From: Rugosimonospora africana
Lineage (GTDB): Bacteria; Actinomycetota; Actinomycetes; Mycobacteriales; Micromonosporaceae
Direction of reading: 5' to 3'
Length of the DNA: 64,000 bases
NCBI RefSeq assembly: GCF_016862975.1
Contig: NZ_BONZ01000086.1
Location: 1-64,000, forward strand
How positions within the stretch are numbered: position 1 is the first letter of the stretch; each line of letters opens with the position of its first letter. This document shows, piece by piece, positions 1 to 64,000 of this stretch. Below the pieces are notes generated by a model, which saw only the letters and a program-made list of their open reading frames with translations, made no database searches and was not told the DNA's origin. The position numbers and the translations under genes are program-made.

Positions 1-368
1 CCACCGGCCAGAACACTAATACGCACGCTAAAACACACCGAAGCCGAACCAGTTCGAAGCCTCTTGGGTTTCGACGATCCTCGCTCCCGTTCGAGGATGT
101 CGACCATTTATGTGCGCGTCATGATCCAGAAGCATGCTGCCGTCAGCCTGAAGGCGGTTGTGCGTGTGGGGTGGGCGCGGAGCGCAGAACCACCAGAGAG
201 GGATTCATCTCCTCGCCACTTCGACGCGGCGCTGATGCCCACAAGGGAGAATTGGCCACAGCGTGACGAAGCGGCCGCGCGGGATTGCGGGCTGGCCGGA
301 CGCCGGCTGCCGGGAGCTCCGGCGTCCGCCGCGCCATCATGGCCTCGTCCGACCTGGCGAACCCGGTC
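1..368. other. Left-edge stretch without a supported gene
   Basis: No open frame here has a convincing protein: the frames read as low-complexity Arg/Pro/Ala translations and match no family I recognise. It lies downstream of the minus-strand gene that ends at 369, so it is probably intergenic, possibly the edge of a gene outside the window. Confidence 0.5.
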
Positions 369-851
369 TCAGTCGACGGCGTGGGTGAGGTCCATCGTCC
401 AGTTGGTCCGCCAGGTTTCCCCGCCGTCGTAGGAGAACGCCTGCTGCCAGCGCGCGGTGTCCGGGCTCGGAGTGGTCCACTCGAATCGGATCCGCACCGC
501 GTGGCCGCCCACGACGTCGTCGCAGAAGAACTGACCGCGGCCGTCGCTGAACGATCCCTCGACGGGCGGGTCGAGGTGGCCGGGTCGAGTGCTGGACGCC
601 CACCAGATCCGCCAGACCCTGGCCTCGGGGTCGAACTGGCGGAGGGTGAAGCCTTCGAAGGTGTCGGTCCAGATCCGGTCGACGTGGCCGAGCCCGCCGA
701 GGATCGGTTCGGCCTCGGCCGTCGCGTCGAACTCGGTCCACTCCTGGCACTCGGGGTCGGTGACGTCGACCAGCTTGCGGTTATGGACCCGCCAGCGGCC
801 GAAGATGAAGTCGAAGTCGGAGCGTCCGTCGACGGGTGGGGCAGCGTTCAC
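369..851 (-). CDS. DUF1579-like hypothetical protein
   Basis: A 160-residue soluble protein with the look of the DUF1579 family: an early [13 protein letters not shown] stretch, many Trp residues spread over beta-rich sequence, and a late segment [13 protein letters not shown]. No signal peptide or membrane segment is visible. The GTG start at 851 is preceded by an AAGGAT ribosome site 6 bases away, which supports it. It is divergent from the PaaX-like regulator across about 290 bp. The family has no established biochemical role. The gene is probably real because codon use is typical and the fold pattern is coherent. Confidence 0.7.
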
Positions 852-1142
852 ATCAGATCCTTAATCCTGGGTGGGCGCACACCATACGACGGGGCACCGA
901 CAATTCCGGCCGGTCAGACGCGCCCACGGTCCGAGTCTTATCCGACACGGGGCTTCGGTCCCCTGCGGCAGGCTTGACCAGACGCTGTGCCATCCGTGCT
1001 GGCTCGCGAGCGCACCGACCGCCCGGTCCACATCCGAATGTCGCCCAGCGGGGGATCGAGCCCTGGGATCGCGCCGGCCGGCGGCAATAGAATCTGCTCA
1101 TGGGCCTTGTGAGCGCCGTCGACGACACGGTGGTCCACCGGA

Positions 1143-2033
1143 GTGGACGTGGCTGACTCGCGGCCGACCCAGCCGCCGGCACCCTTGTTCGAGGATGCTT
1201 GCCGGGACAGGTTGACGCCGTCGCGCCGGTACGCTGCGGGGGCGGGCGGCGTCCGCGGGATGCTGACCACGATTCTCGGCGAGTTCGCGCGCCGGACCGG
1301 GGATCCGACGCCATCGTCGGCGTTGATCGATGTGTTGGGTCGCTTCGGTGTGCCGGAGACGACCAGCCGGCAGGCTCTGCTGCGGGCCTCCAAGGACGGT
1401 TGGTTCGTCCCGGTGCGTTCGGGGCGGCAGACGCTGTGGCGGCTCACTCCGGCGTTCGAGCAGTTCCTGAACGGCGGCGAGGAGAAGATCTACGGCTTCA
1501 CCGCGGCCCAGCCGGAGTGGGGCGGCCGCTGGCTGCTGGTGCTGGCGCGGGTCGCGGAGGACAACCGGGCGGGACGGCACCTGCTGGAGACGCGGTTGAG
1601 CTGGGCCGGGTTCGGAAACCCTTCGCCCGGGGTGTGGATCAGCACGTATCCCGAGCGGGCGAAGGACGCAGAGCAGGTGCTCAGGGATGCCGGGGTGCGC
1701 GGGGGCGCACAGATCTTCATCGCGGAGCACGTCGCTGGCGACGACCTGTCCACCCTGATCCGTCAGGCGTGGGATCTCGACGAGCTCGATCGGGGCTACC
1801 AGGCGTTCGTGGCGGAGTTCACCAGCCGTCCGTCGGACGATCCGCTGTTGCGGCTGGCGCTGCTCGTGCACGCCTGGCGCCGGTTCCGGCTCATCGACCC
1901 CACCCTGCCGAAGGAGCTGCTGCCCGCGGGCTGGAGCGGGATCCGCGCGGCGAAGCTCTTCCACCGGCAGCACGGCCGGTGGCGGCCCGCCGCGATGGCG
2001 GAGTGGCACAGGATCAGCGTGCTGACGAGCTGA
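1143..2033 (+). CDS. PaaX-like winged-helix transcriptional regulator
   Basis: A 296-residue protein with PaaX-family architecture: an N-terminal winged helix (about residues 40-105, including MLTTILGEFA and ETTSRQALLRASKDGWFV), a central domain (about 120-200, with GRWLLVLARV and GVWISTYPERA), and a C-terminal segment with LALLVHAWRRFRLIDPTLP followed by LLPAGWSG, which is typical of the family. PaaX repressors respond to CoA thioesters such as phenylacetyl-CoA, but no phenylacetate genes are nearby, so the ligand is unknown. The GTG start gives an unusually long N-terminus; an internal ATG at 1263 would start at the helix-turn-helix domain and is a reasonable alternative. Confidence 0.8.
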   Translation: MDVADSRPTQPPAPLFEDACRDRLTPSRRYAAGAGGVRGMLTTILGEFARRTGDPTPSSALIDVLGRFGVPETTSRQALLRASKDGWFVPVRSGRQTLWRLTPAFEQFLNGGEEKIYGFTAAQPEWGGRWLLVLARVAEDNRAGRHLLETRLSWAGFGNPSPGVWISTYPERAKDAEQVLRDAGVRGGAQIFIAEHVAGDDLSTLIRQAWDLDELDRGYQAFVAEFTSRPSDDPLLRLALLVHAWRRFRLIDPTLPKELLPAGWSGIRAAKLFHRQHGRWRPAAMAEWHRISVLTS

Positions 2034-2356
2034 ACGGGAGGCGAACGTCCTCGTCGTACTGTCTCCGTGCCCGTTGAGGTTCGACGAACGTACGCACTAG
2101 CCGCGTCAGATTGTCGTGTTAGAATTTCGCATCGAGATTTGCCGATGGGTGCCGCGGCGAGCTTGGGAGCCATCGGCACGGACACCGTCGGCGGCACCCG
2201 GGCGTGCCTCTCGTGACCGCACCAGGCCGGCAGCTGCCGCATCGGTGTCGTCGTCCCAGGGCGCAACGACTCGACGGTGTCGACGGCCGCTGACCCGGTG
2301 GGTCGAACGTGACAGCCAACGAGGAGACATGACTACCCAATGACTGGGGAGGGATC
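2034..2356. other. 323-bp leader region upstream of the CBM2-SGNH gene
   Basis: No gene is supported here. It contains an inverted repeat with 9-bp arms (TGCCGATGG at 2140-2148 and its complement at 2170-2178) and a TAGAAT hexamer at 2120-2125 that could be a -10 element. A strong GGGAGGG ribosome site sits just before the ATG at 2357. I found no copy of the CGAAANTTTCG or LacI-type boxes that precede the xylanase operon. Confidence 0.4.
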
Positions 2357-3400
2357 ATGCGTGTTCACATCCGCAGGGTCGTGACCGTTGTCTCGGTCGC
2401 GGCCCTCACGGCCGCAGCCGGCATGGCGACCGCTGCGGTCGCCATGACCGCCAACGCGGCGACCGCCGGCTGCAGGGTCACCTATTCGGTGTCGTCTCAG
2501 TGGCCGGGCGGCTTCGGCGCCAACGTGAGCGTGACCGACCTCGGAGACCCGCTCACCAGTTGGACACTGACCTGGTCGTTCGGCGCCGGCCAGCAGGTGA
2601 CACAGGCGTGGAACGCCACGGTCACCCAGAGCGGGGCCCAGGCGACCGCCCGCAACGTCAGCTGGAACGGCAGCCTTGCCACCAACGGCAACACGAGCTT
2701 CGGGTTCAACGGCTCGTGGAACAACAGCAGCAACCCGGCGCCGGTCAACTTCGCGCTCAACGGCGTGGCCTGCAACGGCGGTACGGGTCAACCCAGCACG
2801 AGTCCGACCACCGGCCCGACGACGGGGCCCACGACAGGCCCCACCACGAGTCCGACCGGCGGCCCCCGCCCGGCCCACTCGATGGGCTTCATCGGCTGCT
2901 CGATGGCGGAGAACACCGCGCAGGGGTATGTCGCGGACGGCGGCACCCGGATGTGGGGCCCGTACGGGACCGGCGGCCTGGTCGTGCAGTCGTGGACCGA
3001 CCCCAACTCCAGCGCCTGGCAGCTGTTCGATGGGCAGGTCGGCAGGTACGGCCGGCCGACCGCCGTGTGGGTGCAGATCTGCGTCTTCACCAACGGGGCC
3101 ACCTACGACGAGGTAAAGCGGCTCATCGCCAATTCGCGCCAGCACGCGGCCTCCGGTGCGACGATCTACATCACCGGTCAGCCGCAGTACGACGCCGGTC
3201 ACGTCTGCTCCCTTGCCGGCGCCAACGGTCCACAGTTGACAGACAGCCTTGCCAGGCAGGCGGCCGCTGACACCACGCAGAACGTCGTCTACTCCGGACA
3301 GTTCCACCTCGCCAACAGCGAGGTCGTCTCCGACGGCTGCCACGCCAACACGGCGGGCCAGTCGTCGCTCGGCCGGCAGGCCCTGGCGTTCTGGGGCTAG
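2357..3400 (+). CDS. Secreted CBM2-SGNH hydrolase-like protein
   Basis: A 347-residue exported protein. Residues 1-36 form a signal peptide. A CBM2 module follows at about 38-139, bounded by Cys39 and Cys139 and containing QAWNATVTQSG. A Thr/Pro linker built from GPTT repeats runs to about 172, and the C-terminal domain (about 175-347) looks like an SGNH/GDSL esterase. The nucleophile block reads GFIGCSM with Ser182, so the usual Asp of GDS is Cys; the Asp-x-x-His pair is kept as Asp326 and His329 in SDGCH. A role in deacetylating xylan or another plant polysaccharide is inferred from the CBM2 and from the neighbouring xylanases. GGGAGGG ribosome site. Confidence 0.8.
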   Translation: MRVHIRRVVTVVSVAALTAAAGMATAAVAMTANAATAGCRVTYSVSSQWPGGFGANVSVTDLGDPLTSWTLTWSFGAGQQVTQAWNATVTQSGAQATARNVSWNGSLATNGNTSFGFNGSWNNSSNPAPVNFALNGVACNGGTGQPSTSPTTGPTTGPTTGPTTSPTGGPRPAHSMGFIGCSMAENTAQGYVADGGTRMWGPYGTGGLVVQSWTDPNSSAWQLFDGQVGRYGRPTAVWVQICVFTNGATYDEVKRLIANSRQHAASGATIYITGQPQYDAGHVCSLAGANGPQLTDSLARQAAADTTQNVVYSGQFHLANSEVVSDGCHANTAGQSSLGRQALAFWG

Positions 3401-3417
3401 TTTCTCTCCCGGCAATC

Positions 3418-3450
3418 GATGCCGGGACACCACACCGGTGTCCCGGCATC
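3418..3450 (+). terminator. Hairpin terminator after the CBM2-SGNH gene
   Basis: Perfect 14-bp arms, GATGCCGGGACACC and its complement, around a 5-base loop, 18 bp past the stop codon. No T-run follows, as is common in actinobacteria. Confidence 0.8.
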
Positions 3451-3523
3451 CCACGATGCATGCCCAGGGCCACCCTCCCCACCCGCTTCCTGGCCGAGCC
3501 GCAACGGTTCGTCGAGCACCCGC

Positions 3524-3537
3524 TGTTAACGCTCACA
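3524..3537. promoter_or_regulatory. LacI-type operator candidate 1
   Basis: TGTTAACGCTCACA, an imperfect inverted repeat resembling LacI-family operators with a central CG. It is the outermost of three related boxes in the control region of the GH10/GH54/GH62 operon. Confidence 0.45.
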
Positions 3538-3654
3538 GATTGCCTTTGAGTCGTCGGCGGCCAGCGAGCACGCCATCCGACTGGCGCAGAAGGCGCTGCG
3601 GACGCGAGGTCTCGACCCATGTCGCGTGCGCGCGGTCTGCGCGGCAAGCCGACC

Positions 3655-3666
3655 GTTACCGGTAAC
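3655..3666. promoter_or_regulatory. LacI-type operator candidate 2
   Basis: GTTACCGGTAAC is a perfect 12-bp palindrome with the central CG typical of LacI-family sites, about 130 bp upstream of the predicted -35 box of the xylanase operon. Confidence 0.45.
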
Positions 3667-3693
3667 AGATCGGCCTCGATCGGCGTCTGTCGA

Positions 3694-3704
3694 CGAAACT
3701 TTCG
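3694..3704. promoter_or_regulatory. CGAAACTTTCG palindrome
   Basis: An 11-bp perfect palindrome around a central C. It matches the GAAA-N-TTTC type of element described upstream of streptomycete xylanase genes. A sister copy lies at 3852-3862. Confidence 0.6.
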
Positions 3705-3793
3705 AACCCGTCCCGCGGTGCCGCCTTCGTCGTTCGGGCGACTTCGATGTTCTCGTTTGCGGGCGGACTGCGCTGGTTACAGGATGGATCGTG

Positions 3794-3822
3794 TTGACAG
3801 CATCGATGTCGGTGAGTAGATT
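3794..3822 (+). promoter_or_regulatory. Predicted promoter of the xylanase operon
   Basis: TTGACA at 3794-3799 and TAGATT at 3817-3822 are separated by 17 bp, close to the housekeeping sigma consensus. Transcription would start near 3829, giving a leader of about 275 nt that carries a palindromic operator and a LacI-type box. Confidence 0.6.
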
Positions 3823-3851
3823 TTCGGCCCAAGGCGCGGTTGGCAAGCTAT

Positions 3852-3862
3852 CGAAAGTTTCG
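3852..3862. promoter_or_regulatory. CGAAAGTTTCG palindrome
   Basis: Second copy of the 11-bp palindrome, differing from 3694-3704 only in the central base. It lies about 25 bp downstream of the predicted transcription start, a position suited to repression. Confidence 0.6.
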
Positions 3863-3991
3863 CTACCGTCGACGGCGGGCGCCTGCGCCGTCTGGTAGTC
3901 CAACCGAGTGGGCAGCGGTCGCTGTGGGCACGCGGCCGACCCGCCGGTCAGGTGGATTCACGGTCCGGGACGTGGCCCACCGCAGCCTCCG

Positions 3992-4007
3992 GTGTTACCG
4001 CTAACAC
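3992..4007. promoter_or_regulatory. LacI-type operator candidate 3
   Basis: GTGTTACCGCTAACAC has perfect 6-bp outer arms around CCGC. It is the best LacI-like box of the three and lies about 97 bp before the xylanase start codon. Confidence 0.5.
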
Positions 4008-4031
4008 GGATCGATCCGACTCCATCGCTGA

Positions 4032-5510
<1,479 letters not shown>

Positions 5511-5523
5511 GAGGGGAGCGCCC

Positions 5524-6990
5524 ATGCGACGGTTCGACTTCTCACCCCGGCCGCGGTTGCTGATCGCAGTCGCCGCCGCCGCGCTGGTACTCACGGGCGC
5601 TGGCGTGGCTCGAACCCCGCTCGCGTCGGCGGCCACCACCGGATGCCGGGTCGACTATGCGATCAGCGCGCAGTGGTCCGGTGGCTTCGGTGCCAATGTG
5701 ACCGTCACCAACCTGGGGGACACCGTCAACGGCTGGCGGTTGACCTGGAACTTCGTCACCGGGCAGTCCGTCACCCAGGCATGGAACGCGACCGTTTCCC
5801 AGTCCGGTACGGCCGTGGTCGCGACCAACGTGTCGTACAACGCGACCATCGTCAGTGGTGGTACGGCGGCGTTCGGTTTCAACGGAGCGTGGAGCGGCAG
5901 CAATCCGGTACCGACCGCGTTCGCGCTCAACGGCACGGCCTGCACGGGCAGCGTGACCGGGACGTCCGGCCCGTCGACGTCGCCGTCGGTCCCGCCGACC
6001 TCGTCGTCGCCATCCGCGTCACCGTCCACGCCGGCATCCCGGCTGCCGTGTGACATCTACGCCGCGGGCGGCACGCCGTGCGTGGCCGCGCACAGCACGG
6101 TACGGGCGCTCTACGCCGCGTACCACGGCAACCTCTACCAGGTCCGTCGCTCCTCGGACAGCACCACCAGGAACATCGGTGTGCTGACCACGGGCGGGGC
6201 CGCCAACGCCAGCGCCCAGGACTCGTTCTGCTCCGGTACCTCATGCGTCATCACCGTCGTCTACGACCAGTCCGGGCACGGCAACGACCTCGCCTACCAA
6301 GGAACGGGTGGCGCCGGCGGCTCCGACACTCCGGCGAGCGCGACCAGCGAGTCGCTGACGGTCGGGGGCAGCAAAGCGTACTCGCTCTACATCAATCCGA
6401 AGAACAGCTACTGGCGCAACGGTTCCTCGTCGGGGGTGCCTACCGGCAGCGCGCCCGAGGGGGAGTACATGGTGACCAGCGGCACGCACGTCAACAGCGG
6501 CTGCTGCTTCGACTACGGCAACAGCGAAACCGACCGGAGGGCCGACGGCGCCGGCGCCATGGACGCCATCTACTTCGGCACGAGCTGCTGGTTCGGCGGA
6601 TGCTCCGGATCCGGCCCCTGGGTGCAGGCAGACCTGGAATACGGCCTCTACCCCGGCGGCAGCCAGTCCTGGAACTCCAACCAGCGCGCGTTCACGAGCA
6701 AGTTCGTTACCGCGATGGTCAAGAACAACGGAACCTCACGGTTCGCCATCAAGGGCAGCAACGCACAGTCCGGCAGCCTGACAACCTTGTGGGACGGCGC
6801 GCTTCCCAGCGGGTACAGCCCGATGAAAAAGCAGGGCGCAATCGTGCTGGGCAGCGGCGGCGACTGCTGCAACGGCAACACCAACCAGAGCCTCGGAACC
6901 TTCTACGAGGGAGCAATCGTCTCGGGTTACCCGTCCGACGCCACCGACAACGCGGTACAGGCGAACATCGTCGCGGCCGGGTACCGGTGA
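5524..6990 (+). CDS. CBM2-GH54 alpha-L-arabinofuranosidase
   Basis: A 488-residue secreted enzyme starting 13 bp after the xylanase stop, with a GAGGGGAG ribosome site. Signal peptide 1-37; CBM2 at about 41-140 (Cys41, Cys140); Ser/Pro linker; GH54 (AbfB-type) catalytic domain at about 175-488. The family blocks are clear: [23 protein letters not shown] with the predicted nucleophile Glu372, [10 protein letters not shown] with the predicted acid Asp447, and the closing [17 protein letters not shown]. It would remove arabinose side chains from arabinoxylan. GH54 enzymes usually carry a C-terminal arabinose-binding CBM42; here it is absent and an N-terminal cellulose-binding CBM2 is present instead. 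Confidence 0.93.
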
Positions 6991-7024
6991 GATCGCCCGC
7001 ATCCGTCTACCAGGAGAGTGCTTC

Positions 7025-8437
7025 ATGACCAGGTCCAGAGCTATCAATGTCGGTCTGATGGTGGCCGGCGTCGGGTTGCTGACGTCGGCGGCGGCTGTGG
7101 TGGCGTTGCCGGCTGGTGCCGCGACCGCGGGCTGTTCGGTGAAGTATGCCGTGTCGTCGCAGTGGCAGGGCGGATTCGGCGCCGATGTGTCGATAACGAA
7201 TCTGGGCGATCCGTTGTCCAGTTGGACGTTGACGTGGTCGTTCGGCGCCGGGCAGACGGTGACGCAGGCGTGGAACACGTCGTTGACGCAGAGCGGTTCG
7301 GCAGTGACCGCGAAGAACGTGAGCTACAACGGTTCGGTCGCGACCAACGGTACGGTGTCGTTCGGTTTCAACGGGTCGTGGACGGGCAGCAATCCGGCGC
7401 CGACGAGCTTCGCCGTCAACGGTGTGACCTGTACCGGCAGCGCGGCACCGACGACCGCGCCGCCCACGTCCCCGACCGCGCCGCCCACGTCGCCGACCAC
7501 GGAGCCCACGACGGCGCCGCCGACCGGCACGTGCACGCTTCCGTCGACGTACCGCTGGACGTCGACGGGTTCGCTGGCCACCCCGAAGTCGGGGTGGGTC
7601 TCGCTCAAGGACTTCACCAACGTCGTCTACAACGGCAGGCATCTCGTCTATGCGACGACGCACGACACGGGATCCGCGTGGGGCTCGATGAACTTCGGCA
7701 CCTTCACGAACTGGTCCGACATGGCCTCGGCCGCCCAGAACAAGATGCCGTTCGCCACCGTCGCCCCGACCCTCTTCTACTTCGCCCCGAAGAACATCTG
7801 GGTACTCGCGTACCAGTGGGGTGCGACCGCCTTCTCCTACCGGACGGCGAGCGACCCCACCAACGTCAACGGATGGTCAGCGCAGCAGGCACTCTTCTCC
7901 GGAAGCATCTCCGGCTCCGGTACGGGACCCATCGACCAGACACTCATCGGTGACAGCACCAACATGTACCTGTTCTTCGCCGGGGACAACGGCAAGATCT
8001 ACCGGGCCAGTATGCCCATCGGGAATTTCCCGGGCAGCTTCGGGGCGACCTCCACCGTGGTCATGAGCGACAGTACGAACAATCTGTTCGAAGGAGTCCA
8101 GGTCTACAAGGTCCAGGGCCAGAACCAGTACCTCATGCTCGTCGAGGCGATCGGCTCGCAGGGGCGCTACTTCCGCTCGTTCACGGCCACCAGCCTGGGC
8201 GGTTCGTGGACACCGCAGGCCGCGACCGAGAGCAATCCCTTCGCAGGCAAGGCCAACAGCGGCGCCACCTGGACCAACGACATCAGCCACGGCGACCTCG
8301 TTCGCAGCAACGCCGATCAGACCATGACCGTGGATCCGTGCAATCTGCAGCTGCTCTACCAGGGACGTTCACCCAGTTCCGGCGGCGACTACGGCCTCCT
8401 GCCCTACCGGCCGGGTGTGCTGACGCTGCAGCGCTAG
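7025..8437 (+). CDS. CBM2-GH62 alpha-L-arabinofuranosidase
   Basis: A 470-residue secreted enzyme, 34 bp after the GH54 gene, with an AGGAGAG ribosome site. Signal peptide 1-35; CBM2 at about 37-136; linker of PPT repeats; GH62 five-bladed catalytic domain at about 170-470. The expected catalytic residues appear in order: Asp196 in SLKDFTNV (base), Asp304 in [10 protein letters not shown] (pKa modulator) and Glu356 in NLFEGVQVY (acid). GH62 enzymes strip single arabinose units from arabinoxylan and so complement the GH10 and GH54 products of the same operon. The CBM2 part uses more TTG, GGT and GTG codons than the catalytic part, a possible trace of module shuffling. Confidence 0.94.
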
Positions 8438-8472
8438 ACGCTCCTACAGCAAGGGCACGGGCAGAGAACGAA

Positions 8473-8502
8473 GGCGAGGGCGTCGACGTGGACGCCCTCG
8501 CT
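8473..8502 (+). terminator. Terminator of the xylanolytic operon
   Basis: GCGAGGGCGTC and its exact complement (11 bp) enclose a 6-base loop, extended by one G-T pair, 36 bp after the GH62 stop codon. Confidence 0.8.
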
Positions 8503-8525
8503 ACGGCGCCGTCGGTGACGTCCTA

Positions 8526-8858
8526 CTATTCGTGCTCACTGACGCGCGGTAATTCGTCCATCACGTTCAGGGCCTCTCCCGTGATGCCGGATGTCAGTGC
8601 GAAGGCGGCTTCAACGTGGGGATTGTTCCGGGCCGTTTCCTGCGTCATCCGCATGTGGTCGATCGAGTCCCACCGCCAGATGACGGCCCAGGTCTTCTCG
8701 TCGATCCTGCCGAGGCACGCTTCCCGCGGGCCGGGTGAGGTTGCTCGCAGAGCGGAAACCATGGCGGCGTGCCTGGCCTTCACTTCCGCACTGTCCGCCG
8801 GATCGATCGTGAAGTGCGTGATGCCGATGATGGGGCCGCCGCTCGCTTCGGATGTCAT
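8526..8858 (-). CDS. Small ABM-like (dimeric alpha/beta barrel) protein
   Basis: A 110-residue soluble protein with the rhythm of an antibiotic-biosynthesis-monooxygenase-like fold: a first strand IIGITHFTIDP, a helix with two Ala-rich turns, WAVIWRWDSIDHMRMTQE, and a closing helix-strand pair. No catalytic residues can be assigned, and these small proteins range from enzymes to structural homologues. The ATG at 8858 is preferred because an upstream in-frame GTG at 8882 falls inside the SARP-like box between this gene and the divergent regulator. If that box drives both directions, this gene belongs to the same regulon. Confidence 0.65.
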   Translation of the reverse strand: MTSEASGGPIIGITHFTIDPADSAEVKARHAAMVSALRATSPGPREACLGRIDEKTWAVIWRWDSIDHMRMTQETARNNPHVEAAFALTSGITGEALNVMDELPRVSEHE

Positions 8859-8881
8859 GGCAGCGACTGTGCGGGAAGCCA

Positions 8882-8900
8882 CTCACAGATCGCTCACATC
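8882..8900 (+). promoter_or_regulatory. SARP-type direct-repeat box upstream of the SARP gene
   Basis: CTCACAGATCGCTCACATC holds two CTCACA hexamers 11 bp apart, the one-turn spacing of SARP binding sites. The identical 19-mer lies in the same orientation upstream of the exporter operon (13747-13765, minus strand). It is 84 bp from the SARP start codon. Confidence 0.65.
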
Positions 8901-8984
8901 CGGCGCGAGGCACAGCTGCCGTCCTTGCCGGACCGACCTCTGCGCGGTGATCCTGTTGCCGCGGCGGGTAGGTTGGTTCGTGGT

Positions 8985-11960
8985 ATGAGGATTGAGGTCC
9001 TGGGTCCGGTACAGGTGCGGGACGACGACGGTCGCGTTCTGCCGGTTGTTGGCGCCCGATTGCGGGCGTTGCTGGTTCGCCTGGCGTTGGAAGCGGGGCG
9101 AGTCGTCACCGTCGGGGCTCTGGTGGATGCGGTCTGGTCGGATGGTGGTCCCGCCGATCCCGGGCACGCGCTTCAAGCGCTGGTGTCGCGCCTGCGGGGT
9201 GTGCTGCCGAAGCCCGCGTCGCTGCGGGCCGCGCCGGGCGGGTACCGTCTCGAAGTCCCCGCGGAATCGGTGGACATGTGCCAGTTCGAACAGCTGGCAC
9301 GGGAAGGGCGGCATGCTCTGCGGAGCGGCGATCACGGCTCCGCCGAGGAATGCCTGCGCGGCGCGTTGGCGCTGTGGCGCGCAGACCCGTTCCCCGGATT
9401 GGATGGCGCCGTCGTCTCGGCGCAAGCCGCTCGACTTGCCGAGCTTCGCCTGTCCGTGTTGGAGGATCAGCTCGAGGCGGAACTTCCGGTACGGGGAGCA
9501 GACCTGGTCGCGGATGCTGAAGCCCTCGCCGCCGCGAACCCGTTGCGCGAGAGGTGCCATGCTTTATTGATCAACGCGTTGCAGGCCGACGGACGAGGCG
9601 CGGAAGCGCTTGCCGCCTTTGAGCGCATGCGACAGCGGCTGGCTGACGAACTCGGTGTCGATCCCGGGCCCGAGCTGCGCCGGGCGCACCTGGCCGCGCT
9701 CCGGGCTGACTCGCCACGGCCGGGTGGGAACCTGAAGGCGCTGCTGGGCGGCCTGATCGGCCGTGAGGGCGAACAGCAGCAGATCGCCCGGCGGCTGGCC
9801 AGCGGACGGCTGGTCACGTTGATCGGCCCGGGTGGTGTCGGCAAGACTCGGCTGGCCATCGCGGTCGCTGGGCAGACGCCGACGCCGGGCGGTGTCTGGT
9901 TGGTGGAGCTGGCCGCGGCGGCCAAACCCGCCGACGTGGTACACGCCGTCGTCGCCGCACTCGACCTGCGGGAGACCGGCGTCCGGCATCAAGCTCCGGC
10001 GGCTCGACTGGCCGAAGCGCTCGGCGGGCGCGATGTCCTGCTGGTGTTGGACAACTGCGAACAGGTGGTGGACGCCGTCGCCCGTCTCGCGCACGAACTG
10101 TTGGGACGCTGCCCGCGATTGCGCATCCTGGCCACCAGCCGCGAGCCGTTGGGCGTCACCGGTGAGCTACTGGTCCCCGTACTGCCGCTCGACGTGGACA
10201 CCGCCGTCCAGTTGTTCACCGAGCGTGCTCGGGCCGTCCGGCCAGGGTTTCTCGTCGACGAGGGCAACGCCGGACAGGTCGCCGAGGTGTGCCGGCGGCT
10301 GGACGGTCTGCCGTTGGCGATCGAGCTGTGCGCCGCACGGCTGCGAACCATGCCGCTGAGTACGGTGATGGAACGGTTGAACGACCGGTTCGCGTTGCTC
10401 GGTGAGGGCAGCCGCACGTCGATACCGCGGCATCAGACCCTCAGCGCTGTTGTGGCGTGGAGCTGGGATCTGCTCACCGGTGAGGAGCGCGCGGCGGCCC
10501 AGCGGTTGGCGGTGTTTCGCGGTGGCTTCACGGCGGAGGCGGCGCGGAGTCTGCAGGTGCACCCTGGCCCGCTGGTGGACAAGTCTTTGCTTCAGTTCGA
10601 CGGCAGCCGGTATCGAATGCTGGAGACGGTCCGCGAGTATGTCCTGGGCGCGTCGCACGATGGTGAAGCGGCAAGAGACTTGCACGCCGCATACTTCCTC
10701 GAACTGGCCACGCGGGCGGCGCCGGGCCTGCGCGGCCAACAGCAGTTGTCGTGGCTGGACCAATTGAATCCCGAACGAGACAACTTCAACGCCGCACTCG
10801 AACACGCCTGTGCGGCCGGAGACGCCGACACCGCGACCCGGCTGGCCGCGGCACTCGGTCACTTCTGGGCCATTCACGGCGAGCACCTACTGGCCGCCGA
10901 CCGGCTCCTGGCCGCCCTGCGGGTGCCGGGACCGTCCTGCGCCGACAGCAGAGCGGCGGCGACCGGCGCCTATCTGTTCCACGCCGTGCTCATCGCCGAC
11001 TCCGCGCGGGTCAAGTCCGCCGGCGATGACCTGCAGGTGACCGATCCGCTGGCCGCGGCCCTGCTCGCCATCGCCAACGGCGACAACGCGGATGCACTGG
11101 CTGCCTTGACACCCGACCCCCGCGACGCCTGGAAGCGCGGAATGTTCGGGCTGGTGCGTTCCTTCGTCCATTTCAACGAGGGAGACTTCGCGGCAGCCCA
11201 ACGCGACCTCCAGCACTCCGGCGACGGCTTCCGGGACGCCGGAGACCGGTGGGGCCTCGCCACCGCGCTGACCTACCTGGCGGTGGCCAGTGTCTGCGGT
11301 GGAGATGTCGAAGACGGTGGCCGCGCGATCGCGGAGGCGGTCAGCGTGGCCGGCGAACTCAGGTCCGACGGATACCAGCGGGTCTGGTCGGCGGTCATCC
11401 GCCTCGGCTGCGGAGACCTCGATCGCGCCCGTACCGAGCTGCTCGATCTCATCGACGTGGTGTCCGGCGTATCGGCCGCGATGGCCGGGCTGGCGCTGGC
11501 CGACCTCGCCCGGCACGCCGGCGACCTGGAGCAGGCCGAACACTGGCTGCAGCGGATGAGTAAGCGTGCCGACCCCGACGACGCCATGGTGCAGGCGATG
11601 GTGTGCGCCGGTCGGGGTCAACTCGCCCTGGACAAGGGCGCGTTGGAGGACGCCCGCAGCTGTCTGTGCCGGGCCTTCGTGCTGGGCCGCGACGCCCCCG
11701 ACATGGGCATGGTTGCCGTGTCCGGCGTCGGGCTGGCCGCGCTGCGGTTGCGCCGGGCCGATCCGGAGACCGCCGCCGAGCTGCTGGGCGCCGTGTGGTG
11801 CTGGGGCACGTTGGCCTGCAGCCTCGACGCGGCCCGGCTGGCACGCGAGCTGCGGGCGTCGCTGGGCGAGCGCGCCTACACGCGGGCCTACGATCGGGGG
11901 CGTGGGCTCGATCGCGGTGGCGCGCTCGCCCTCATCGAGGCTCAGACCCGACGCCGGTAG
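8985..11960 (+). CDS. AfsR/SARP-family regulator with ATPase and TPR domains
   Basis: A 991-residue regulator. Residues 1-90 form an OmpR-like winged helix (MRIEVLGPVQVRDDDGR, VVGARLRALLVRLAL). A bacterial transcriptional activation domain follows at about 95-240, ending in DELGVDPGPELRRAH. The NB-ARC-type ATPase has a Walker A at about 278 (LIGPGGVGKTRLAI) and a Walker B-like VLLVLDNCEQ. The C-terminal 400 residues are TPR-like helical repeats. Large SARPs usually activate secondary-metabolite genes. Here the convergent neighbour is a DrrAB-type exporter with the same upstream box, which suggests control of export and of itself. The ATG at 8985 begins exactly at the conserved N-terminus; TAGGTT at 8969-8974 is a plausible -10. 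Confidence 0.9.
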   Translation: MRIEVLGPVQVRDDDGRVLPVVGARLRALLVRLALEAGRVVTVGALVDAVWSDGGPADPGHALQALVSRLRGVLPKPASLRAAPGGYRLEVPAESVDMCQFEQLAREGRHALRSGDHGSAEECLRGALALWRADPFPGLDGAVVSAQAARLAELRLSVLEDQLEAELPVRGADLVADAEALAAANPLRERCHALLINALQADGRGAEALAAFERMRQRLADELGVDPGPELRRAHLAALRADSPRPGGNLKALLGGLIGREGEQQQIARRLASGRLVTLIGPGGVGKTRLAIAVAGQTPTPGGVWLVELAAAAKPADVVHAVVAALDLRETGVRHQAPAARLAEALGGRDVLLVLDNCEQVVDAVARLAHELLGRCPRLRILATSREPLGVTGELLVPVLPLDVDTAVQLFTERARAVRPGFLVDEGNAGQVAEVCRRLDGLPLAIELCAARLRTMPLSTVMERLNDRFALLGEGSRTSIPRHQTLSAVVAWSWDLLTGEERAAAQRLAVFRGGFTAEAARSLQVHPGPLVDKSLLQFDGSRYRMLETVREYVLGASHDGEAARDLHAAYFLELATRAAPGLRGQQQLSWLDQLNPERDNFNAALEHACAAGDADTATRLAAALGHFWAIHGEHLLAADRLLAALRVPGPSCADSRAAATGAYLFHAVLIADSARVKSAGDDLQVTDPLAAALLAIANGDNADALAALTPDPRDAWKRGMFGLVRSFVHFNEGDFAAAQRDLQHSGDGFRDAGDRWGLATALTYLAVASVCGGDVEDGGRAIAEAVSVAGELRSDGYQRVWSAVIRLGCGDLDRARTELLDLIDVVSGVSAAMAGLALADLARHAGDLEQAEHWLQRMSKRADPDDAMVQAMVCAGRGQLALDKGALEDARSCLCRAFVLGRDAPDMGMVAVSGVGLAALRLRRADPETAAELLGAVWCWGTLACSLDAARLARELRASLGERAYTRAYDRGRGLDRGGALALIEAQTRRR

Positions 11961-12721
11961 ACCGCGACCGACGCTGGCAGGAGGACGACGAGGAACCCCG
12001 CCGACCACAGCAGCGTCGCGGTCGCCGGTGCGGCGACCGGGCCCCCCAGCAGCAGCCCACGGACGGCTTCCACGGCCTGGGTGACCGGGTTGACGTCGAT
12101 CCAGGTCCGTAGCCAGCCGGGCATCGTCGTCGCCGGTGCGACCATCGTCGTGCCGAAGGCGAGCGGAAAGATACCGAGGAATGCGATCGTCTGGACGATC
12201 GCCTCCTCCCTGATGGCGACGCCCGCCAGTACCGTCGCCCAGCTCAACGCGAACCCGAGAACGACCGCGAGGCCGCAGCCGGCCAACGTGGCGAGCACAC
12301 CGGTCTCGACTCGGAAGCCCATCAGGAAGCCGACGACAAACAGCGTGGCCAGGGTCACCAGGTAGCGGGCGGAGTCAGCCAGCACAGATCCGAGCAGCGG
12401 TGCGGACCGGGCTATCGGCAGGCTGCGAAACCGGTCGAAGATTCCCTTCTTGATGTCGCGGTTGATGCTCAGGCCGGTAGCTGTCAGACCGGCGAGCACG
12501 GTCGTCATCACCAGGATTCCCGGAAACAGGTACCGCAGGTAATCGTGGCTGGATCCGGCGACCGCGCCGCCGAACAGATAGACGAACAGCAACAGGAACG
12601 TGATCGGCATGAGCAGCGTGTCAAGGAACAGGCCCGGGTTGCGCCGAACCTTGGTGAGATTGCGACCCGCAATCGCGAGAATCTGCCGCACTGTACGAAC
12701 GCCGGCTGTCCGGGAGCTCAT
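11942..12721 (-). CDS. ABC-2 type permease, DrrB-like
   Basis: A 259-residue membrane protein with six predicted helices and the ABC-2 permease layout: a basic N-terminus (IAGRNLTKVRRNPGLFLDTL), then PITFLLLFVYLFGGAVAG and the loop DIKKGIFDRFRSLPIARSAP that contacts the ATPase. The gene overlaps its ATPase partner by 4 bp (ATGA), so the two are translationally coupled. Its 3' end overlaps that of the convergent SARP gene by 19 bp. It would form the channel of a drug or natural-product exporter. Confidence 0.92.
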   Translation of the reverse strand: MSSRTAGVRTVRQILAIAGRNLTKVRRNPGLFLDTLLMPITFLLLFVYLFGGAVAGSSHDYLRYLFPGILVMTTVLAGLTATGLSINRDIKKGIFDRFRSLPIARSAPLLGSVLADSARYLVTLATLFVVGFLMGFRVETGVLATLAGCGLAVVLGFALSWATVLAGVAIREEAIVQTIAFLGIFPLAFGTTMVAPATTMPGWLRTWIDVNPVTQAVEAVRGLLLGGPVAAPATATLLWSAGFLVVLLPASVAVYRRRV

Positions 12722-13683
12722 TCGGCCGCCTTCCTCTCGTCATCGCCGGTGCGGTGGTGACCGGTCAGGGCGAAATACACCTCATCCAGGCTGGGCAGGC
12801 GAAGGGACAGTTCGGCAACGTCCACGCCGGCCGCGTCCAGACCGAGCACCACATCGGTCAAGACCCGACCCGCATCGACGGCCACGGTCACCACGCCACC
12901 GCCGGACCGATCGGGCTCACGCCCCGACACGGCGCTCAACACCTTCGCCACGACGCCGGTCTGGGTCGGGTCGGCGGGCCGGACCGCGACGGTCTGGCCA
13001 CCGCCAACCGACTGCTTGAGAACGGCGGGCGTGCCGGTGGCGATCACCCTGCCTTCGTCGAAGACGACGACCTCGTCGGCCAGCGCGTCGGCCTCCTCCA
13101 GGTACTGCGTCGTGAGCAGAACGCTTCGGCCATCGGCGGTCAGCGATCGAACGATACGCCACAGATCCTCGCGTCTGCCAGGATCGAGACCGGTGGTCGG
13201 CTCGTCGAGAAAGATGATCCGCGGGTCGCCGACCATGCTGGCCGCCAGGTCCAGCCGCCGGCGCATCCCCCCTGAGTAGGTGGACACCCGCCGCGCCGCG
13301 TGATCGGTGAGGCCGAACCGGTCCAGGAGCTCATCGGCCCTGCTGCCGACTGCCGAGCGAGGCATGTCGAGCAGCCGCGCGATCAGGACGAGATTCTCGC
13401 GGCCGGTGAGATCCTCATCCAGCGAGGCGTACTGGCCGGTGAGGCCGATCAGCCGCCGGATCTCGGCGGCGTGCCGGACGACATCGAGTCCACCGACCTC
13501 GGCCTCACCGGCGTCCGGGCGCAGCAGAGTGGCCAGGATCCGGATCGCGGTCGTCTTACCCGCACCGTTGGGCCCAAGAACGGCGAGCACAGTGCCGGGC
13601 CGTGCCGCCATGTCGATACCGGCCAGTGCGGTCGTCCGACCGAACCTCTTCACCAGGGCACTGGTCTGAAACGCATAATCCAT
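12718..13683 (-). CDS. ABC transporter ATP-binding protein, DrrA-like
   Basis: A 321-residue ATPase of the daunorubicin-resistance subfamily. Walker A is GPNGAGKTT (about 37-45), the Q-loop lies in LIGLTGQYASLDEDLTG, the signature is YSGGMRRRLDLA, and Walker B is IIFLDEPTTGLDP, followed by the H-region in LLTTQYLEEADALAD. The C-terminal extension (from about 220) resembles the DrrA substrate-specificity domain. It is the first gene of the exporter operon. A SARP-like 19-bp box lies 63 bp upstream of its ATG. The exported compound cannot be told from the sequence. Confidence 0.94.
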   Translation of the reverse strand: MDYAFQTSALVKRFGRTTALAGIDMAARPGTVLAVLGPNGAGKTTAIRILATLLRPDAGEAEVGGLDVVRHAAEIRRLIGLTGQYASLDEDLTGRENLVLIARLLDMPRSAVGSRADELLDRFGLTDHAARRVSTYSGGMRRRLDLAASMVGDPRIIFLDEPTTGLDPGRREDLWRIVRSLTADGRSVLLTTQYLEEADALADEVVVFDEGRVIATGTPAVLKQSVGGGQTVAVRPADPTQTGVVAKVLSAVSGREPDRSGGGVVTVAVDAGRVLTDVVLGLDAAGVDVAELSLRLPSLDEVYFALTGHHRTGDDERKAAE

Positions 13684-13705
13684 GCCAGCAGGCTTGCGTC
13701 ATCGC

Positions 13706-13724
13706 CTCACAGATCGGCCCCATC
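13706..13724. promoter_or_regulatory. Degenerate second SARP-like box
   Basis: CTCACAGATCGGCCCCATC on the plus strand matches the 8882-8900 box in 16 of 19 positions. It lies 22 bp upstream of the DrrA start, in the opposite orientation to the perfect copy at 13747-13765. Confidence 0.35.
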
Positions 13725-13746
13725 CGTTCCAGGACCTCGTCACGCC

Positions 13747-13765
13747 GATGTGAGCGATCTGTGAG
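13747..13765 (-). promoter_or_regulatory. SARP-type direct-repeat box upstream of the exporter operon
   Basis: On the minus strand this is CTCACAGATCGCTCACATC, identical in all 19 positions to the box before the SARP gene. On the plus strand the repeats read TGTGAGC-GATC-TGTGAGC with 11-bp periodicity. It is 63 bp upstream of the DrrA ATG, between that gene and the end of the seryl-tRNA synthetase gene. Confidence 0.65.
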
Positions 13766-13847
13766 CGGTCTCGCGGGCGGTTCCCGGGCCGTTCCCGGGC
13801 CAGCGACAGCGAGGCGAGTGCGGCCGGGGATCTCACCGGCCTGATTG

Positions 13848-15952
<2,105 letters not shown>

Positions 15953-16043
15953 CCGGCGAGTATACGTATCGACCGATTGCCCACGATCGTCATGAGCGCT
16001 CTCGACGAAGCCCCGGGTCGGCGACCGCGGGTACGATCTCGTC

Positions 16044-16547
16044 GTGGGCAATCGATTCACCGCGGACGGGTCACCGTACGACGCGGGCGGTGTCTATTTG
16101 TCGAACGGCGCGACCGACGTCTTCTACGACGTGCTCACCCTGGCTGGTTGCTCGCTGGCCGAGACGCCGTGGCAGCAGAATCTGGTGGTACGTTTCGCCG
16201 ACGGGCACCGCCTCGGGTTGGGCTGCGACGGCTTCGACCTCGGCGATCTGCCGTGGACGACGGAGTGGCCGGGAGAGAAGACGTTCCTGCTCCGAGTCGT
16301 CGACCTGGCTGCCAGCCGCCACCGCTGGGATCTGCTTCGCTACGACCCGCCTGTCATCTCCGCTCAGCTCGCCGCGTTCGGTGGCATGGTGGCTGGGTTC
16401 ACGCCGGTGCCGGTGAGAGCTTCGGCGTGGGGGGATTGGCGGAAGCCACCTCCGTCGGATCGGTTGTCCCGCTGCCCGTCGCATGACCTCTACGAGGGGG
16501 AGTTCGGCTGCCGCCTGTGCGAGCATGTGGCGGCATCATGCGGGTGA
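16044..16547 (+). CDS. Hypothetical protein with C-terminal Cys/His motif
   Basis: A 167-residue soluble protein I do not recognise. The first 125 residues are mixed alpha/beta sequence with many aromatics (GVYLSNGATDVFYDVLTLA, RLGLGCDGFDLGDLPW). The tail holds a possible metal site, CPSHDL followed by CRLCEH. The GTG start is preceded by TACGAT at 16032-16037, which puts transcription start on the start codon and suggests leaderless expression. It overlaps the next gene by 10 bp, so the two are probably co-expressed. Confidence 0.6.
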   Translation: MGNRFTADGSPYDAGGVYLSNGATDVFYDVLTLAGCSLAETPWQQNLVVRFADGHRLGLGCDGFDLGDLPWTTEWPGEKTFLLRVVDLAASRHRWDLLRYDPPVISAQLAAFGGMVAGFTPVPVRASAWGDWRKPPPSDRLSRCPSHDLYEGEFGCRLCEHVAASCG

Positions 16548-17488
16548 TCGTTCTTGGCGGAACCTGGTTCGTCGGTCGGGCCATCGCCCACGCGTTGGTG
16601 GCAGCCGGACACATCCCCCTGCTCGTCCATCGAGGACGTGACGAACCGGCCGGTCTTCCCGACGTCGAGCATCTGCATCATGAGCGGGAGACCTGGCCGG
16701 ACCGCCGGGCAGACTTCGCTTCCTTCGGGGCGGACGCGGTGATCGACGTGTCGGCGGGCAACGCCACGGGTGCACGAGCCGCACTGATGGCCTTGCCGCC
16801 GGGCGTCCGGCTGATCGCGCTGTCCAGCGTTGATGTGTACCGAGCCTACGAGGGGATGCTCAACCACCGGCAGACCGATGCCGTTCCACTGACCGAGGAT
16901 TCCCCGCTCCGCACAGCCCGTTACGTGGACGGGCCGCACTGGGAAAACCTTGAGCTGGAGGAGCTTTACCTGACCGCTGGCGCGACGATCCTCCGCCTGG
17001 GCGCGGTCTACGGCGAACACGACTACCAGCACCGTTTCGAGCCGGTTCTTCGGCGGATTCGAGCAGGGCGGCCACGAGTTCCGGTCGGTACCGGCAGTTT
17101 TCTGTTCAGCCGGGTCTACGTCGGCGACGTCGCTCAAGCGGTACTCGCCGTTCTGGCGAGCGAGCGAGGCGGGGGAGAGTGTTTCAACATCGTAGAGGCA
17201 CAGACAGCTCCCATGCGGCTGTTCTACGAACAGGTCATCGCGGCGGCGGGTGCCGACCTGGAACTCGTTCGGGTCAGCGACGACAGGTTGCCCGCCGACC
17301 TTCGTTCCGTTGGAGCCGTCGACCAGCACCTACTGGCCAGCGCGCAGAAGGCGCGCGAGGTCCTCGGATGGCGGGACTCCGACCGCGAGACGGCCATGCG
17401 ACGATCGGTGCGGTGGCACCTGAACAACCCGCCGCTGGAATGGAGCGATGACTTCTCGCAGGACGACGCGGCCCTCCGCGCCGGGTAA
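16538..17488 (+). CDS. NAD-dependent epimerase/dehydratase-family protein
   Basis: A 316-residue extended short-chain dehydrogenase-like protein. It opens with the Rossmann motif MRVIVLGGTWFVGRAIA (Gly-rich loop GGTWFVG), shows LIALSSVDVY at the strand before the active site and GATILRLGAVYGEHDYQ further on, and then VYVGDVAQAVLAVL. The canonical YxxxK catalytic pair is not evident, so it may be an atypical or non-catalytic member, like the RNA-binding or isoflavone-reductase-type relatives. It is translationally coupled to the upstream gene. Substrate unknown. Confidence 0.8.
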   Translation: MRVIVLGGTWFVGRAIAHALVAAGHIPLLVHRGRDEPAGLPDVEHLHHERETWPDRRADFASFGADAVIDVSAGNATGARAALMALPPGVRLIALSSVDVYRAYEGMLNHRQTDAVPLTEDSPLRTARYVDGPHWENLELEELYLTAGATILRLGAVYGEHDYQHRFEPVLRRIRAGRPRVPVGTGSFLFSRVYVGDVAQAVLAVLASERGGGECFNIVEAQTAPMRLFYEQVIAAAGADLELVRVSDDRLPADLRSVGAVDQHLLASAQKAREVLGWRDSDRETAMRRSVRWHLNNPPLEWSDDFSQDDAALRAG

Positions 17489-17551
17489 GGAGCGACTCTT
17501 CAGGAGCACGCGGCGCCGTCGTGCTCTGCGCGCCTGGGGAAGGACTCGGCG

Positions 17552-18463
17552 ATGACGGATCTGCGGGCGCTGATCGGGGAGCTGGCGTCGGCGCTGGCCG
17601 GCACCAGCGTGGCGGTGCTCCAGGCGCGGTACCACCGGGGCGGCAGCTCGCTCCACACGTTCGACGCCGCCGGGCGGCCAGCGTTCGCAGACACCGGCCT
17701 CGCTCTGCACGCTGCGCTGCCCGCGCTGGACGAGGCGCTCCGTCCGGCGGGGGAGGCCCGCCCACTCGTCGTCGAACTCGTCCGTGACGGGGCCGGACAC
17801 GCCGAGCTGGGGTACACGTTCGATCTGCCCACCGTGGCACCGGCGCGGCTGATCCTCGATCCCGGTTACCGATCGCGCAGGCACTCGGCCTCGCCGTCGC
17901 CGGCACCGGCTGGCGTCGCCGTGACCGACCGGCCCACCCACCCACGGGTCCTCGCGACCGTCCGCGCCCTCGTCGCGGAGTTCGCGCACGAGTACGAGCG
18001 GAAGACGGGGCGCGCGCCCAGGCTCGGCGCCGGGCATTCAGAGAAAGACATCCGTGCCGCCGAGGCCGCCATGGGCCTGCGGCTGCCCGAGGACCTTCGG
18101 GCTCTGTACCGCACGGTGTCCAGCGACGAGGAGTACGGGCTGCTCGGGGCGGGAGCCCTGCTTCATCCGACCGTGTGGAGGTTGCGGCTGGCATCCGGCT
18201 CTCCGGTCGCGATCGGGACGCTGGCTGACTTGCCGGTCCTGTCTCACCTCGATCTGTCGGCGGCAGACGTGAAGGACTTGCGGCGGCTCACGGAACTGCC
18301 CGGCCTCCGGGTACTCGAGCTCAACCTGGCCCAGTGGCGGGAACTGCGGGAGTGCGGTGCTCTGCCGCCGAGGCTGGCCGCCGCGGCCCTGAACGGGTTC
18401 GCCGGGCTCAGGGAGGTCGACGAGTGGGCTGACTGGCTGCGTGAGGCCGCCGGGCAAGGGTGA
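17552..18463 (+). CDS. SMI1/KNR4-like protein
   Basis: A 303-residue protein. The N-terminal 110 residues are mixed alpha/beta with LVVELVRDGAGHAELGYTF, loosely like YezG-type immunity proteins. From about 160 a SMI1/KNR4 signature appears (SEKDIRAAEAAMGLRLPEDL, then RALYRTVSSDEEYGLLG). The last part is Leu-rich (LPVLSHLDLSAADVKDL, LPGLRVLELNL). SMI1/KNR4 proteins often act as immunity proteins for secreted polymorphic toxins, but no toxin gene is adjacent, so it may be an orphan. GGAAGGA ribosome site. Confidence 0.7.
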   Translation: MTDLRALIGELASALAGTSVAVLQARYHRGGSSLHTFDAAGRPAFADTGLALHAALPALDEALRPAGEARPLVVELVRDGAGHAELGYTFDLPTVAPARLILDPGYRSRRHSASPSPAPAGVAVTDRPTHPRVLATVRALVAEFAHEYERKTGRAPRLGAGHSEKDIRAAEAAMGLRLPEDLRALYRTVSSDEEYGLLGAGALLHPTVWRLRLASGSPVAIGTLADLPVLSHLDLSAADVKDLRRLTELPGLRVLELNLAQWRELRECGALPPRLAAAALNGFAGLREVDEWADWLREAAGQG

Positions 18464-18481
18464 GTGGGGCACGTCGAAGCG

Positions 18482-19864
18482 TCAGGTATTGGACTTGAAG
18501 ATCCAGTAGTGGTTGGCGTTGCTGTCAGCCGGGTAGACCAGGGCGTAACCGTCGTCGGTGACCAGGAAAGGCACCGCTGTGTCAAAACCGTTCTGCGCCA
18601 CCGTACCGGTCGTGAGGCTGAGCGCCAGTGTGGGAAGCGGGAGGCTGTTGTCGCCGTTGACGTACGCGTTGACGGAGTTGAGCCGCGTGGATCCGTAGAC
18701 GGCGTCGCCCACGACCAGGATGGGCGTGAAGCCCTCTTGGGTCGCCGTTTGCTGCCACCGGATCTGGGCGTCGGCCTCGCTCAGCGCGATGCAGCCCAGG
18801 TCTGAGTCGGCCGGAAGTATCGGGAGTACGGCGGTGTTGGCCTGGGCGTTGTCGGCCCCTCGTGCGGATCCCGAGGAACTCCAGAAGTCGTGCGACACAG
18901 TGAGCGACGCCGTGACGCCCAACGCCTTCCCGGTGTGCAGGTCGTTCACGGACACGATCGCCTTGTCCGGATCAGATCCGGCGCTCCAGACCAGGACCAG
19001 ACGCCCGGCGGTCGTGAACCGGACCGAGGGGTTGGGACTCGTCGCTCCGGCTGGCTTCACCGTGTCCGAGGTCCAGAGGGTGGACCGGGGATTCGTGAGG
19101 TCGTAGGCGGCCAGGCGGGACTGGGGTTCCGAACTGCCGGGTTCCGCCTCGGAGACCAACGCGACGTTGTCGACGATGGTCGGCAGTTGAGGATAGGCGT
19201 TCACATCGCCCACATCGACCGACAGGCGCAGGGTGCCGTCCGGCGCATAGATCGAGACCTTGGAGGTGGTCGCGTTCACCGGCCACCCGTCGACCGGCTT
19301 CCGGGACTGTGCGTCGGGCCAGCTCTCGTCCACCACCTTCTTCCCCGAGGCGACGAAGCCGAGTTCATGGTCGGTGGTCTGGGGCGGGTTCAGTCCGTCG
19401 GAGGCGCCGGTCGTGGTCTCGTGGAAATAGATGGCCGGTTGGCCGTTGAAGTCGCCGACCTGTGGTTGCTGTTCATCCCACAACGGGACCTCGACGCGGG
19501 CAAGCTGTCGGCCGGTGGACGCTTGGTAGAACACCACGGTCGCGGGCCTCTGCTGGTCACCGGTGCTCTTCGGGTCGGTGGCCTTCACAAAGACGAACGA
19601 GGTGCCGACCGCGTATGGCGTGTCGTCCTCGCCGCTGCCGCCCGTGTGTGCTGGAACGGCCGCAACCGGTTTGGCGTCAAGCCCCGGTAACGGGCTGCCC
19701 GTGTAGGCCGGGACAGAGGCCGTGGCACCCCCTGCCTTTCCAGAATCGGCCGGCGACGAATGGTCCGCCGATGGTTTGCTGTCACCGCAGCCCACCAGCG
19801 CCACCCCCGCGACGACAGCGACCACTCCCGCGGCGAAGTTGCTGGATCGGACTACCTGTGGCAT
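18482..19864 (-). CDS. Putative lipoprotein with beta-propeller-like repeats
   Basis: A 460-residue exported protein. The N-terminus has a hydrophobic stretch ending in a lipobox, VALVGCGDS, with Cys at about residue 25, so it is likely anchored to the outer face of the membrane. A Ser/Ala/Thr-rich spacer follows, then about 380 residues of beta-strand repeats with paired hydrophobic strands and loops (SVDVGDVNAYPQLPTIVDN, RLVLVWSAGSDPDKAIVSV) that suggest a PQQ-like or WD-type propeller. The start at 19864 is chosen because it begins the signal sequence. It is convergent with the SMI1/KNR4 gene, 18 bp apart. Function unknown. Confidence 0.75.
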   Translation of the reverse strand: MPQVVRSSNFAAGVVAVVAGVALVGCGDSKPSADHSSPADSGKAGGATASVPAYTGSPLPGLDAKPVAAVPAHTGGSGEDDTPYAVGTSFVFVKATDPKSTGDQQRPATVVFYQASTGRQLARVEVPLWDEQQPQVGDFNGQPAIYFHETTTGASDGLNPPQTTDHELGFVASGKKVVDESWPDAQSRKPVDGWPVNATTSKVSIYAPDGTLRLSVDVGDVNAYPQLPTIVDNVALVSEAEPGSSEPQSRLAAYDLTNPRSTLWTSDTVKPAGATSPNPSVRFTTAGRLVLVWSAGSDPDKAIVSVNDLHTGKALGVTASLTVSHDFWSSSGSARGADNAQANTAVLPILPADSDLGCIALSEADAQIRWQQTATQEGFTPILVVGDAVYGSTRLNSVNAYVNGDNSLPLPTLALSLTTGTVAQNGFDTAVPFLVTDDGYALVYPADSNANHYWIFKSNT

Positions 19865-19993
19865 AAGATTTCCCCATCTTTCCGTCGACCGCCTCGAGAA
19901 CGTGACGATTCGCCACAGTAGCCCCCAGGTGAGCGTGCGCCCTGCCCGGGTTGTTCGGATACTTCGAGTTCCCAACGGGAACGGCGCGGCGTG

Positions 19994-20902
19994 TCAGTGC
20001 CCGCTCAGCCGAACCGCGGCGACCTCGGTGGCGGTCTCCGTGGCCGCGGCGACGGCATCGTCCAGGCGGACCGGCGGTGCACTCCGTGACCAGGCGAGTT
20101 GCACGACAGACTCTGGCGCGTCCCGCAACGACTTGAACGTCACCCCGCTGCGGGCCAGGTTGGAAAAGGATGCCGGCTGCGGTGAGACACCGATTCCGGC
20201 GCTGACCAGTCCGAGCTGGGTCTCGATGTCGGCGCCCTCCATCGCGGTCCTCGGCGAGAATCCGGCGGCCTGACAATAGCCGAGGACCTGGTCGTGGAAG
20301 AGCGGATTGGTCGCGCGCGGCCACAGGATGAACGCTTCGTCGCGCAGGTCGGCGCCGGTCAGCAGGGGTTTGGTAGCGAGGCGGTGACCGGCTGGCAGGG
20401 CGAGCATCATGGGTTCGGCGAACAGGTCGAACAGCGTCACGCCTGTGGCCGGATCCGCGCTGCGGACCACCCCGAGGTCGAGTTCGCCGGCGCGTAGCGC
20501 GGCCAGTTGCGGGGGCGTGTCCAACTGGGTCAGCTGTATCGCGAGTCCGGGCAGACGCTCGTACAGCCTGCGGACCAGGCCCGGCGTGACGCTGTTGAGG
20601 GCGGCGCCGATGGATCCGATCCGGAGGTGGCCGGTGCCGCCGGCCGCGATGGAGCGGCAGTGCGCGACCGCCCGCTCCAGTTCGACGAGTACCCGGCGGG
20701 CCTGCGGCACGAACGCCGCGCCCGCGGCCGTCAGCGTGACCTGCCGGCTGGTGCGCGCGAAAAGGGCAGCGCCGATCTGGCGCTCCAGCCGACGGATCTG
20801 GTGACTCAGCGCTGGTTGGGTCATCCCGAGCCGGTCGGCGGCGTGCCCGAAATGCAGGCGCTGCGCGACCTCGAGGAAGGAGGTCAAGAGGTCCGTGTCC
20901 AC
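19994..20902 (-). CDS. LysR-family transcriptional regulator
   Basis: A 302-residue LysR protein: winged helix-turn-helix in residues 1-60 (HFGHAADRLGMTQPALSHQI and RRLERQIGAALFAR), then a type 2 periplasmic-binding-like effector domain (about 90-300; GHLRIGSIGAALNSVTPGLV, GELDLGVVRS). It is divergent from an aldo/keto reductase gene across 113 bp that contains a LysR-style inverted repeat, the classic arrangement in which the regulator controls its neighbour and itself. The GTG start lies 6 bp after a TAATTT hexamer, consistent with a leaderless mRNA. Inducer unknown. Confidence 0.92.
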   Translation of the reverse strand: MDTDLLTSFLEVAQRLHFGHAADRLGMTQPALSHQIRRLERQIGAALFARTSRQVTLTAAGAAFVPQARRVLVELERAVAHCRSIAAGGTGHLRIGSIGAALNSVTPGLVRRLYERLPGLAIQLTQLDTPPQLAALRAGELDLGVVRSADPATGVTLFDLFAEPMMLALPAGHRLATKPLLTGADLRDEAFILWPRATNPLFHDQVLGYCQAAGFSPRTAMEGADIETQLGLVSAGIGVSPQPASFSNLARSGVTFKSLRDAPESVVQLAWSRSAPPVRLDDAVAAATETATEVAAVRLSGH

Positions 20903-20904
20903 CG

Positions 20905-20940
20905 ATGAAAATTATCAATCAAACCATCTTATTGTTTCAT
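20905..20940. promoter_or_regulatory. LysR-type operator between divergent genes
   Basis: CAAT at 20916-20919 and ATTG at 20931-20934 are separated by 11 bp, the T-N11-A architecture of LysR sites. It is flanked by ATGAAA (20905-20910) and TTTCAT (20935-20940). The patch is strikingly AT-rich in GC-rich surroundings. Confidence 0.6.
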
Positions 20941-21015
20941 TGGACGCATGATCGCGAAGGCCAGTAGCGTGCAGCCAACCCATCACACCGTTGACGAGGA
21001 AGAGCGAGGCGAGGA

Positions 21016-21996
21016 ATGCGGTACGCCCGGCTAGGTACGTCAGGCCTGAAGGTGTCGCGGATCGGGCTGGGCATGATGAGCTACGGCGACCCCGGTCTGG
21101 TGGCGTGGTGCCTGCCGCAGGAGGCGGCCGAACCGATCGTCCGACGTGCCGTCGACGCCGGGGTGACGTTCTTCGACACCGCCGACATGTACTCCGGCGG
21201 CGCCAGCGAGCAGATCACCGGACGGTTGCTCGGCAAATTCTTCGCCCAGCGCAGTGATTACGTGCTCGCGACGAAGCTCTACTACCCGATGGGGTCGGGG
21301 CCCAACGATCGCGGGTTGTCCCGCAAACACATCATGGACGCCGTCGACGCTTCGTTGCGGCGGCTGGGCACCGACTACATCGACCTGTACCAGGTGCACC
21401 GCTGGGATCCGGAGACACCGATCGAGGAGACCATGGCGGCGCTGGACGACGTCGTCCGGGCGGGCAAGGTGCGTTATCTCGGCGCGTCTCTGATGCATAC
21501 CTGGCAGTTCGCGAAGGCACAGTACACGGCGCGGGCGGGTGGCTGGAGCGGGTTCGTGTCGATGCAAACTCGCTACAACCTCGCCTATCGCGAGGAGGAG
21601 CGGGAGATGATTCCGTGCTGTCTGGACCAGGGGGTGGGTCTGCTGCCGTACAGCCCGCTGGCCCGGGGCCTGCTCGCGGGTACCCGTGAACGCGACGGCG
21701 TTCGGCACACCCCCCGGGCGATGGCCGAACAGGCCGCCGGCTCACGACAGGACGACAATGACTTCGATGTCGTGGACGCGCTGCGGTCCGTGGCCGCCGG
21801 TCATGGCCTGCCGCCCGCGCGGGTGGCGCTGGCCTGGCTGCTGGGCAAGTCATCGGTGAGCGCCCCGATCGTTGGCGCGACCAAACCCGGCCACCTCGAC
21901 GACGCTGTCGCCGCCGTGGACCTCACCCTTCGCGACGAGGACGTCGCCACGCTCGAGGCTCCCTACCGACCCCGGGCGCCGTACGGCTACTCATAG
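21016..21996 (+). CDS. Aldo/keto reductase
   Basis: A 326-residue NADPH-dependent reductase of the Tas/YajO-like type. The catalytic tetrad is visible: Asp and Tyr in FFDTADMYSGG, Lys in LATKLYYPMG, and His in IDLYQVHRWD. The late block APIVGATKPGHLDDAVAA binds the cofactor phosphate. It would reduce aldehydes or ketones; the substrate is unknown. It is divergent from the LysR regulator, which likely controls it, and its 3' end overlaps the convergent VOC gene by 6 bp. GAGG ribosome site. Confidence 0.93.
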   Translation: MRYARLGTSGLKVSRIGLGMMSYGDPGLVAWCLPQEAAEPIVRRAVDAGVTFFDTADMYSGGASEQITGRLLGKFFAQRSDYVLATKLYYPMGSGPNDRGLSRKHIMDAVDASLRRLGTDYIDLYQVHRWDPETPIEETMAALDDVVRAGKVRYLGASLMHTWQFAKAQYTARAGGWSGFVSMQTRYNLAYREEEREMIPCCLDQGVGLLPYSPLARGLLAGTRERDGVRHTPRAMAEQAAGSRQDDNDFDVVDALRSVAAGHGLPPARVALAWLLGKSSVSAPIVGATKPGHLDDAVAAVDLTLRDEDVATLEAPYRPRAPYGYS

Positions 21997-22458
21997 CTCG
22001 CTCGGCCCGAACCACTGGCCTGCCGCCGCGTGCAGGCCGTCGTGCGGTACCTCGGGCAGCAATTGGAAGAATTTCCACGCGTACCCGTAGGGATCTTCGA
22101 CCTCGACGTAGCGCTCGCCCCATGGCGCGTCGAGCGGGCCTGCCCCGATCACGCATCCCGCGGCCCGACAGCGCTGGGCCGCCTCATCGACGTCGTCCAC
22201 CTCGATACCGATGACCACGCCAAGACCGCGTGGTCCCACCCTCGTGTGACGCTCCCGGACGCTGTCGGTGAACGGGATGCCCACCAACGCATCGACCAAC
22301 AGCTGTAACGGGCCCCGGCGAAGGATCGCCATCATCGCCCGGCCGTCCCGACCAGGCACGACCCCCACCGGGACGAACCCAAAGCTCTCGTACAACGCCG
22401 CAGCCGTGCCCACGTCATCGACCCGCAACGCCACCCGTACCGGAGGTTCACCACTCAC
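21991..22458 (-). CDS. VOC (glyoxalase/bleomycin-resistance) family protein
   Basis: A 155-residue protein with two beta-alpha-beta-beta-beta halves: VRVALRVDDVGTAAALYESF opens the first, and VVIGIEVDDVDEAAQRCRAAG the second, closing with YVEVEDPYGYAWKFFQ. The conserved Glu of the last strand is present, as in metal-binding or drug-sequestering members. The GTG start is preceded 6 bp upstream by TAGCGT, which suggests a leaderless mRNA. Substrate unknown; VOC proteins include resistance proteins, isomerases and dioxygenases. Confidence 0.85.
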   Translation of the reverse strand: MSGEPPVRVALRVDDVGTAAALYESFGFVPVGVVPGRDGRAMMAILRRGPLQLLVDALVGIPFTDSVRERHTRVGPRGLGVVIGIEVDDVDEAAQRCRAAGCVIGAGPLDAPWGERYVEVEDPYGYAWKFFQLLPEVPHDGLHAAAGQWFGPSEL

Positions 22459-22491
22459 GTCCCGACGCTAGCGAAACGCGTCCCTCCGGCT

Positions 22492-23064
22492 CTACCGTCC
22501 CGACCAGTACGGGTCGCGGCCGATGAAGCCCAGCAGCTGGGCCTGCGCATCGGCATCGGCCGGTACCTCGACCCGTGGGCCGTACTGGCCAGAGGAGCGC
22601 AGTACCTCTTCCATCTGCCGCATCCCGTCGAGGAGTTGGGCGCAGAAAACCGAATCCAGGCGATCGTCCTGGCCGGTGGCCCTGGCCAGATCCCAGGTGT
22701 GCATGAACACATCGGTGGTGTAGAACTGGTCGATCGCGGCATCCAGGGGCAGGGTGCCGATGTGTGGGTTGGCGAGTTTCCGGTGTGCCGTCTCCGGATC
22801 GTCCAGCATCGCCTGCACGCCGTCGCGGTGAACCTGCCACGCGGCGATGGGGTCCTCGTCGACCGACGGTCCCCGGGGCAGGTCGATGCCGGCACCGGCG
22901 GCGAGAAACCCGGGGAGCCAGTCGGTCAGGTGCCGTACGACGTCGCGGGCGGTCCAGCCGGCGACCGGGGACGGTGCGTCCCAGGATCGGGCGCCGCGGA
23001 CCCGGTCGGTGAAGAGTCCGGCAACGTGGCGGTGTCGTTCGGCTGGGCGATCGGGCAGTGCCAT
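22492..23064 (-). CDS. TIGR03086-type (DinB-like) protein
   Basis: A 190-residue helical protein of the DinB/mycothiol-dependent maleylpyruvate isomerase superfamily. It shows SPVAGWTARDVVRHLTDWLP early and FYTTDVFMHTWDLARATGQD later, where the two His residues would contribute to a metal site. Members are thought to be thiol-dependent enzymes, mycothiol being the actinobacterial thiol; this one's reaction is unknown. The ATG at 23064 has an AAAGGAT ribosome site. It lies 51 bp downstream of the SRPBCC gene and is probably in the ArsR operon. Confidence 0.85.
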   Translation of the reverse strand: MALPDRPAERHRHVAGLFTDRVRGARSWDAPSPVAGWTARDVVRHLTDWLPGFLAAGAGIDLPRGPSVDEDPIAAWQVHRDGVQAMLDDPETAHRKLANPHIGTLPLDAAIDQFYTTDVFMHTWDLARATGQDDRLDSVFCAQLLDGMRQMEEVLRSSGQYGPRVEVPADADAQAQLLGFIGRDPYWSGR

Positions 23065-23115
23065 CAAGACGATCCTTTCGGTTCAATGTTCGCGGGACTG
23101 CTTCGCGTCGACGCG

Positions 23116-23688
23116 TCAGTCGTCGGTCGAAGGCTTCGACCCGGGCGGGATTTCCTGCAGCGGCCAGGCGTTGCCGTCTGGCGACGGGACCGGCTCCAGC
23201 CCGGCCAGATAGGCGTCCAGGCGGGTGTAGCTGGCATCCATGCCGTCCCGCATTCCGGTGCGTACGGCGGCATCGCGGACGGCTGGCGAAGGGTACCGGA
23301 CGGTGGTGGTGATGGTGGTGCGGCCGTCACGCTCGTGGAAGGTGACCGTGTTGCGCGTCGGCGGCAGGTCCCCGCTTAACACCTCCGTGCTGACCAGCCG
23401 GTCGGGGCGGACGATCTCCTCGTAGGTGCCCGCGATCGTCAGCTCCGCACCGTCGCTGGCGCGCCACACGTAGCGGTACGCGCCGCCGGGCCGCAGGTCG
23501 ATCTCGCACACCGGCATCGTCCAGCCGGACGGGCCGAGCATCCAGTTGGGCACGTGCTCGGGCTTGGTGTGCAGGTCGAACACCAATTGCTTCGGCGCGG
23601 CGACGACCCGGGTGATCCGGACCTCTCTGTCGCTGGGCAGGTCGAAAGTGGTGACGCCCAGCCCACCCAGCTCATCCGTCCCGTGCAT
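23116..23688 (-). CDS. SRPBCC/AHSA1-family protein
   Basis: A 190-residue START-like protein: REVRITRVVAAPKQLVFDL, then GGAYRYVWRASDGAELTIAG and RNTVTFHERDGRTTITTTV. The fold forms a deep hydrophobic pocket. Homologues are often paired with ArsR regulators, exactly as here: the start overlaps the end of the ArsR gene by 17 bp. The ligand and function are unknown in most such pairs. Confidence 0.9.
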   Translation of the reverse strand: MHGTDELGGLGVTTFDLPSDREVRITRVVAAPKQLVFDLHTKPEHVPNWMLGPSGWTMPVCEIDLRPGGAYRYVWRASDGAELTIAGTYEEIVRPDRLVSTEVLSGDLPPTRNTVTFHERDGRTTITTTVRYPSPAVRDAAVRTGMRDGMDASYTRLDAYLAGLEPVPSPDGNAWPLQEIPPGSKPSTDD

Positions 23689-24061
23689 CGAGCGGTCCCT
23701 CCGTCGGTTCCCCGGCTGCGGTGGCCTCCGCCGTACCGTCTTGGATCATTTGCAGGTAAGCGTCGAGCCGTGCGTAGCTGTCGTCCCAGAATCGCCGGTA
23801 CTCCTCGGTGAACGCGGCGACCTCCTGCAGCGGGCCCGCCTCCAGGCGGCACGGCCGCCACTGCGCCGCGCGCCCCCGTGAGATGAGCCCGGCGTGCTCC
23901 AGCACGCGCAGGTGCTTGGAGATCGCCGGTCCCGTCATGGCGAACGGTGCGGACAGTTCTTTGACACTCGCCTCTCCCTTCGCGAGCCGAGCCAGGATCG
24001 CCCGCCGGGTCGGGTCGGCGAGTGCGGCAAAGGTCGCACTGAGCCTGTCTGTAGTGACCAC
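23672..24061 (-). CDS. ArsR-family repressor
   Basis: A 129-residue winged-helix repressor: FAALADPTRRAILARLAKGE, then MTGPAISKHLRVLEHAGLIS as recognition helix and wing. No metal-binding ELCVCDL motif is present, so it belongs to the non-metal branch typically linked to AHSA1 proteins. It heads a three-gene operon with the SRPBCC and TIGR03086 genes. Three 16-bp-spaced repeats begin 5 bp upstream of the GTG start codon, which implies autorepression. Confidence 0.92.
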   Translation of the reverse strand: MVTTDRLSATFAALADPTRRAILARLAKGEASVKELSAPFAMTGPAISKHLRVLEHAGLISRGRAAQWRPCRLEAGPLQEVAAFTEEYRRFWDDSYARLDAYLQMIQDGTAEATAAGEPTEGPLDARDG

Positions 24062-24065
24062 ATGC

Positions 24066-24106
24066 TACCTAACCAACTGGTTACCTAACCTTGTGGTTAC
24101 CTAACC
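24066..24106. promoter_or_regulatory. Triple 16-bp-period operator of the ArsR operon
   Basis: TACCTAACC occurs exactly at 24066-24074, 24082-24090 and 24098-24106, a strict 16-bp period. The last two copies extend to GGTTACCTAACC, a near-palindrome. Tandem placement directly at the ArsR start suggests cooperative autorepression. Confidence 0.65.
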
Positions 24107-24199
24107 AGTCGACAAGAGCATCTGTCAACCCGACTCGCGTGGTCGGATGGTCGGCCGGACCGTGGAGACATCGCTCGCGATATCCGGCATGCTGAGGGA

Positions 24200-24652
24200 A
24201 TGACTGAGGCACCCAAGGGTCGTTCCGCCCTGTCCGGCGGCACGGTGGCCGCTTCACCGCCGGTGATCTCCGTGATGGTGATCGTCCCCGACGCGGACGC
24301 CGCGGTCGCCTGGTACAAGGCCGCACTGGGCGCGACGGAGCTGTGGGACCTCGGCGGCGTGGCCGGCCTCGAGATCGGTGGCGCCGCCTTCTTCCTCCAC
24401 GAGGTCAATCCCGATAACCCCGCGGAGACCAGTCCCGGCCAGGCCGGGGTCACGAGCATCCGCATCGAGGTGTTCGTCGACAACCCCGACGACTTCATCG
24501 CGCGCGCCGTCGCCGCGGGCGCCACCGCCGGAGCGGCGATCGAGGATCATCGCGCGCCGTGGGGGACGCACCGTCAAGGTGGCTTCGTGGACCCGTTCGG
24601 TCACCGGTGGTCGGTAGGCGACAGGTCACCCCTGGGTCGGTTCCCGCGCTGA
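24200..24652 (+). CDS. VOC (glyoxalase-like, PhnB-type) protein
   Basis: A 150-residue protein of the PhnB-like VOC group: PPVISVMVIVPDADAAVAWY, then GLEIGGAAFFLHEVNP and GGFVDPFGHRWSVGD. The conserved His/Glu metal ligands of true glyoxalase I are not obvious. It is divergent from the ArsR operon. CATGCT lies 6 bp before the ATG, consistent with a leaderless mRNA, although GAGGGA is also present. Confidence 0.85.
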   Translation: MTEAPKGRSALSGGTVAASPPVISVMVIVPDADAAVAWYKAALGATELWDLGGVAGLEIGGAAFFLHEVNPDNPAETSPGQAGVTSIRIEVFVDNPDDFIARAVAAGATAGAAIEDHRAPWGTHRQGGFVDPFGHRWSVGDRSPLGRFPR

Positions 24653-24710
24653 TCGGGCCGCTGACCGCGGCGCGGGTGGGTTGAGGGCCGTGGCGCTTGC
24701 CGGCCGCTGA

Positions 24711-24769
24711 CATATCGTCGGCGTATCGAAAACCATATACGTGCCGGTAACACCGCGCCGCCTTGACTG
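24711..24769 (+). promoter_or_regulatory. van promoter block upstream of vanH (VanR target candidate)
   Basis: 59 bp matching 33837-33895, upstream of the vanY-like gene, in 53 positions. Within it CATATCG (24711), CGTATCG (24722) and CATATAC (24734) recur about every 11 bp, the spacing expected for an OmpR-class regulator such as VanR. TTGACT at 24763-24768 sits 6 bp before the proposed GTG start and may be the -10. Confidence 0.7.
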
Positions 24770-24774
24770 TATGC

Positions 24775-25815
24775 GTGACCTATAGCGAACCAGCACGAGC
24801 AGCGGCTCGCCGCACCCTATCGCTGGCGTCGTCGTCCTCCTCGGCCGTCCCGTCGATGGGAATCACGATTTATGGATGCGGCCGGGACGAGGTCGTCTTG
24901 TTCAGGGAGCTGGCGCCCCGCTTCGGCGTACTGCCGACCATCACCGAGGAGGCGGTGTCCGAAGCCAATGTCGAGCTGGCCTCGGGGAACCGGTGCGTGA
25001 GCGTCGGCCACAAGACTCAGGTCACAGACTCCGCTCTTCTCGCGCTGAGTCAGGCCGGCGTGGAGTACATCTCCACGAGAAGCATCGGATACAACCACAT
25101 CGATGTGAAATACGCGGAGAGCGTCGGCATCGCGGTGGGAAACGTCGCCTACTCGCCCGACAGCGTGGCGGATTACACGCTGATGCTCATGCTGATGGCG
25201 GTGCGACATGCGAAAACCATCATCCGCCGTGCGGAGACTCATGACTACAGGCTGAATGAGGTACGCGGTAAAGAACTGCGCGACCTGACCGTCGGGGTGA
25301 TCGGGACCGGACGCATCGGCACAGCGGTCATGGACAGGCTGCGGGGTTTTGGCTGCCGAATACTGGCCTACGACAACCGTCCGGGCACCGCTGCCCATTA
25401 CGTCCCTCTCGATGAGCTGTTGCAGCAGAGCGACGTTGTCACGCTCCACACCCCACTGACCGCGGACACGCACCACCTCCTCGACCGTCGACGTATCGAG
25501 CGGATGCGGCACGGCGCGTTCATTGTCAATACCGGACGCGGTTCACTTCTTGATACCGGGGCCCTCATCGCGGCACTGGAAAGCGGCAGATTGGGCGGTG
25601 CGGCGCTGGACGTCATCGAAGGAGAGGAAGGAATATTCTACGCGGACTACAGAAACAGAACCATCGAGAGCAAGCCGCTGTTGCGGCTGCAGCAGCTGCC
25701 GAATGTGATCGTCAGTCCGCACACCGCGTATTACACGGACCACGCCCTCAGGGACACCGTTGAAAACTCCATCGTCAACTGTCTAAAATTCGAAAGCGGA
25801 AAGCAGCATGGATAG
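24775..25815 (+). CDS. vanH: VanH, D-lactate dehydrogenase
   Basis: A 346-residue D-specific 2-hydroxyacid dehydrogenase that reduces pyruvate to D-lactate for VanA. The core starts at MGITIYGCGRDEVVLF; the NAD-binding motif is GVIGTGRIGTAVMDRL; the catalytic Arg lies in NTGRGSLLDTG and the catalytic His in VSPHTAYYTDHAL. I chose GTG 24775 because it lies at the same distance from the conserved promoter block as the ATG of the vanY-like gene, which implies a leaderless mRNA. The internal ATG at 24856, at the VanH core, has no ribosome site. It overlaps vanA by 8 bp. First gene of the vanHAX operon. Confidence 0.93.
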   Translation: MTYSEPARAAARRTLSLASSSSSAVPSMGITIYGCGRDEVVLFRELAPRFGVLPTITEEAVSEANVELASGNRCVSVGHKTQVTDSALLALSQAGVEYISTRSIGYNHIDVKYAESVGIAVGNVAYSPDSVADYTLMLMLMAVRHAKTIIRRAETHDYRLNEVRGKELRDLTVGVIGTGRIGTAVMDRLRGFGCRILAYDNRPGTAAHYVPLDELLQQSDVVTLHTPLTADTHHLLDRRRIERMRHGAFIVNTGRGSLLDTGALIAALESGRLGGAALDVIEGEEGIFYADYRNRTIESKPLLRLQQLPNVIVSPHTAYYTDHALRDTVENSIVNCLKFESGKQHG

Positions 25816-26848
25816 GTTGAGAATCGGAATCGTCTTCGGGGGTTGTTCCGAAGAGCACCCCATCTCCGTCAAGTCCGCGCAGGAGATCGCAAGAAATCTG
25901 GACACGGAAAAGTATGAGCCGTTCTACGTCGGGATCACGAAGAGTGGGGCTTGGAAGCTCTGCGACGGTCCGGGCGCACACTGGGAAGACGGCAGTTGCC
26001 GTCCGGCCGTGCTGTCACCGGATCGAAGCGTCCACGGGTTGCTTGTCCTGGACCAGGGACGATACGAGACGATCACTCTGGACCTGGTGTTTCCCGTCCT
26101 GCACGGCAAACTCGGCGAAGACGGTGCGGTGCAAGGTCTGCTGGACCTCTCCGGCATCCCGTACGCGGGCTGCGACATCCAGAGTTCTGCCCTGTGCATG
26201 GACAAGTCCCTCGCGTACACCGTCGCGAGGAGCGCGGGAATCGCGACGCCGAATTTCTGGACCGTCACGGCGGACGAGGACATCGACCCCGAGCGGCTCA
26301 CCTATCCCGTCTTCGTGAAACCGGCCCGTTCGGGTTCATCTTTCGGCGTCAGCAAGGTACGCCGGAAGGAAGAACTGCTGGATGCGGTGAAAATCGCGAG
26401 GCAGTACGACTCGAAGGTGTTAATCGAGGAGGCTGTGGTCGGCAGCGAGGTCGGCTGTGCCATCCTGGGCAACGATCCGGACCTGATCGCGGGCGAGGTA
26501 GACCGAATCGCTCTGTCTCATGGCTTTTTCAGGATCCATCAGGAGACTGAGCCCGAAAGCGGCTCTGAGAACTCGACACCGATCGTTCCCGCTGACATCC
26601 CGGCAGAGTCACGCTCGCTCGTCCGGGAGACGGCGAAGGCCATCTATCGCGCACTGGGATGCCGGGGACTGTCGCGGGTGGACATGTTCCTCAAGGAGGA
26701 CGGGACGGTGGTCCTCAACGAGGTCAACACCCTGCCCGGCATGACCTCGTACAGCCGTTATCCCAGAATGATGGCGGCCGCCGGATTGCCGCTTGCCGAG
26801 GTGATCGACCGGATCGTGTCGCTGACGTTGACGGGGAACGGACGATGA
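25808..26848 (+). CDS. vanA: VanA-type D-alanine-D-lactate ligase
   Basis: A 346-residue ATP-grasp ligase that joins D-Ala to D-lactate, giving peptidoglycan precursors that bind vancomycin poorly. The omega loop carries His244 in FRIHQETEPESGSEN, the hallmark of D-lactate-specific ligases. Other family blocks are present: GGCSEEHPIS, KPARSGSSFGVSKV, and LNEVNTLPGMTSYSRYP at the metal and substrate site. It overlaps vanH by 8 bp and vanX by 4 bp, so the three proteins are made in a coupled way. It is probably expressed under VanRS control. Confidence 0.97.
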   Translation: MDRLRIGIVFGGCSEEHPISVKSAQEIARNLDTEKYEPFYVGITKSGAWKLCDGPGAHWEDGSCRPAVLSPDRSVHGLLVLDQGRYETITLDLVFPVLHGKLGEDGAVQGLLDLSGIPYAGCDIQSSALCMDKSLAYTVARSAGIATPNFWTVTADEDIDPERLTYPVFVKPARSGSSFGVSKVRRKEELLDAVKIARQYDSKVLIEEAVVGSEVGCAILGNDPDLIAGEVDRIALSHGFFRIHQETEPESGSENSTPIVPADIPAESRSLVRETAKAIYRALGCRGLSRVDMFLKEDGTVVLNEVNTLPGMTSYSRYPRMMAAAGLPLAEVIDRIVSLTLTGNGR

Positions 26849-27453
26849 AAGACGACTTCGTCTTTGTGGACGAGTTTGTCCCTGGAATACGCTGGGATGC
26901 CAAGTATGCCACCTGGGACAACTTCGCGGGCAAGCCGGTGGACGGATACGTGGCAAATCGAATTGTCGGCACGAAGGCCCTGTGCGCGGCCCTGGAAAGA
27001 GCGCAGAAGAGGGCCGCGTCCCTTGGTTTCGGCCTGCTCCTCTGGGACGGTTACCGGCCGCAACGCGCCGTGGACTGCTTTCTGCGCTGGTCGGAAGCGC
27101 CGGAGGACGGCCGGACGAAACTACGGCACTATCCGAATATTCTCAGACCCGAGGTTTTCGAAAGGGGATATGTGGCCGCCAGATCGGGCCACAGCCGGGG
27201 CAGTACCGTCGACTTGACGCTCTATGACCTGACGACCGGTGAACTCGCTCCCATGGGCGGTGACCATGATCTGATGGATCCGATCTCGCATCATGGAGCG
27301 AAGGGGATCGCACCGGCCGAAGCGCGGTGCCGTCGGTACCTTTGCTCGATCATGGAGGACTGCGGTTTCGATCGGTACGACTGCGAGTGGTGGCATTACA
27401 CGCTGAAAGACGAACCCTATCCGGACACGTATTTTGACTTCCCCATCATATAG
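26845..27453 (+). CDS. vanX: VanX, zinc D-Ala-D-Ala dipeptidase
   Basis: A 202-residue cytoplasmic dipeptidase that destroys D-Ala-D-Ala, so that only D-Ala-D-Lac enters the cell wall. The zinc ligands fall at the classical positions: His116 and Asp123 in SGHSRGSTVDLTL, and His184 in CEWWHYTL with catalytic Glu181 beside it. Arg71 in DGYRPQRA stabilises the transition state. ATGA overlap with vanA. The operon stops here within the window: no vanK or vanJ homologue follows. Confidence 0.97.
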   Translation: MKDDFVFVDEFVPGIRWDAKYATWDNFAGKPVDGYVANRIVGTKALCAALERAQKRAASLGFGLLLWDGYRPQRAVDCFLRWSEAPEDGRTKLRHYPNILRPEVFERGYVAARSGHSRGSTVDLTLYDLTTGELAPMGGDHDLMDPISHHGAKGIAPAEARCRRYLCSIMEDCGFDRYDCEWWHYTLKDEPYPDTYFDFPII

Positions 27454-27553
27454 TCGGGCCGGCCAAAGAAGCTTGCCAAAAGGCTTGCCACAGCGATCCG
27501 TTTCGACCGGCGTCTCCGGTGTGGGCGCACCGCAGACGCTGACAGGGGAAGGC

Positions 27554-28006
27554 ATGCAGATACGACTGGCGCGCACCACCGACGCCGCGGCCATCAACGA
27601 ACTGCTCCACCAGCTGGGCTATCCCCAGGTCGGCGCCGCGACAACAGCGATCCGAATCAAGACCTGGGGTGACGACCTCTCCAGCGCGGCCTATGTGGCC
27701 GATGCCGACGGCGACATTCTCGGCCTCGTCGCGGTCCACGTCTGTCCGTTCTTCGAACGCACCGGCTCCTGGGGGCGGATCGTGGCGCTGATCGTCGACG
27801 ACCAGGCACGCGGCGAGGGCGTCGGCGGTCAGCTCGTCACGGCGGCGGAATCGTTCGCGACCAGTCGCGGATGCGTCCGCATGGAGGTCACCAGCGGAGA
27901 TCACCGCCGAGGCGCGCACGAGTTCTACCGGCGCCGCGGTTACCTCGACCAGGCAGGAAGGTCGTCCCGGTTCCTATGCGATCTCGACGACACCACCCGG
28001 TCATGA
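27554..28006 (+). CDS. GNAT-family N-acetyltransferase
   Basis: A 150-residue acetyltransferase: MQIRLARTTDAAAINELLHQ, then LIVDDQARGEGVGGQLVTAA, which holds the acetyl-CoA pyrophosphate loop (R-G-E-G-V-G-G), and HEFYRRRGYLDQ near the end. GGGGAAGG lies upstream of the ATG. It is 100 bp after vanX and could be read through from the van promoter. The acceptor substrate (antibiotic, amine or protein) cannot be told from sequence. Confidence 0.85.
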   Translation: MQIRLARTTDAAAINELLHQLGYPQVGAATTAIRIKTWGDDLSSAAYVADADGDILGLVAVHVCPFFERTGSWGRIVALIVDDQARGEGVGGQLVTAAESFATSRGCVRMEVTSGDHRRGAHEFYRRRGYLDQAGRSSRFLCDLDDTTRS

Positions 28007-28053
28007 GGACCAGATACCGTCGACCACGGTGGTGACGGTGCGGTAGCGGGGCG

Positions 28054-29331
28054 ATGTGGCGACGGCGGGATCCCGATGGCCGCGACATACTCGTACGGGT
28101 GGTTGTCGGGGAGGATGAGCGGCTGGTCGGCCACGGCGGCATCGTGGGTCTCGCCGTCGGACTGCTGCTGGTCGGTGGCGCACTGTCGACATTCGGCCCG
28201 GGTGGCGACCCGGCGCTGTCGGTGGTCGCGACGGTGGTGCTGACCGCCGTTGCCGGGTGCTGGCTCGCCGCCTTGGCGCTCCCGCGCTTCAGCTGGGCGG
28301 GTCGGCCGGCGTTGCCAGTGGTCTACTACGCCGGCCTTCTCGTGGTCTTGTCGGTGCTCGTGATGCGTAGCCCGTGGTTCATGGTGGTGTCGTGGGTCGC
28401 GTGCGTCTACGCCTTCCTCCTGTTCGAGGCCCGCTGGGCGTTCGCCGGCGCCGCCGCGGCCGGGGTGGCGTTGACGGTGGCTCAGGCCGGGTCGCCGGTA
28501 CCGGAATCGAGGCAGTCTCTGCCCCTGTTCCTGATCAGCCTGGTCGCACCGCTGCTCGCGGCCGGCTGGTACCTCGGCCGGGAGAGCGACGCGCGACGGC
28601 GGCTGATCGACCGCCTGACCCTCGCGAACCGCGAGCTGGCCGCGTCGTCGGCGGCGAACGCGGCGTTGCAGGACCGGCTGCTGGCGCAGTCCTGCGCGGC
28701 CGGCGTACAGCAGGAACGGCAACGGATGGCCCGGGAGATCCACGACACGTTGGCGCAGGACCTGTCCGCCGTGGTGGCACAGCTGGAGGTGGCGTTGTCA
28801 GCCGATCCCGGAGAACAGGGCTGGCGGGCCAGGGTGACGCAGGCACGTGACCTGGCACGGGACGGGTTGGTCGAGGCGCGCAGATCGGTACGGGCAATGG
28901 GACCCCGGCCGCTGGACACGGCGGCGCTTCCCGAGGCACTGCACCGGCTGGTGGACCAGTGGCGCGAGCGAGCCGGAGTCGACGCGTCCTGCCGGGTCGA
29001 CGACGACCTGCCGGCGCTGCCCGACCGGGCCGAGGCGGAGCTGCTGCGGGTGGCGCAGACGGCCCTGGCGAACGTCGCCGAGCACGCTCACGCGTCGCGG
29101 GTGCGGGTCTCGCTGTCGAGCGTCGGCGACGCGGTGCTGTTGGACGTCCGCGACGACGGCGCGGGCTTTGACCCGGCCCACGCCGTGGCCGGTACGGCGG
29201 ACCGCGGGTTCGGGATCGGCGGCATGCGGCAGCGGCTGGGCGAGGTCGGTGGCCACCTGGAAATCGAGAGTGCGCCGGGTGCGGGTACCGCGGTCTGCGC
29301 GAGGGTGCCGATCGGCTCCGGGGTGAGCTGA
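28054..29331 (+). CDS. NarL-type sensor histidine kinase
   Basis: A 425-residue kinase with about five hydrophobic helices in residues 28-172 and almost no extracytoplasmic domain, so it probably senses a membrane or intramembrane signal. The HisKA_3 dimerisation region has phospho-acceptor His230 in MAREIHDTLAQDLSAVV. The HATPase domain shows ALANVAEHAHAS, DVRDDGAGFDPAH and GFGIGGMRQRL. Its stop overlaps the start of the response-regulator gene (TGATG). It sits inside the van region but is unrelated to VanS in type. Confidence 0.92.
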   Translation: MWRRRDPDGRDILVRVVVGEDERLVGHGGIVGLAVGLLLVGGALSTFGPGGDPALSVVATVVLTAVAGCWLAALALPRFSWAGRPALPVVYYAGLLVVLSVLVMRSPWFMVVSWVACVYAFLLFEARWAFAGAAAAGVALTVAQAGSPVPESRQSLPLFLISLVAPLLAAGWYLGRESDARRRLIDRLTLANRELAASSAANAALQDRLLAQSCAAGVQQERQRMAREIHDTLAQDLSAVVAQLEVALSADPGEQGWRARVTQARDLARDGLVEARRSVRAMGPRPLDTAALPEALHRLVDQWRERAGVDASCRVDDDLPALPDRAEAELLRVAQTALANVAEHAHASRVRVSLSSVGDAVLLDVRDDGAGFDPAHAVAGTADRGFGIGGMRQRLGEVGGHLEIESAPGAGTAVCARVPIGSGVS

Positions 29332-29972
29332 TGGGCGAGCTGGTGAACGACGGGATCCGGGTACTGGTCGTCGACGACCATCCGGTGTTCCGGGACGGCC
29401 TGCGCCAGCTGCTGCGCGGCAGCGGGGAGTTCACGGTCGTCGCGGAGGCCGCCGACGGGCTGGAGGCGCTGGCCTACGTGCAGCGGAATCCGGTACACGT
29501 CGTGTTGATGGACCTGCACATGCCACGGATGGACGGGGTGACGGCGACCGCCCGGCTGCGTGAGGTCGCGCCGCAGACCCGGGTACTCGTGCTCAGCACG
29601 TACGACACCGACGCCGACGTTCTGCCGGCCATCGAGTCCGGTGCCACCGGGTACCTGCTCAAGGACGCCTCACGGGCGGAGTTGCTGGCGGCGGTGCGCG
29701 CCGCCGCGAAGGGCGAATCCATGCTCTCCCCGTCGGTCGCTCGTCGGGTCCTCGGCCGGCTCCGGGAGCCGGTGGAGCGGGTACTCAAGCCCCGCGAGGT
29801 CGAGCTGCTCCGGCTGGTCGCCGGTGGCGCGACCAACCGTGAGGCCGCCGTCGCCCTGTTCGTGAGCGAGGCCACCGTCAAGGCGTCGCTGCTGCGCGTC
29901 TACGAACGCCTCGGCGTGCGCGACCGGGCATCCGCGGTGGCCGAGGCGTACCGGCGGGGCATGCTCTCCTGA
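29331..29972 (+). CDS. NarL/FixJ-family response regulator
   Basis: A 213-residue regulator: a receiver domain with phospho-acceptor Asp61 in VVLMDLHMPRMDGV and Lys in YLLKDASRAEL, then a LuxR-type helix-turn-helix (LKPREVELLRLVAGGATNRE, followed by SEATVKASLLRVYERLGVRD). It is translationally coupled to the kinase gene. Targets are unknown; the downstream carboxylesterase gene on the same strand is a candidate. Confidence 0.93.
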   Translation: MGELVNDGIRVLVVDDHPVFRDGLRQLLRGSGEFTVVAEAADGLEALAYVQRNPVHVVLMDLHMPRMDGVTATARLREVAPQTRVLVLSTYDTDADVLPAIESGATGYLLKDASRAELLAAVRAAAKGESMLSPSVARRVLGRLREPVERVLKPREVELLRLVAGGATNREAAVALFVSEATVKASLLRVYERLGVRDRASAVAEAYRRGMLS

Positions 29973-30022
29973 TCGTGTGGATCCCGTGCCGCGTCCGGCC
30001 TGCCGGCGGCGTGTGGCCCCGG

Positions 30023-30052
30023 CGGCGTGGCCCGCGGGGCGCGGCCACGCCG
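30023..30052 (+). terminator. Hairpin after the NarL-type pair
   Basis: CGGCGTGGCC and its complement (10 bp) around a 10-base GC loop, about 50 bp after the response-regulator stop codon. Confidence 0.5.
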
Positions 30053-30181
30053 GGCGCGCCGGCGCAATAGCCGATCGGTGAAAACCTCACCACCTATCGA
30101 GAACCGACCGGGAGCCGATGGAGCCCCGCCGCCCGCTCGGCTGCCGTACAGACTGGACGGGTTACGGCAACGAGAGGGGAG

Positions 30182-31957
30182 ATGACCGTGGCAGCCTTCG
30201 AGGATCCCGTCATGAGTCGCGGGTCCGGGGTGCACCGCTTCGGGGTGAACGGCAACGGTCGACGGGCGGTCCGGTCCGCCCGGTCGGCCGGCGGACCGGT
30301 CACGGCGCGCGGCCTGTCGCCACGTCGCGCACGAGGCCGCCGGGCGCGGGCCGCGGCTGGTGTCGCGTTGCTCGCAGTCGTGACGATCGCGGCGACGACG
30401 ATCAGCGGGTCGACCGCTGCGGCCGGCGCCGACGCTGGCGCCTCCGCGGGCGTGGTACACACGCGGTCCGGTGCCGTCCGGGGACTCGCGGCCGGTGGCG
30501 TCGAGCGATTCCTGGGGCTGCCCTACGCGGCCCCACCCGTGGGAGCGCTGCGCTGGCGGTCGCCGCAGCCAGCACCTACCTGGTCGGGTACCCGCGACGC
30601 GACCCGGTCCGGACCGCCGTGTGCCCAGGGCGCCGCGCTGTCCGAAGCCAGCGAGGACTGCCTGTACCTGGACGTCACCGTGCCACGTCAGGCGCCGGCC
30701 CCGGCACCCCGACCGGTCATGGTGTGGCTGCACGGCGGCGGCTTCACCCAGGGCGCCGGCGGCGACTACGACCCGACCCGGATGGCGTCGCAGGGCGGGG
30801 CCATCGTGGTCACCGTCGACTTCCGGCTGGGCATCTTCGGCTTCTTCGGCCATCCGGGCCTGCCCGGCTCCGGCACCTTCGCGTTGCAGGACCAGCAGGC
30901 GGCGCTGCGGTGGGTACGGGACAACATCTCCGCGTTCGGTGGGGACCCGCACAACGTGACGCTGTTCGGTCAGTCCGGTGGTTCGGTGGCCACCTGCGCC
31001 CAGCTGACCTCGCCGCCGGCGGCCGGGTTGTTCCAGCGAGTGATCATGGAGAGCGGCACGTGCGCGCTGGACTGGCCGGCCAACTCGGCGGCACTCGGAG
31101 ACCCCGCGGGATCCTTCTTCAAACCGGTGGCCGCCATCCAGCAGGCCGGTGACTCCGCGGCGGCGGCGGTGGACTGCCAGCGGGACACCGACGCAGCTGA
31201 GCTCGCCTGCCTGCGGTCGCTGCCCACGCACGCGCTCGACGACCAGTTCGCCAACTTCGGCGTCGCCGCCACCGGTACGCCCGTGCTGCCCGTGGACCCC
31301 GAGACCGCGCTGCGGTCCGGCGCCTTCCACCGGGTACCCGTGCTGTCCGGGCACACCCGGGACGAACACCGGTTGATCGCCGGCATCCTGGCCGCTGCGG
31401 GATGGTGGATCGCGCCAGACGAGTACCCGGCACTCATCGAACAGAGCTTCGGTGCCGACGCACCGGCCGTCCTGGCCCGGTACCCGCTGTCGCGCTACGA
31501 CAACGACGGGGCCCTGGCCTGGTCGGCCGTGTTCACCGACCGGATGTGGAGCTGCACCCAGATCGAGACCGAGAACGCGCTGGCCCGGTATGTGCCCACC
31601 TACACCTACGAGTTCGCCGATGAGCACGCCCAGCCGTTCGGCGACCTCCCGCCGGACTTCCCGGCCGGCGCGTCGCACGCGTCCGAGGTGCCGTACCTGT
31701 TCGACGTGGCCGGCCGTCCGCCGATCACTGGTGACGGGTACACCGACCAGCAGCGCGGGCTCGCGGCCAGCATGATCGGCTACTGGACCACGTTCGCCCG
31801 TACCGGCAATCCCTCCGGACGGGGCGCGGCGTGGCCCGCGACCCGGCCGGCCCACGCGGAGCAGCCCGCGCGACGACTGGCCCCCGGCCCCGGCGGCGTG
31901 GCCCCGGTCGACGGCTATGCCGAGCACCAGTGCGCGTTCTGGCAAACGATGCTCTGA
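30182..31957 (+). CDS. Exported type-B carboxylesterase
   Basis: A 591-residue alpha/beta hydrolase of the carboxylesterase/cholinesterase family. A long Arg-rich N-region is followed by a hydrophobic stretch at about 58-75, so export by signal peptide or anchoring is likely. Catalytic Ser265 lies in FGQSGGSVA (GxSxG); the oxyanion hole is WLHGGGF; EDCLYLDV is the family signature 2. The catalytic acid and His lie in the C-terminal half and I did not assign them firmly. Substrate unknown; it hydrolyses carboxylic esters. It ends at a strong hairpin shared with the convergent vanS gene. Confidence 0.88.
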   Translation: MTVAAFEDPVMSRGSGVHRFGVNGNGRRAVRSARSAGGPVTARGLSPRRARGRRARAAAGVALLAVVTIAATTISGSTAAAGADAGASAGVVHTRSGAVRGLAAGGVERFLGLPYAAPPVGALRWRSPQPAPTWSGTRDATRSGPPCAQGAALSEASEDCLYLDVTVPRQAPAPAPRPVMVWLHGGGFTQGAGGDYDPTRMASQGGAIVVTVDFRLGIFGFFGHPGLPGSGTFALQDQQAALRWVRDNISAFGGDPHNVTLFGQSGGSVATCAQLTSPPAAGLFQRVIMESGTCALDWPANSAALGDPAGSFFKPVAAIQQAGDSAAAAVDCQRDTDAAELACLRSLPTHALDDQFANFGVAATGTPVLPVDPETALRSGAFHRVPVLSGHTRDEHRLIAGILAAAGWWIAPDEYPALIEQSFGADAPAVLARYPLSRYDNDGALAWSAVFTDRMWSCTQIETENALARYVPTYTYEFADEHAQPFGDLPPDFPAGASHASEVPYLFDVAGRPPITGDGYTDQQRGLAASMIGYWTTFARTGNPSGRGAAWPATRPAHAEQPARRLAPGPGGVAPVDGYAEHQCAFWQTML

Positions 31958-31968
31958 GTCTGAGATCG

Positions 31969-31999
31969 GACCAGCGGCCCGGGCCCCGGGCCGCTGGTC
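31969..31999. terminator. Bidirectional terminator between esterase and vanS
   Basis: An almost perfect palindrome with 15-bp arms (GACCAGCGGCCCGGG) and practically no loop; about 12 bp would pair in RNA. It sits between two convergent genes and can serve both. Confidence 0.75.
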
Positions 32000-32012
32000 G
32001 GTCCGCCGATCG

Positions 32013-33125
32013 TCAGCTGCCGCTGTGCGGTGACGCCATGGGCAGTCGCACCGTGACAACGAGCCCGCCGGCGGCCCGGGGGCTCAGGGTGAGGGTTCCG
32101 TCGTGTGCCTGGGCGATGCTCTTGACGATGGCCAGGCCGAGGCCGACGCCCGCGTGGTCGCTGCGTACGCGTCGGGTGCCGCGCTGAAACGGCTCGACAA
32201 GCGTGGAAACCAACTGTGGGGAGAGCTTCTCGCCGGTGTTCTCGACTGTGAGCACCACAGTCGTGGGGTGGACGCTGGTCGTGACCCACACCGTGCCCTG
32301 TTCCGGCAGATTGTGGACGATCGCGTTGTGCACGAGGTTCGTGGCCAGCTGCAGCAGGAGCGCGTGTGAGCCGGTGGCGGGGGTCAGGTCGCCGGAGGTC
32401 TCGATGGCGATGCCGCGTTTTTCGGCGAGGGGAAGCAGCGTCTCACTGGCCTCTTCCGCGATGAGGGACAGGTCGACGTGTTCCCGGGTGAAGGACCGTT
32501 GATCGGCGCGGCTGAGTAGGAGCAACGCCTCGGTGAGGTCGATCGCTCGGGTGTTGACGGCCTGGAGGCGGTCGACAAGTTCGCCGGTGTCGCGGTTCAG
32601 ATCGTTGCGGGCCACGTCGAGAAGTGTCTGCGTCACCGCCAGCGGGGTGCGCAGTTCGTGGGAGGCGTTGGCCGCAAATCTCTTCTGCTCTTCGACGTGC
32701 GCCTCGAGCTGCGCGAGCATGGTGTCGAAGGCATCGGCCAGTTCGCGGAACTCATCGCTGGGGCCTTCCAACTGGATCCGGTGGGAGAGCGATCCATTCG
32801 CGGCCCTGCGGGTGGCGTTGGTGATGCGGGTCAGGGGAGCGAGCATGCGGCCGGCGAGAATCCATCCCCCCACGAGACCGAACACCAGCAGGAACGCCAA
32901 CGCTTCGGCCGCTCGCGGAAGGAAGGCGCGCTGGAGGTCGGAACGGTTGGGAATGTTGGCGCCGGGAATGTGAGAGTGAGGAGGCAACAGGAACTCGCGG
33001 TTGGGAACGTACCGCAGGAGGAAGACCCACACGACGGCGAGCAGCAAGGCACCGGCGAGCATGAGGAACCCGGCGTAGCTGAGGGTGAGTTTGAGCCGGA
33101 CGCTCAGGCCGGGCTGCCTATCCAC
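32013..33125 (-). CDS. vanS: VanS-type sensor histidine kinase
   Basis: A 370-residue kinase of the Streptomyces VanS type. Helix 1 (about 12-40: LKLTLSYAGFLMLAGALLL) and helix 2 (about 74-94) flank a short external loop of about 34 residues that would meet the glycopeptide or its effect. HAMP follows, then His156 in ASHELRTPLAVTQT, then the ATPase with N-box NLVHNAIVHN and G-box GVGLGLAIVKS. GTG 33125 is chosen: GAGGAA lies 7 bp upstream, and it overlaps the vanR stop by 8 bp. An in-frame GTG at 33140 has a weaker ribosome site. Confidence 0.9.
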   Translation of the reverse strand: MDRQPGLSVRLKLTLSYAGFLMLAGALLLAVVWVFLLRYVPNREFLLPPHSHIPGANIPNRSDLQRAFLPRAAEALAFLLVFGLVGGWILAGRMLAPLTRITNATRRAANGSLSHRIQLEGPSDEFRELADAFDTMLAQLEAHVEEQKRFAANASHELRTPLAVTQTLLDVARNDLNRDTGELVDRLQAVNTRAIDLTEALLLLSRADQRSFTREHVDLSLIAEEASETLLPLAEKRGIAIETSGDLTPATGSHALLLQLATNLVHNAIVHNLPEQGTVWVTTSVHPTTVVLTVENTGEKLSPQLVSTLVEPFQRGTRRVRSDHAGVGLGLAIVKSIAQAHDGTLTLSPRAAGGLVVTVRLPMASPHSGS

Positions 33126-33813
33126 GGTCCGATTCCTCACGTCCGGTCTCGGGTGCGGTGTCGATGCGGTACCCGACGCCAGGCACGGTGGCGATGATCC
33201 AGGGCTCGCCGAGTCGTTTGCGCAGCGCCGAAACCGTGATGCGGACGGCGTTGGTGAACGGGTCGGCGTTCTCGTCCCACGCCCGTTCCAGGAGTTCTTC
33301 GGCGCTGATCACACCGCCCTCGGCGGCGACGAGAACTTCGAGTACCGCGAACTGCTTCCTGGTCAGCGCGACGTACCGGCCGTCCCGGAAGACCTCGCGG
33401 CGGAACGGATCCAGACGCAGACCCGCGATCTCCCGCACCGGCGGCCTGTTGTGGGCGCGCCTGCGGTCGAGTGCTCTGAGCCGGAGTACGAGTTCCCGGA
33501 GCTCGAACGGCTTGGTGAGGTAGTCGTCGGCGCCGAGCTCGAACCCGGAGACCTTGTCGTCGAGCCGGTCGGCAGCGGTGAGCATCAGGATCGGCATGCC
33601 ACTGCGGGAGGCGACGATGCTTTCGGCGATCTCGTCACCGGACGGCCCGGGAACGTCGCGGTCGAGGACGGCGATGTCGTAGGCGTTGATGCTCAGCAAC
33701 TCCAGGGCGGTGTCGCCGTCACCGGCGATGTCCGCCGCTATCGCTTCCAGGCGCAGCCCATCGCGGATGGCCTCCGCCATGTAGGGCTCGTCCTCGACGA
33801 CCAACACACGCAT
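33118..33813 (-). CDS. vanR: VanR-type response regulator
   Basis: A 231-residue OmpR/PhoB-class regulator: receiver with phospho-acceptor Asp51 in IAVLDRDVPGPSGDEIAE and Lys in DDYLTKPFELREL; winged helix with VALTRKQFAVLEVLVAAEGG and NAVRITVSALRKRLGE. The sequence strongly recalls Streptomyces VanR. The ATG at 33813 has GGGAG upstream; the frame stays open far upstream of this but that part does not encode the protein. Divergent from the vanY-like gene across 87 bp carrying the van promoter block, so it probably binds its own upstream region. Confidence 0.94.
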   Translation of the reverse strand: MRVLVVEDEPYMAEAIRDGLRLEAIAADIAGDGDTALELLSINAYDIAVLDRDVPGPSGDEIAESIVASRSGMPILMLTAADRLDDKVSGFELGADDYLTKPFELRELVLRLRALDRRRAHNRPPVREIAGLRLDPFRREVFRDGRYVALTRKQFAVLEVLVAAEGGVISAEELLERAWDENADPFTNAVRITVSALRKRLGEPWIIATVPGVGYRIDTAPETGREESDRG

Positions 33814-33836
33814 GCTCCCGATGCTACAAACCGTCA

Positions 33837-33895
33837 GATATCGTCGGCATACCGAAAACCACATACGTGCCGGCGACACCGCGCCGCCTTGACTG
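33837..33895 (+). promoter_or_regulatory. van promoter block upstream of the vanY-like gene
   Basis: 53 of 59 positions match 24711-24769 before vanH, without gaps. The block lies between divergent vanR and the vanY-like gene. TTGACT at 33889-33894 lies 6 bp before the ATG at 33901, the same geometry as vanH. Confidence 0.7.
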
Positions 33896-33900
33896 GCGGC

Positions 33901-34440
33901 ATGAGCCAGACGGCATCGGCGCCCCCGCCCGGCGACGTCTTTCACGGCGACCGCGGTGACACGACTACCGATGATGACCACGCCGTTACCGAGAATGACG
34001 GCGCCCTTCCCGGCGGCGTGACCGTGTTTGATGACCGGTATCCCGGCGTGGCCAACCTCGACCCCGATCTGCTCCGCGCCCTGCGCGAGGCGGCGACCGA
34101 CGCCGCAGCCGACGGCATCGAGTTCTGCGTCAACAGCGGATGGCGGTCCCCGGAGTACCAGAATCGGCTTCTTCGCGACGCGATAGCGAAGTACGGCTCG
34201 GACGAGGAGGCCGCCCGGTGGGTCGCCACCACGGACACGTCCGCTCACGTGTCCGGGAACGCGGTCGACATCGGGCACGCCGATGCCACGGCGTGGCTGT
34301 CCGCACACGGTGCCAGGTATGGACTGTGCCAGATCTACCGCAACGAGCCCTGGCACTACGAACTGCGCCCCGAGGCGATTGGGCGTGGCTGCCCTCCCAT
34401 GTACGCCGACCCCACGCACGATCCGAGGATGCGGCGCTGA
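33901..34440 (+). CDS. VanY-like M15 D,D-carboxypeptidase without signal peptide
   Basis: A 179-residue M15-family metallopeptidase. The zinc site is complete: His116 and Asp123 in HVSGNAVDIG, and catalytic Glu149 with His152 in NEPWHYEL; Arg82 lies in SGWRSPEYQ. VanY enzymes remove the terminal D-Ala from precursors left over by VanX. This one has no signal peptide or membrane helix; the first 40 residues are acidic and disordered-looking, so it should act in the cytoplasm, on UDP-linked pentapeptide or perhaps D-Ala-D-Ala. It shares the van promoter block. No ribosome site is present, and the mRNA is likely leaderless. Confidence 0.85.
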   Translation: MSQTASAPPPGDVFHGDRGDTTTDDDHAVTENDGALPGGVTVFDDRYPGVANLDPDLLRALREAATDAAADGIEFCVNSGWRSPEYQNRLLRDAIAKYGSDEEAARWVATTDTSAHVSGNAVDIGHADATAWLSAHGARYGLCQIYRNEPWHYELRPEAIGRGCPPMYADPTHDPRMRR

Positions 34441-34479
34441 CACTGCCGCCGCGCGGGCCGCCGGCGGCCTCCCTGCGAG

Positions 34480-34773
34480 TTGGTCGAGTCTGTGCCGACG
34501 ATTCATCCGCTCGCCAAATGCGGATTCAACACTCGGGCGGTACCGCCCCTGATCGTCTGCGAGGACGGTCCCGGTACGACCCTGCTGCGGGGCATCACCG
34601 CCAAGGGTGAGATCTTTCCGATCGCTTCCTCGGTCGATCTCGTGAACGATGTGACCGGTCCGACGTTCAGCCCGGACGGCAGCATCCTGTTCCTCAACAT
34701 CATGGGTGAGGACCCGCCGAACCAGCCGGCCATGTCGTTCGCGGTCTGGGGTCCCTGGCGCAAGTACGCCTGA
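34480..34773 (+). pseudogene. C-terminal remnant of a PhoX/DUF839-family phosphatase gene
   Basis: The frame encodes about 97 residues that look like only the end of a PhoX-type alkaline phosphatase: IVCEDGPGTTLLRGITAKG, GPTFSPDGSILFLNIMGE and the typical C-terminus FAVWGPW. A full PhoX protein has several hundred residues, and no upstream part exists in the 40 bp before it, where the vanY-like gene ends. No good start codon or ribosome site is visible (TTG at 34480). It is best read as a 5'-truncated pseudogene. Confidence 0.7.
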
Positions 34774-34796
34774 GTGGCCCGCCGTTCGGGAGGCGA

Positions 34797-34838
34797 CGAG
34801 GCTGCGGTCTGACGATCTGACGTCAGACCGCAGCCTCG
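34797..34838 (+). terminator. Strong hairpin terminator after the PhoX remnant
   Basis: A perfect 17-bp stem, CGAGGCTGCGGTCTGAC with its complement, around an 8-base loop and followed by TT. It has survived although its gene is truncated. Confidence 0.85.
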
Positions 34839-35093
34839 TTCAGGCCGCTACCCGTGTCAGAGTCTGGATTCACGCCTCCGGGGCGATAAGCGAAGAAACC
34901 TCGGCAAATGCTGCGAACCCGACAGGGATTAGTACCCATTATGTGATGATTCTTCCCATCGGGGCTTGTGGCGCTCAGTGGTCGAATCAGGAAGCCCGCC
35001 GCCGGTATGCGTCGTTCCGCGCGTACCCGTGATGCGGAGGCAGCCAAGGGGACGGATAGACGGCTCCGACAACCATTCACGGGAGGGAACGGC

Positions 35094-36272
35094 ATGATCA
35101 GTGTGCGTAGGCAGACGTTGGCGGTCCTGGCTGTCGGCGTTGTCGTGGCTGTCGGCGGTGCCGGCAACGCGGCGTCGGCGGCGGCAGCCGATCAGGGGGC
35201 ACCACCGAACACGAGCGCGGCGAACGACACCAGCAAGGCGTCCGCCGAGGGCAAAAAGTCCGACGGCGACAAGGGGAAGAAGGCCCCGCGCTTCGAGGTC
35301 CGCAACCAGGTGTCGGATCAGGCGGAGCGCGACCCCGCGGTCGTCGATCCGGACGCGGTCAACACCTGGGGACTGGCCTTCGGGCCGGCGCCCACCACCC
35401 CACTGTGGGTGGCGAACAACGGCACCAACACGGCCACCGTCTACACCGGTGGCGTCAACGGCGCGCCCGTCGTGAAGTCTGACCTCACCGTCGACATCCC
35501 CGGTGGCGCGCCGACCGGTGAGGTGTTCAACGACACCGACGGTTTCGACGTGCCCGGGGCCGGCAACGACAAGCCGGCCACCTTCATCTGGGTCAGCGAG
35601 GGCGGCGACGTCACCGCGTGGAACCCGGACGCTGGGACCGAGGCGGTTCAGGTCGCGCACGTGGACGGCGCGGTCTACAAGGGGGCCACCCTCCTGAAGA
35701 CCAAGTTCGGCAACTTCCTCCTCGCCGCCGACTTCCACGACGCGCGGATCGACATCTTCGACGAGAACTTCAACAAGCTTGAACTGAAGGACTCGCCGTT
35801 CAGCGACGACAACATTCCCGACGGGTTCGCGCCGTTCAACATCGTGGCGTTCGGCGACAAGGTATATGTGTCCTACGCCAAGCAGGACGCTGACGCGATG
35901 GACGACGTGGCCGGTCCCGGAAACGGGTTCGTCGACCTGTTCACGAAGAACGGCTCGAAGGTGCAGCGCATCGCCAGCCGGGGGACCCTGAACTCCCCGT
36001 GGGGACTGGCCTTCGCGCCGGACAGCTTCGGTCGCTTCGCCGGCGACCTGTTGGTCGGCAACTTCGGTGACGGCCGGATCAACGTCTTCGACGGGAAGAA
36101 GTTCGAGGGGCAGTTGAAGGACGAGAACGGTGAGCCCATCACTCTCGATGGCCTCTGGGCCCTGCTGCCGGGCACCGAGGCCACCGGCGGCGAATCGACG
36201 GTGTGGTTCAGCTCCGGACCCGACGACGAGCAGCACGGATTGGTGGGCCAGCTGATTCCAGAGGACAACTGA
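35094..36272 (+). CDS. Secreted TIGR03118-family beta-propeller-like protein
   Basis: A 392-residue exported protein. The signal peptide covers about 1-32 (VRRQTLAVLAVGVVVAVGG), then a Lys/Ser-rich spacer and a long beta-rich domain from about 65. TIGR03118-type blocks are visible: NTWGLAFGPAPTTPLWVANN near the start, GNFLLAADFHDARIDIFD in the middle and SPWGLAFAPDSFG near the end. Family function is unestablished; NHL-like repeats suggest ligand binding. GGGAGGGAA ribosome site. A single transcription unit, ending at the hairpin at 36288. Confidence 0.85.
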   Translation: MISVRRQTLAVLAVGVVVAVGGAGNAASAAAADQGAPPNTSAANDTSKASAEGKKSDGDKGKKAPRFEVRNQVSDQAERDPAVVDPDAVNTWGLAFGPAPTTPLWVANNGTNTATVYTGGVNGAPVVKSDLTVDIPGGAPTGEVFNDTDGFDVPGAGNDKPATFIWVSEGGDVTAWNPDAGTEAVQVAHVDGAVYKGATLLKTKFGNFLLAADFHDARIDIFDENFNKLELKDSPFSDDNIPDGFAPFNIVAFGDKVYVSYAKQDADAMDDVAGPGNGFVDLFTKNGSKVQRIASRGTLNSPWGLAFAPDSFGRFAGDLLVGNFGDGRINVFDGKKFEGQLKDENGEPITLDGLWALLPGTEATGGESTVWFSSGPDDEQHGLVGQLIPEDN

Positions 36273-36287
36273 CCGGACCGCATGCGC

Positions 36288-36322
36288 GACGCCGCGTCTC
36301 ACCGAGCGTGAGGCGCGGCGTC
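36288..36322 (+). terminator. Terminator after the TIGR03118 gene
   Basis: 15-bp stem (GACGCCGCGTCTCAC against its complement with one G-T pair) and a 5-base loop, 15 bp past the stop codon. Confidence 0.8.
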
Positions 36323-36414
36323 CCGCGCGGCCCCGGAGACGCTGGAATGTGGACCGCTCTGGCCGCCGATGAGGGCGCCCCCACTCCCCGGACGCCGCCG
36401 TCCATAATGGGCCG

Positions 36415-37260
36415 GTGCTCGATCTGCCAGAGGGGCGGGTGCGCCTGCCGGGCCGCCAACTGCGGGAGCTGCGCCGGTTGGCCGCGCAGGGGCGGCCGCA
36501 TCCCGATCGCGCCGTGCGGCACCGTGCGGTGGCGTGGGCTCGCCGCCCCGCGCCGTCGCCCGGTCGGATAGCGGCGACCGTCGTCACCGGCACCCTCGGC
36601 GCGGCCGCTCTCGCCATCGGAGCGATGGGCGGGGCCGGCGTCCTGATCGTCCTGCTCGGCCTGCCGCTGACCCTGATCGCCGCAGCCCTGGCCGCCGGGC
36701 CGCCGCGGGCCGCCCTCATCCACCGGATCAACCTCGCCGCGTTGCTGGACGACCTGGCGGTACCGGCGCGGCCGCTCGAGGTCGTCGGGCCCGTCCGTCG
36801 GCGCCTGCCGCACCAGCTGTCGGTGTCGGGAGTGCTGGTGGCCAACGCGGTGGCCGGTGCGGTCGCCCGCGCCTACTCCGTGACGCTGTTCTGCCTTGTC
36901 GTGGCCGTGCTCGCGGTCGCCGTCGGCCGCATGCGCACGTCGCCGGCGCTGCCGGTACGGCTGGACGAGACCGGACTGCGCCTGTCCGGTGATGGCGTAG
37001 GGGTGCCGTGGACCGGGATCGACGCCGTGGAGCTGGCGTCCAGTGTGGACCCGTTCTTCCTGGGCGTCAGGTGGCGGCTGCCGGTCCAGGCGCCGCCCGG
37101 CCGGATTCCGGCCGCATCGGGCGGGCGCGCACCGGGTTCGGGGCGCCCGCTCGAACTCTGGCTGGATCCGCGCGACCATCCGCCCGAGGCGATCGTGCTC
37201 ACCTCGCGCGCCTACCTGGCGGCCAAGCCGACCGCGGAAGACCCGCCGCCCATAGCTTGA
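36415..37260 (+). CDS. Integral membrane protein of unknown function
   Basis: A 281-residue protein with an Arg-rich N-terminal cytoplasmic part, a hydrophobic hairpin at about 52-95 and a second at about 138-170, then a soluble C-terminal domain with LRLSGDGVGVPWTGIDAVEL, which resembles the PH-like domain found at the end of many bacterial membrane proteins. I recognise no specific family. The GTG start lies 6 bp after CATAAT (36403-36408), suggesting a leaderless mRNA. Confidence 0.7.
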   Translation: MLDLPEGRVRLPGRQLRELRRLAAQGRPHPDRAVRHRAVAWARRPAPSPGRIAATVVTGTLGAAALAIGAMGGAGVLIVLLGLPLTLIAAALAAGPPRAALIHRINLAALLDDLAVPARPLEVVGPVRRRLPHQLSVSGVLVANAVAGAVARAYSVTLFCLVVAVLAVAVGRMRTSPALPVRLDETGLRLSGDGVGVPWTGIDAVELASSVDPFFLGVRWRLPVQAPPGRIPAASGGRAPGSGRPLELWLDPRDHPPEAIVLTSRAYLAAKPTAEDPPPIA

Positions 37261-37315
37261 CCGTGCCGCACATTCCCGCGGCGGCGTAGGGCGGCGGGTC
37301 GAGGGTGCTCGCGGG

Positions 37316-38164
37316 TCACCGGAAGCGGGCGCCGAGGACGACACCGACGATGAGGGCGACGACGCCGAAGCCGACCCAGGCGGCGACGACGGCGCCTAAC
37401 CCGATCAGAGGCCGGAGCGCGTTCCCCTCGGCCGCCGGGGTAGCCGGGGCGTCGGTGACGCCGGCGGCGTTGTCGCCGCCGCCGGCGACGGTGGCGCTCG
37501 GACTGCCGGTGGGCGCGGCACTCGGGCCGGTGGAAGCGGCATGCGAGCCGGTGGGCGTGGCGTGCGGGCCGGCGGTCGTGGCATGCGGTCTGGTGGGCGT
37601 GGTGTGCGGGCTGGTGGGCGTGGTGTGCTTGGGCGGGGCCGGGTTCGAGATGCGGATCTCGCCGTGCGCCGCCGGGGTCCCGCCCTCACAGTGCTGTTCG
37701 AACGTGGCGTCGAAGGTCTGCACATAGCCGTTGGGACCGAAGACGGCCTTGATGACGGTGAAGGAACCGGTCAGTTCGTTGCATCCCCGTCCGTCGCCGC
37801 TCAGGTCCAGGCCCGGGCCGGTGCCGTTGAACGGGTACCGGTGCGCGCTTGCGTAGGTGCCCGGGGCGAGGACCTTCGTGCCCGGTGCGTCCACGTCGAG
37901 CGTCCACGTGTCGCCGTTGTACGCGTTGATCGAGACGCTGACCGCGCTGCCGCTCGAGCTGGAGACGCTCAGCCCGTCGCCGTTGCCGGTGGAGTACGAG
38001 TACGACTTGCCCTGGCTGATGTAGTCGCCGGAGTCCCCGCTGAAGCTCAGGGATCCGGTGGTGACTGCCTGCGCATGGGCCGTGCCGGACAGGAGCAGCC
38101 CACCGGCGGCTGCCGCGAGCGACAGGGCAACGGTCAGGACGCGCCGCCGCCATAGCATCTTCAT
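37316..38164 (-). CDS. Surface-anchored protein with Thr/Pro/His stalk
   Basis: A 282-residue protein. Signal peptide about 1-32 (ending TAHAQA); a beta-rich, Ser/Gly-rich domain to about 170 (SGDSGDYISQGKSYSYSTGN); a stalk of TTPT/PHAT-type repeats from about 180 to 230; and a C-terminal hydrophobic helix followed by ARFR, so it is probably held in the membrane with the domain displayed outside. No sortase LPxTG motif is seen. It does not match a family I know. Divergent from the LemA gene. Confidence 0.72.
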   Translation of the reverse strand: MKMLWRRRVLTVALSLAAAAGGLLLSGTAHAQAVTTGSLSFSGDSGDYISQGKSYSYSTGNGDGLSVSSSSGSAVSVSINAYNGDTWTLDVDAPGTKVLAPGTYASAHRYPFNGTGPGLDLSGDGRGCNELTGSFTVIKAVFGPNGYVQTFDATFEQHCEGGTPAAHGEIRISNPAPPKHTTPTSPHTTPTRPHATTAGPHATPTGSHAASTGPSAAPTGSPSATVAGGGDNAAGVTDAPATPAAEGNALRPLIGLGAVVAAWVGFGVVALIVGVVLGARFR

Positions 38165-38418
38165 GCTCTTCCCTCCCACGTCGATGAGCGTGTCTCGTCG
38201 CCGTGTGCGTGGCGTCGGCCAGGAACCCGGCCTCGACCAGCAGGTCATACTGGCATGCGAGGGCTGTCCGGCTCACCGCGGGGATGGTTGCGGCGCAGCG
38301 GAGTCGGACATGTGCGAATCTGCCGGACCCTGGTAGACAACCCGGTCTGGAGCGGACTCCCGGTCAACTCCTCACGGCGGCGAGTGGCAGGATGCTACGC
38401 CGGAGGTCTGTGGCGTTC

Positions 38419-39009
38419 ATGAATGTATCCGGCAACGTTGTCGTGGCTGTCGCGGGCGGCCTGGTGTGCCTGGTCGCCGTCGTGGCGATCGGGTGGGGCG
38501 TGCTGTCGTACAACAGGCTGGTGCGCCGGCGCAATCAGGTGTCCGCGGCCTGGGCGCAGATCGACGTGCAACTCCGGCGGCGGTACGACCTGATACCGAA
38601 TCTGGTCGAGACGGTGAAGGGGTACGCCGCCCACGAGCGGGGCACCCTGGACGCCGTGGCGTGGGCACGCGACGGGGCGATCGCCGCCACCGCCGCCGAA
38701 CCGGCGGCCCGTGCCCACGCCGAGAACGCGCTGAGCCAGGCCGTGGGCCGGCTGTTCGCACTCGCCGAGGCATACCCGGCGTTGAGGGCCAGCGCGAACT
38801 TCCTCGGACTGCAGGGCGAGCTGAGCGGTACCGAGGACAAAATCGCGTATGCCCGGCAGTTCTACAACAGCGCGGTGCAGACGTACAACACGTCGATCCA
38901 GTCGATCCCCACCAACCTCATCGCTCGCATCGGCGGCTTCCGCGGCCGGGATCTGTTCCAGGCCGCGGGCGAGGAGCGCGGCCCGGTTCTGGTGCGGTTC
39001 CAGGGATGA
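38419..39009 (+). CDS. LemA-family protein
   Basis: A 196-residue protein with an N-terminal membrane helix (about 5-30), followed by the LemA core: SYNRLVRRRNQVSAAWAQID, YDLIPNLVETVKGYAAHERG, LQGELSGTEDKIAYARQFYN and PTNLIARIGGF near the end. LemA proteins are helical membrane proteins of uncertain role, frequently encoded with a DUF2207 or TPM-domain partner, exactly as here (ATGA overlap with the next gene). GGAGG lies 12 bp before the ATG; GTG 38410 is an alternative start. Confidence 0.9.
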   Translation: MNVSGNVVVAVAGGLVCLVAVVAIGWGVLSYNRLVRRRNQVSAAWAQIDVQLRRRYDLIPNLVETVKGYAAHERGTLDAVAWARDGAIAATAAEPAARAHAENALSQAVGRLFALAEAYPALRASANFLGLQGELSGTEDKIAYARQFYNSAVQTYNTSIQSIPTNLIARIGGFRGRDLFQAAGEERGPVLVRFQG

Positions 39010-40847
39010 CCACGAGTCAGTTGGCCGCGACCGGCCTCGCGGTCGCATCGGTCGGCGTGTGGGTGGCGGCGTACCTGGTGGCCCTGCTCGTCACCCGGCC
39101 GGCCCGCCCCGAGCCGGCACCGCCGACGCAGGACCTCGGCCCCGAGCCGCCGGCCGTGGCCAGCCTGCTCGCCGGCGGCTGGGTGGTGACCGAGGACGCG
39201 GGCGAGGCGACGCTGATCGACCTGGCCGCGCGGCGCTACCTCGAGTTCCGCCAGCCGGGCAACGACCCGGTACAGACCACGGTGCACGTGCGCGATCCGC
39301 GACCCGCCGGGCTCAACCGGTACGAGCGGATGATTTTCGATCGGGTGTGTTCGCTGGCGGTCAACGGCGTCGTGCCGCTGACCGCCCTGACGTTTCGGGA
39401 CCCCGCTCAGGCCACCCGGTTCGGCAGGCGGGTACACGCGGCCGTGGTCGCGGACTGCCGCGCGCGGGGGTTGTCCCGGCGCCGGTTCGGGCCGACCGAG
39501 TTGACCGTCCTCAACGTGCTCGCGGTCGTGTGCGGGTTCGGCGTCGCGGTAGCGGTACTGCTGCTGACCGACCACGCGAAGGGCGGCCCCTCCCTCAAGG
39601 CCGCGTTCGCGGCGTGGTTGTTCGGCGCGGTGTTGCTCGCCGGCTTCGGCAACCGGTCGATCGGCGAGCGGGACACCCCGGCCGGACGGGCGGCCTGCGC
39701 ACGCTGGCTGGGCGTGAAGACCTGGCTGCGCAACACGGAGGAGTTGGCGAGCCTTCCACCGGCCGCGGTCGCGGTCTGGGACCGGTACCTGGCCTACGGC
39801 GCGGCGCTGGGCGCGGCTCGAACCACCAGCGTGGTGATCGACCTCGGCATGGGCAACCGGCGACGGGTCTGGTCCTCCTACGGCGGCAGGTGGCAGCGGG
39901 TACGGGTGCGGTACCCGCGCTTCTGGCCCCGGTACGGCAGGCAGACCCGGTATTTCGCTATCGAGAGCGTCCTGCTCATCGTCGGCGGTGGGCTGCTGAT
40001 CGGCCTCGGTACCGGAAGCGTCACCACCGTCCTCGGCGTGCTCGCGCTCTGCGGCGGCCTGTACGTGCTGGCACGGGCGGTCGTCGACGCGACCAACCCT
40101 GTCACGGTCACCGGACAGGTGCTCTGGTGCCAGAAATGGCGCACCAAACAGGAATCCAGGGACACCCGCGTCCCGTGGCTGCACTACCTGGCTGTCCACG
40201 ACGGTACCGGGGACACGACCACCGCGTGGGGTCTGCCCAGCGAGTGGACCGGGCGGTGCGGTGCGGGAGACGCGGTACGGATGTCGGTCCGCCGCTGGAG
40301 CCGGCGGGTCGTCGCCCTCGACCTGGTGGCGCACGGCCCGGTACCGCATCAGAAGGAGGCGGGCCCGGTCTCGGTGGACACCGAGTCCCTGATCGCCGCG
40401 GAGTTGGGCGTGTCCACCCTGCGGGGTGCCGGCGGGACGCCACTGCCCTCGGCCGGGCTGCTGCTGACCGCCGACGAGGTGAGCCGGGCGGTGGGGGTAC
40501 CGGTGACCATGCGGGGAGTCGGCGATCCGGGCTCGCGGCGGGTGGCCGCGAACATGGTCCGGTTCGAGGCTCCGGACGGCCGGACGCTGGTGACCCTGGA
40601 GATGGGCGACGGTACCGGCGGAAAGCTGTCCATGATGTTCCACCGGCGCAATCCGCCGCTGCCGGGAATCGGTGACGAGGCGTACGGCGGGGACCGGTGG
40701 GCGGTGGGCCGCAAGGGCGCCGTCGTGGTCAGCGTGTCGGCGCGGACCAACCCGTTCCCGGTCGACCCGCGCAACCTGTACTGGCTGCTCTCCATCGCGG
40801 TGTCCCGGCTGTCGCTGCCCACCGCCCCGGCTCCCTGGGCGGGGTGA
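39006..40847 (+). CDS. DUF2207-like large membrane protein
   Basis: A 613-residue protein with an N-terminal helix (about 7-30), a soluble segment, helix pairs at about 170-215 and 315-360, and a soluble C-terminal part. Its place directly after lemA, with a 4-bp overlap, and its architecture suggest a DUF2207-type partner, although the typical N-terminal beta domain is replaced by a short segment with GWVVTEDAGEATLIDLAARR. The C-terminal 130 residues (SAGLLLTADEVSRAVGVPV) look like a separate domain. A role in the envelope is inferred. Confidence 0.65.
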   Translation: MTTSQLAATGLAVASVGVWVAAYLVALLVTRPARPEPAPPTQDLGPEPPAVASLLAGGWVVTEDAGEATLIDLAARRYLEFRQPGNDPVQTTVHVRDPRPAGLNRYERMIFDRVCSLAVNGVVPLTALTFRDPAQATRFGRRVHAAVVADCRARGLSRRRFGPTELTVLNVLAVVCGFGVAVAVLLLTDHAKGGPSLKAAFAAWLFGAVLLAGFGNRSIGERDTPAGRAACARWLGVKTWLRNTEELASLPPAAVAVWDRYLAYGAALGAARTTSVVIDLGMGNRRRVWSSYGGRWQRVRVRYPRFWPRYGRQTRYFAIESVLLIVGGGLLIGLGTGSVTTVLGVLALCGGLYVLARAVVDATNPVTVTGQVLWCQKWRTKQESRDTRVPWLHYLAVHDGTGDTTTAWGLPSEWTGRCGAGDAVRMSVRRWSRRVVALDLVAHGPVPHQKEAGPVSVDTESLIAAELGVSTLRGAGGTPLPSAGLLLTADEVSRAVGVPVTMRGVGDPGSRRVAANMVRFEAPDGRTLVTLEMGDGTGGKLSMMFHRRNPPLPGIGDEAYGGDRWAVGRKGAVVVSVSARTNPFPVDPRNLYWLLSIAVSRLSLPTAPAPWAG

Positions 40848-41066
40848 CCGCTCACACCGAGCCGGAATCAACATCAACCGACAAGACATTGACGGATTGC
40901 GTTGGATTACCGTCGCGCGGTACCTTGTTCGCACCGCAACAGGTCTCTAGCCGGGCCTCGGGCAGTTCATGGCAACGTCCCTATCGCGTCGCGCCCCTCG
41001 CGCCGCCGCCGGGACGTGGATCCGGGCGCACACATCGTTGTGAGCCGCCATTTCCCGAGGTAGGTC

Positions 41067-42437
41067 ATGAAGAAGAAACTCACCATTGCCGGCGCCGCCG
41101 TCCTCACGCTCGCCGCGTCCGTGTTCATGTTCGTCCGGCCGGCCTCCGCGGCGGTCGGGCTGCATGTCAGCGGACGCAACATCGTCGAGGCCAACGGGCA
41201 GACGTTCGTCATGCGCGGGATCAGCCATGAGCACACCTGGTTCGCCAACCAGACCAGCTCGTTCGCGAACATCAAGTCGCTGGGCGCCAACACCGTGCGG
41301 GTGGTGCTCAGCGGCGGCCGGTGGACGGCCAACACCGCCAGCGACGTGGCCAACGTGGTGTCGCTGTGCAAGCAGAACCGGCTGATCTGCGTGCTGGAAG
41401 ACCACGACACCACCGGGTACGGCGAGGACGGCGCGGCCTACACGCTGGATCAGGCGGTCAACTACTGGATCAGCCTGAAGAGCGTGCTGACCGGCCAGGA
41501 GAACTACATCGTCATCAACATCGGCAACGAGCCGATCGGCAACAACAACCCCGGCCAGTGGACGAGCGCCACCACCGCCGCGATCCAGAAGATGCGCGCC
41601 AACGGCTTCGAGCACCTGCTCATGGTCGACGCGCCGAACTGGGGCCAGGACTGGCAGTTCACGATGCGGGACAACGCGCAGACCGTGCTCGACGCCGACA
41701 CCCAGCACAACACGGTGCTGTCCATCCACATGTACGACGTGTTCAACACCGCGTCGTCCATCACCTCATACCTGGACGCCTTCCAGAGCAAGGGATGGCC
41801 GCTGGTCATCGGCGAGTTCGGGTGGCAGGCGACCTCCAGCAACGTGGACGACCAGACCGTGATGGCACAGGCGGTCTCCCGGGGCATCGGCTACCTCGGC
41901 TGGTCCTGGGAGGGCAACAACGACCCGATCCTGGACATGGTGACGAACTGGGACCCCCAGCAGCTCACCACCTGGGGTCAGCGAATCTTCAACGGTACCA
42001 ACGGAATCAAGGCTACCGCCAAGGAAGCCAGCATCTACCGCGGTGGCACCCCGCCGCCGAACAGCCCGTCGCCGACCCCGTCGCGTACCACGGCCAGCCC
42101 GTCGCCCACTCCGTCACGGACCACCGCTCCTCCGACGGGTGGGTGCACGGCGACGTACTCGCTCACCGGGCAGTGGCCGGGCGGCTTCCAGGCCGAGGTG
42201 AAGGTGACCGCGGGATCCGCCGCCATCAAGGGTTGGACGGCGACCTGGACGTTCGCCAACGGCCAGGCGGTGACCCAGGCGTGGAACGCCACGGTGACCT
42301 CCAGCGGATCCAGTGTGACCGCACGCAACGTCAGCTACAACGGCAGCCTCGGCGCGGGGGCCAGCACCACCTTCGGCTTCCTCGGATCGTCGAACGGCAC
42401 GAACAGCGTGCCGGCCGTCTCCTGCGCCGCGAGCTAG
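41067..42437 (+). CDS. Secreted GH5 beta-mannanase with CBM2
   Basis: A 456-residue enzyme. Signal peptide 1-28; GH5 barrel (about 30-330) of the subfamily 8 mannanase type, beginning GLHVSGRNIVEANGQTFVMR. The acid/base is Glu155 in INIGNEPIGN and the nucleophile Glu250 in LVIGEFGWQ; DAPNWGQDW and GYLGWSWEGN are also typical. A Pro/Ser/Thr linker with two PSPTPSRTTA repeats leads to a C-terminal CBM2 from about residue 360. It would hydrolyse mannan or glucomannan outside the cell. GAGGTAGG ribosome site. No xylanase-type operator is seen in the 219 bp upstream. Confidence 0.92.
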   Translation: MKKKLTIAGAAVLTLAASVFMFVRPASAAVGLHVSGRNIVEANGQTFVMRGISHEHTWFANQTSSFANIKSLGANTVRVVLSGGRWTANTASDVANVVSLCKQNRLICVLEDHDTTGYGEDGAAYTLDQAVNYWISLKSVLTGQENYIVINIGNEPIGNNNPGQWTSATTAAIQKMRANGFEHLLMVDAPNWGQDWQFTMRDNAQTVLDADTQHNTVLSIHMYDVFNTASSITSYLDAFQSKGWPLVIGEFGWQATSSNVDDQTVMAQAVSRGIGYLGWSWEGNNDPILDMVTNWDPQQLTTWGQRIFNGTNGIKATAKEASIYRGGTPPPNSPSPTPSRTTASPSPTPSRTTAPPTGGCTATYSLTGQWPGGFQAEVKVTAGSAAIKGWTATWTFANGQAVTQAWNATVTSSGSSVTARNVSYNGSLGAGASTTFGFLGSSNGTNSVPAVSCAAS

Positions 42438-42451
42438 TTCGCGGCACCGGT

Positions 42452-42487
42452 ACCGGGGTCGGGCGTCCCCCTGCGCCCGACCCCGGT
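42452..42487 (+). terminator. Terminator after the mannanase gene
   Basis: A 14-bp perfect stem (ACCGGGGTCGGGCG and complement) with an 8-base loop, 14 bp after the stop codon. It separates the mannanase gene from the esterase gene that follows. Confidence 0.8.
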
Positions 42488-42521
42488 CGAGCCCGTCACA
42501 CCACTCCTCCCGGGAGCCACC

Positions 42522-43694
42522 ATGCCTCGCAGATCGTTTCCCTACCTCGTCGGCGCACTGTTGCTGACCGCCGCCGTCGCCGCTGTCGCGGCCGCCCGGC
42601 CGGCCGGACCGGCCAACGCCCGGCCGGCCGTCGCCGCGGCCTCGCCGGTGCGCATCATGCCGCTCGGCGACTCCATCACCGCCGGTCCCGGCTGCTGGCG
42701 TGCAATGCTGTGGCACGAGTTGCAGACGGCCGGATACTCGAACATCGACTTCGTGGGCAGCCAGTCCGACGGCGGCGGTTGCAACCCCGGGTACACCTAC
42801 GACTGGGATCACGAGGGCCATGGCGGCTACTCGGCCACCGGCATCGCCGACAACAACCAACTCCCGCCGTGGCTGGACGCGGCCAAGCCGGACATCGTCC
42901 TGGTGCACCTGGGCACCAACGACATGTGGGGCCACTACATCACGACGGCCACCAAGCTGGCCGCGTTCACCAAGCTGGTCGGCCAGATGCGGGCCAGCAA
43001 CCCGAACATGAAGATCATCGTCGCGCAGATCATCCCGATGAGCGAGGCCGCCTGCGCCACCTGCCCGGCGGACGTCGTCGAGTTCAACAACGCACTGCCG
43101 GCCTGGGCCGCGACCCTCACGACCGCGCAGTCGCCCATCAGGTTGGTGGACCAGTGGACCGGCTTCGACGCGGTCGCGGACACGGTGGACGGGGTGCACC
43201 CCAACAACACCGGATTCCAGAAGATGGCCGACCGCTGGTACCCGACGCTCGCGCAGGTGCTGAACGGGGCCACCCCACCGCCACCGTCGTCCTCGCCGAG
43301 CACCCGGCCGACCGGCTCGCCGACAGTCCGCCCGTCCAGCTCGCCCAGCACCCGGCCGACCGGCTCGCCCAGCAGTCCGCCGAGCACAGGTACGTGTGTG
43401 GCGGCGTACCAGGTGACGTCCCAGTGGGGCGGCGGGTTCCAGGCCGACGTGACGGTCACGAACCGGTCGTCGACGGCCTCCTCGGCGTGGGCCGCCAGCC
43501 TCACGTTCGCGAACGGGCAGCAGGTCACCCAGGCGTGGAACGCCACCGTGACACAGAATGGGGCCACGGTGACGGCGCGCAACCTGAGCTACAACGGCAC
43601 GTTGGCGGCCGGTGCCTCCACCTCGTTCGGGTTTCTCGCCTCGTGGAACAACGGCACCAACGCCGTACCCGCCGTCAGCTGCGCGTCGAGTTGA
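42522..43694 (+). CDS. Secreted CE3-like SGNH esterase with CBM2
   Basis: A 390-residue enzyme. Signal peptide about 1-40; SGNH hydrolase (about 42-250) with nucleophile Ser51 in MPLGDSITAGPGCWRAMLW, the Asn block in VHLGTNDMWGH, and the Asp-x-x-His pair in VDGVHPNNTG. The GDSIT-x-G-x-x-CWR start resembles CE3 acetylxylan esterases. A Ser/Pro/Thr linker with SPSTRPTGSP repeats joins a C-terminal CBM2 (about 292-390). It probably deacetylates plant-wall xylan or mannan. The CGGGAG ribosome site lies in a small palindrome. Confidence 0.88.
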   Translation: MPRRSFPYLVGALLLTAAVAAVAAARPAGPANARPAVAAASPVRIMPLGDSITAGPGCWRAMLWHELQTAGYSNIDFVGSQSDGGGCNPGYTYDWDHEGHGGYSATGIADNNQLPPWLDAAKPDIVLVHLGTNDMWGHYITTATKLAAFTKLVGQMRASNPNMKIIVAQIIPMSEAACATCPADVVEFNNALPAWAATLTTAQSPIRLVDQWTGFDAVADTVDGVHPNNTGFQKMADRWYPTLAQVLNGATPPPPSSSPSTRPTGSPTVRPSSSPSTRPTGSPSSPPSTGTCVAAYQVTSQWGGGFQADVTVTNRSSTASSAWAASLTFANGQQVTQAWNATVTQNGATVTARNLSYNGTLAAGASTSFGFLASWNNGTNAVPAVSCASS

Positions 43695-43709
43695 GCGGAC
43701 AGAGGTTTC

Positions 43710-44348
43710 CTAGCGGTGGTCGAGATAGGTCAGCACGGCGAGTACCCGGCGGTGGTGGTCGCCCGACGGGGCCAACCCGAGCTTGGCGAACAGCGCGTTG
43801 ATGAGGTTGCTGACCGACTTCTCGGTGATGACCAGGCGGGCGGCGATCGCGGCGTTGGAGTGGCCGCCCGCCATGAGGTGCAGCACCTCCCGCTCCCGTG
43901 GCGTCAGCACGGCCAGCGCGTCGTGGCGGTGGAGCAACTGCGCCACGACGTCCGGGTCCATCACGGTGGCGCCGGCGGCGACCTGACGCAGTGCGCCGAT
44001 GAACTGGCGGACGTCGCCGACCCGGTCCTTGAGCAGGTAGCCCACCGCACCGGCCCGGTCGGCGATCAGTTCCCGGGCGTAGAGCCGCTCCACGTACTGG
44101 GACAGGACCAACACCGGCAGGCCGGGCACACTCTGCCGGGCCGCGACGGCGGCGCGCAGTCCTTCGTCGGTGAACGTGGGAGGCAGCCGGACGTCGACCA
44201 CCGCGACGTCCGGCCGTACCGCGACCAACTCCTCGGCGAGCCCGTCGCCGTCGGGCACCGTGGCCACCACCTCGAAACCGTACGCGGCGAGCATCCGGGT
44301 CAGCCCGTCGCGCAGCAGCACCTGATCCTCGGCGATCAGAACGCGCAC
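43710..44348 (-). CDS. NarL/FixJ-family response regulator
   Basis: A 212-residue regulator: VRVLIAEDQVLLRDGLTRML opens the receiver, phospho-acceptor Asp lies in VAVVDVRLPPTFTDEGL, Lys in GYLLKDRVGDV; the LuxR-type helix-turn-helix is LTPREREVLHLMAGGHSN plus ITEKSVSNLINALFAKLG. The GTG start at 44348 overlaps the kinase gene by 13 bp. Convergent with the CE3-like esterase gene, 15 bp apart. Confidence 0.92.
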   Translation of the reverse strand: MRVLIAEDQVLLRDGLTRMLAAYGFEVVATVPDGDGLAEELVAVRPDVAVVDVRLPPTFTDEGLRAAVAARQSVPGLPVLVLSQYVERLYARELIADRAGAVGYLLKDRVGDVRQFIGALRQVAAGATVMDPDVVAQLLHRHDALAVLTPREREVLHLMAGGHSNAAIAARLVITEKSVSNLINALFAKLGLAPSGDHHRRVLAVLTYLDHR

Positions 44349-45574
44349 GGCAGCTCCATGTCCAGCACTGTGGGGCCACCGGGCGGGCTGGAGATCCGCA
44401 GCCGCCCATCGAACGCGGACAGGCGGCGCCGGATGCCGAGCAGGCCGGTGCCCAGGGACGGGTCGGCGCCGCCCCGGCCGTCGTCGCGGACCACGACGCG
44501 CAGGACCGTGGCCGCGTCCACAAGACAGACCCGTACCCGCCCGCCGCCGCCGTGCCGGATCGCGTTGGTCAGCGCCTCGGCGGTCGCGAAGTAGGCGGCG
44601 GACTCGACGGGGGCGGCCAGCCGCCGATCCAGCCGCAGGTCGAGCTCGACCGGAACCGGGCTGCTCAGCGCCAGCGCCTCCACAGCGGCGGCCAGGCCCC
44701 GGTCGGCCAGCACCGGTGGATGGATGCCGCGTACCAGGTCCCGCAGTTCGGTCAGGGCGGCACCCGCACCGGCCCGGGCCTCGGCCAGCAATGCCTTGGC
44801 ACCGGTCGGATCGGCGTCGATGACGTCCTCGGCCACGCCCAGGTGCATGGCCAGTGCGACGAGTCGCGCCTGAGCGCCGTCGTGCAGGTCGCGTTCGATG
44901 CGGCGCAGCTCGGTGGCGGACGCGTCCACGGTGGCCGCGCGGGTGGCGGTCAACCGGTCGACCCGGGCGGCCAGGCCGGCCGCGGACGTGGGCCCCAGCA
45001 ACGCCGCCGCGAGCCACGCCTGGGCGCGGATGAGGTACCGCGGCAGCCGGTACGCGATCGCCGCCAGCCCGACACCCGCCGGTACCAGCGCCCAGGTCCA
45101 CGGACCCGACCGGCCGGTCAGTTCAAGCACGGCCGGGTCGAACCCGGTCGGCTCGGGCAACAGGACGCGCAGTCCGGGGGCGATCAGGCACTCGATCCCG
45201 CCCAGCCACAGCGCGACCGGGAGCACGAGGCCGGCCAGCCCGACGAAGAACTGGCACGGCAGCCAGGCGAGGTCGCGCCAGGTCCCGGGGTCGCGCAACG
45301 CGACCCGGAACCGGGCCGGCAGGTCGGCGGGCAGCGCGGCATACGGGTCCGGGATCTGCCGGTCCAGTACGGCTGCGGCGCGGCGGCGCTGCACCGTCGC
45401 GAGCTGGCGGGCCGACCACATCACCGCGCCGAACATCACCAGGCCCAGCCCGGCGGCCACGGTCGCCGGCACCGACACCACGGCCACGACCACCAGCGCG
45501 AGCGCCGGTACCCCGATGGCCGCGCCGGCAGCGAGCCACCGCAGTTCCCGCATCCGGTCCCGTCCTCGATTCAT
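44336..45574 (-). CDS. Sensor histidine kinase (HisKA_3) with multi-helix sensor
   Basis: A 412-residue kinase. Two helices near the N-terminus (about 11-50), two more at about 105-135 and two at about 155-185 form a membrane sensor of the kind found in actinobacterial NarL-type kinases. The phospho-acceptor His lies in RIERDLHDGAQARLVALAMH, followed by AEALTNAIRHGGGGRV and RDDGRGGADPSLGTGL in the ATPase domain. Coupled to its response regulator. Divergent from the alpha/beta hydrolase gene at 45713, which is a candidate target. Confidence 0.92.
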   Translation of the reverse strand: MNRGRDRMRELRWLAAGAAIGVPALALVVVAVVSVPATVAAGLGLVMFGAVMWSARQLATVQRRRAAAVLDRQIPDPYAALPADLPARFRVALRDPGTWRDLAWLPCQFFVGLAGLVLPVALWLGGIECLIAPGLRVLLPEPTGFDPAVLELTGRSGPWTWALVPAGVGLAAIAYRLPRYLIRAQAWLAAALLGPTSAAGLAARVDRLTATRAATVDASATELRRIERDLHDGAQARLVALAMHLGVAEDVIDADPTGAKALLAEARAGAGAALTELRDLVRGIHPPVLADRGLAAAVEALALSSPVPVELDLRLDRRLAAPVESAAYFATAEALTNAIRHGGGGRVRVCLVDAATVLRVVVRDDGRGGADPSLGTGLLGIRRRLSAFDGRLRISSPPGGPTVLDMELPCAF

Positions 45575-45712
45575 GCGACGACGGTAGGCCCTGCACTCGC
45601 GCCACGACAGGGTGCCTGCACCCCGACCCGGCTGGGTGCTCTCGCTCTGGCCGGCCGCGTGGCGCCTCCAGGAGGCTCGGTCCCGACACAGCGACGGATG
45701 AGGGGAGAGGCG

Positions 45713-47161
45713 ATGCGACGCATCGTCACAGCACTACTGGCACTGCTGACGGCAGTGGTCGCGGGCGCGTTGGTGGTACCGGCGGATCCGGCTCGCGCCG
45801 CGCCCGACGGCGTGACGGCCACCGAGGTATCGTTCACCGGCAGCGGCGGCGTGGTCCTGCACGGAACGGTTCTCACGCCGGCCTCCGGCACCGGCCGGCA
45901 CCCGGGAATCGTCATGCTGGAGGGCGCGGGCAATCGCGGTCGCGGGTACCTCATGCCGGATGCCCGGGCGTATGCCCGCCACGGCATCGTGACGCTGGTG
46001 TACGACAAACGCACCGTCGGGTACTCGTTGCTGCACCGGGACTACTCGGTGCTGGCCGACGACGCGCTGGCCGGGGTGCGGCTGCTGCGCTCGCGACCGG
46101 ATACCGACCCGGGCCGGGTCGGTCTGTGGGCACTGTCCGAGGGGGCGTTCGTGGCTCCCATCGCCGCGAACCGCTCCGCCGACGTCGCGTTCCTCATCAC
46201 GGTCGGCGCGGTCGGGACCACCGTGGCCGAGCAGACCGCCTGGGAGTACGGGCAGTACCTGCGCCACGCCGGAGTCAGCGGATCGCTGGTGCGCACCATG
46301 CGGGGCACGGCGATGCGCAGCGCCATCGGCGCCCACCTGTTTCCCGAGGCCGACTTCGACCCGCTGCCGCTGTGGCGACAAGTACGTCAGCCGGTGCTGA
46401 CCGAGTGGGGCCAGCTCGACCGTGACGCCGTACCCGCGGCCAGCCGCCAGCTGATCGGCGAGGCACTGCGCGGTGGCGGCAACTCCCACCACACTGCTCG
46501 GGTCGTCCCGGCGGTCAACCACGATCTGCACGTCACCGCGGACGATGGCTTCGACCGCCTGCCCACCCTTCCCGCCGACTACGGGGACTACGAGGCGGCC
46601 TGGATCGGGAACCCGACCCAGCCACCGGCGGTGCAGAGCCTCGCCTCGGACGCGGGCCGGGTCGCGCCGACGCTGTCGCCACCCGCCTGGTACGACAGCG
46701 CGTGGGCGCAGCTGTCCATCCTCGCGGTGCTGCTGGTCGCCTTCGTCGCGTACCCGGTGGCCGGCCTGATCCGCCGGGTCCGCCGCCGTACCCGCGGCCA
46801 CTCGCCCCGGTCGGCGCGCTGTCTGGCCGTGCTCGGCCCGGTCACCATCGCCGGCACCATGCTCTACATGCTGTTCATGCTCGCCAGCGCGGCCAAGGTG
46901 ACCGGGCCGGTGCTCGCCGGCCGACCGGTTCCGTGGCTTGTCTTGCAACTGCTCGCCGCCGGTACAGTCGTCGCCACCGTGGCACTCGCCGTCGGCTGGT
47001 GGCGCGGTCCGACCAGTCTGGCTCGGCGCGTCGGGCGCCGCGCGACGACCCAGACCAGTCGTCACCACCGCAACGCGGCCGGCCCGATCCAGGTGGCTCT
47101 GTTCGCGGCCGGCCTGCTGTTCATCCCCTGGGCCCTCCACTGGGGCCTGCTCGTTCCCTGA
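45713..47161 (+). CDS. Exported alpha/beta hydrolase with C-terminal membrane domain
   Basis: A 482-residue protein. Signal peptide about 1-29; alpha/beta hydrolase domain (about 35-300) with GIVMLEGAGNRGRG near the oxyanion loop, nucleophile elbow LWALSEGAFVAP, and a candidate His in VVPAVNHDLHVT; then three or four C-terminal helices from about 335 to the end. Dienelactone-hydrolase or acyl-peptidase-like enzymes are nearest. The membrane tail fused to an external hydrolase is unusual. GGGGAGAGG ribosome site. Divergent from the two-component pair. Confidence 0.8.
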   Translation: MRRIVTALLALLTAVVAGALVVPADPARAAPDGVTATEVSFTGSGGVVLHGTVLTPASGTGRHPGIVMLEGAGNRGRGYLMPDARAYARHGIVTLVYDKRTVGYSLLHRDYSVLADDALAGVRLLRSRPDTDPGRVGLWALSEGAFVAPIAANRSADVAFLITVGAVGTTVAEQTAWEYGQYLRHAGVSGSLVRTMRGTAMRSAIGAHLFPEADFDPLPLWRQVRQPVLTEWGQLDRDAVPAASRQLIGEALRGGGNSHHTARVVPAVNHDLHVTADDGFDRLPTLPADYGDYEAAWIGNPTQPPAVQSLASDAGRVAPTLSPPAWYDSAWAQLSILAVLLVAFVAYPVAGLIRRVRRRTRGHSPRSARCLAVLGPVTIAGTMLYMLFMLASAAKVTGPVLAGRPVPWLVLQLLAAGTVVATVALAVGWWRGPTSLARRVGRRATTQTSRHHRNAAGPIQVALFAAGLLFIPWALHWGLLVP

Positions 47162-47172
47162 CCCGCCGGTGC

Positions 47173-47205
47173 CTTCGTCGCGGGGATCGCCACCCCGCGA
47201 CGAAG
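47173..47205 (+). terminator. Terminator after the membrane hydrolase gene
   Basis: Perfect 13-bp stem, CTTCGTCGCGGGG and complement, with a 7-base loop, 11 bp past the stop codon. Confidence 0.8.
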
Positions 47206-47251
47206 CGCGGGGCGTGCGGTTGTCCGTGGTGGCGGGTGGGTACCCGTCGTC

Positions 47252-47929
47252 ATGGGAACAGTCCTGTTCGACGTCGACGGCACCTTGGTCGACACGACGT
47301 ACCTGCACGCCGTCACGTGGTGGCAGGCGCTGGCCGCGCACGGTCGTCCGGTACCGATGGCCCGGATCCACCGGGCGGTCGGCATGGGGTCGGACCGGCT
47401 GCTGCCGTACCTGCTCGGGGAGGAACCGGACGAGGAGCTGTCCGGCGCGCTGACGGCAGCCCATGCCTCGCTGTACCAGCCGTACTGGCCACAGCTGCAG
47501 CCGCTGCCCGGCGCCGGCGATCCGCTGCGTGCCTGCGCGGCGCGGGGGCTGGGCGTCGTCCTTGCCTCGTCGGCGTCGGCGGACGAACTGACCGCGCTGC
47601 GGAAGGTGCTGGCGGCCGACGATGTCATCACCACGGCGACCAGTGCGGCGGACGCCTCCACGAGCAAGCCCGCACCCGACATCCTCCAGGTGGCACTGGA
47701 ACGCAGCGGTACGGCGGCCAGCGACGCGGTGTTCCTCGGCGACTCGGTCTGGGACGTCGAGGCCGCCGGCCGTGCCGGTGTGCCCTGCCTCGCGGTGGAG
47801 TGCGGCGGCACCAGCCGGGCGGAGCTTCAGGAGGCCGGGGCGATCGCGGTCTACCGCGACCCGGCCGCGCTGTGCCGGGAACTGGAGCGTGGTGCGGTGC
47901 TGCCCCAATCGCTGGGTGAACAGCGGTAG
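47252..47929 (+). CDS. HAD-family hydrolase (phosphoglycolate phosphatase-like)
   Basis: A 225-residue HAD subfamily IA phosphatase. Motif I is LFDVDGTLVDT (nucleophile Asp and acid Asp), motif II is LASSASADEL, motif III Lys lies in STSKPAPDI, motif IV in VFLGDSVWDVEAAGRAG. The helical cap lies between motifs I and II. The substrate is likely a small phosphorylated metabolite. It overlaps the next small gene by 14 bp. Confidence 0.92.
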   Translation: MGTVLFDVDGTLVDTTYLHAVTWWQALAAHGRPVPMARIHRAVGMGSDRLLPYLLGEEPDEELSGALTAAHASLYQPYWPQLQPLPGAGDPLRACAARGLGVVLASSASADELTALRKVLAADDVITTATSAADASTSKPAPDILQVALERSGTAASDAVFLGDSVWDVEAAGRAGVPCLAVECGGTSRAELQEAGAIAVYRDPAALCRELERGAVLPQSLGEQR

Positions 47930-48188
47930 TCACGAATCGCCCGCCGCCGCGCGAGAGTGCCTGAGCGGCGACGCGTCGGCGGTCGTCGACCTGCTCGATG
48001 CGGCGCAGTGGTGGTCGGTGTATCGCGACGCCGACGTGACGGACCGGCTTCGGGAGCTGCTCCAGGCGGTGCCCCGACGCGATCTCGAGCAACTCGCCCG
48101 GGATCGGCATGGCGGGCTGGTCCCGGCGGTGAGGACCGCGCTCCTGGTTCTCGACGGTCACGGACTCACGCCGCCCGTGGACGGCTGA
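47916..48188 (+). CDS. Small hypothetical protein
   Basis: A 90-residue protein from a GTG inside the end of the HAD gene. It is helical and Leu/Arg/Asp-rich (AAARECLSGDASAVVDLLDA, RLRELLQAVPRRDLEQLARD), soluble, with no family I recognise. The 14-bp overlap suggests coupling to the HAD gene. Confidence 0.5.
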   Translation: MNSGSHESPAAARECLSGDASAVVDLLDAAQWWSVYRDADVTDRLRELLQAVPRRDLEQLARDRHGGLVPAVRTALLVLDGHGLTPPVDG

Positions 48189-48237
48189 GGGCGACGGCAG
48201 TCCGTGCGGGCGACCCGGTCTCGTTATCATCCGCGGC

Positions 48238-48609
48238 GTGGCTTACACGGTGCGGATCCGGGTCCGGTACAACGAGTGCGACGTACAGGGTGTGGTGTTC
48301 AACGCGAACTACCTGGTGTATGTCGACGAGACCGTGGACCGCTGGATCACCGACACCCTCGGCGAGGACGCGATCGACGTGATGGTGAAGAAGGCGACCG
48401 TGGAGTGGTCGTCTCCGGCCCGCCGGGGCGAGGTGCTCGACCTGGTGCCGGCGGTGAGCCGGTGGGGGAGGAGCTCCTTCGACCTGACGGTGACCGGCAG
48501 CGTCGGCGACCGGCCGGTCTTCACCGCCACGCTGCTGTACGTGAACGTCGAGCCGGGCAGCAAGACACCGGCTCCCGTACCCGAGCGGGTCCGCGCCGCG
48601 CTGGCGTGA
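48238..48609 (+). CDS. 4HBT-type acyl-CoA thioesterase
   Basis: A 123-residue hot-dog protein: VRIRVRYNECDVQGVVFNAN, where Asp after Cys is the catalytic residue of the 4-hydroxybenzoyl-CoA thioesterase class, then YLVYVDETVDRWI. It would hydrolyse acyl-CoA thioesters; the chain preference is unknown. The GTG start lies 7 bp after TATCAT (48225-48230), which implies leaderless translation. Confidence 0.9.
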   Translation: MAYTVRIRVRYNECDVQGVVFNANYLVYVDETVDRWITDTLGEDAIDVMVKKATVEWSSPARRGEVLDLVPAVSRWGRSSFDLTVTGSVGDRPVFTATLLYVNVEPGSKTPAPVPERVRAALA

Positions 48610-48685
48610 TCGGTGGTCGGGCCGCGACCGCCGGCGCGGTGACCAGCGTGCTTTCCGCGTATCCCACTGACACGAGGAGACTTTC

Positions 48686-49486
48686 GTGGACCACCCATCG
48701 TCCGTCGAGCCACTGTCGGCCCCCGACGGCGGGCCAAGTCAGGTCATCCGTCGCGGCGACACCATCAGGCGTCCCGCGGGGGCCTGGACCGGCACGGTTC
48801 ACGCGCTGCTCCGCCACCTCGAACGGGTCGGCTTCACCGCCTGCCCCACGGTGATCGGCGATGGCATCGACGCCGACGGCAATCAGGTGCTCAGCTACGT
48901 CGAGGGCTCCCTGGTGCATCCGCACGCCTGGTCGGACGAGAGCGTGTGGCGGGTCGGCAGGATGCTGCGCGACCTGCACGTCGCCACCGCTTCCTTCCGG
49001 CCACCGGCGGACGCCCGTTGGCATCCGTGGTGGATGCACGATGACGGGCCCGGGTCGGTGATCACGCACTGCGACGCCGGACCGTGGAACATCATCGCCC
49101 GGGACGGACAGCCGGTCGCGTTCATCGACTGGGAACTGGCCGGGCCGGCCGACCGGCTCGACGAGATCGCCGGTACCGCCTGGTGGAACGCCCAACTGCA
49201 CGACGATGACGTCGCGCAGCGCCAGAACCTGCCCGACCCGCCCGCCCGGGCGCGGCAGCTACGGCTGTTCCTCGACGGCTACGAGCTTCCCCGGGCCGAC
49301 CGGAGCGGCCTGGTCGACCGGCTGATCGAGGTCGCGATCCGGAACTGTGCCGCCGAGGCGGTCCAGGCTCGGGTCACGCCCGAGTCCGTCGACCCGTCGC
49401 CGCTGTGGGCGCTGGCGTGGCGTGCCCGCGCGGCCTCCTGGATGATCCGCCACCGGTCTCTGCTCGACAACGCCGTTCGGGCGTAG
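48686..49486 (+). CDS. APH-family phosphotransferase
   Basis: A 266-residue kinase-fold protein of the aminoglycoside phosphotransferase family. The catalytic loop is THCDAGPWNII (HxDxxxxN) and the metal-binding block is AFIDWELAGPADRLDEIA. The N-terminal lobe is short, with QVIRRGDTIRRPAG, and lacks a clear ATP-binding Lys strand. Many such proteins phosphorylate small molecules other than drugs; no evidence shows antibiotic resistance here. Confidence 0.82.
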   Translation: MDHPSSVEPLSAPDGGPSQVIRRGDTIRRPAGAWTGTVHALLRHLERVGFTACPTVIGDGIDADGNQVLSYVEGSLVHPHAWSDESVWRVGRMLRDLHVATASFRPPADARWHPWWMHDDGPGSVITHCDAGPWNIIARDGQPVAFIDWELAGPADRLDEIAGTAWWNAQLHDDDVAQRQNLPDPPARARQLRLFLDGYELPRADRSGLVDRLIEVAIRNCAAEAVQARVTPESVDPSPLWALAWRARAASWMIRHRSLLDNAVRA

Positions 49487-49653
49487 CGGGATCGCCCGGC
49501 CCGGGGCGTCGGGGACGCGCGCCCCGCGCTGCCGCGCCCCGGCACGCTCGGTGAGCCGCCGCGGTCGCCGACCGCCGGAGAGCCCGGCCCGACCAGCGGA
49601 GGCCCGCTCCGGATCCGTACACCTCGCCCGAAGCGGCGGTACCGCACCACCGG

Positions 49654-50898
49654 ATGCCCAATCATGGGGAAGTGCCCCGGGTAACGAACATCTTCCGGGC
49701 TCGACCGGTGAAGACCAGGATCGGGCACCGGGCGACGATGTCGGAGATCTTCTTCGACCTGGTGTTCATCTTCGCGCTCACCCGGGTCATCGCGGTCATG
49801 GGAAGTCCGCCGGCCGCAGTGAGCATGGTTCGGGGGCTCGTCCTCCTGCTGCTGCTCTGGATGTCCTGGACGCTGTACGTCTGGCTGAGCAACCGGGCCC
49901 GCGCCGACGTCGGTCTGGTTCGGGCCGGTGTCCTTCTCGCGATGCTCGCGATCTTCGTGATCGCGCTGGTCATTCCCGGTTCCTGGCATACCCATCGTGG
50001 CGCGGCCAGCGCGGCGGTCGTCCTGGCACTGGCCTACATCGCCCTGCAGTTCCTCCACCTCGCCCTGTTCTTCTACGCGTCCGCGGGCAGTCGGCAGTCG
50101 CGGCGGACGCTCGGCATCTTCGAGATCGCGGTCGTCGTGTCCTGGGTGCCGCTGATCCTCGGCGCGATGCTCGGCGGGGTCGCGCAGACCGTCCTGTGGG
50201 CTGCCGTGTTCGCGATCGAGTACGGCGGGGGGCATCTCGCCTCGAAGCTGAGCGGCTGGCAACTGCGCAGCCCCGCCCACTTCAGCGAACGTCACGGCCT
50301 GGTCGTGATGATCGCACTCGGCGAGTCCCTCGTCGCCGCGGGAGCCCATGCCGCTCCGGCGATCGTCCGCTGGCCCGAGCTACTGGCGGCGGTCCTCGGG
50401 TTCGTCGCCACGGTGTGCCTGTGGTGGCTCTACTTCGACGACACCGCCGTGGCCGCCGCGAAGGCGCTGGAGAAGTTGGCCGGCCAGACACGCAACCAGG
50501 CCGCCAGCAGCGCCTACAGCCTGGCGCACTTCCCGATGATCGCTGGCGTCATCTATTTCGCGCTCGGCTCGCAGCAGGTGCTCATCCGGGTGGACCGGCA
50601 GCCGATGCCGGGACTGCTCAGCGCGTCGCTGGACTGGGGCTCGGCGGTGGCTCTGTACGGCGGGGTTGCCCTCTTCCTAGGCGGGCGCGCCGTGTTCCTT
50701 GCCCTGACGGTCCGGTCCGTGCCGCGGGCGGAGGTGGTGGCCGCCTGCGCCGCGCCGGTGCTGCTGCCGGCCGGCCGGTTCCTGCCCGCGCTGGTCGCGC
50801 TCGGCCTGCTCACCGCGCTGCTCGTCGGGCAGATCTTCTGGGAACGGTTCCGCCGGGGAGAGGCGGCGGTCGACGTCGCCGAGGTGACATCGGTCTGA
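49654..50898 (+). CDS. Low-temperature-requirement A (LtrA) family membrane protein
   Basis: A 414-residue protein with about 10 to 12 membrane helices. The LtrA hallmark SEIFFDLVFIFALTRVI appears early, and HFSERHGLVVMIALGESLVA in the middle carries the family ERxGLxxIIxLGE motif. Function is unknown, although the family name comes from a cold-growth phenotype in Listeria. The ATG at 49654 is used; GTG at 49672 is an alternative start that shortens the N-terminus by six residues. Confidence 0.92.
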   Translation: MPNHGEVPRVTNIFRARPVKTRIGHRATMSEIFFDLVFIFALTRVIAVMGSPPAAVSMVRGLVLLLLLWMSWTLYVWLSNRARADVGLVRAGVLLAMLAIFVIALVIPGSWHTHRGAASAAVVLALAYIALQFLHLALFFYASAGSRQSRRTLGIFEIAVVVSWVPLILGAMLGGVAQTVLWAAVFAIEYGGGHLASKLSGWQLRSPAHFSERHGLVVMIALGESLVAAGAHAAPAIVRWPELLAAVLGFVATVCLWWLYFDDTAVAAAKALEKLAGQTRNQAASSAYSLAHFPMIAGVIYFALGSQQVLIRVDRQPMPGLLSASLDWGSAVALYGGVALFLGGRAVFLALTVRSVPRAEVVAACAAPVLLPAGRFLPALVALGLLTALLVGQIFWERFRRGEAAVDVAEVTSV

Positions 50899-50913
50899 GC
50901 GCGTTCGGGTCTG

Positions 50914-51279
50914 TCACCCGGCGGGTTCTTCCGAGCGCTCGACGGGCCCTCCACTGTGGATCGGCCGAACCTCGACGCCGCCGCCCTGATCCACCACGGG
51001 GTTGGTGCGCGCGATCGCCACGGCCACGTCGAGGGTCGGCGCCTCGATCACGTAGAACCCCGCGACGATCTCCTTGGAGTCCAGGAACGGCCCATCGGTG
51101 ACCGTGTCGCCGCGAATCGACGTCGCCATGGCTCTGGGCGTCAGCGCGTACGCGGCGAGCATCGCATTGCGGCCGGTCAGCTCGTCCGCGTGCCGATCGC
51201 AGTCCTCACGATCCTCTGGCGTCGAGTCGGGGGCGTGGGCGGAGTCGTTCGCATAGATCAGCACCGCGTACTGGGCCAT
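50914..51279 (-). CDS. YCII/DGPF-domain protein
   Basis: A 121-residue dimeric ferredoxin-like protein: MAQYAVLIYANDSAHA, the family block TVTDGPFLDSKEIVAGFYVI, and VAVAIARTNPVVDQGGGVEV. The TDGPF motif marks the YCII-related DGPF family, often encoded beside ECF sigma factors, but none is adjacent. AAGGGAGA ribosome site. Biochemical role unknown. Confidence 0.88.
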   Translation of the reverse strand: MAQYAVLIYANDSAHAPDSTPEDREDCDRHADELTGRNAMLAAYALTPRAMATSIRGDTVTDGPFLDSKEIVAGFYVIEAPTLDVAVAIARTNPVVDQGGGVEVRPIHSGGPVERSEEPAG

Positions 51280-51410
51280 GACGGATCTCCCTTCGATCTC
51301 GGGGTTGAGCGGGAGGAGCGGCGTCGCTACCCTACCGAGCGGCGGAAAGCCACGGGGGTGCTACCGGCTGTGTTTAGCGCCCGCGGCCACGACGATGGTG
51401 AGGCGGTCGA

Positions 51411-53018
51411 GTGACGTCGTACGGTGACCAATACGGCCAGCCCTCCGCCGACCCCGGTCCGTTCGCCGGTTCGCCCGGCACCGGCCGCCGCGCCTGGCCG
51501 GCCGCGCCGAGCCAGAGGCCACCGGCGGTCCCGGACGCGGAACCAGCGGACCCCGAGATGTCGCCGGAGCCGTCGCCACCGACCGATTCCATCCCGACCG
51601 GGTTCGAGACCCAGCCCCGATTCGAGACCCAGCTCCGAATCGAGACGCAGCCGCCCTACCTGACGGCGTCGCCCACTCTGTCGCACGCGCGCGCCGCGCC
51701 ACCGGTGTCCGGCCCGGGACCGGCCCCGGTGTCGCCGGGCGCGCCGGTGGTGGACTCGCCGACCCAGCCGCTGGCCACGGTACGCCGCCCTCGACGGGGT
51801 CGGCTGGCGCTGGCCGCCGCTGCCGTGGTGGCCGTACTGGCCGGCGGTGTCGTCGCCGTGAAGCTGGCCGGTACCGGCGGCGACCACGGCGCGGAGGCGG
51901 CCAGCAACGGTGGCGCCGGTCGCAGCGCCGACACCACGGTGGGGGAGCCCGCCCCGGCCGCCGGTGCGCAGCAGACGGCATCGGTCAGCCCGTCGCCGTC
52001 CGCCTCCGGGGCGGCCCGTACCACCTTGAAGCCGGGCGACCGGCTGACCGTCGGGCAGACCCTGCGGTCGCCCCGTGGCCGGGACACGCTCGTCCAACAG
52101 ACGGACGGCAATCTCGTCCTGGTCGACCAGGCGAAGCGACCGCTCTGGTCGTCCCAGACCTTCGGATTCCCCGGGGCGTACGCCAGCTTCGAGAGCAACG
52201 GCGACCTCGTCGTGTACGCCAAGACGGGCCGCGCGCTCTGGCACACGGCCACCGGCGGGCTGGGTGCCTCGTTCGCGGTCCAGGACGACGGCGGCGCCGC
52301 GGTCTACCGCGCCGATCACACCACGGTCTGGTCGAGCAAGACCGAACTGTCGCGGCTGTACACCGGGCAGGGACTGCTGGCCGGACAGAAGCGCTCGTCG
52401 CCGAACGGGCGGTACACGCTGGTGCAGTCGCCACAGGGCGACCTCGTGGTGTCCAACGCGAGCAACCAGACTCTCTGGACCTCACAGACGGGCGGCAATC
52501 CCGGCGCGTACACGGCGATGCAGGCCGACGGCAACCTGGTCGTCTACAGCAGCGACCGCAAGCCGTTGTGGTCCTCGGCCACCACCGGCAACACCGGGGT
52601 GTCCGCGGTGGTGGGCAACGATGGAAACGTCGCCGTGGTGAGCGGCAAGGCGAAGACCCTCTGGGGTACCGCGACCGACGGTGTTTCCAAGCTGACCGCC
52701 AGCCAATCGCTGCACGCCAACCAGTCCCGCAAGTCCCCGCAGGGCAAGTACCGGCTCCTGGAGCAGGTCGACGGCAACCTGGTGCTCTACGACGCGGCCA
52801 ACAAGGTCGTCTGGAGCAGCGCGACCTACGGCCATGCCGGAGCCTCCGCGAAGATGCAGGCCGACGGCAACCTGGTCATCTCCGACAGCGCCGGCACGCC
52901 GCTGTGGAGCACCCACACCACCGGCAAGGGCGGCACGTATCTCGTGGTGCGGGACGACGGCAGCGTGGCGGTCTGCGGCGCGGCGGGGGCCACGGTCTGG
53001 ACGAGCAAGGCTTCCTGA
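51411..53018 (+). CDS. Membrane-anchored bulb-type (mannose-binding) lectin protein
   Basis: A 535-residue protein. The N-terminal 125 residues are Pro/Gln-rich and cytoplasmic, including three tandem copies of a six-residue unit (FETQPR, FETQLR, IETQPP). A membrane helix (about 130-152, RLALAAAAVVAVLAGGVVAV) leads to an external part with three B-lectin repeats from about 205. The lectin QxDxNxVxY motif occurs complete as QADGNLVVY and QVDGNLVLY, and degenerate as QTDGNLVLV and QADGNLVIS, so perhaps two sugar sites are functional. It is a type II topology surface lectin that may bind mannose-containing glycans. Ligand unknown. Confidence 0.85.
   Translation: MTSYGDQYGQPSADPGPFAGSPGTGRRAWPAAPSQRPPAVPDAEPADPEMSPEPSPPTDSIPTGFETQPRFETQLRIETQPPYLTASPTLSHARAAPPVSGPGPAPVSPGAPVVDSPTQPLATVRRPRRGRLALAAAAVVAVLAGGVVAVKLAGTGGDHGAEAASNGGAGRSADTTVGEPAPAAGAQQTASVSPSPSASGAARTTLKPGDRLTVGQTLRSPRGRDTLVQQTDGNLVLVDQAKRPLWSSQTFGFPGAYASFESNGDLVVYAKTGRALWHTATGGLGASFAVQDDGGAAVYRADHTTVWSSKTELSRLYTGQGLLAGQKRSSPNGRYTLVQSPQGDLVVSNASNQTLWTSQTGGNPGAYTAMQADGNLVVYSSDRKPLWSSATTGNTGVSAVVGNDGNVAVVSGKAKTLWGTATDGVSKLTASQSLHANQSRKSPQGKYRLLEQVDGNLVLYDAANKVVWSSATYGHAGASAKMQADGNLVISDSAGTPLWSTHTTGKGGTYLVVRDDGSVAVCGAAGATVWTSKAS
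51603..51656 (+). repeat. Three 18-bp tandem repeats inside the lectin gene
   Basis: Unit TTCGAGACCCAGCCCCGA at 51603-51620 is repeated with one change at 51621-51638 and more loosely at 51639-51656. It encodes the (F/I)ETQxx hexapeptide repeats in the cytoplasmic segment. Confidence 0.8.
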
Positions 53019-53125
53019 GCTGGCCGTCGAGGTTCTTGCGACAGGTCGCCGGTGCCACGCATTGTCCCGGTGGGTTCCGGGTACCCGGCGCGAGGGGCAA
53101 GACCGAGAGGGAAGGCGAAAGAGCC

Positions 53126-53977
53126 ATGAATGTATCGCCCCGTACCACGCGTACCTGGCTGATCACCGGCGCTTCCTCGGGGATCGGCGGCACGCTCGCC
53201 ACGACCCTGCTGGAGCGCGGGGAGCAGGTCGTCGTGACTGCCCGTGACCGCGAGCGCGTCGGAGAGTTCGAACGGCGCTACCCGGGCCGCGCCATCGCGG
53301 CGGAGTGCGACGTGACCGATCCCGCCGCGGCACGCGCGGCGATGGCCGCCGCGGTGGCGGCCTTCGGCCGGGTCGATGTCGTCGTCAACAACGCCGGCTA
53401 CGGCTTGTTCGGCGCACTCGAGGAACTGCCCGACGACGAGCTGCGCCGGCAGTTCGAGACCAACGTCTTCGGTTCGCTCAACGTCGCCCGCGCGGCGCTG
53501 CCGCAGCTGCGGCAGCAGCGCTCCGGACACATCGTGCAGATCTCCTCGCTGGAGGGCGTCGCACCGATGCTCGCCGGCGAGACCGCCTACGCGGCCACGA
53601 AGTTCGCCGTCGAGGGCATGTGTGAGGCCTTGGCCAAGGAGGTTGCCCACCTCGGTGTGCGGGTCACGATCGTCGAGCCCGGCCCGGTGCGCACCGACTT
53701 CGCGGGCGGCGCGAGCGCGAAGTCACCGGAGATCGAGGACTACGACGACAGCGTCGGTGAGGCCCTGCGCCTGTTCGCACAGCTGGCCGGCAACCAGCCC
53801 AACGACCCGGTACGGGTCGCCGAGGCCATCATCGAGGCGGTCGACGCCGACCAGCCGCCGTTGCGGCTCGCGCTCGGCGGAGAGGCGGCCGAAGCAATCC
53901 GCGCCAAGCTCGACGGGCAGCGCCGCGACCTTGACGCCTGGGACCACCTCGCCCGCTCGACCGCGTTCGCGTCCTGA
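53126..53977 (+). CDS. Short-chain dehydrogenase/reductase
   Basis: A 283-residue classical SDR: cofactor loop ITGASSGIGGTLA, NNAGYGLFG, catalytic Ser in VQISSLEGVAP, catalytic YAATK, and VEPGPVRTDFAG after it. TARDRERVGEF after strand 2 suggests NADP(H) preference. Substrate unknown. GGGAAGG ribosome site. Confidence 0.93.
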   Translation: MNVSPRTTRTWLITGASSGIGGTLATTLLERGEQVVVTARDRERVGEFERRYPGRAIAAECDVTDPAAARAAMAAAVAAFGRVDVVVNNAGYGLFGALEELPDDELRRQFETNVFGSLNVARAALPQLRQQRSGHIVQISSLEGVAPMLAGETAYAATKFAVEGMCEALAKEVAHLGVRVTIVEPGPVRTDFAGGASAKSPEIEDYDDSVGEALRLFAQLAGNQPNDPVRVAEAIIEAVDADQPPLRLALGGEAAEAIRAKLDGQRRDLDAWDHLARSTAFAS

Positions 53978-54052
53978 TCCCCCGGTGGGGGACGCGCCCG
54001 GGAGTCGGGCGACGGGATGTGAGAGTTCGATCGCATTGGCCATGATTGGTGG

Positions 54053-54082
54053 GTCATAGCGTCGGGTACCCGACGCTATGAC
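54053..54082. promoter_or_regulatory. Perfect 30-bp palindrome over the start codon of the TPP-oxidase gene
   Basis: GTCATAGCGTCGGGT is followed immediately by its exact reverse complement, 15 + 15 bp with no spacer. The ATG of the TPP-enzyme gene (54078-54080) lies inside the right arm, and no ribosome site is present. It may be a repressor operator, an RNA hairpin that hides the start codon, or both. Confidence 0.8.
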
Positions 54083-55847
54083 TGCGATCGTTTCTGAAGC
54101 TCTGATCGCCCGGCTCGCCGAGTGGGGTGTGGACACGGTCTTCGGGCTGCCCGGCGACGGTATCAACGGCATCATGGAAGGGCTGCGGCGCAATCAGGGC
54201 AAGGTCCGCTTTGTTCTGGTGCATCACGAAGAGGCCGCGGCGTTCATGGCTACCGCGTACGCCAAGGCGACCGGCCGGGTCGGTGTGTGCCTGGCCACCT
54301 CGGGGCCGGGCGGTATCCACCTGGCCAACGGCCTGTACGACGCCAAGTTGGACCACGCGCCGGTGCTGGCCATCACGGGCATGCAGGAGACCAGCGTGCT
54401 GGGCACCGGGTACCAGCAGGAGGTCCACCTGGACCGGCTGTACGAGGACGTCGCGGAGTACAACGAGATGGTCACCAACCCCGCGCAGCTTCCCGGGCTG
54501 GTGGATCTGGCCGTACGCACCGCGTACGCCCGCCGGGGTGTGGCGCACCTGACCATCCCCAACGACATCCAGGTCGCCGACGCCGGCAAGAATCCGTGGC
54601 CGACCGTCGCTCCGGCGCACGCCCCGGCCACGTCGCCGGTGTACCTGTCTCCGCCGGTGCGCCCGCGCGACGACGACCTGAACGCCGCCGCCCGGGTCCT
54701 CAACCGTGGCGAGCGGATCGCGATCCTCGCCGGGATCGGTGCCCGGGGTGCCGGTCCGCTGGTGGAGCGGGTCGCCGAGGTGCTCGGCGCACCGGTCATC
54801 AAGACGCTGTCCGGCAAGATGGTCATCCCCGACGACTCGCCGTTCGCCACCGGCGGTCTCGGCCTGCTGGGTACCGCGCCGAGCGCCGAACTGGTCGACG
54901 ACATCGACACGTTGCTGATGCTCGGCACCAACTTCCCCTACACCAAGCACCTGCCGGAGCCCGGCAAGGTCGCGGTCGTGCAGATCGACACGGACGCCGC
55001 CCGCATCGGTTCCCGGATGCCGACCGACGTGCCGCTGGTCGGCGACGTCGGGGCCAGCCTCACCGACCTGCTGCCGCTGCTGCGCACCCGGGACGACCGC
55101 TCGCACCTGAAGAAGTACCAGGACAAGATGAGCGACTGGCGGTCGAAGATGGCCGCCCTGGAGTCCCCCGACCGCGACCCGATCGCGCCGCAGTACCTGG
55201 CCCACCTGCTGGACGAGTTGTGCACCGACGACTCGGTGCTGACCTGTGACTCGGGAACCATCGCGACGTGGGCCGCCCGGCACTGGAATATCCGGGCCAG
55301 GCGGGAGTTCTACCTGTCCGGCAACCTCGCCACGATGGCGCCCGGGCTGCCGTACGCGATCGGGATCCAGCACGCGTACCCGGACCGGCAGGTGGTGGCG
55401 TTCATCGGCGACGGTGGCTTCGCCATGCTGATGGCGGAGTTCCACACCGCGGTGTGGCACGGGCTGCCGATCAAGGTGGTCATCAACAACAACGCGGGCC
55501 TGGGCCAGATCCTGTGGGAACAGATGGTACTGGGCTACCCGGAGCACGGAGTGCGCTTCGGTGACCCGCAGCCGGACTATGCCGGCTGGGCACGGTCAGC
55601 CGGCGGGTACGGGGTGCGGGTGGAGAAGGCGGGCGATCTGCCCGACGCGTTGCGTACCGCCTTCGCGACGGACGGGCCGGCGCTGGTGGACGTGATGGTG
55701 GATCCGAACGAGCCGCCGATGCCCGGGAAGGTCACCTACGAGCAGGCCAAGAAGTTCGCCGGGGCATTCCTGCGCGGCCAGCCGCACAAGGCGGCCATCG
55801 CCACCACCCTGTTCAAGGACCGAGTCCAGCAGCTGAAGGATCGCTGA
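54078..55847 (+). CDS. TPP-dependent pyruvate oxidase/dehydrogenase-like enzyme
   Basis: A 589-residue thiamine-diphosphate enzyme of the PoxB/acetolactate-synthase family. The catalytic Glu lies in FVLVHHEEAAAFMATAYAK; a central FAD/dinucleotide-like domain spans about 200-340; the TPP-Mg motif is AFIGDGGFAMLMAEF, continued by INNNAGLGQILWEQ. The best guess is pyruvate:quinone oxidoreductase giving acetate and CO2, but acetolactate or other decarboxylating activity is not excluded. Its start codon is buried in a 30-bp palindrome. Its stop overlaps the start of the next gene by 1 bp (TGATG). Confidence 0.88.
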   Translation: MTAIVSEALIARLAEWGVDTVFGLPGDGINGIMEGLRRNQGKVRFVLVHHEEAAAFMATAYAKATGRVGVCLATSGPGGIHLANGLYDAKLDHAPVLAITGMQETSVLGTGYQQEVHLDRLYEDVAEYNEMVTNPAQLPGLVDLAVRTAYARRGVAHLTIPNDIQVADAGKNPWPTVAPAHAPATSPVYLSPPVRPRDDDLNAAARVLNRGERIAILAGIGARGAGPLVERVAEVLGAPVIKTLSGKMVIPDDSPFATGGLGLLGTAPSAELVDDIDTLLMLGTNFPYTKHLPEPGKVAVVQIDTDAARIGSRMPTDVPLVGDVGASLTDLLPLLRTRDDRSHLKKYQDKMSDWRSKMAALESPDRDPIAPQYLAHLLDELCTDDSVLTCDSGTIATWAARHWNIRARREFYLSGNLATMAPGLPYAIGIQHAYPDRQVVAFIGDGGFAMLMAEFHTAVWHGLPIKVVINNNAGLGQILWEQMVLGYPEHGVRFGDPQPDYAGWARSAGGYGVRVEKAGDLPDALRTAFATDGPALVDVMVDPNEPPMPGKVTYEQAKKFAGAFLRGQPHKAAIATTLFKDRVQQLKDR

Positions 55848-58800
55848 TGACGGTCGTCACGCTGCCGATTCCGCGGGCGCGCAAACCGAGCGAGGCCGGG
55901 GGAGAGCAGCCGTTCGAGCTGTCCGAGGCGCTGCGCGAGGCGGTGCGGGGCGAGGTGCGGTTCGACCCGGGTAGCCGGGCGGTGTACTCCACCGACGCGT
56001 CCAACTACCGGCAGGTGCCGATCGGGGTGGTGATTCCCCGCGACATCGACGACGTGGTGGCCGCGGTCGAGGTCTGCCGCCGGTACGACGCGCCGGTCTT
56101 CTCCCGCGGCGGCGGCACGAGCCTCGGCGGCCAGTGCACCAACGTCGCGGTGATGCTGGACCTGGCCAAGTACGTCAACGCCGTCGAATCCGTCGACGCC
56201 GAACACCGCACGGCGGTGGTCCAGGCCGGCATCGTCCTCGACGAGCTGAACAAGGCGACCCGGCCGCACGGTCTGGTGTTCGGCCCTAAGCCGGCCACCC
56301 ACGACCACTGCACGATCGGCGGGATGCTGGGCAACAACTCCTGCGGGTCGACAGCCCAGTGGAGCGGCACCACCGCCGCGAACGTGCGGCGGATGGAGGT
56401 GCTGACCTACGACGGGGTACGGATGTGGGTCGGCCCGACCAGCGACGAAGAGTACCAACGGATCCTGGACGAGGGCGGCCGGCGGGCGGAGATCTACCGG
56501 CAGGTCCACGACCTGCGGGACGCGTACCTCGGGCAGATCCGCACCGGCTACCCCCAGCTGCCGCGGCGCATCTCCGGGTACAACCTGCCCGATCTGTTGC
56601 CGGAGAACGGATTCAACCTGGCCCGCGCGCTGGTCGGCTCCGAGTCGACCTGTGTGACGATCCTGCGCGCCGAGCTGGACCTGCTGCCCGAACCGACCCA
56701 CGTGGCGCTGCTGCTGGCCGGCTACGACGACATCGCTTCCGCCGCCGACCGGGTGCCGCTGGTCAACGAGCACCACCCGTACATCCTGGAAGGGCTGGAC
56801 AACAAGCTCATCGAGTACGAGCGGGACCGCCGGATGAACACCGTGGCGCTGCACGAACTGCCGCCGGCCGGCGCGTGGCTCATGGTCAAGCTGACCGGCG
56901 AGTCCGACGAAGAGGCCCGGACGCGGGCCGAAGAACTGCGCGACGCCCTGGACAAGGACGGCGGCCTGCGCACGCACCGGCTGCTGGCCGACCCGGAGCA
57001 CCAGGCCGAGCTGGACTCGGTGCGGGAGGCGGCGCTGGGCGCCACGGCGCGGGTACCCGGAATGGCCGACACCTGGCCCGGCTGGGAGGACTCCGCGGTG
57101 CCGCCCGAGCGCGTCGGGGACTACCTGCGCGACCTGGGCAAGCTGCTCGACGAGTACGGGTACGGCGCGGCGTCGCTGTACGGGCACTTCGGCCACGGTT
57201 GCGTGCACACCAGCATCCCGTTCGATCTGGTCACCGCGGCAGGCATCGCCGACTTCCGGTCGTTCGTCACCCGGGCCGCGCACCTGGTCGTCACGTACGG
57301 CGGTTCGCTGTCCGGTGAGCACGGCGACGGGCAGGCCCGCGGCGAACTGCTGCCCATCATGTACGGCGAGGACCTGGTGCGCGCGTTCGGCCGGTTCAAG
57401 GCCATCTTCGACCCGGCCGGGCGGATGAACCCCGGCAAGGTGATCGACCCCAACCCGTTGGACGGGCAATTGCGACTGGGTACCGACTACGCGCCGCCGG
57501 TGCAACGTACCCATTTCGAATACCCGGACGACGGCGGGTTCGCCGGCGTACCGACCCGGTGCTTCGGCGTCGGCGCCTGCCGCCGACACGACAGCGATGC
57601 CGGCGTCATGTGCCCCAGCTACCAGGTCACCCGGGAGGAGCAGCACTCCACCCGGGGCAGGATGCGGCTGCTGTTCGAGATGATGCGCGGCGAGACGATC
57701 CGCGACGGGTGGCGCAGCCGGGAGGTCCACGAGGCGCTCGACCTGTGCCTGGCCTGCAAGGGTTGCAAGAGCGACTGCCCGGTCAGCGTGGACATGGCCA
57801 CGTACAAGGCCGAATTCCTCGCCCACCACTACACTGGCCGGATCCGCCCGCGGGCGCACTACTCGTTGGGTTGGCTCCCGCTGTGGGCCCGGCTCGCCGC
57901 ACCCGCGCCGTGGGCGGCCAACCTGGCCACCCACGCCCCCGGCCTCGGCCGCCTGGCCAAGCGCGCGGCCGGCGTCGACCCGCAACGCGACGTGCCGCGC
58001 TTCGCGCCGCGCCGGTTCACCGACGCGTTCCGCCGCCGGGGCAGCCGGGGCAGCGGCAAGCGCGGCCGGGTCGTGTTGTGGCCGGACACGTTCAGCAACT
58101 CGTTCGATCCCGGGATCCCGGCGGCGGCGGTCACCGTGCTGGAGGCGGCCGGCTACCGGGTCGTGGTACCGCAGGACACCGTCTGCTGTGGACTGACCTG
58201 GATCTCGACGGGACAGCTCGACATCGCGAAGAGAGTGCTCCGGCGAAGCCTGCGCACGCTGGCACCGATGCTGCGCGACGGGCTGCCGGTGGTCGGCCTG
58301 GAACCCAGCTGCACCTCGGTGCTGCGCGAGGACGCGGTCAACCTGCTGGGCGCCGGAGACCTGGACGCGGTACGGCTGCGCCAGCAGACCAGGACGCTCG
58401 CCGAACTGCTCGACGAGGACGCGCCGGACTTCGCCCCTCGACTTCCGGAGCTGACCGGTGGTGCGACCCAGGCGATCGTGCAGACCCACTGCCACCAGCA
58501 CGCCACCCTCGGAAACCAGGCGGACCGGCGGGTCATGGAGCGCATCGGGCTCGACGCGCGGGTGCTCGATTCCGGATGCTGCGGCCTGGCCGGCGACTTC
58601 GGCATGACTCCGGAGCACCGGGACGTGTCGCTGGCCTGTGCCGAACGGGTACTGCTCCCGGAGGTCCGGGACGCCGATCCGGACACCCTGATCCTGGCCG
58701 ACGGCTTTTCCTGCCGTACCCAGATTCACGAGGCGGGCACCTGGCGCCGGCCACGGCACCTGGCCGAGGTGCTCGCCGCCGCGGTGGGCGCACAGCGGCC

Positions 58801-58873
58801 CGGTTGGTCCGCGACAGGCAGGCAGCGAGAGGAGAGTCGAGATGCCCCAGCAACAGTGGAGCGCCAAGCGTGA
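55847..58873 (+). CDS. FAD/4Fe-4S D-2-hydroxyacid dehydrogenase-like fusion
   Basis: A 1008-residue fusion resembling GlcD joined to GlcF, or D-lactate dehydrogenase of the FAD/iron-sulfur type. The FAD_binding_4 domain (about 50-230) shows FSRGGGTSLGGQCTN and HDHCTIGGMLGNNSCG. The oxidase C-terminal domain to about 545 ends in GSLSGEHGDGQARGEL and PAGRMNPGKVIDPN. Two ferredoxin-type clusters follow, one in CLACKGCKSDCPVS, and then two Cys-Cys-Gly domains (VCCGLTW and SGCCGLAGDFGM). It would oxidise a D-2-hydroxyacid such as D-lactate and pass electrons to quinone. It is co-translated with the TPP enzyme, which could use the pyruvate formed. Confidence 0.88.
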   Translation: MTVVTLPIPRARKPSEAGGEQPFELSEALREAVRGEVRFDPGSRAVYSTDASNYRQVPIGVVIPRDIDDVVAAVEVCRRYDAPVFSRGGGTSLGGQCTNVAVMLDLAKYVNAVESVDAEHRTAVVQAGIVLDELNKATRPHGLVFGPKPATHDHCTIGGMLGNNSCGSTAQWSGTTAANVRRMEVLTYDGVRMWVGPTSDEEYQRILDEGGRRAEIYRQVHDLRDAYLGQIRTGYPQLPRRISGYNLPDLLPENGFNLARALVGSESTCVTILRAELDLLPEPTHVALLLAGYDDIASAADRVPLVNEHHPYILEGLDNKLIEYERDRRMNTVALHELPPAGAWLMVKLTGESDEEARTRAEELRDALDKDGGLRTHRLLADPEHQAELDSVREAALGATARVPGMADTWPGWEDSAVPPERVGDYLRDLGKLLDEYGYGAASLYGHFGHGCVHTSIPFDLVTAAGIADFRSFVTRAAHLVVTYGGSLSGEHGDGQARGELLPIMYGEDLVRAFGRFKAIFDPAGRMNPGKVIDPNPLDGQLRLGTDYAPPVQRTHFEYPDDGGFAGVPTRCFGVGACRRHDSDAGVMCPSYQVTREEQHSTRGRMRLLFEMMRGETIRDGWRSREVHEALDLCLACKGCKSDCPVSVDMATYKAEFLAHHYTGRIRPRAHYSLGWLPLWARLAAPAPWAANLATHAPGLGRLAKRAAGVDPQRDVPRFAPRRFTDAFRRRGSRGSGKRGRVVLWPDTFSNSFDPGIPAAAVTVLEAAGYRVVVPQDTVCCGLTWISTGQLDIAKRVLRRSLRTLAPMLRDGLPVVGLEPSCTSVLREDAVNLLGAGDLDAVRLRQQTRTLAELLDEDAPDFAPRLPELTGGATQAIVQTHCHQHATLGNQADRRVMERIGLDARVLDSGCCGLAGDFGMTPEHRDVSLACAERVLLPEVRDADPDTLILADGFSCRTQIHEAGTWRRPRHLAEVLAAAVGAQRPGWSATGRQREESRDAPATVERQA

Positions 58874-59168
58874 GCGCCAGTACGAACACGTGAAGGACAG
58901 CGCGAGGCAGCGCGGCCGGTCCGAGGACGTGGCCGAGGAGATCGCGGCGCGCACGGTGAACAAGGAACGCGCCCGCTCGGGCGAGTCGAGGACCGCGAGC
59001 CGTTCGTCCACACAGGACATGTCGTCGAGCCGCCGGGGTGGGCTGCGGTCGCACTCCGGGTCCGGCGGGCGTACCCGCGACCAGCTCTACGAGGAGGCGA
59101 AGCGCCGCAACATCAAGGGCCGCTCCCAGATGTCGAAGGCGCAGCTGGAAAAGGCCGTGGGCCGGTAG
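58842..59168 (+). CDS. Small basic protein with Rho N-terminal-like tail
   Basis: A 108-residue, highly charged protein, often annotated as a plasmid stabilisation protein. The first half is a charged helix (KRERQYEHVKDSARQRGRS); the C-terminus (RDQLYEEAKRRNIKGRSQMS) looks like the Rho N-terminal helix-extended-loop-helix motif, a nucleic-acid-binding element. It overlaps the end of the preceding gene by 32 bp. A true plasmid-maintenance function is unlikely in this context. Confidence 0.78.
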   Translation: MPQQQWSAKRERQYEHVKDSARQRGRSEDVAEEIAARTVNKERARSGESRTASRSSTQDMSSSRRGGLRSHSGSGGRTRDQLYEEAKRRNIKGRSQMSKAQLEKAVGR

Positions 59169-59254
59169 GCGGCAGGCAGTGTGCCCCGGCGCGACCGTGC
59201 CGGGGTATGACCCGCCGTCACCCGCGGGCGGACGCCGGCCGATACCATGCCGCC

Positions 59255-59830
59255 ATGAGCGAACCCGCGCCGCGCCCACTGCTCTTCCTGGACGTCGACG
59301 GAACGCTCCTGCCGTGCGGCGGAGCACCGCGTCCGTCGACCCTCGAACAGTGGGACCAGTGGCAGGACTTCTCCAATCCACAGCTGGCCAAGCTGGTGCC
59401 CGGGCACGGTCCGCGATTGCTGGCTCTGCCCTGCGATCTGGTGTGGGCCACCGCGTGGATGCACGACGCCAACGAGGTGATCGCCCCGCTGCTCGGCCTC
59501 CCGGAGTTGCCGGTGGCCGACCTGCCGGACGCGCCGGAGGAGGACGAGGTCGGCGCGGTGCACTGGAAGACGCCGATCCTGGTCGAGACCGCGGCGGGCC
59601 GACCCTTCGTCTGGGTCGACGACGAGATCAGCGACCTCGACCGGGCGTGGGTCGCGGCCCATCACCGGGGACAGGCTCTGCTCTACCGCGTCGACACGGC
59701 GGTCGGCCTCACCGACGCCGACTTCGCCGCACTCGACGACTGGCTTCACGACCTTCCGGCGGGCCGTGACGCAGGGGTTCGCGGCGAGGACTTCGACGCG
59801 ACGGGCGCCGGCCGCCTCGGGGAAGCATGA
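59255..59830 (+). CDS. HAD-like protein
   Basis: A 191-residue protein with HAD motif I (LLFLDVDGTLLPCGG) and a late acidic block FVWVDDEISDLDRAWV that resembles motif IV. Thr/Ser motif II may be in WATAWMHDANEV, but a motif III Lys is uncertain (HWKTPILVE). It could be a phosphatase. The ATG at 59255 lies 6 bp after TACCAT (59243-59248), consistent with leaderless expression. Its stop overlaps the next start (ATGATG). Confidence 0.78.
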   Translation: MSEPAPRPLLFLDVDGTLLPCGGAPRPSTLEQWDQWQDFSNPQLAKLVPGHGPRLLALPCDLVWATAWMHDANEVIAPLLGLPELPVADLPDAPEEDEVGAVHWKTPILVETAAGRPFVWVDDEISDLDRAWVAAHHRGQALLYRVDTAVGLTDADFAALDDWLHDLPAGRDAGVRGEDFDATGAGRLGEA

Positions 59831-60081
59831 TGACCGCGGCGATCGGCATCATCGGCGGTTTCGCGCTGGGCGTGGGGATCGCGGTGATGGCGGTACGCTG
59901 GCCCTTCCCCAGGCATTGGGTGTGGCAGGTGCCGACCGGCCTGGTTGTGCTCGCCGCGATGACGATCTGGGCCTGGAACGCCGGCCGTAACGGCTTTCCG
60001 GCGACGTTCGGGCCGTTCATCCTCGCCTCGTCAGCCTTGTCAGCCCACGCGAGGCGCCATCGCAACCCACCTCCGGCCTGA
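59827..60081 (+). CDS. Small two-helix membrane protein
   Basis: An 84-residue protein with two hydrophobic helices (AAIGIIGGFALGVGIAVMAV and WQVPTGLVVLAAMTIWAW) and a basic tail. Coupled to the HAD-like gene by an ATGATG overlap, so the start may be 59827 or 59830. Function unknown. Confidence 0.65.
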   Translation: MMTAAIGIIGGFALGVGIAVMAVRWPFPRHWVWQVPTGLVVLAAMTIWAWNAGRNGFPATFGPFILASSALSAHARRHRNPPPA

Positions 60082-60172
60082 CGCCGGAGCGGGACGGGTG
60101 AGGCTGCGTGGACCATCCCCGGACTGGCCGGACAGTGAACGTGACTGTCCCGCGACGACGGCCTGGAGCTAC

Positions 60173-60193
60173 AAGTATACCAGCGGTATACTT
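60173..60193. promoter_or_regulatory. Inverted-repeat operator of the toxin-antitoxin pair
   Basis: AAGTATACC, a 3-base spacer, and the exact complement GGTATACTT. The right arm contains TATACT (60187-60192), an ideal -10 element 7 bp before the antitoxin ATG. Binding here would block transcription, as in antitoxin autoregulation. Confidence 0.75.
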
Positions 60194-60199
60194 CCGGGC

Positions 60200-60460
60200 A
60201 TGAGTGACACGACGATCAAGGTGCCGGCCGGGGTGCGCGACAGGTTGGCAGTGCTGGCGCGGGAACGGTCGACGACCATCCGGGATCTGGTCGAGGCGCT
60301 GGCGAACGCGGAGCCGACGGCCGCGGAGCGCGCTGCTCAGCTGGAGGAAAACCTTGCGGTCTTGCGGGAGGGCTTCGGGGTCGAGTTGTCCGATGGTGAC
60401 CTCGACGCTGGGCGGGCGTTCTGGCAGTCGGTCGCTGACAGGCCCGGCGCCGGGAAATGA
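60200..60460 (+). CDS. Putative antitoxin (ribbon-helix-helix-like)
   Basis: An 86-residue protein. The N-terminus SDTTIKVPAGVRDRLAVLAR followed by RSTTIRDLVEALAN has the strand-helix-helix pattern of CopG/VapB-type antitoxins that bind DNA. The acidic C-terminus would neutralise the toxin. It overlaps the next gene by 4 bp, and a perfect inverted repeat lies at its promoter. Likely leaderless. Confidence 0.75.
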   Translation: MSDTTIKVPAGVRDRLAVLARERSTTIRDLVEALANAEPTAAERAAQLEENLAVLREGFGVELSDGDLDAGRAFWQSVADRPGAGK

Positions 60461-60828
60461 CGGCGGTAGTCCTGGACTACACGGCGCTGCTCGCGATTCG
60501 CGGGAACCAGAGCGTCTCGCGGGCCATCGCTACGGCACCGCAGACGGATGGGCGGTTCGTCGTGCCGGCATTGAGTCTGCTCGGAGCCGCGGCAGATGAT
60601 CCACCGATTGCCGACCATGTCGGGTCGCTGCACCGAGTGGACATCGTGGACCTCGGTCTGGCGGCCGTCGGTTTCACCGCGAGGCTGATCGCGGACGGAG
60701 TCGACTGGCGGTTCGCGCATGCGATCGAGGTTGCGCGCGTTGGCCCATTGCGGCCGCAAGGTCTGCTGGTGATGACGAGCGACCCAGGCGTCTACGGCCC
60801 GTTCGGGATCGAGACGTTCACCATCTGA
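60457..60828 (+). CDS. Putative PIN-like toxin
   Basis: A 123-residue protein opening with MTAVVLDYTALLAIRGN, like the first strand and Asp of a VapC/PIN ribonuclease. The other acidic residues of a PIN site are hard to place: the middle contains RFVVPALSLLGAAADDPP, and a late stretch LLVMTSDPGVYGPFG could carry the final Asp. It may be a divergent or weakened nuclease. Its 4-bp overlap with the antitoxin gene is typical of VapBC operons. Confidence 0.6.
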   Translation: MTAVVLDYTALLAIRGNQSVSRAIATAPQTDGRFVVPALSLLGAAADDPPIADHVGSLHRVDIVDLGLAAVGFTARLIADGVDWRFAHAIEVARVGPLRPQGLLVMTSDPGVYGPFGIETFTI

Positions 60829-60930
60829 GGGAGCGGCGGACAGGGACGGCCATCCGCGCCGGTCACCGCCGCCGGCTCACTCATCTGGGGAGCGCGGCCC
60901 GGATGACGGCGGTGTCCGACGGTCGGCTCT

Positions 60931-61842
60931 TCATCCCGAGTGGACGGTCACGGTCTGAAAGGTGAGCTGTACCTTCGGGTGGCCGCCGCCGACCTGCCCG
61001 TACGCGCCGTCGTCGCCGCCGCGCGCCACCGTCGTCAGGATGTCCAGGCCCTCGGTGACCGTGCCGAACCGTTCGTAGCTGTCCTCCAGTCGGCTGGCGC
61101 GGTACACCATGAAGAACTGGCTGCCGTTCGTGTCGGGACCCTGGTTGGCCATCGCCACGACACCGGGCGCGTACGTCGTCTCCGGCGGCGGCGCCACCGA
61201 CGGCATCACGACGTACGGGTCGTCGGACGCGTCGGGCGAGACGAGCCGGTACGACATCAGCGGCGCCGATGGGAGCATGACCGGCGCGCTGCGCTTCTCG
61301 TCGGGGAACTGGTACATGGGACCGCCGGTGCTGGAGCCGGTCGGATCACCGCACTGGAGCAGGCCGATGTTCGGCACGTCCAGCAGCCGGTGGCACGAAC
61401 TGTGATCGAAGAAGTGTTTGCCGGCCAGGTAGACGAAATTGGCGACCGCGCACGGCGTAATGCGCGGATCCATGGAGATCCGGATGACACCGAGATTCGT
61501 CGTGATTGTCATGACCGCGGTGCCGGCGGCCGGCACGGCGGTCGGGGGCGTACCGACGTCCGTCAGGTCGGCGTCCGGGTTGTGGTAAGGCACCCACTCG
61601 CAGGACGCGAGGGATGGTGTCGCCGCATCGGACGGGAGCAACCGGGCGGCGTGCGCGGCCGGTGCCGGGGTGTGCCGGGTGCGCTCGATCGCCCACACTC
61701 CCGCGCCGGCGAGGATGAGGATCGCCGCGGCCAGCCCGACGAGACGCAGCGCGAAGCCCCGGGCCCGACCGCTGCCGAGGGTGTCGCGTCCGGACTCGCC
61801 GGACGGGTCACCGGCTCCGGCGTCCGAGGATTCGGGAACCAT
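60931..61842 (-). CDS. Membrane-anchored cyclophilin-type peptidyl-prolyl isomerase
   Basis: A 303-residue protein with a cytoplasmic N-terminus, one helix (about 31-52, LVGLAAAILILAGAGVWAI) and an external cyclophilin domain from about 105: VMTITTNLGVIRISMDPRIT, ANFVYLAGKHFFDHSSCHRL (the catalytic Arg is kept; the usual Phe-His-Arg is Cys-His-Arg), VVAMANQGPDTNGSQFFMVY and ERFGTVTEGLDIL. It may help fold exported proteins. The ATG lies 6 bp after TAACCT on the minus strand, again suggesting leaderless expression. Confidence 0.9.
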   Translation of the reverse strand: MVPESSDAGAGDPSGESGRDTLGSGRARGFALRLVGLAAAILILAGAGVWAIERTRHTPAPAAHAARLLPSDAATPSLASCEWVPYHNPDADLTDVGTPPTAVPAAGTAVMTITTNLGVIRISMDPRITPCAVANFVYLAGKHFFDHSSCHRLLDVPNIGLLQCGDPTGSSTGGPMYQFPDEKRSAPVMLPSAPLMSYRLVSPDASDDPYVVMPSVAPPPETTYAPGVVAMANQGPDTNGSQFFMVYRASRLEDSYERFGTVTEGLDILTTVARGGDDGAYGQVGGGHPKVQLTFQTVTVHSG

Positions 61843-61948
61843 GGCGCCAGGTTAGGTGCGGTGCGCGAGACCCGGGATCCGCTGCCGGTACCGAAAAGCC
61901 TGGCGCCACGTACGAAGGAACGGGACGCCGCGGTCGTCCGGCTTCCGG

Positions 61949-62515
61949 CTACGACGGCGCACCGCTTTCCGCGGGTTCGCCCGACCGGTCGGCGACCTGG
62001 CCCTGCTGCCCGTGGAGGCGGCCGATCAGGATGACGTTCTGGGTCGCAAGGGTCAGGCCGAACATGAGCAGGACGCTGGCCGTCGTGACGAGCGCGGTCG
62101 CGCCCAGCTGCGCGCCGGCGGCGGCGAGGCCGGCCCGCAGGGCGATCGACAGGAACCACAAGGCGACGGTCAGCGGCCCGTAGCGGTACCAGATCCTGCC
62201 GCCGTTGGGGTAGAGCAGCACGGTGAATCCGCGGACGCCGCCCAGCCCGAGCGAGATCAGCACGTCGACGGCGAGCACCACCGCGTCGATCGTGTGCAGC
62301 CTCGTCATGGACAGTTGCGGGACGGTGGAGCCCAGACCGAGGGCGACGAGAATCAGCGGGAGAGTCAGGACCCTGCCGGGGCTCAGCTCGCGGCCACGGA
62401 TCCGGGTGAGCAGAACCAGCAACAGGATGGCGACGGTGAGCACCGCCGGCAGGGTGCTCGCCGGACCGCTGGTCGGCGTGGCGGCCAGGACGGCTCCGGT
62501 GGGGTCGGGTTCCAC
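61949..62515 (-). CDS. Integral membrane protein under the PadR-linked motif
   Basis: A 188-residue protein with about five helices, including TLPAVLTVAILLLVLLTRIR and ALVTTASVLLMFGLTLATQN, and a conserved-looking loop LYPNGGRIWYRYGPLTVALW. DUF1453/CcdC-like proteins have similar topology, but I cannot assign a family firmly. GTG start with GAGAGG and GGAAAG just upstream. A 16-bp motif identical to that upstream of the PadR gene lies 48 bp upstream. Confidence 0.7.
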   Translation of the reverse strand: MEPDPTGAVLAATPTSGPASTLPAVLTVAILLLVLLTRIRGRELSPGRVLTLPLILVALGLGSTVPQLSMTRLHTIDAVVLAVDVLISLGLGGVRGFTVLLYPNGGRIWYRYGPLTVALWFLSIALRAGLAAAGAQLGATALVTTASVLLMFGLTLATQNVILIGRLHGQQGQVADRSGEPAESGAPS

Positions 62516-62562
62516 TGCTTTCCAGCCTCTCGTGAACGCGCTGACGCGACGTCACGACTATA

Positions 62563-62578
62563 TCGGAAAGTGTAATAG
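62563..62578 (-). promoter_or_regulatory. 16-bp PadR-linked motif, copy 1
   Basis: TCGGAAAGTGTAATAG on the plus strand, identical to 63804-63819. It lies upstream of the minus-strand membrane gene that starts at 62515, with the same orientation relative to transcription as the copy before the PadR gene. Confidence 0.6.
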
Positions 62579-62595
62579 ACGCGCGAGGGCGGCGA

Positions 62596-63456
62596 CTACC
62601 AGACCAGCGGAACGAGGCGTTTGCGGGCGGCGGCGTAGCCGCGGTAGCGGTCGCCGAGCGTGGCCAGCAACGCGGTCTCCTCGACGCGCGTACGCCAGAG
62701 CACCAGGGCCAGGGTCAGCGCCGCCAGTACGGACAGGCCGACCCAGTTGGCGGAGACCAGCCCGGCGCCGACGCAGACCATCAGCATCCCGGCATGACCC
62801 GGGTGGCGCAGCAGCCGGTACGGGCCGGCCGCGATGACCGGCTGATCCGGCGCGACCCTGACAGTGAAGCTGCAGTACCAGCCGCCCAGCGTCCGGATCG
62901 CCAGCTCGCGCAGTCCGGTACCGGCGAGGATCAGCGCGATGCCGGCGCCCACGCTCAGCGTCCGCGGCCGGATGTCGGCCGCCGGTACCGTCACCGGCGC
63001 CAGGTTCACCGCGACCGTCCCGGCCACGAAACACAGGCCGGACAGCCACCAGAAGGCGCGGTGGTACAGCCGGGGATCGTCGCGCCGGAGCCGGGACCGC
63101 CAGCCACGCGCGAACTCCGTGCCCTCGGTCAGCAGCCAACCGAGCTGGACCAGCAGGACGAGCACCCCGAGCGGGTGGGCTCGGGTGTACGTCCGGACCG
63201 GGCCGTCCGGGGCGAACCGACCGATGCCCGCCGCGAGTATGCCGCCGACCACCACGACCGCGCCGACGCGCAACAGGACGGCTCGGCGGGCCACGACTTT
63301 CGACCACGCGACGGCCGCCCCGGCGACCAGGTTCACCCCGGTGCGTACCCGCGTGGTCTCACCGGCGGCAACCAGGTCGTCGATCAGCTGGCTCAGCTCC
63401 GCGCCGTACCGATCCCGCCAGGCGCGCGGGTACAGCCGCAGCAGCCAGCCGATCAC
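62596..63456 (-). CDS. Isoprenylcysteine methyltransferase-like membrane protein
   Basis: A 286-residue protein. The first 40 residues (IGWLLRLYPRAWRDRYGAEL) match the soluble N-terminus often encoded after PadR genes; helices then span about 65-250. The C-terminal half carries PYRLLRHPGHAGMLMV and RVEETALLATLGDRYRGYAA, typical of the ICMT/PEMT-like methyltransferase fold (NnrU/isoprenylcysteine methyltransferase family), where the RHP and EE motifs bind S-adenosylmethionine. The GTG start overlaps the PadR stop by 4 bp. Substrate unknown. Confidence 0.8.
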   Translation of the reverse strand: MIGWLLRLYPRAWRDRYGAELSQLIDDLVAAGETTRVRTGVNLVAGAAVAWSKVVARRAVLLRVGAVVVVGGILAAGIGRFAPDGPVRTYTRAHPLGVLVLLVQLGWLLTEGTEFARGWRSRLRRDDPRLYHRAFWWLSGLCFVAGTVAVNLAPVTVPAADIRPRTLSVGAGIALILAGTGLRELAIRTLGGWYCSFTVRVAPDQPVIAAGPYRLLRHPGHAGMLMVCVGAGLVSANWVGLSVLAALTLALVLWRTRVEETALLATLGDRYRGYAAARKRLVPLVW

Positions 63457-63770
63457 GACGCTGCCGTGGCGATGCGCCGCAGCCCGACCTCGGCGATCCG
63501 CGCCGCCTCGGTCAGCCGCTGCCGCAGGTGTTCGCGGCCGGCTTCGGTGATCTGGTACGGCCGTCGGCGCTCCTGCGTGCCCAGCGCCTCCACCATGCCG
63601 GCCTCTTCCAGCTTGGCCAGCGCGCCGTAGAGCGTTCCCGCGCCGAGCCTGACCCCGGCGAAGCCCTCGATGTCCTTGATCAGCGCGTAGCCGTGTTTCG
63701 GCGACCCGGCCAGGCTGGTCAGGACCAGGATGCTGCGGTCGGACGATCCACGGATGGATTCGCTCGTCAT
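63453..63770 (-). CDS. PadR-family transcriptional regulator
   Basis: A 105-residue winged-helix protein: ILVLTSLAGSPKHGYALIKD, LGAGTLYGALAKLEEAGMVE and RRPYQITEAGREHLRQRL are the PadR signature blocks. It is coupled to the ICMT-like gene. An inverted repeat TTTCCGAA (63781-63788) / TTCGGAAA (63803-63810) lies immediately upstream and overlaps a 16-bp motif repeated before the next downstream unit, so it probably represses both. Confidence 0.93.
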   Translation of the reverse strand: MTSESIRGSSDRSILVLTSLAGSPKHGYALIKDIEGFAGVRLGAGTLYGALAKLEEAGMVEALGTQERRRPYQITEAGREHLRQRLTEAARIAEVGLRRIATAAS

Positions 63771-63780
63771 CGCGTACGCC

Positions 63781-63819
63781 TTTCCGAAGTCGCCGACGCT
63801 CGTTCGGAAAGTGTAATAG
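63781..63819 (-). promoter_or_regulatory. PadR operator region with 16-bp motif, copy 2
   Basis: Inverted repeat TTTCCGAA / TTCGGAAA with a 14-bp spacer, the right arm running into TCGGAAAGTGTAATAG (63804-63819), the motif also found at 62563-62578. It lies 10-50 bp upstream of the PadR start codon. Confidence 0.6.
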
Positions 63820-63826
63820 CAGCGCC

Positions 63827-64000
63827 TCAGGCGAGCGCCATGACGAGACGGACCAGGGTGCCGGTGGCACCGCTGCGCAGCTGCACCTCGTCGCACAGCT
63901 GGTTGGCCAGCCACAGGCCCCGGCCGTGAGTGGCCTCCGGCTCCGGCAGGTCGACCGCGATGTCCGTCGGGATGCCGGGTCCGGTGTCGTTGACCTCGAT
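63827..64000 (-). CDS. Anti-sigma-factor-like ATPase domain protein (partial)
   Basis: Only the last 57 codons are inside the window; the gene runs off the right edge. They read IEVNDTGPGIPTDIAVDL, then HGRGLWLANQLCDEVQLRSG and a final LVRLVMALA. This is the G1/G2 end of an HATPase_c_2 domain, as in RsbW-like anti-sigma factors and in MEDS-domain sensor proteins. The stop codon is at 63827-63829. Confidence 0.75.
   Translation of the reverse strand: MEVNDTGPGIPTDIAVDLPEPEATHGRGLWLANQLCDEVQLRSGATGTLVRLVMALA

Follow-up and report, generated by a model that had tools for sequence, protein, structure and literature searches.

A perfect 30-bp palindrome was found over the start of a predicted pyruvate-oxidase-like operon of Rugosimonospora africana, in a stretch of 64,000 nucleotides from contig NZ_BONZ01000086.1 (positions 1 to 64,000) which was analysed as a whole and is called the window. 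The operon has a probable leaderless stress promoter of SigB type, the putative -10 element of which forms the centre of the palindrome, and the start codon lies in the right arm. A promoter of known kind was thus combined with an unusual palindrome that is so far species-specific. Our tentative explanation is that a hairpin palindrome, which probably originated by template switching, was superimposed on the leaderless SigB-type promoter and insulates the operon against read-through. An operator and a neutral by-product were close rivals of it. The features of the region were as follows.

53126..53977, + strand: short-chain dehydrogenase gene, ending 75 nt before the palindrome
54044..54048, + strand: probable -35 element GATTG, which fits GNNTN, with a spacing of 15
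54053-54082, no strand: perfect 30-bp palindrome with the centre GGGT/ACCC, at one place in its own genome
54064..54069, + strand: probable SigB-type -10 element GGGTAC at the palindrome centre; GGGTA begins 14 nt before the ATG
54078..54080, + strand: start codon ATG, common to homologues, and putative leaderless 5' end
54078..55847, + strand: gene for a pyruvate-oxidase-like thiamine-diphosphate enzyme of 589 aa, with Pfam TPP_enzyme N, M and C domains
55847..58873, + strand: second gene, for an FAD-linked oxidase of 1008 aa with Fe-S and CCG domains

The palindrome reads GTCATAGCGTCGGGTACCCGACGCTATGAC, and its halves GTCATAGCGTCGGGT (54053-54067) and ACCCGACGCTATGAC (54068-54082) were complementary at 15 of 15 positions, with no mismatch and no spacer, as the preliminary description had stated. 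It was the longest perfect zero-spacer palindrome in the window, followed by one with an arm of 10 at 53497-53516. The claim that it lies beyond chance was borne out by Markov simulations (60 Mb for each of the orders 1, 3 and 5), which after scaling to 1.65 Mb predicted 0.03, 0 and 0 palindromes with arms of at least 15, respectively. The chance expectation is small and not nil, since earlier single runs of 1.65 Mb yielded one arm of 15 with order 3 and one arm of 14 with each of orders 1 and 5. The ATG at 54078-54080, the start common to homologues, was located within the right arm and no Shine-Dalgarno-like 5-mer preceded it, in agreement with the reported start codon inside the palindrome and the missing ribosome site.

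The operon was also as first described, the gene behind the palindrome heading a two-gene stretch of 4.8 kb. The TPP-enzyme domains of the first product scored over the Pfam cut-offs, and its best NCBIfam matches were PRK08273 (595.3 bits, cut-off 724) and PRK08611 (564.8 bits, cut-off 742), both below the equivalog level for pyruvate oxidase. The second gene follows directly 3' of the first. It was matched by tblastn in 31 of 80 named loci, in 26 of them no more than 120 nt downstream of the first gene, and the same pairing was found by tblastn in a sister operon of the same genome (G000:C12; this copy, L002, lies at G000:C12:76814-81580). A tree of 26 rows placed the first genes of this genome's two operons as sisters, with support of 88/90, which is under the starred level.

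The arrangement GATTG, N15, GGGTAC, N8, ATG was then compared with published promoters. The SigB consensus of S. coelicolor is GNNTN-N14-16-GGGTAY in the cited part of PMC5402319, promoters of GNNTN/GGGTAY type are listed for SigB homologues in that of PMC8346170, and the sigma-H motif of Actinoplanes is given as GTTT, about 14.6 nt and GGGTA in that of PMC11205660. The window promoter agreed with the SigB type in both its -10 (GGGTAY) and its -35 (GNNTN at 14-16 nt). Three SigB/F/G sigma genes scored over the TIGR02980 cut-off among 34 matches in the own genome.

The start regions of homologues were compared in a set of 98 distinct sequences (110 rows minus duplicates and rows with N; the window and its paralogue included), which are not independent, many rows being from related Nonomuraea species. 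In 53 of the 98, GGGTA started 14-17 nt upstream of the start codon, compared with 0.64 expected from shuffles, and the -10 hexamer of these 53 rows ended 8-11 nt upstream of that codon. In 33 of them GTTTG, GATTG or GTCTG stood 13-16 nt before GGGTA (0.6 expected), and the looser GNNTN fitted 46 of the 53 (12.4 expected). Six Shine-Dalgarno-like 5-mers, sought from -16 to -5, were present in none of the 53 GGGTA rows, window included, and in 7 of the 45 rows without GGGTA. Exact GGGTA was missing at that place in these 45 rows, a number of which showed GGGCA or similar; the C or T that the consensus has after GGGTA was present in just 11 of the 53 rows, and a clear -35 element was absent in the paralogue and in two of three near relatives checked (L041 and L042). 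In the sampled part of the genome, where start candidates came from a crude gene finder (third-position GC), GGGTA preceded them 13 times at 15 nt and 12 times at 16 nt, while other distances gave 12 (36 nt) and 11 (27 nt) and a control word at most 10, so the peak was modest. GGGTA was located 14-16 nt before an early start candidate in 22 cases of this sample, 8 of which, the window included, had a -35-like word. As a separate observation, positions 47238-47254 of the window hold a second possible leaderless GGGTA promoter, with the same GGGTACCC core, which lies 14 nt upstream of the ATG (47252) of a HAD-hydrolase gene; a -35-like word was not flagged for it.

Because the -10 element GGGTAC is the palindrome centre (54064-54069), and given the usual distance from a -10 element to the transcript start, the 5' end of the operon's own mRNA should coincide with the ATG or lie no more than about 2 nt from it. 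Such an mRNA would lack the left arm, and a hairpin hiding the start would therefore be impossible in it. On the leaderless reading the lack of a ribosome site is also simply accounted for. The GGGTA-type homologues lack one as well (0 of 53), which explains its absence in the window, and this absence is therefore not a mark of the palindrome.

Folding was evaluated for RNA of different lengths. The 30-mer folded at -23.2 kcal/mol into a stem of 13 pairs that contained the AUG. The RNA of 54030-54120 folded better than shuffles (z -2.92), whereas RNA from the ATG onward folded no better than shuffles (z +0.97). For 53960-54120 the z value was -5.15, and a stem at about 53968-53996 spanned the dehydrogenase stop. 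Of the two parts of an intrinsic terminator the hairpin was present and the T-run was missing after the palindrome, and a terminator scan of 53900-54200 was empty. Rfam returned one match, which was on the opposite strand and at chance level (E 0.15). Outer inverted arms in register around 54059, within 54002-54116, flank the palindrome (GAGTCGGGCGA/TCGCCCGGCTC and CGATCGCA/TGCGATCG); they were weak and at the edge of chance. A larger inverted duplication of the coding start, 54002-54035 with 54083-54116, had been prompted by the fold of 53960-54120 and is not claimed: its best centre paired 24 of 46 positions, but once the core was removed 5 of 98 rows ranked higher, and among 5000 shuffles and 5000 random genomic 95-mers the score was reached 310 and 742 times, respectively.

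Long perfect palindromes in general are not unique to one place in this genome. Nine with arms of at least 15, the window's included, were detected in a sample of 2.44 Mb, about 22% of the genome, made up of six fetched segments together with the window (4 kb of contig C86 counted twice). The eight others had zero spacer and arms of 15-19 and lay on contigs C15, C6, C43, C39, C12, C32 and C21, examples being L136:1922-1959 and L157:9896-9925. In seven of the nine the distance to the closest 3' end of a predicted gene was 5-47 nt, and one (C21:269896-269925) lay between divergent genes, 32 nt before the 5' end of a gene; the gene finder used here was crude (third-position GC), and it scored an antisense frame above the dehydrogenase gene and so took a wrong left neighbour for the window palindrome. 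The base rate of palindromes near gene 3' ends favours a hairpin function over a protein operator. The window palindrome resembled these 3'-end palindromes in having arms of at least 15 and no spacer, and differed from them in covering a promoter and a start codon and in lying 75 nt past the upstream stop; the other eight covered no predicted start.

With up to three mismatches, the palindrome was found at a single place in its own 11.1-Mb genome and in none of 353 other genomes of the family (354 searched). The exact 24-mer core was absent from the GTDB-220 contigs, a set that may leave out the window's own record. Among the 97 other start regions, the longest perfect palindrome that overlapped -30 to +5 had an arm of 7. 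Symmetry about the -10 element in the 52 other GGGTA rows was at most 9 of 15, and its mean of 4.85, compared with 4.58 for permuted rows, was equalled or exceeded by 20 of 300 permutations; dyad symmetry conserved in relatives was not found. The palindrome was thus species-specific so far, the genus having one genome in the set and the nearest relatives compared being of other genera at about 80% protein identity. The preliminary description had held that absence from close relatives would speak against its reading, and as far as was tested absence is what was found, in 353 genomes and in 97 start regions without an arm over 7.

The promoter of the paralogue (G000:C12) shares TGGTGGG, CATA and GGTACCCGACGC with the palindrome region in the same order. 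This would place the origin of the element before the duplication, but the sign is weak: among 5000 random genomic 100-mers 22 reached the score of 27, among 5000 shuffles 37 did, and the distant homologue L108 also scored 27. An inverted repeat with 8-bp arms, GGTACCCG-ACGCC-CGGGTACC, was also present in the paralogue promoter, and its right arm holds the -10 element there.

Two wider groupings were considered and rejected. A genome-wide repeat was dismissed, the excess being explained by sub-words and GGGTACCC being as dense in predicted genes as outside them: GGGTACCC occurred 7 times in the window compared with 1.15 in dinucleotide shuffles, CGGGTACCCG occurred 60 times in the 1.65-Mb sample, which likewise counts 4 kb of contig C86 twice, compared with 5.1 under an order-1 model and 51.3 at maximal order, and the density of GGGTACCC per 100 kb was 7.2 inside and 6.5 outside genes predicted by the crude gene finder. 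A regulon of similar sites was dismissed, the viewed near-matches being mostly inside genes. The inner 16-mer with up to two mismatches had at least 103 places compared with 8 for the reversed control; seven with one mismatch were among the matches listed, and of the five viewed (C84 and C94 left out) four were inside genes and one (L205) lay 83 nt before a gene. The place matching a 21-mer with three mismatches (L123) was inside a gene.

In the explanation we tentatively prefer, the leaderless SigB-type promoter would drive the operon with its -10 element at the palindrome centre and the start codon in the right arm. The 5' end of the operon's own transcripts would be the A of the ATG or an adjacent nucleotide; these transcripts would be without the left arm and would be translated with no hairpin. 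Read-through RNA, for which the dehydrogenase gene at 53126..53977 is a possible source, would contain both arms and form the 13-pair hairpin with the AUG in its stem; it would be left untranslated or be terminated, and the operon would be insulated from upstream transcription. As the own mRNA would be without the left arm, sequestration of the start would be possible solely in RNA arriving from upstream, and most weight was given to the view that the palindrome acts, if at all, on read-through RNA. The perfect arms probably came from a template switch in replication around the self-complementary GGTACC core, not from base-by-base selection of a protein site; template switching that generates perfect inverted repeats is documented in the parts of PMC8794818 and PMC7202029 cited here. 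Against a barrier stand the stem at about 53968-53996 by the dehydrogenase stop, which may already be one, the missing T-run, and the 75 nt to the upstream stop, which is longer than the 5-47 nt elsewhere. The weak outer arms around 54059, at the edge of chance, give the template switch no direct support.

A dimeric regulator bound to the palindrome could instead block the -10 element and the transcription start and so repress the operon. Perfect symmetry and ideal placement for repression speak for this operator, as do GGTACCCGACGC and the inverted repeat over the -10 element in the paralogue promoter. We nevertheless considered it rather doubtful. With up to three mismatches the palindrome recurs at no other place in the genome and in none of the 353 other family genomes searched, the five viewed one-mismatch places of the inner 16-mer were intragenic but for the one before a gene, and symmetry about the -10 element in the other GGGTA rows stayed near the permuted level. 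Pfam scans of 22 window proteins, a subset of the window ORFs which included the nearest neighbours on both sides, detected no transcription regulator. Neither recurrence at other targets nor conservation in orthologues was therefore found, a result with which a regulator of a single target is compatible. Fifteen perfect pairs are more than a protein dimer needs. The palindrome could also be functionless, a template switch having put the reverse complement of the start region into the little-constrained spacer between the -35 and -10 elements. Its presence in this species only, among 354 family genomes, the variation of that spacer from row to row among homologues, and the documented template switching (the same parts of PMC8794818 and PMC7202029) all fit such a by-product, which we nonetheless judged unlikely: in the sampled part of the same genome such palindromes mostly lie close to gene 3' ends, positions at which a hairpin is of use, and the shared order of TGGTGGG, CATA and GGTACCCGACGC in the paralogue would imply, weakly, an older element.

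The remaining readings make the palindrome a switch. In a two-state form, which appears improbable, the own leaderless start would be translatable and the hairpin of an upstream transcript would hide the AUG, or supercoiling or a single-target protein would shut the -10 element; start codon, -10 element and barrier would then be one 30-bp object. The proposal of the preliminary description, that the operon's own RNA would sequester its start, for example as a thermometer-like switch, draws on the -23.2 kcal/mol fold with the AUG in the stem and on the z value of -2.92, and we regard it as very improbable. It requires a transcript start before 54053, but the conserved -10 element inside the palindrome would leave the left arm untranscribed; RNA from the ATG folded no better than shuffles, and the Rfam match was at chance level on the other strand. 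Expression of the whole operon is also unlikely to hinge on the palindrome, as had been suggested, because the promoter occurs in relatives that lack it. That the palindrome is a peculiarity of this species or a read-through barrier is more likely than that it is the main switch of the operon.

Compared with the SigB-type promoters of Streptomyces and Actinoplanes, the window fits in -35 element, spacing and -10 element, SigB/F/G genes are present in the genome, and the -10 element is common to about half of the homologous start regions. What sets it apart from them is that a perfect 30-bp palindrome is centred on its putative -10 element. Like leaderless actinobacterial genes it has no Shine-Dalgarno-like motif and a -10 element that ends 8-11 nt before the start, as in the 53 rows; unlike them its start codon, the putative 5' end, is also within a palindrome arm. 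The pyruvate oxidase gene poxB of E. coli is under the general-stress sigma-38 according to the cited part of PMC2759082, and the window may be analogous in placing a predicted pyruvate-oxidase-type gene under putative general-stress sigma control, although with another sigma family, another operon partner and a leaderless start. A literature search on palindromic operators and leaderless mRNA gave no title on this operon. The pyruvate-oxidase-like operon of many actinobacteria would hereby be placed under a probable general-stress sigma factor, and the window offers a natural case in which to study the effect of a perfect palindrome that covers a -10 element and a start codon. Should the palindrome act as an insulator, one sequence would serve as promoter, start codon and read-through barrier.

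Downstream of the operon, a basic 108-aa ORF (58842-59168) overlaps the end of the FAD-oxidase gene; it gave no match in Pfam or NCBIfam and none by tblastn beside homologous operons. Two small overlapping ORFs at 60098-60828, without a Pfam match, appeared antitoxin-toxin-like by eye.
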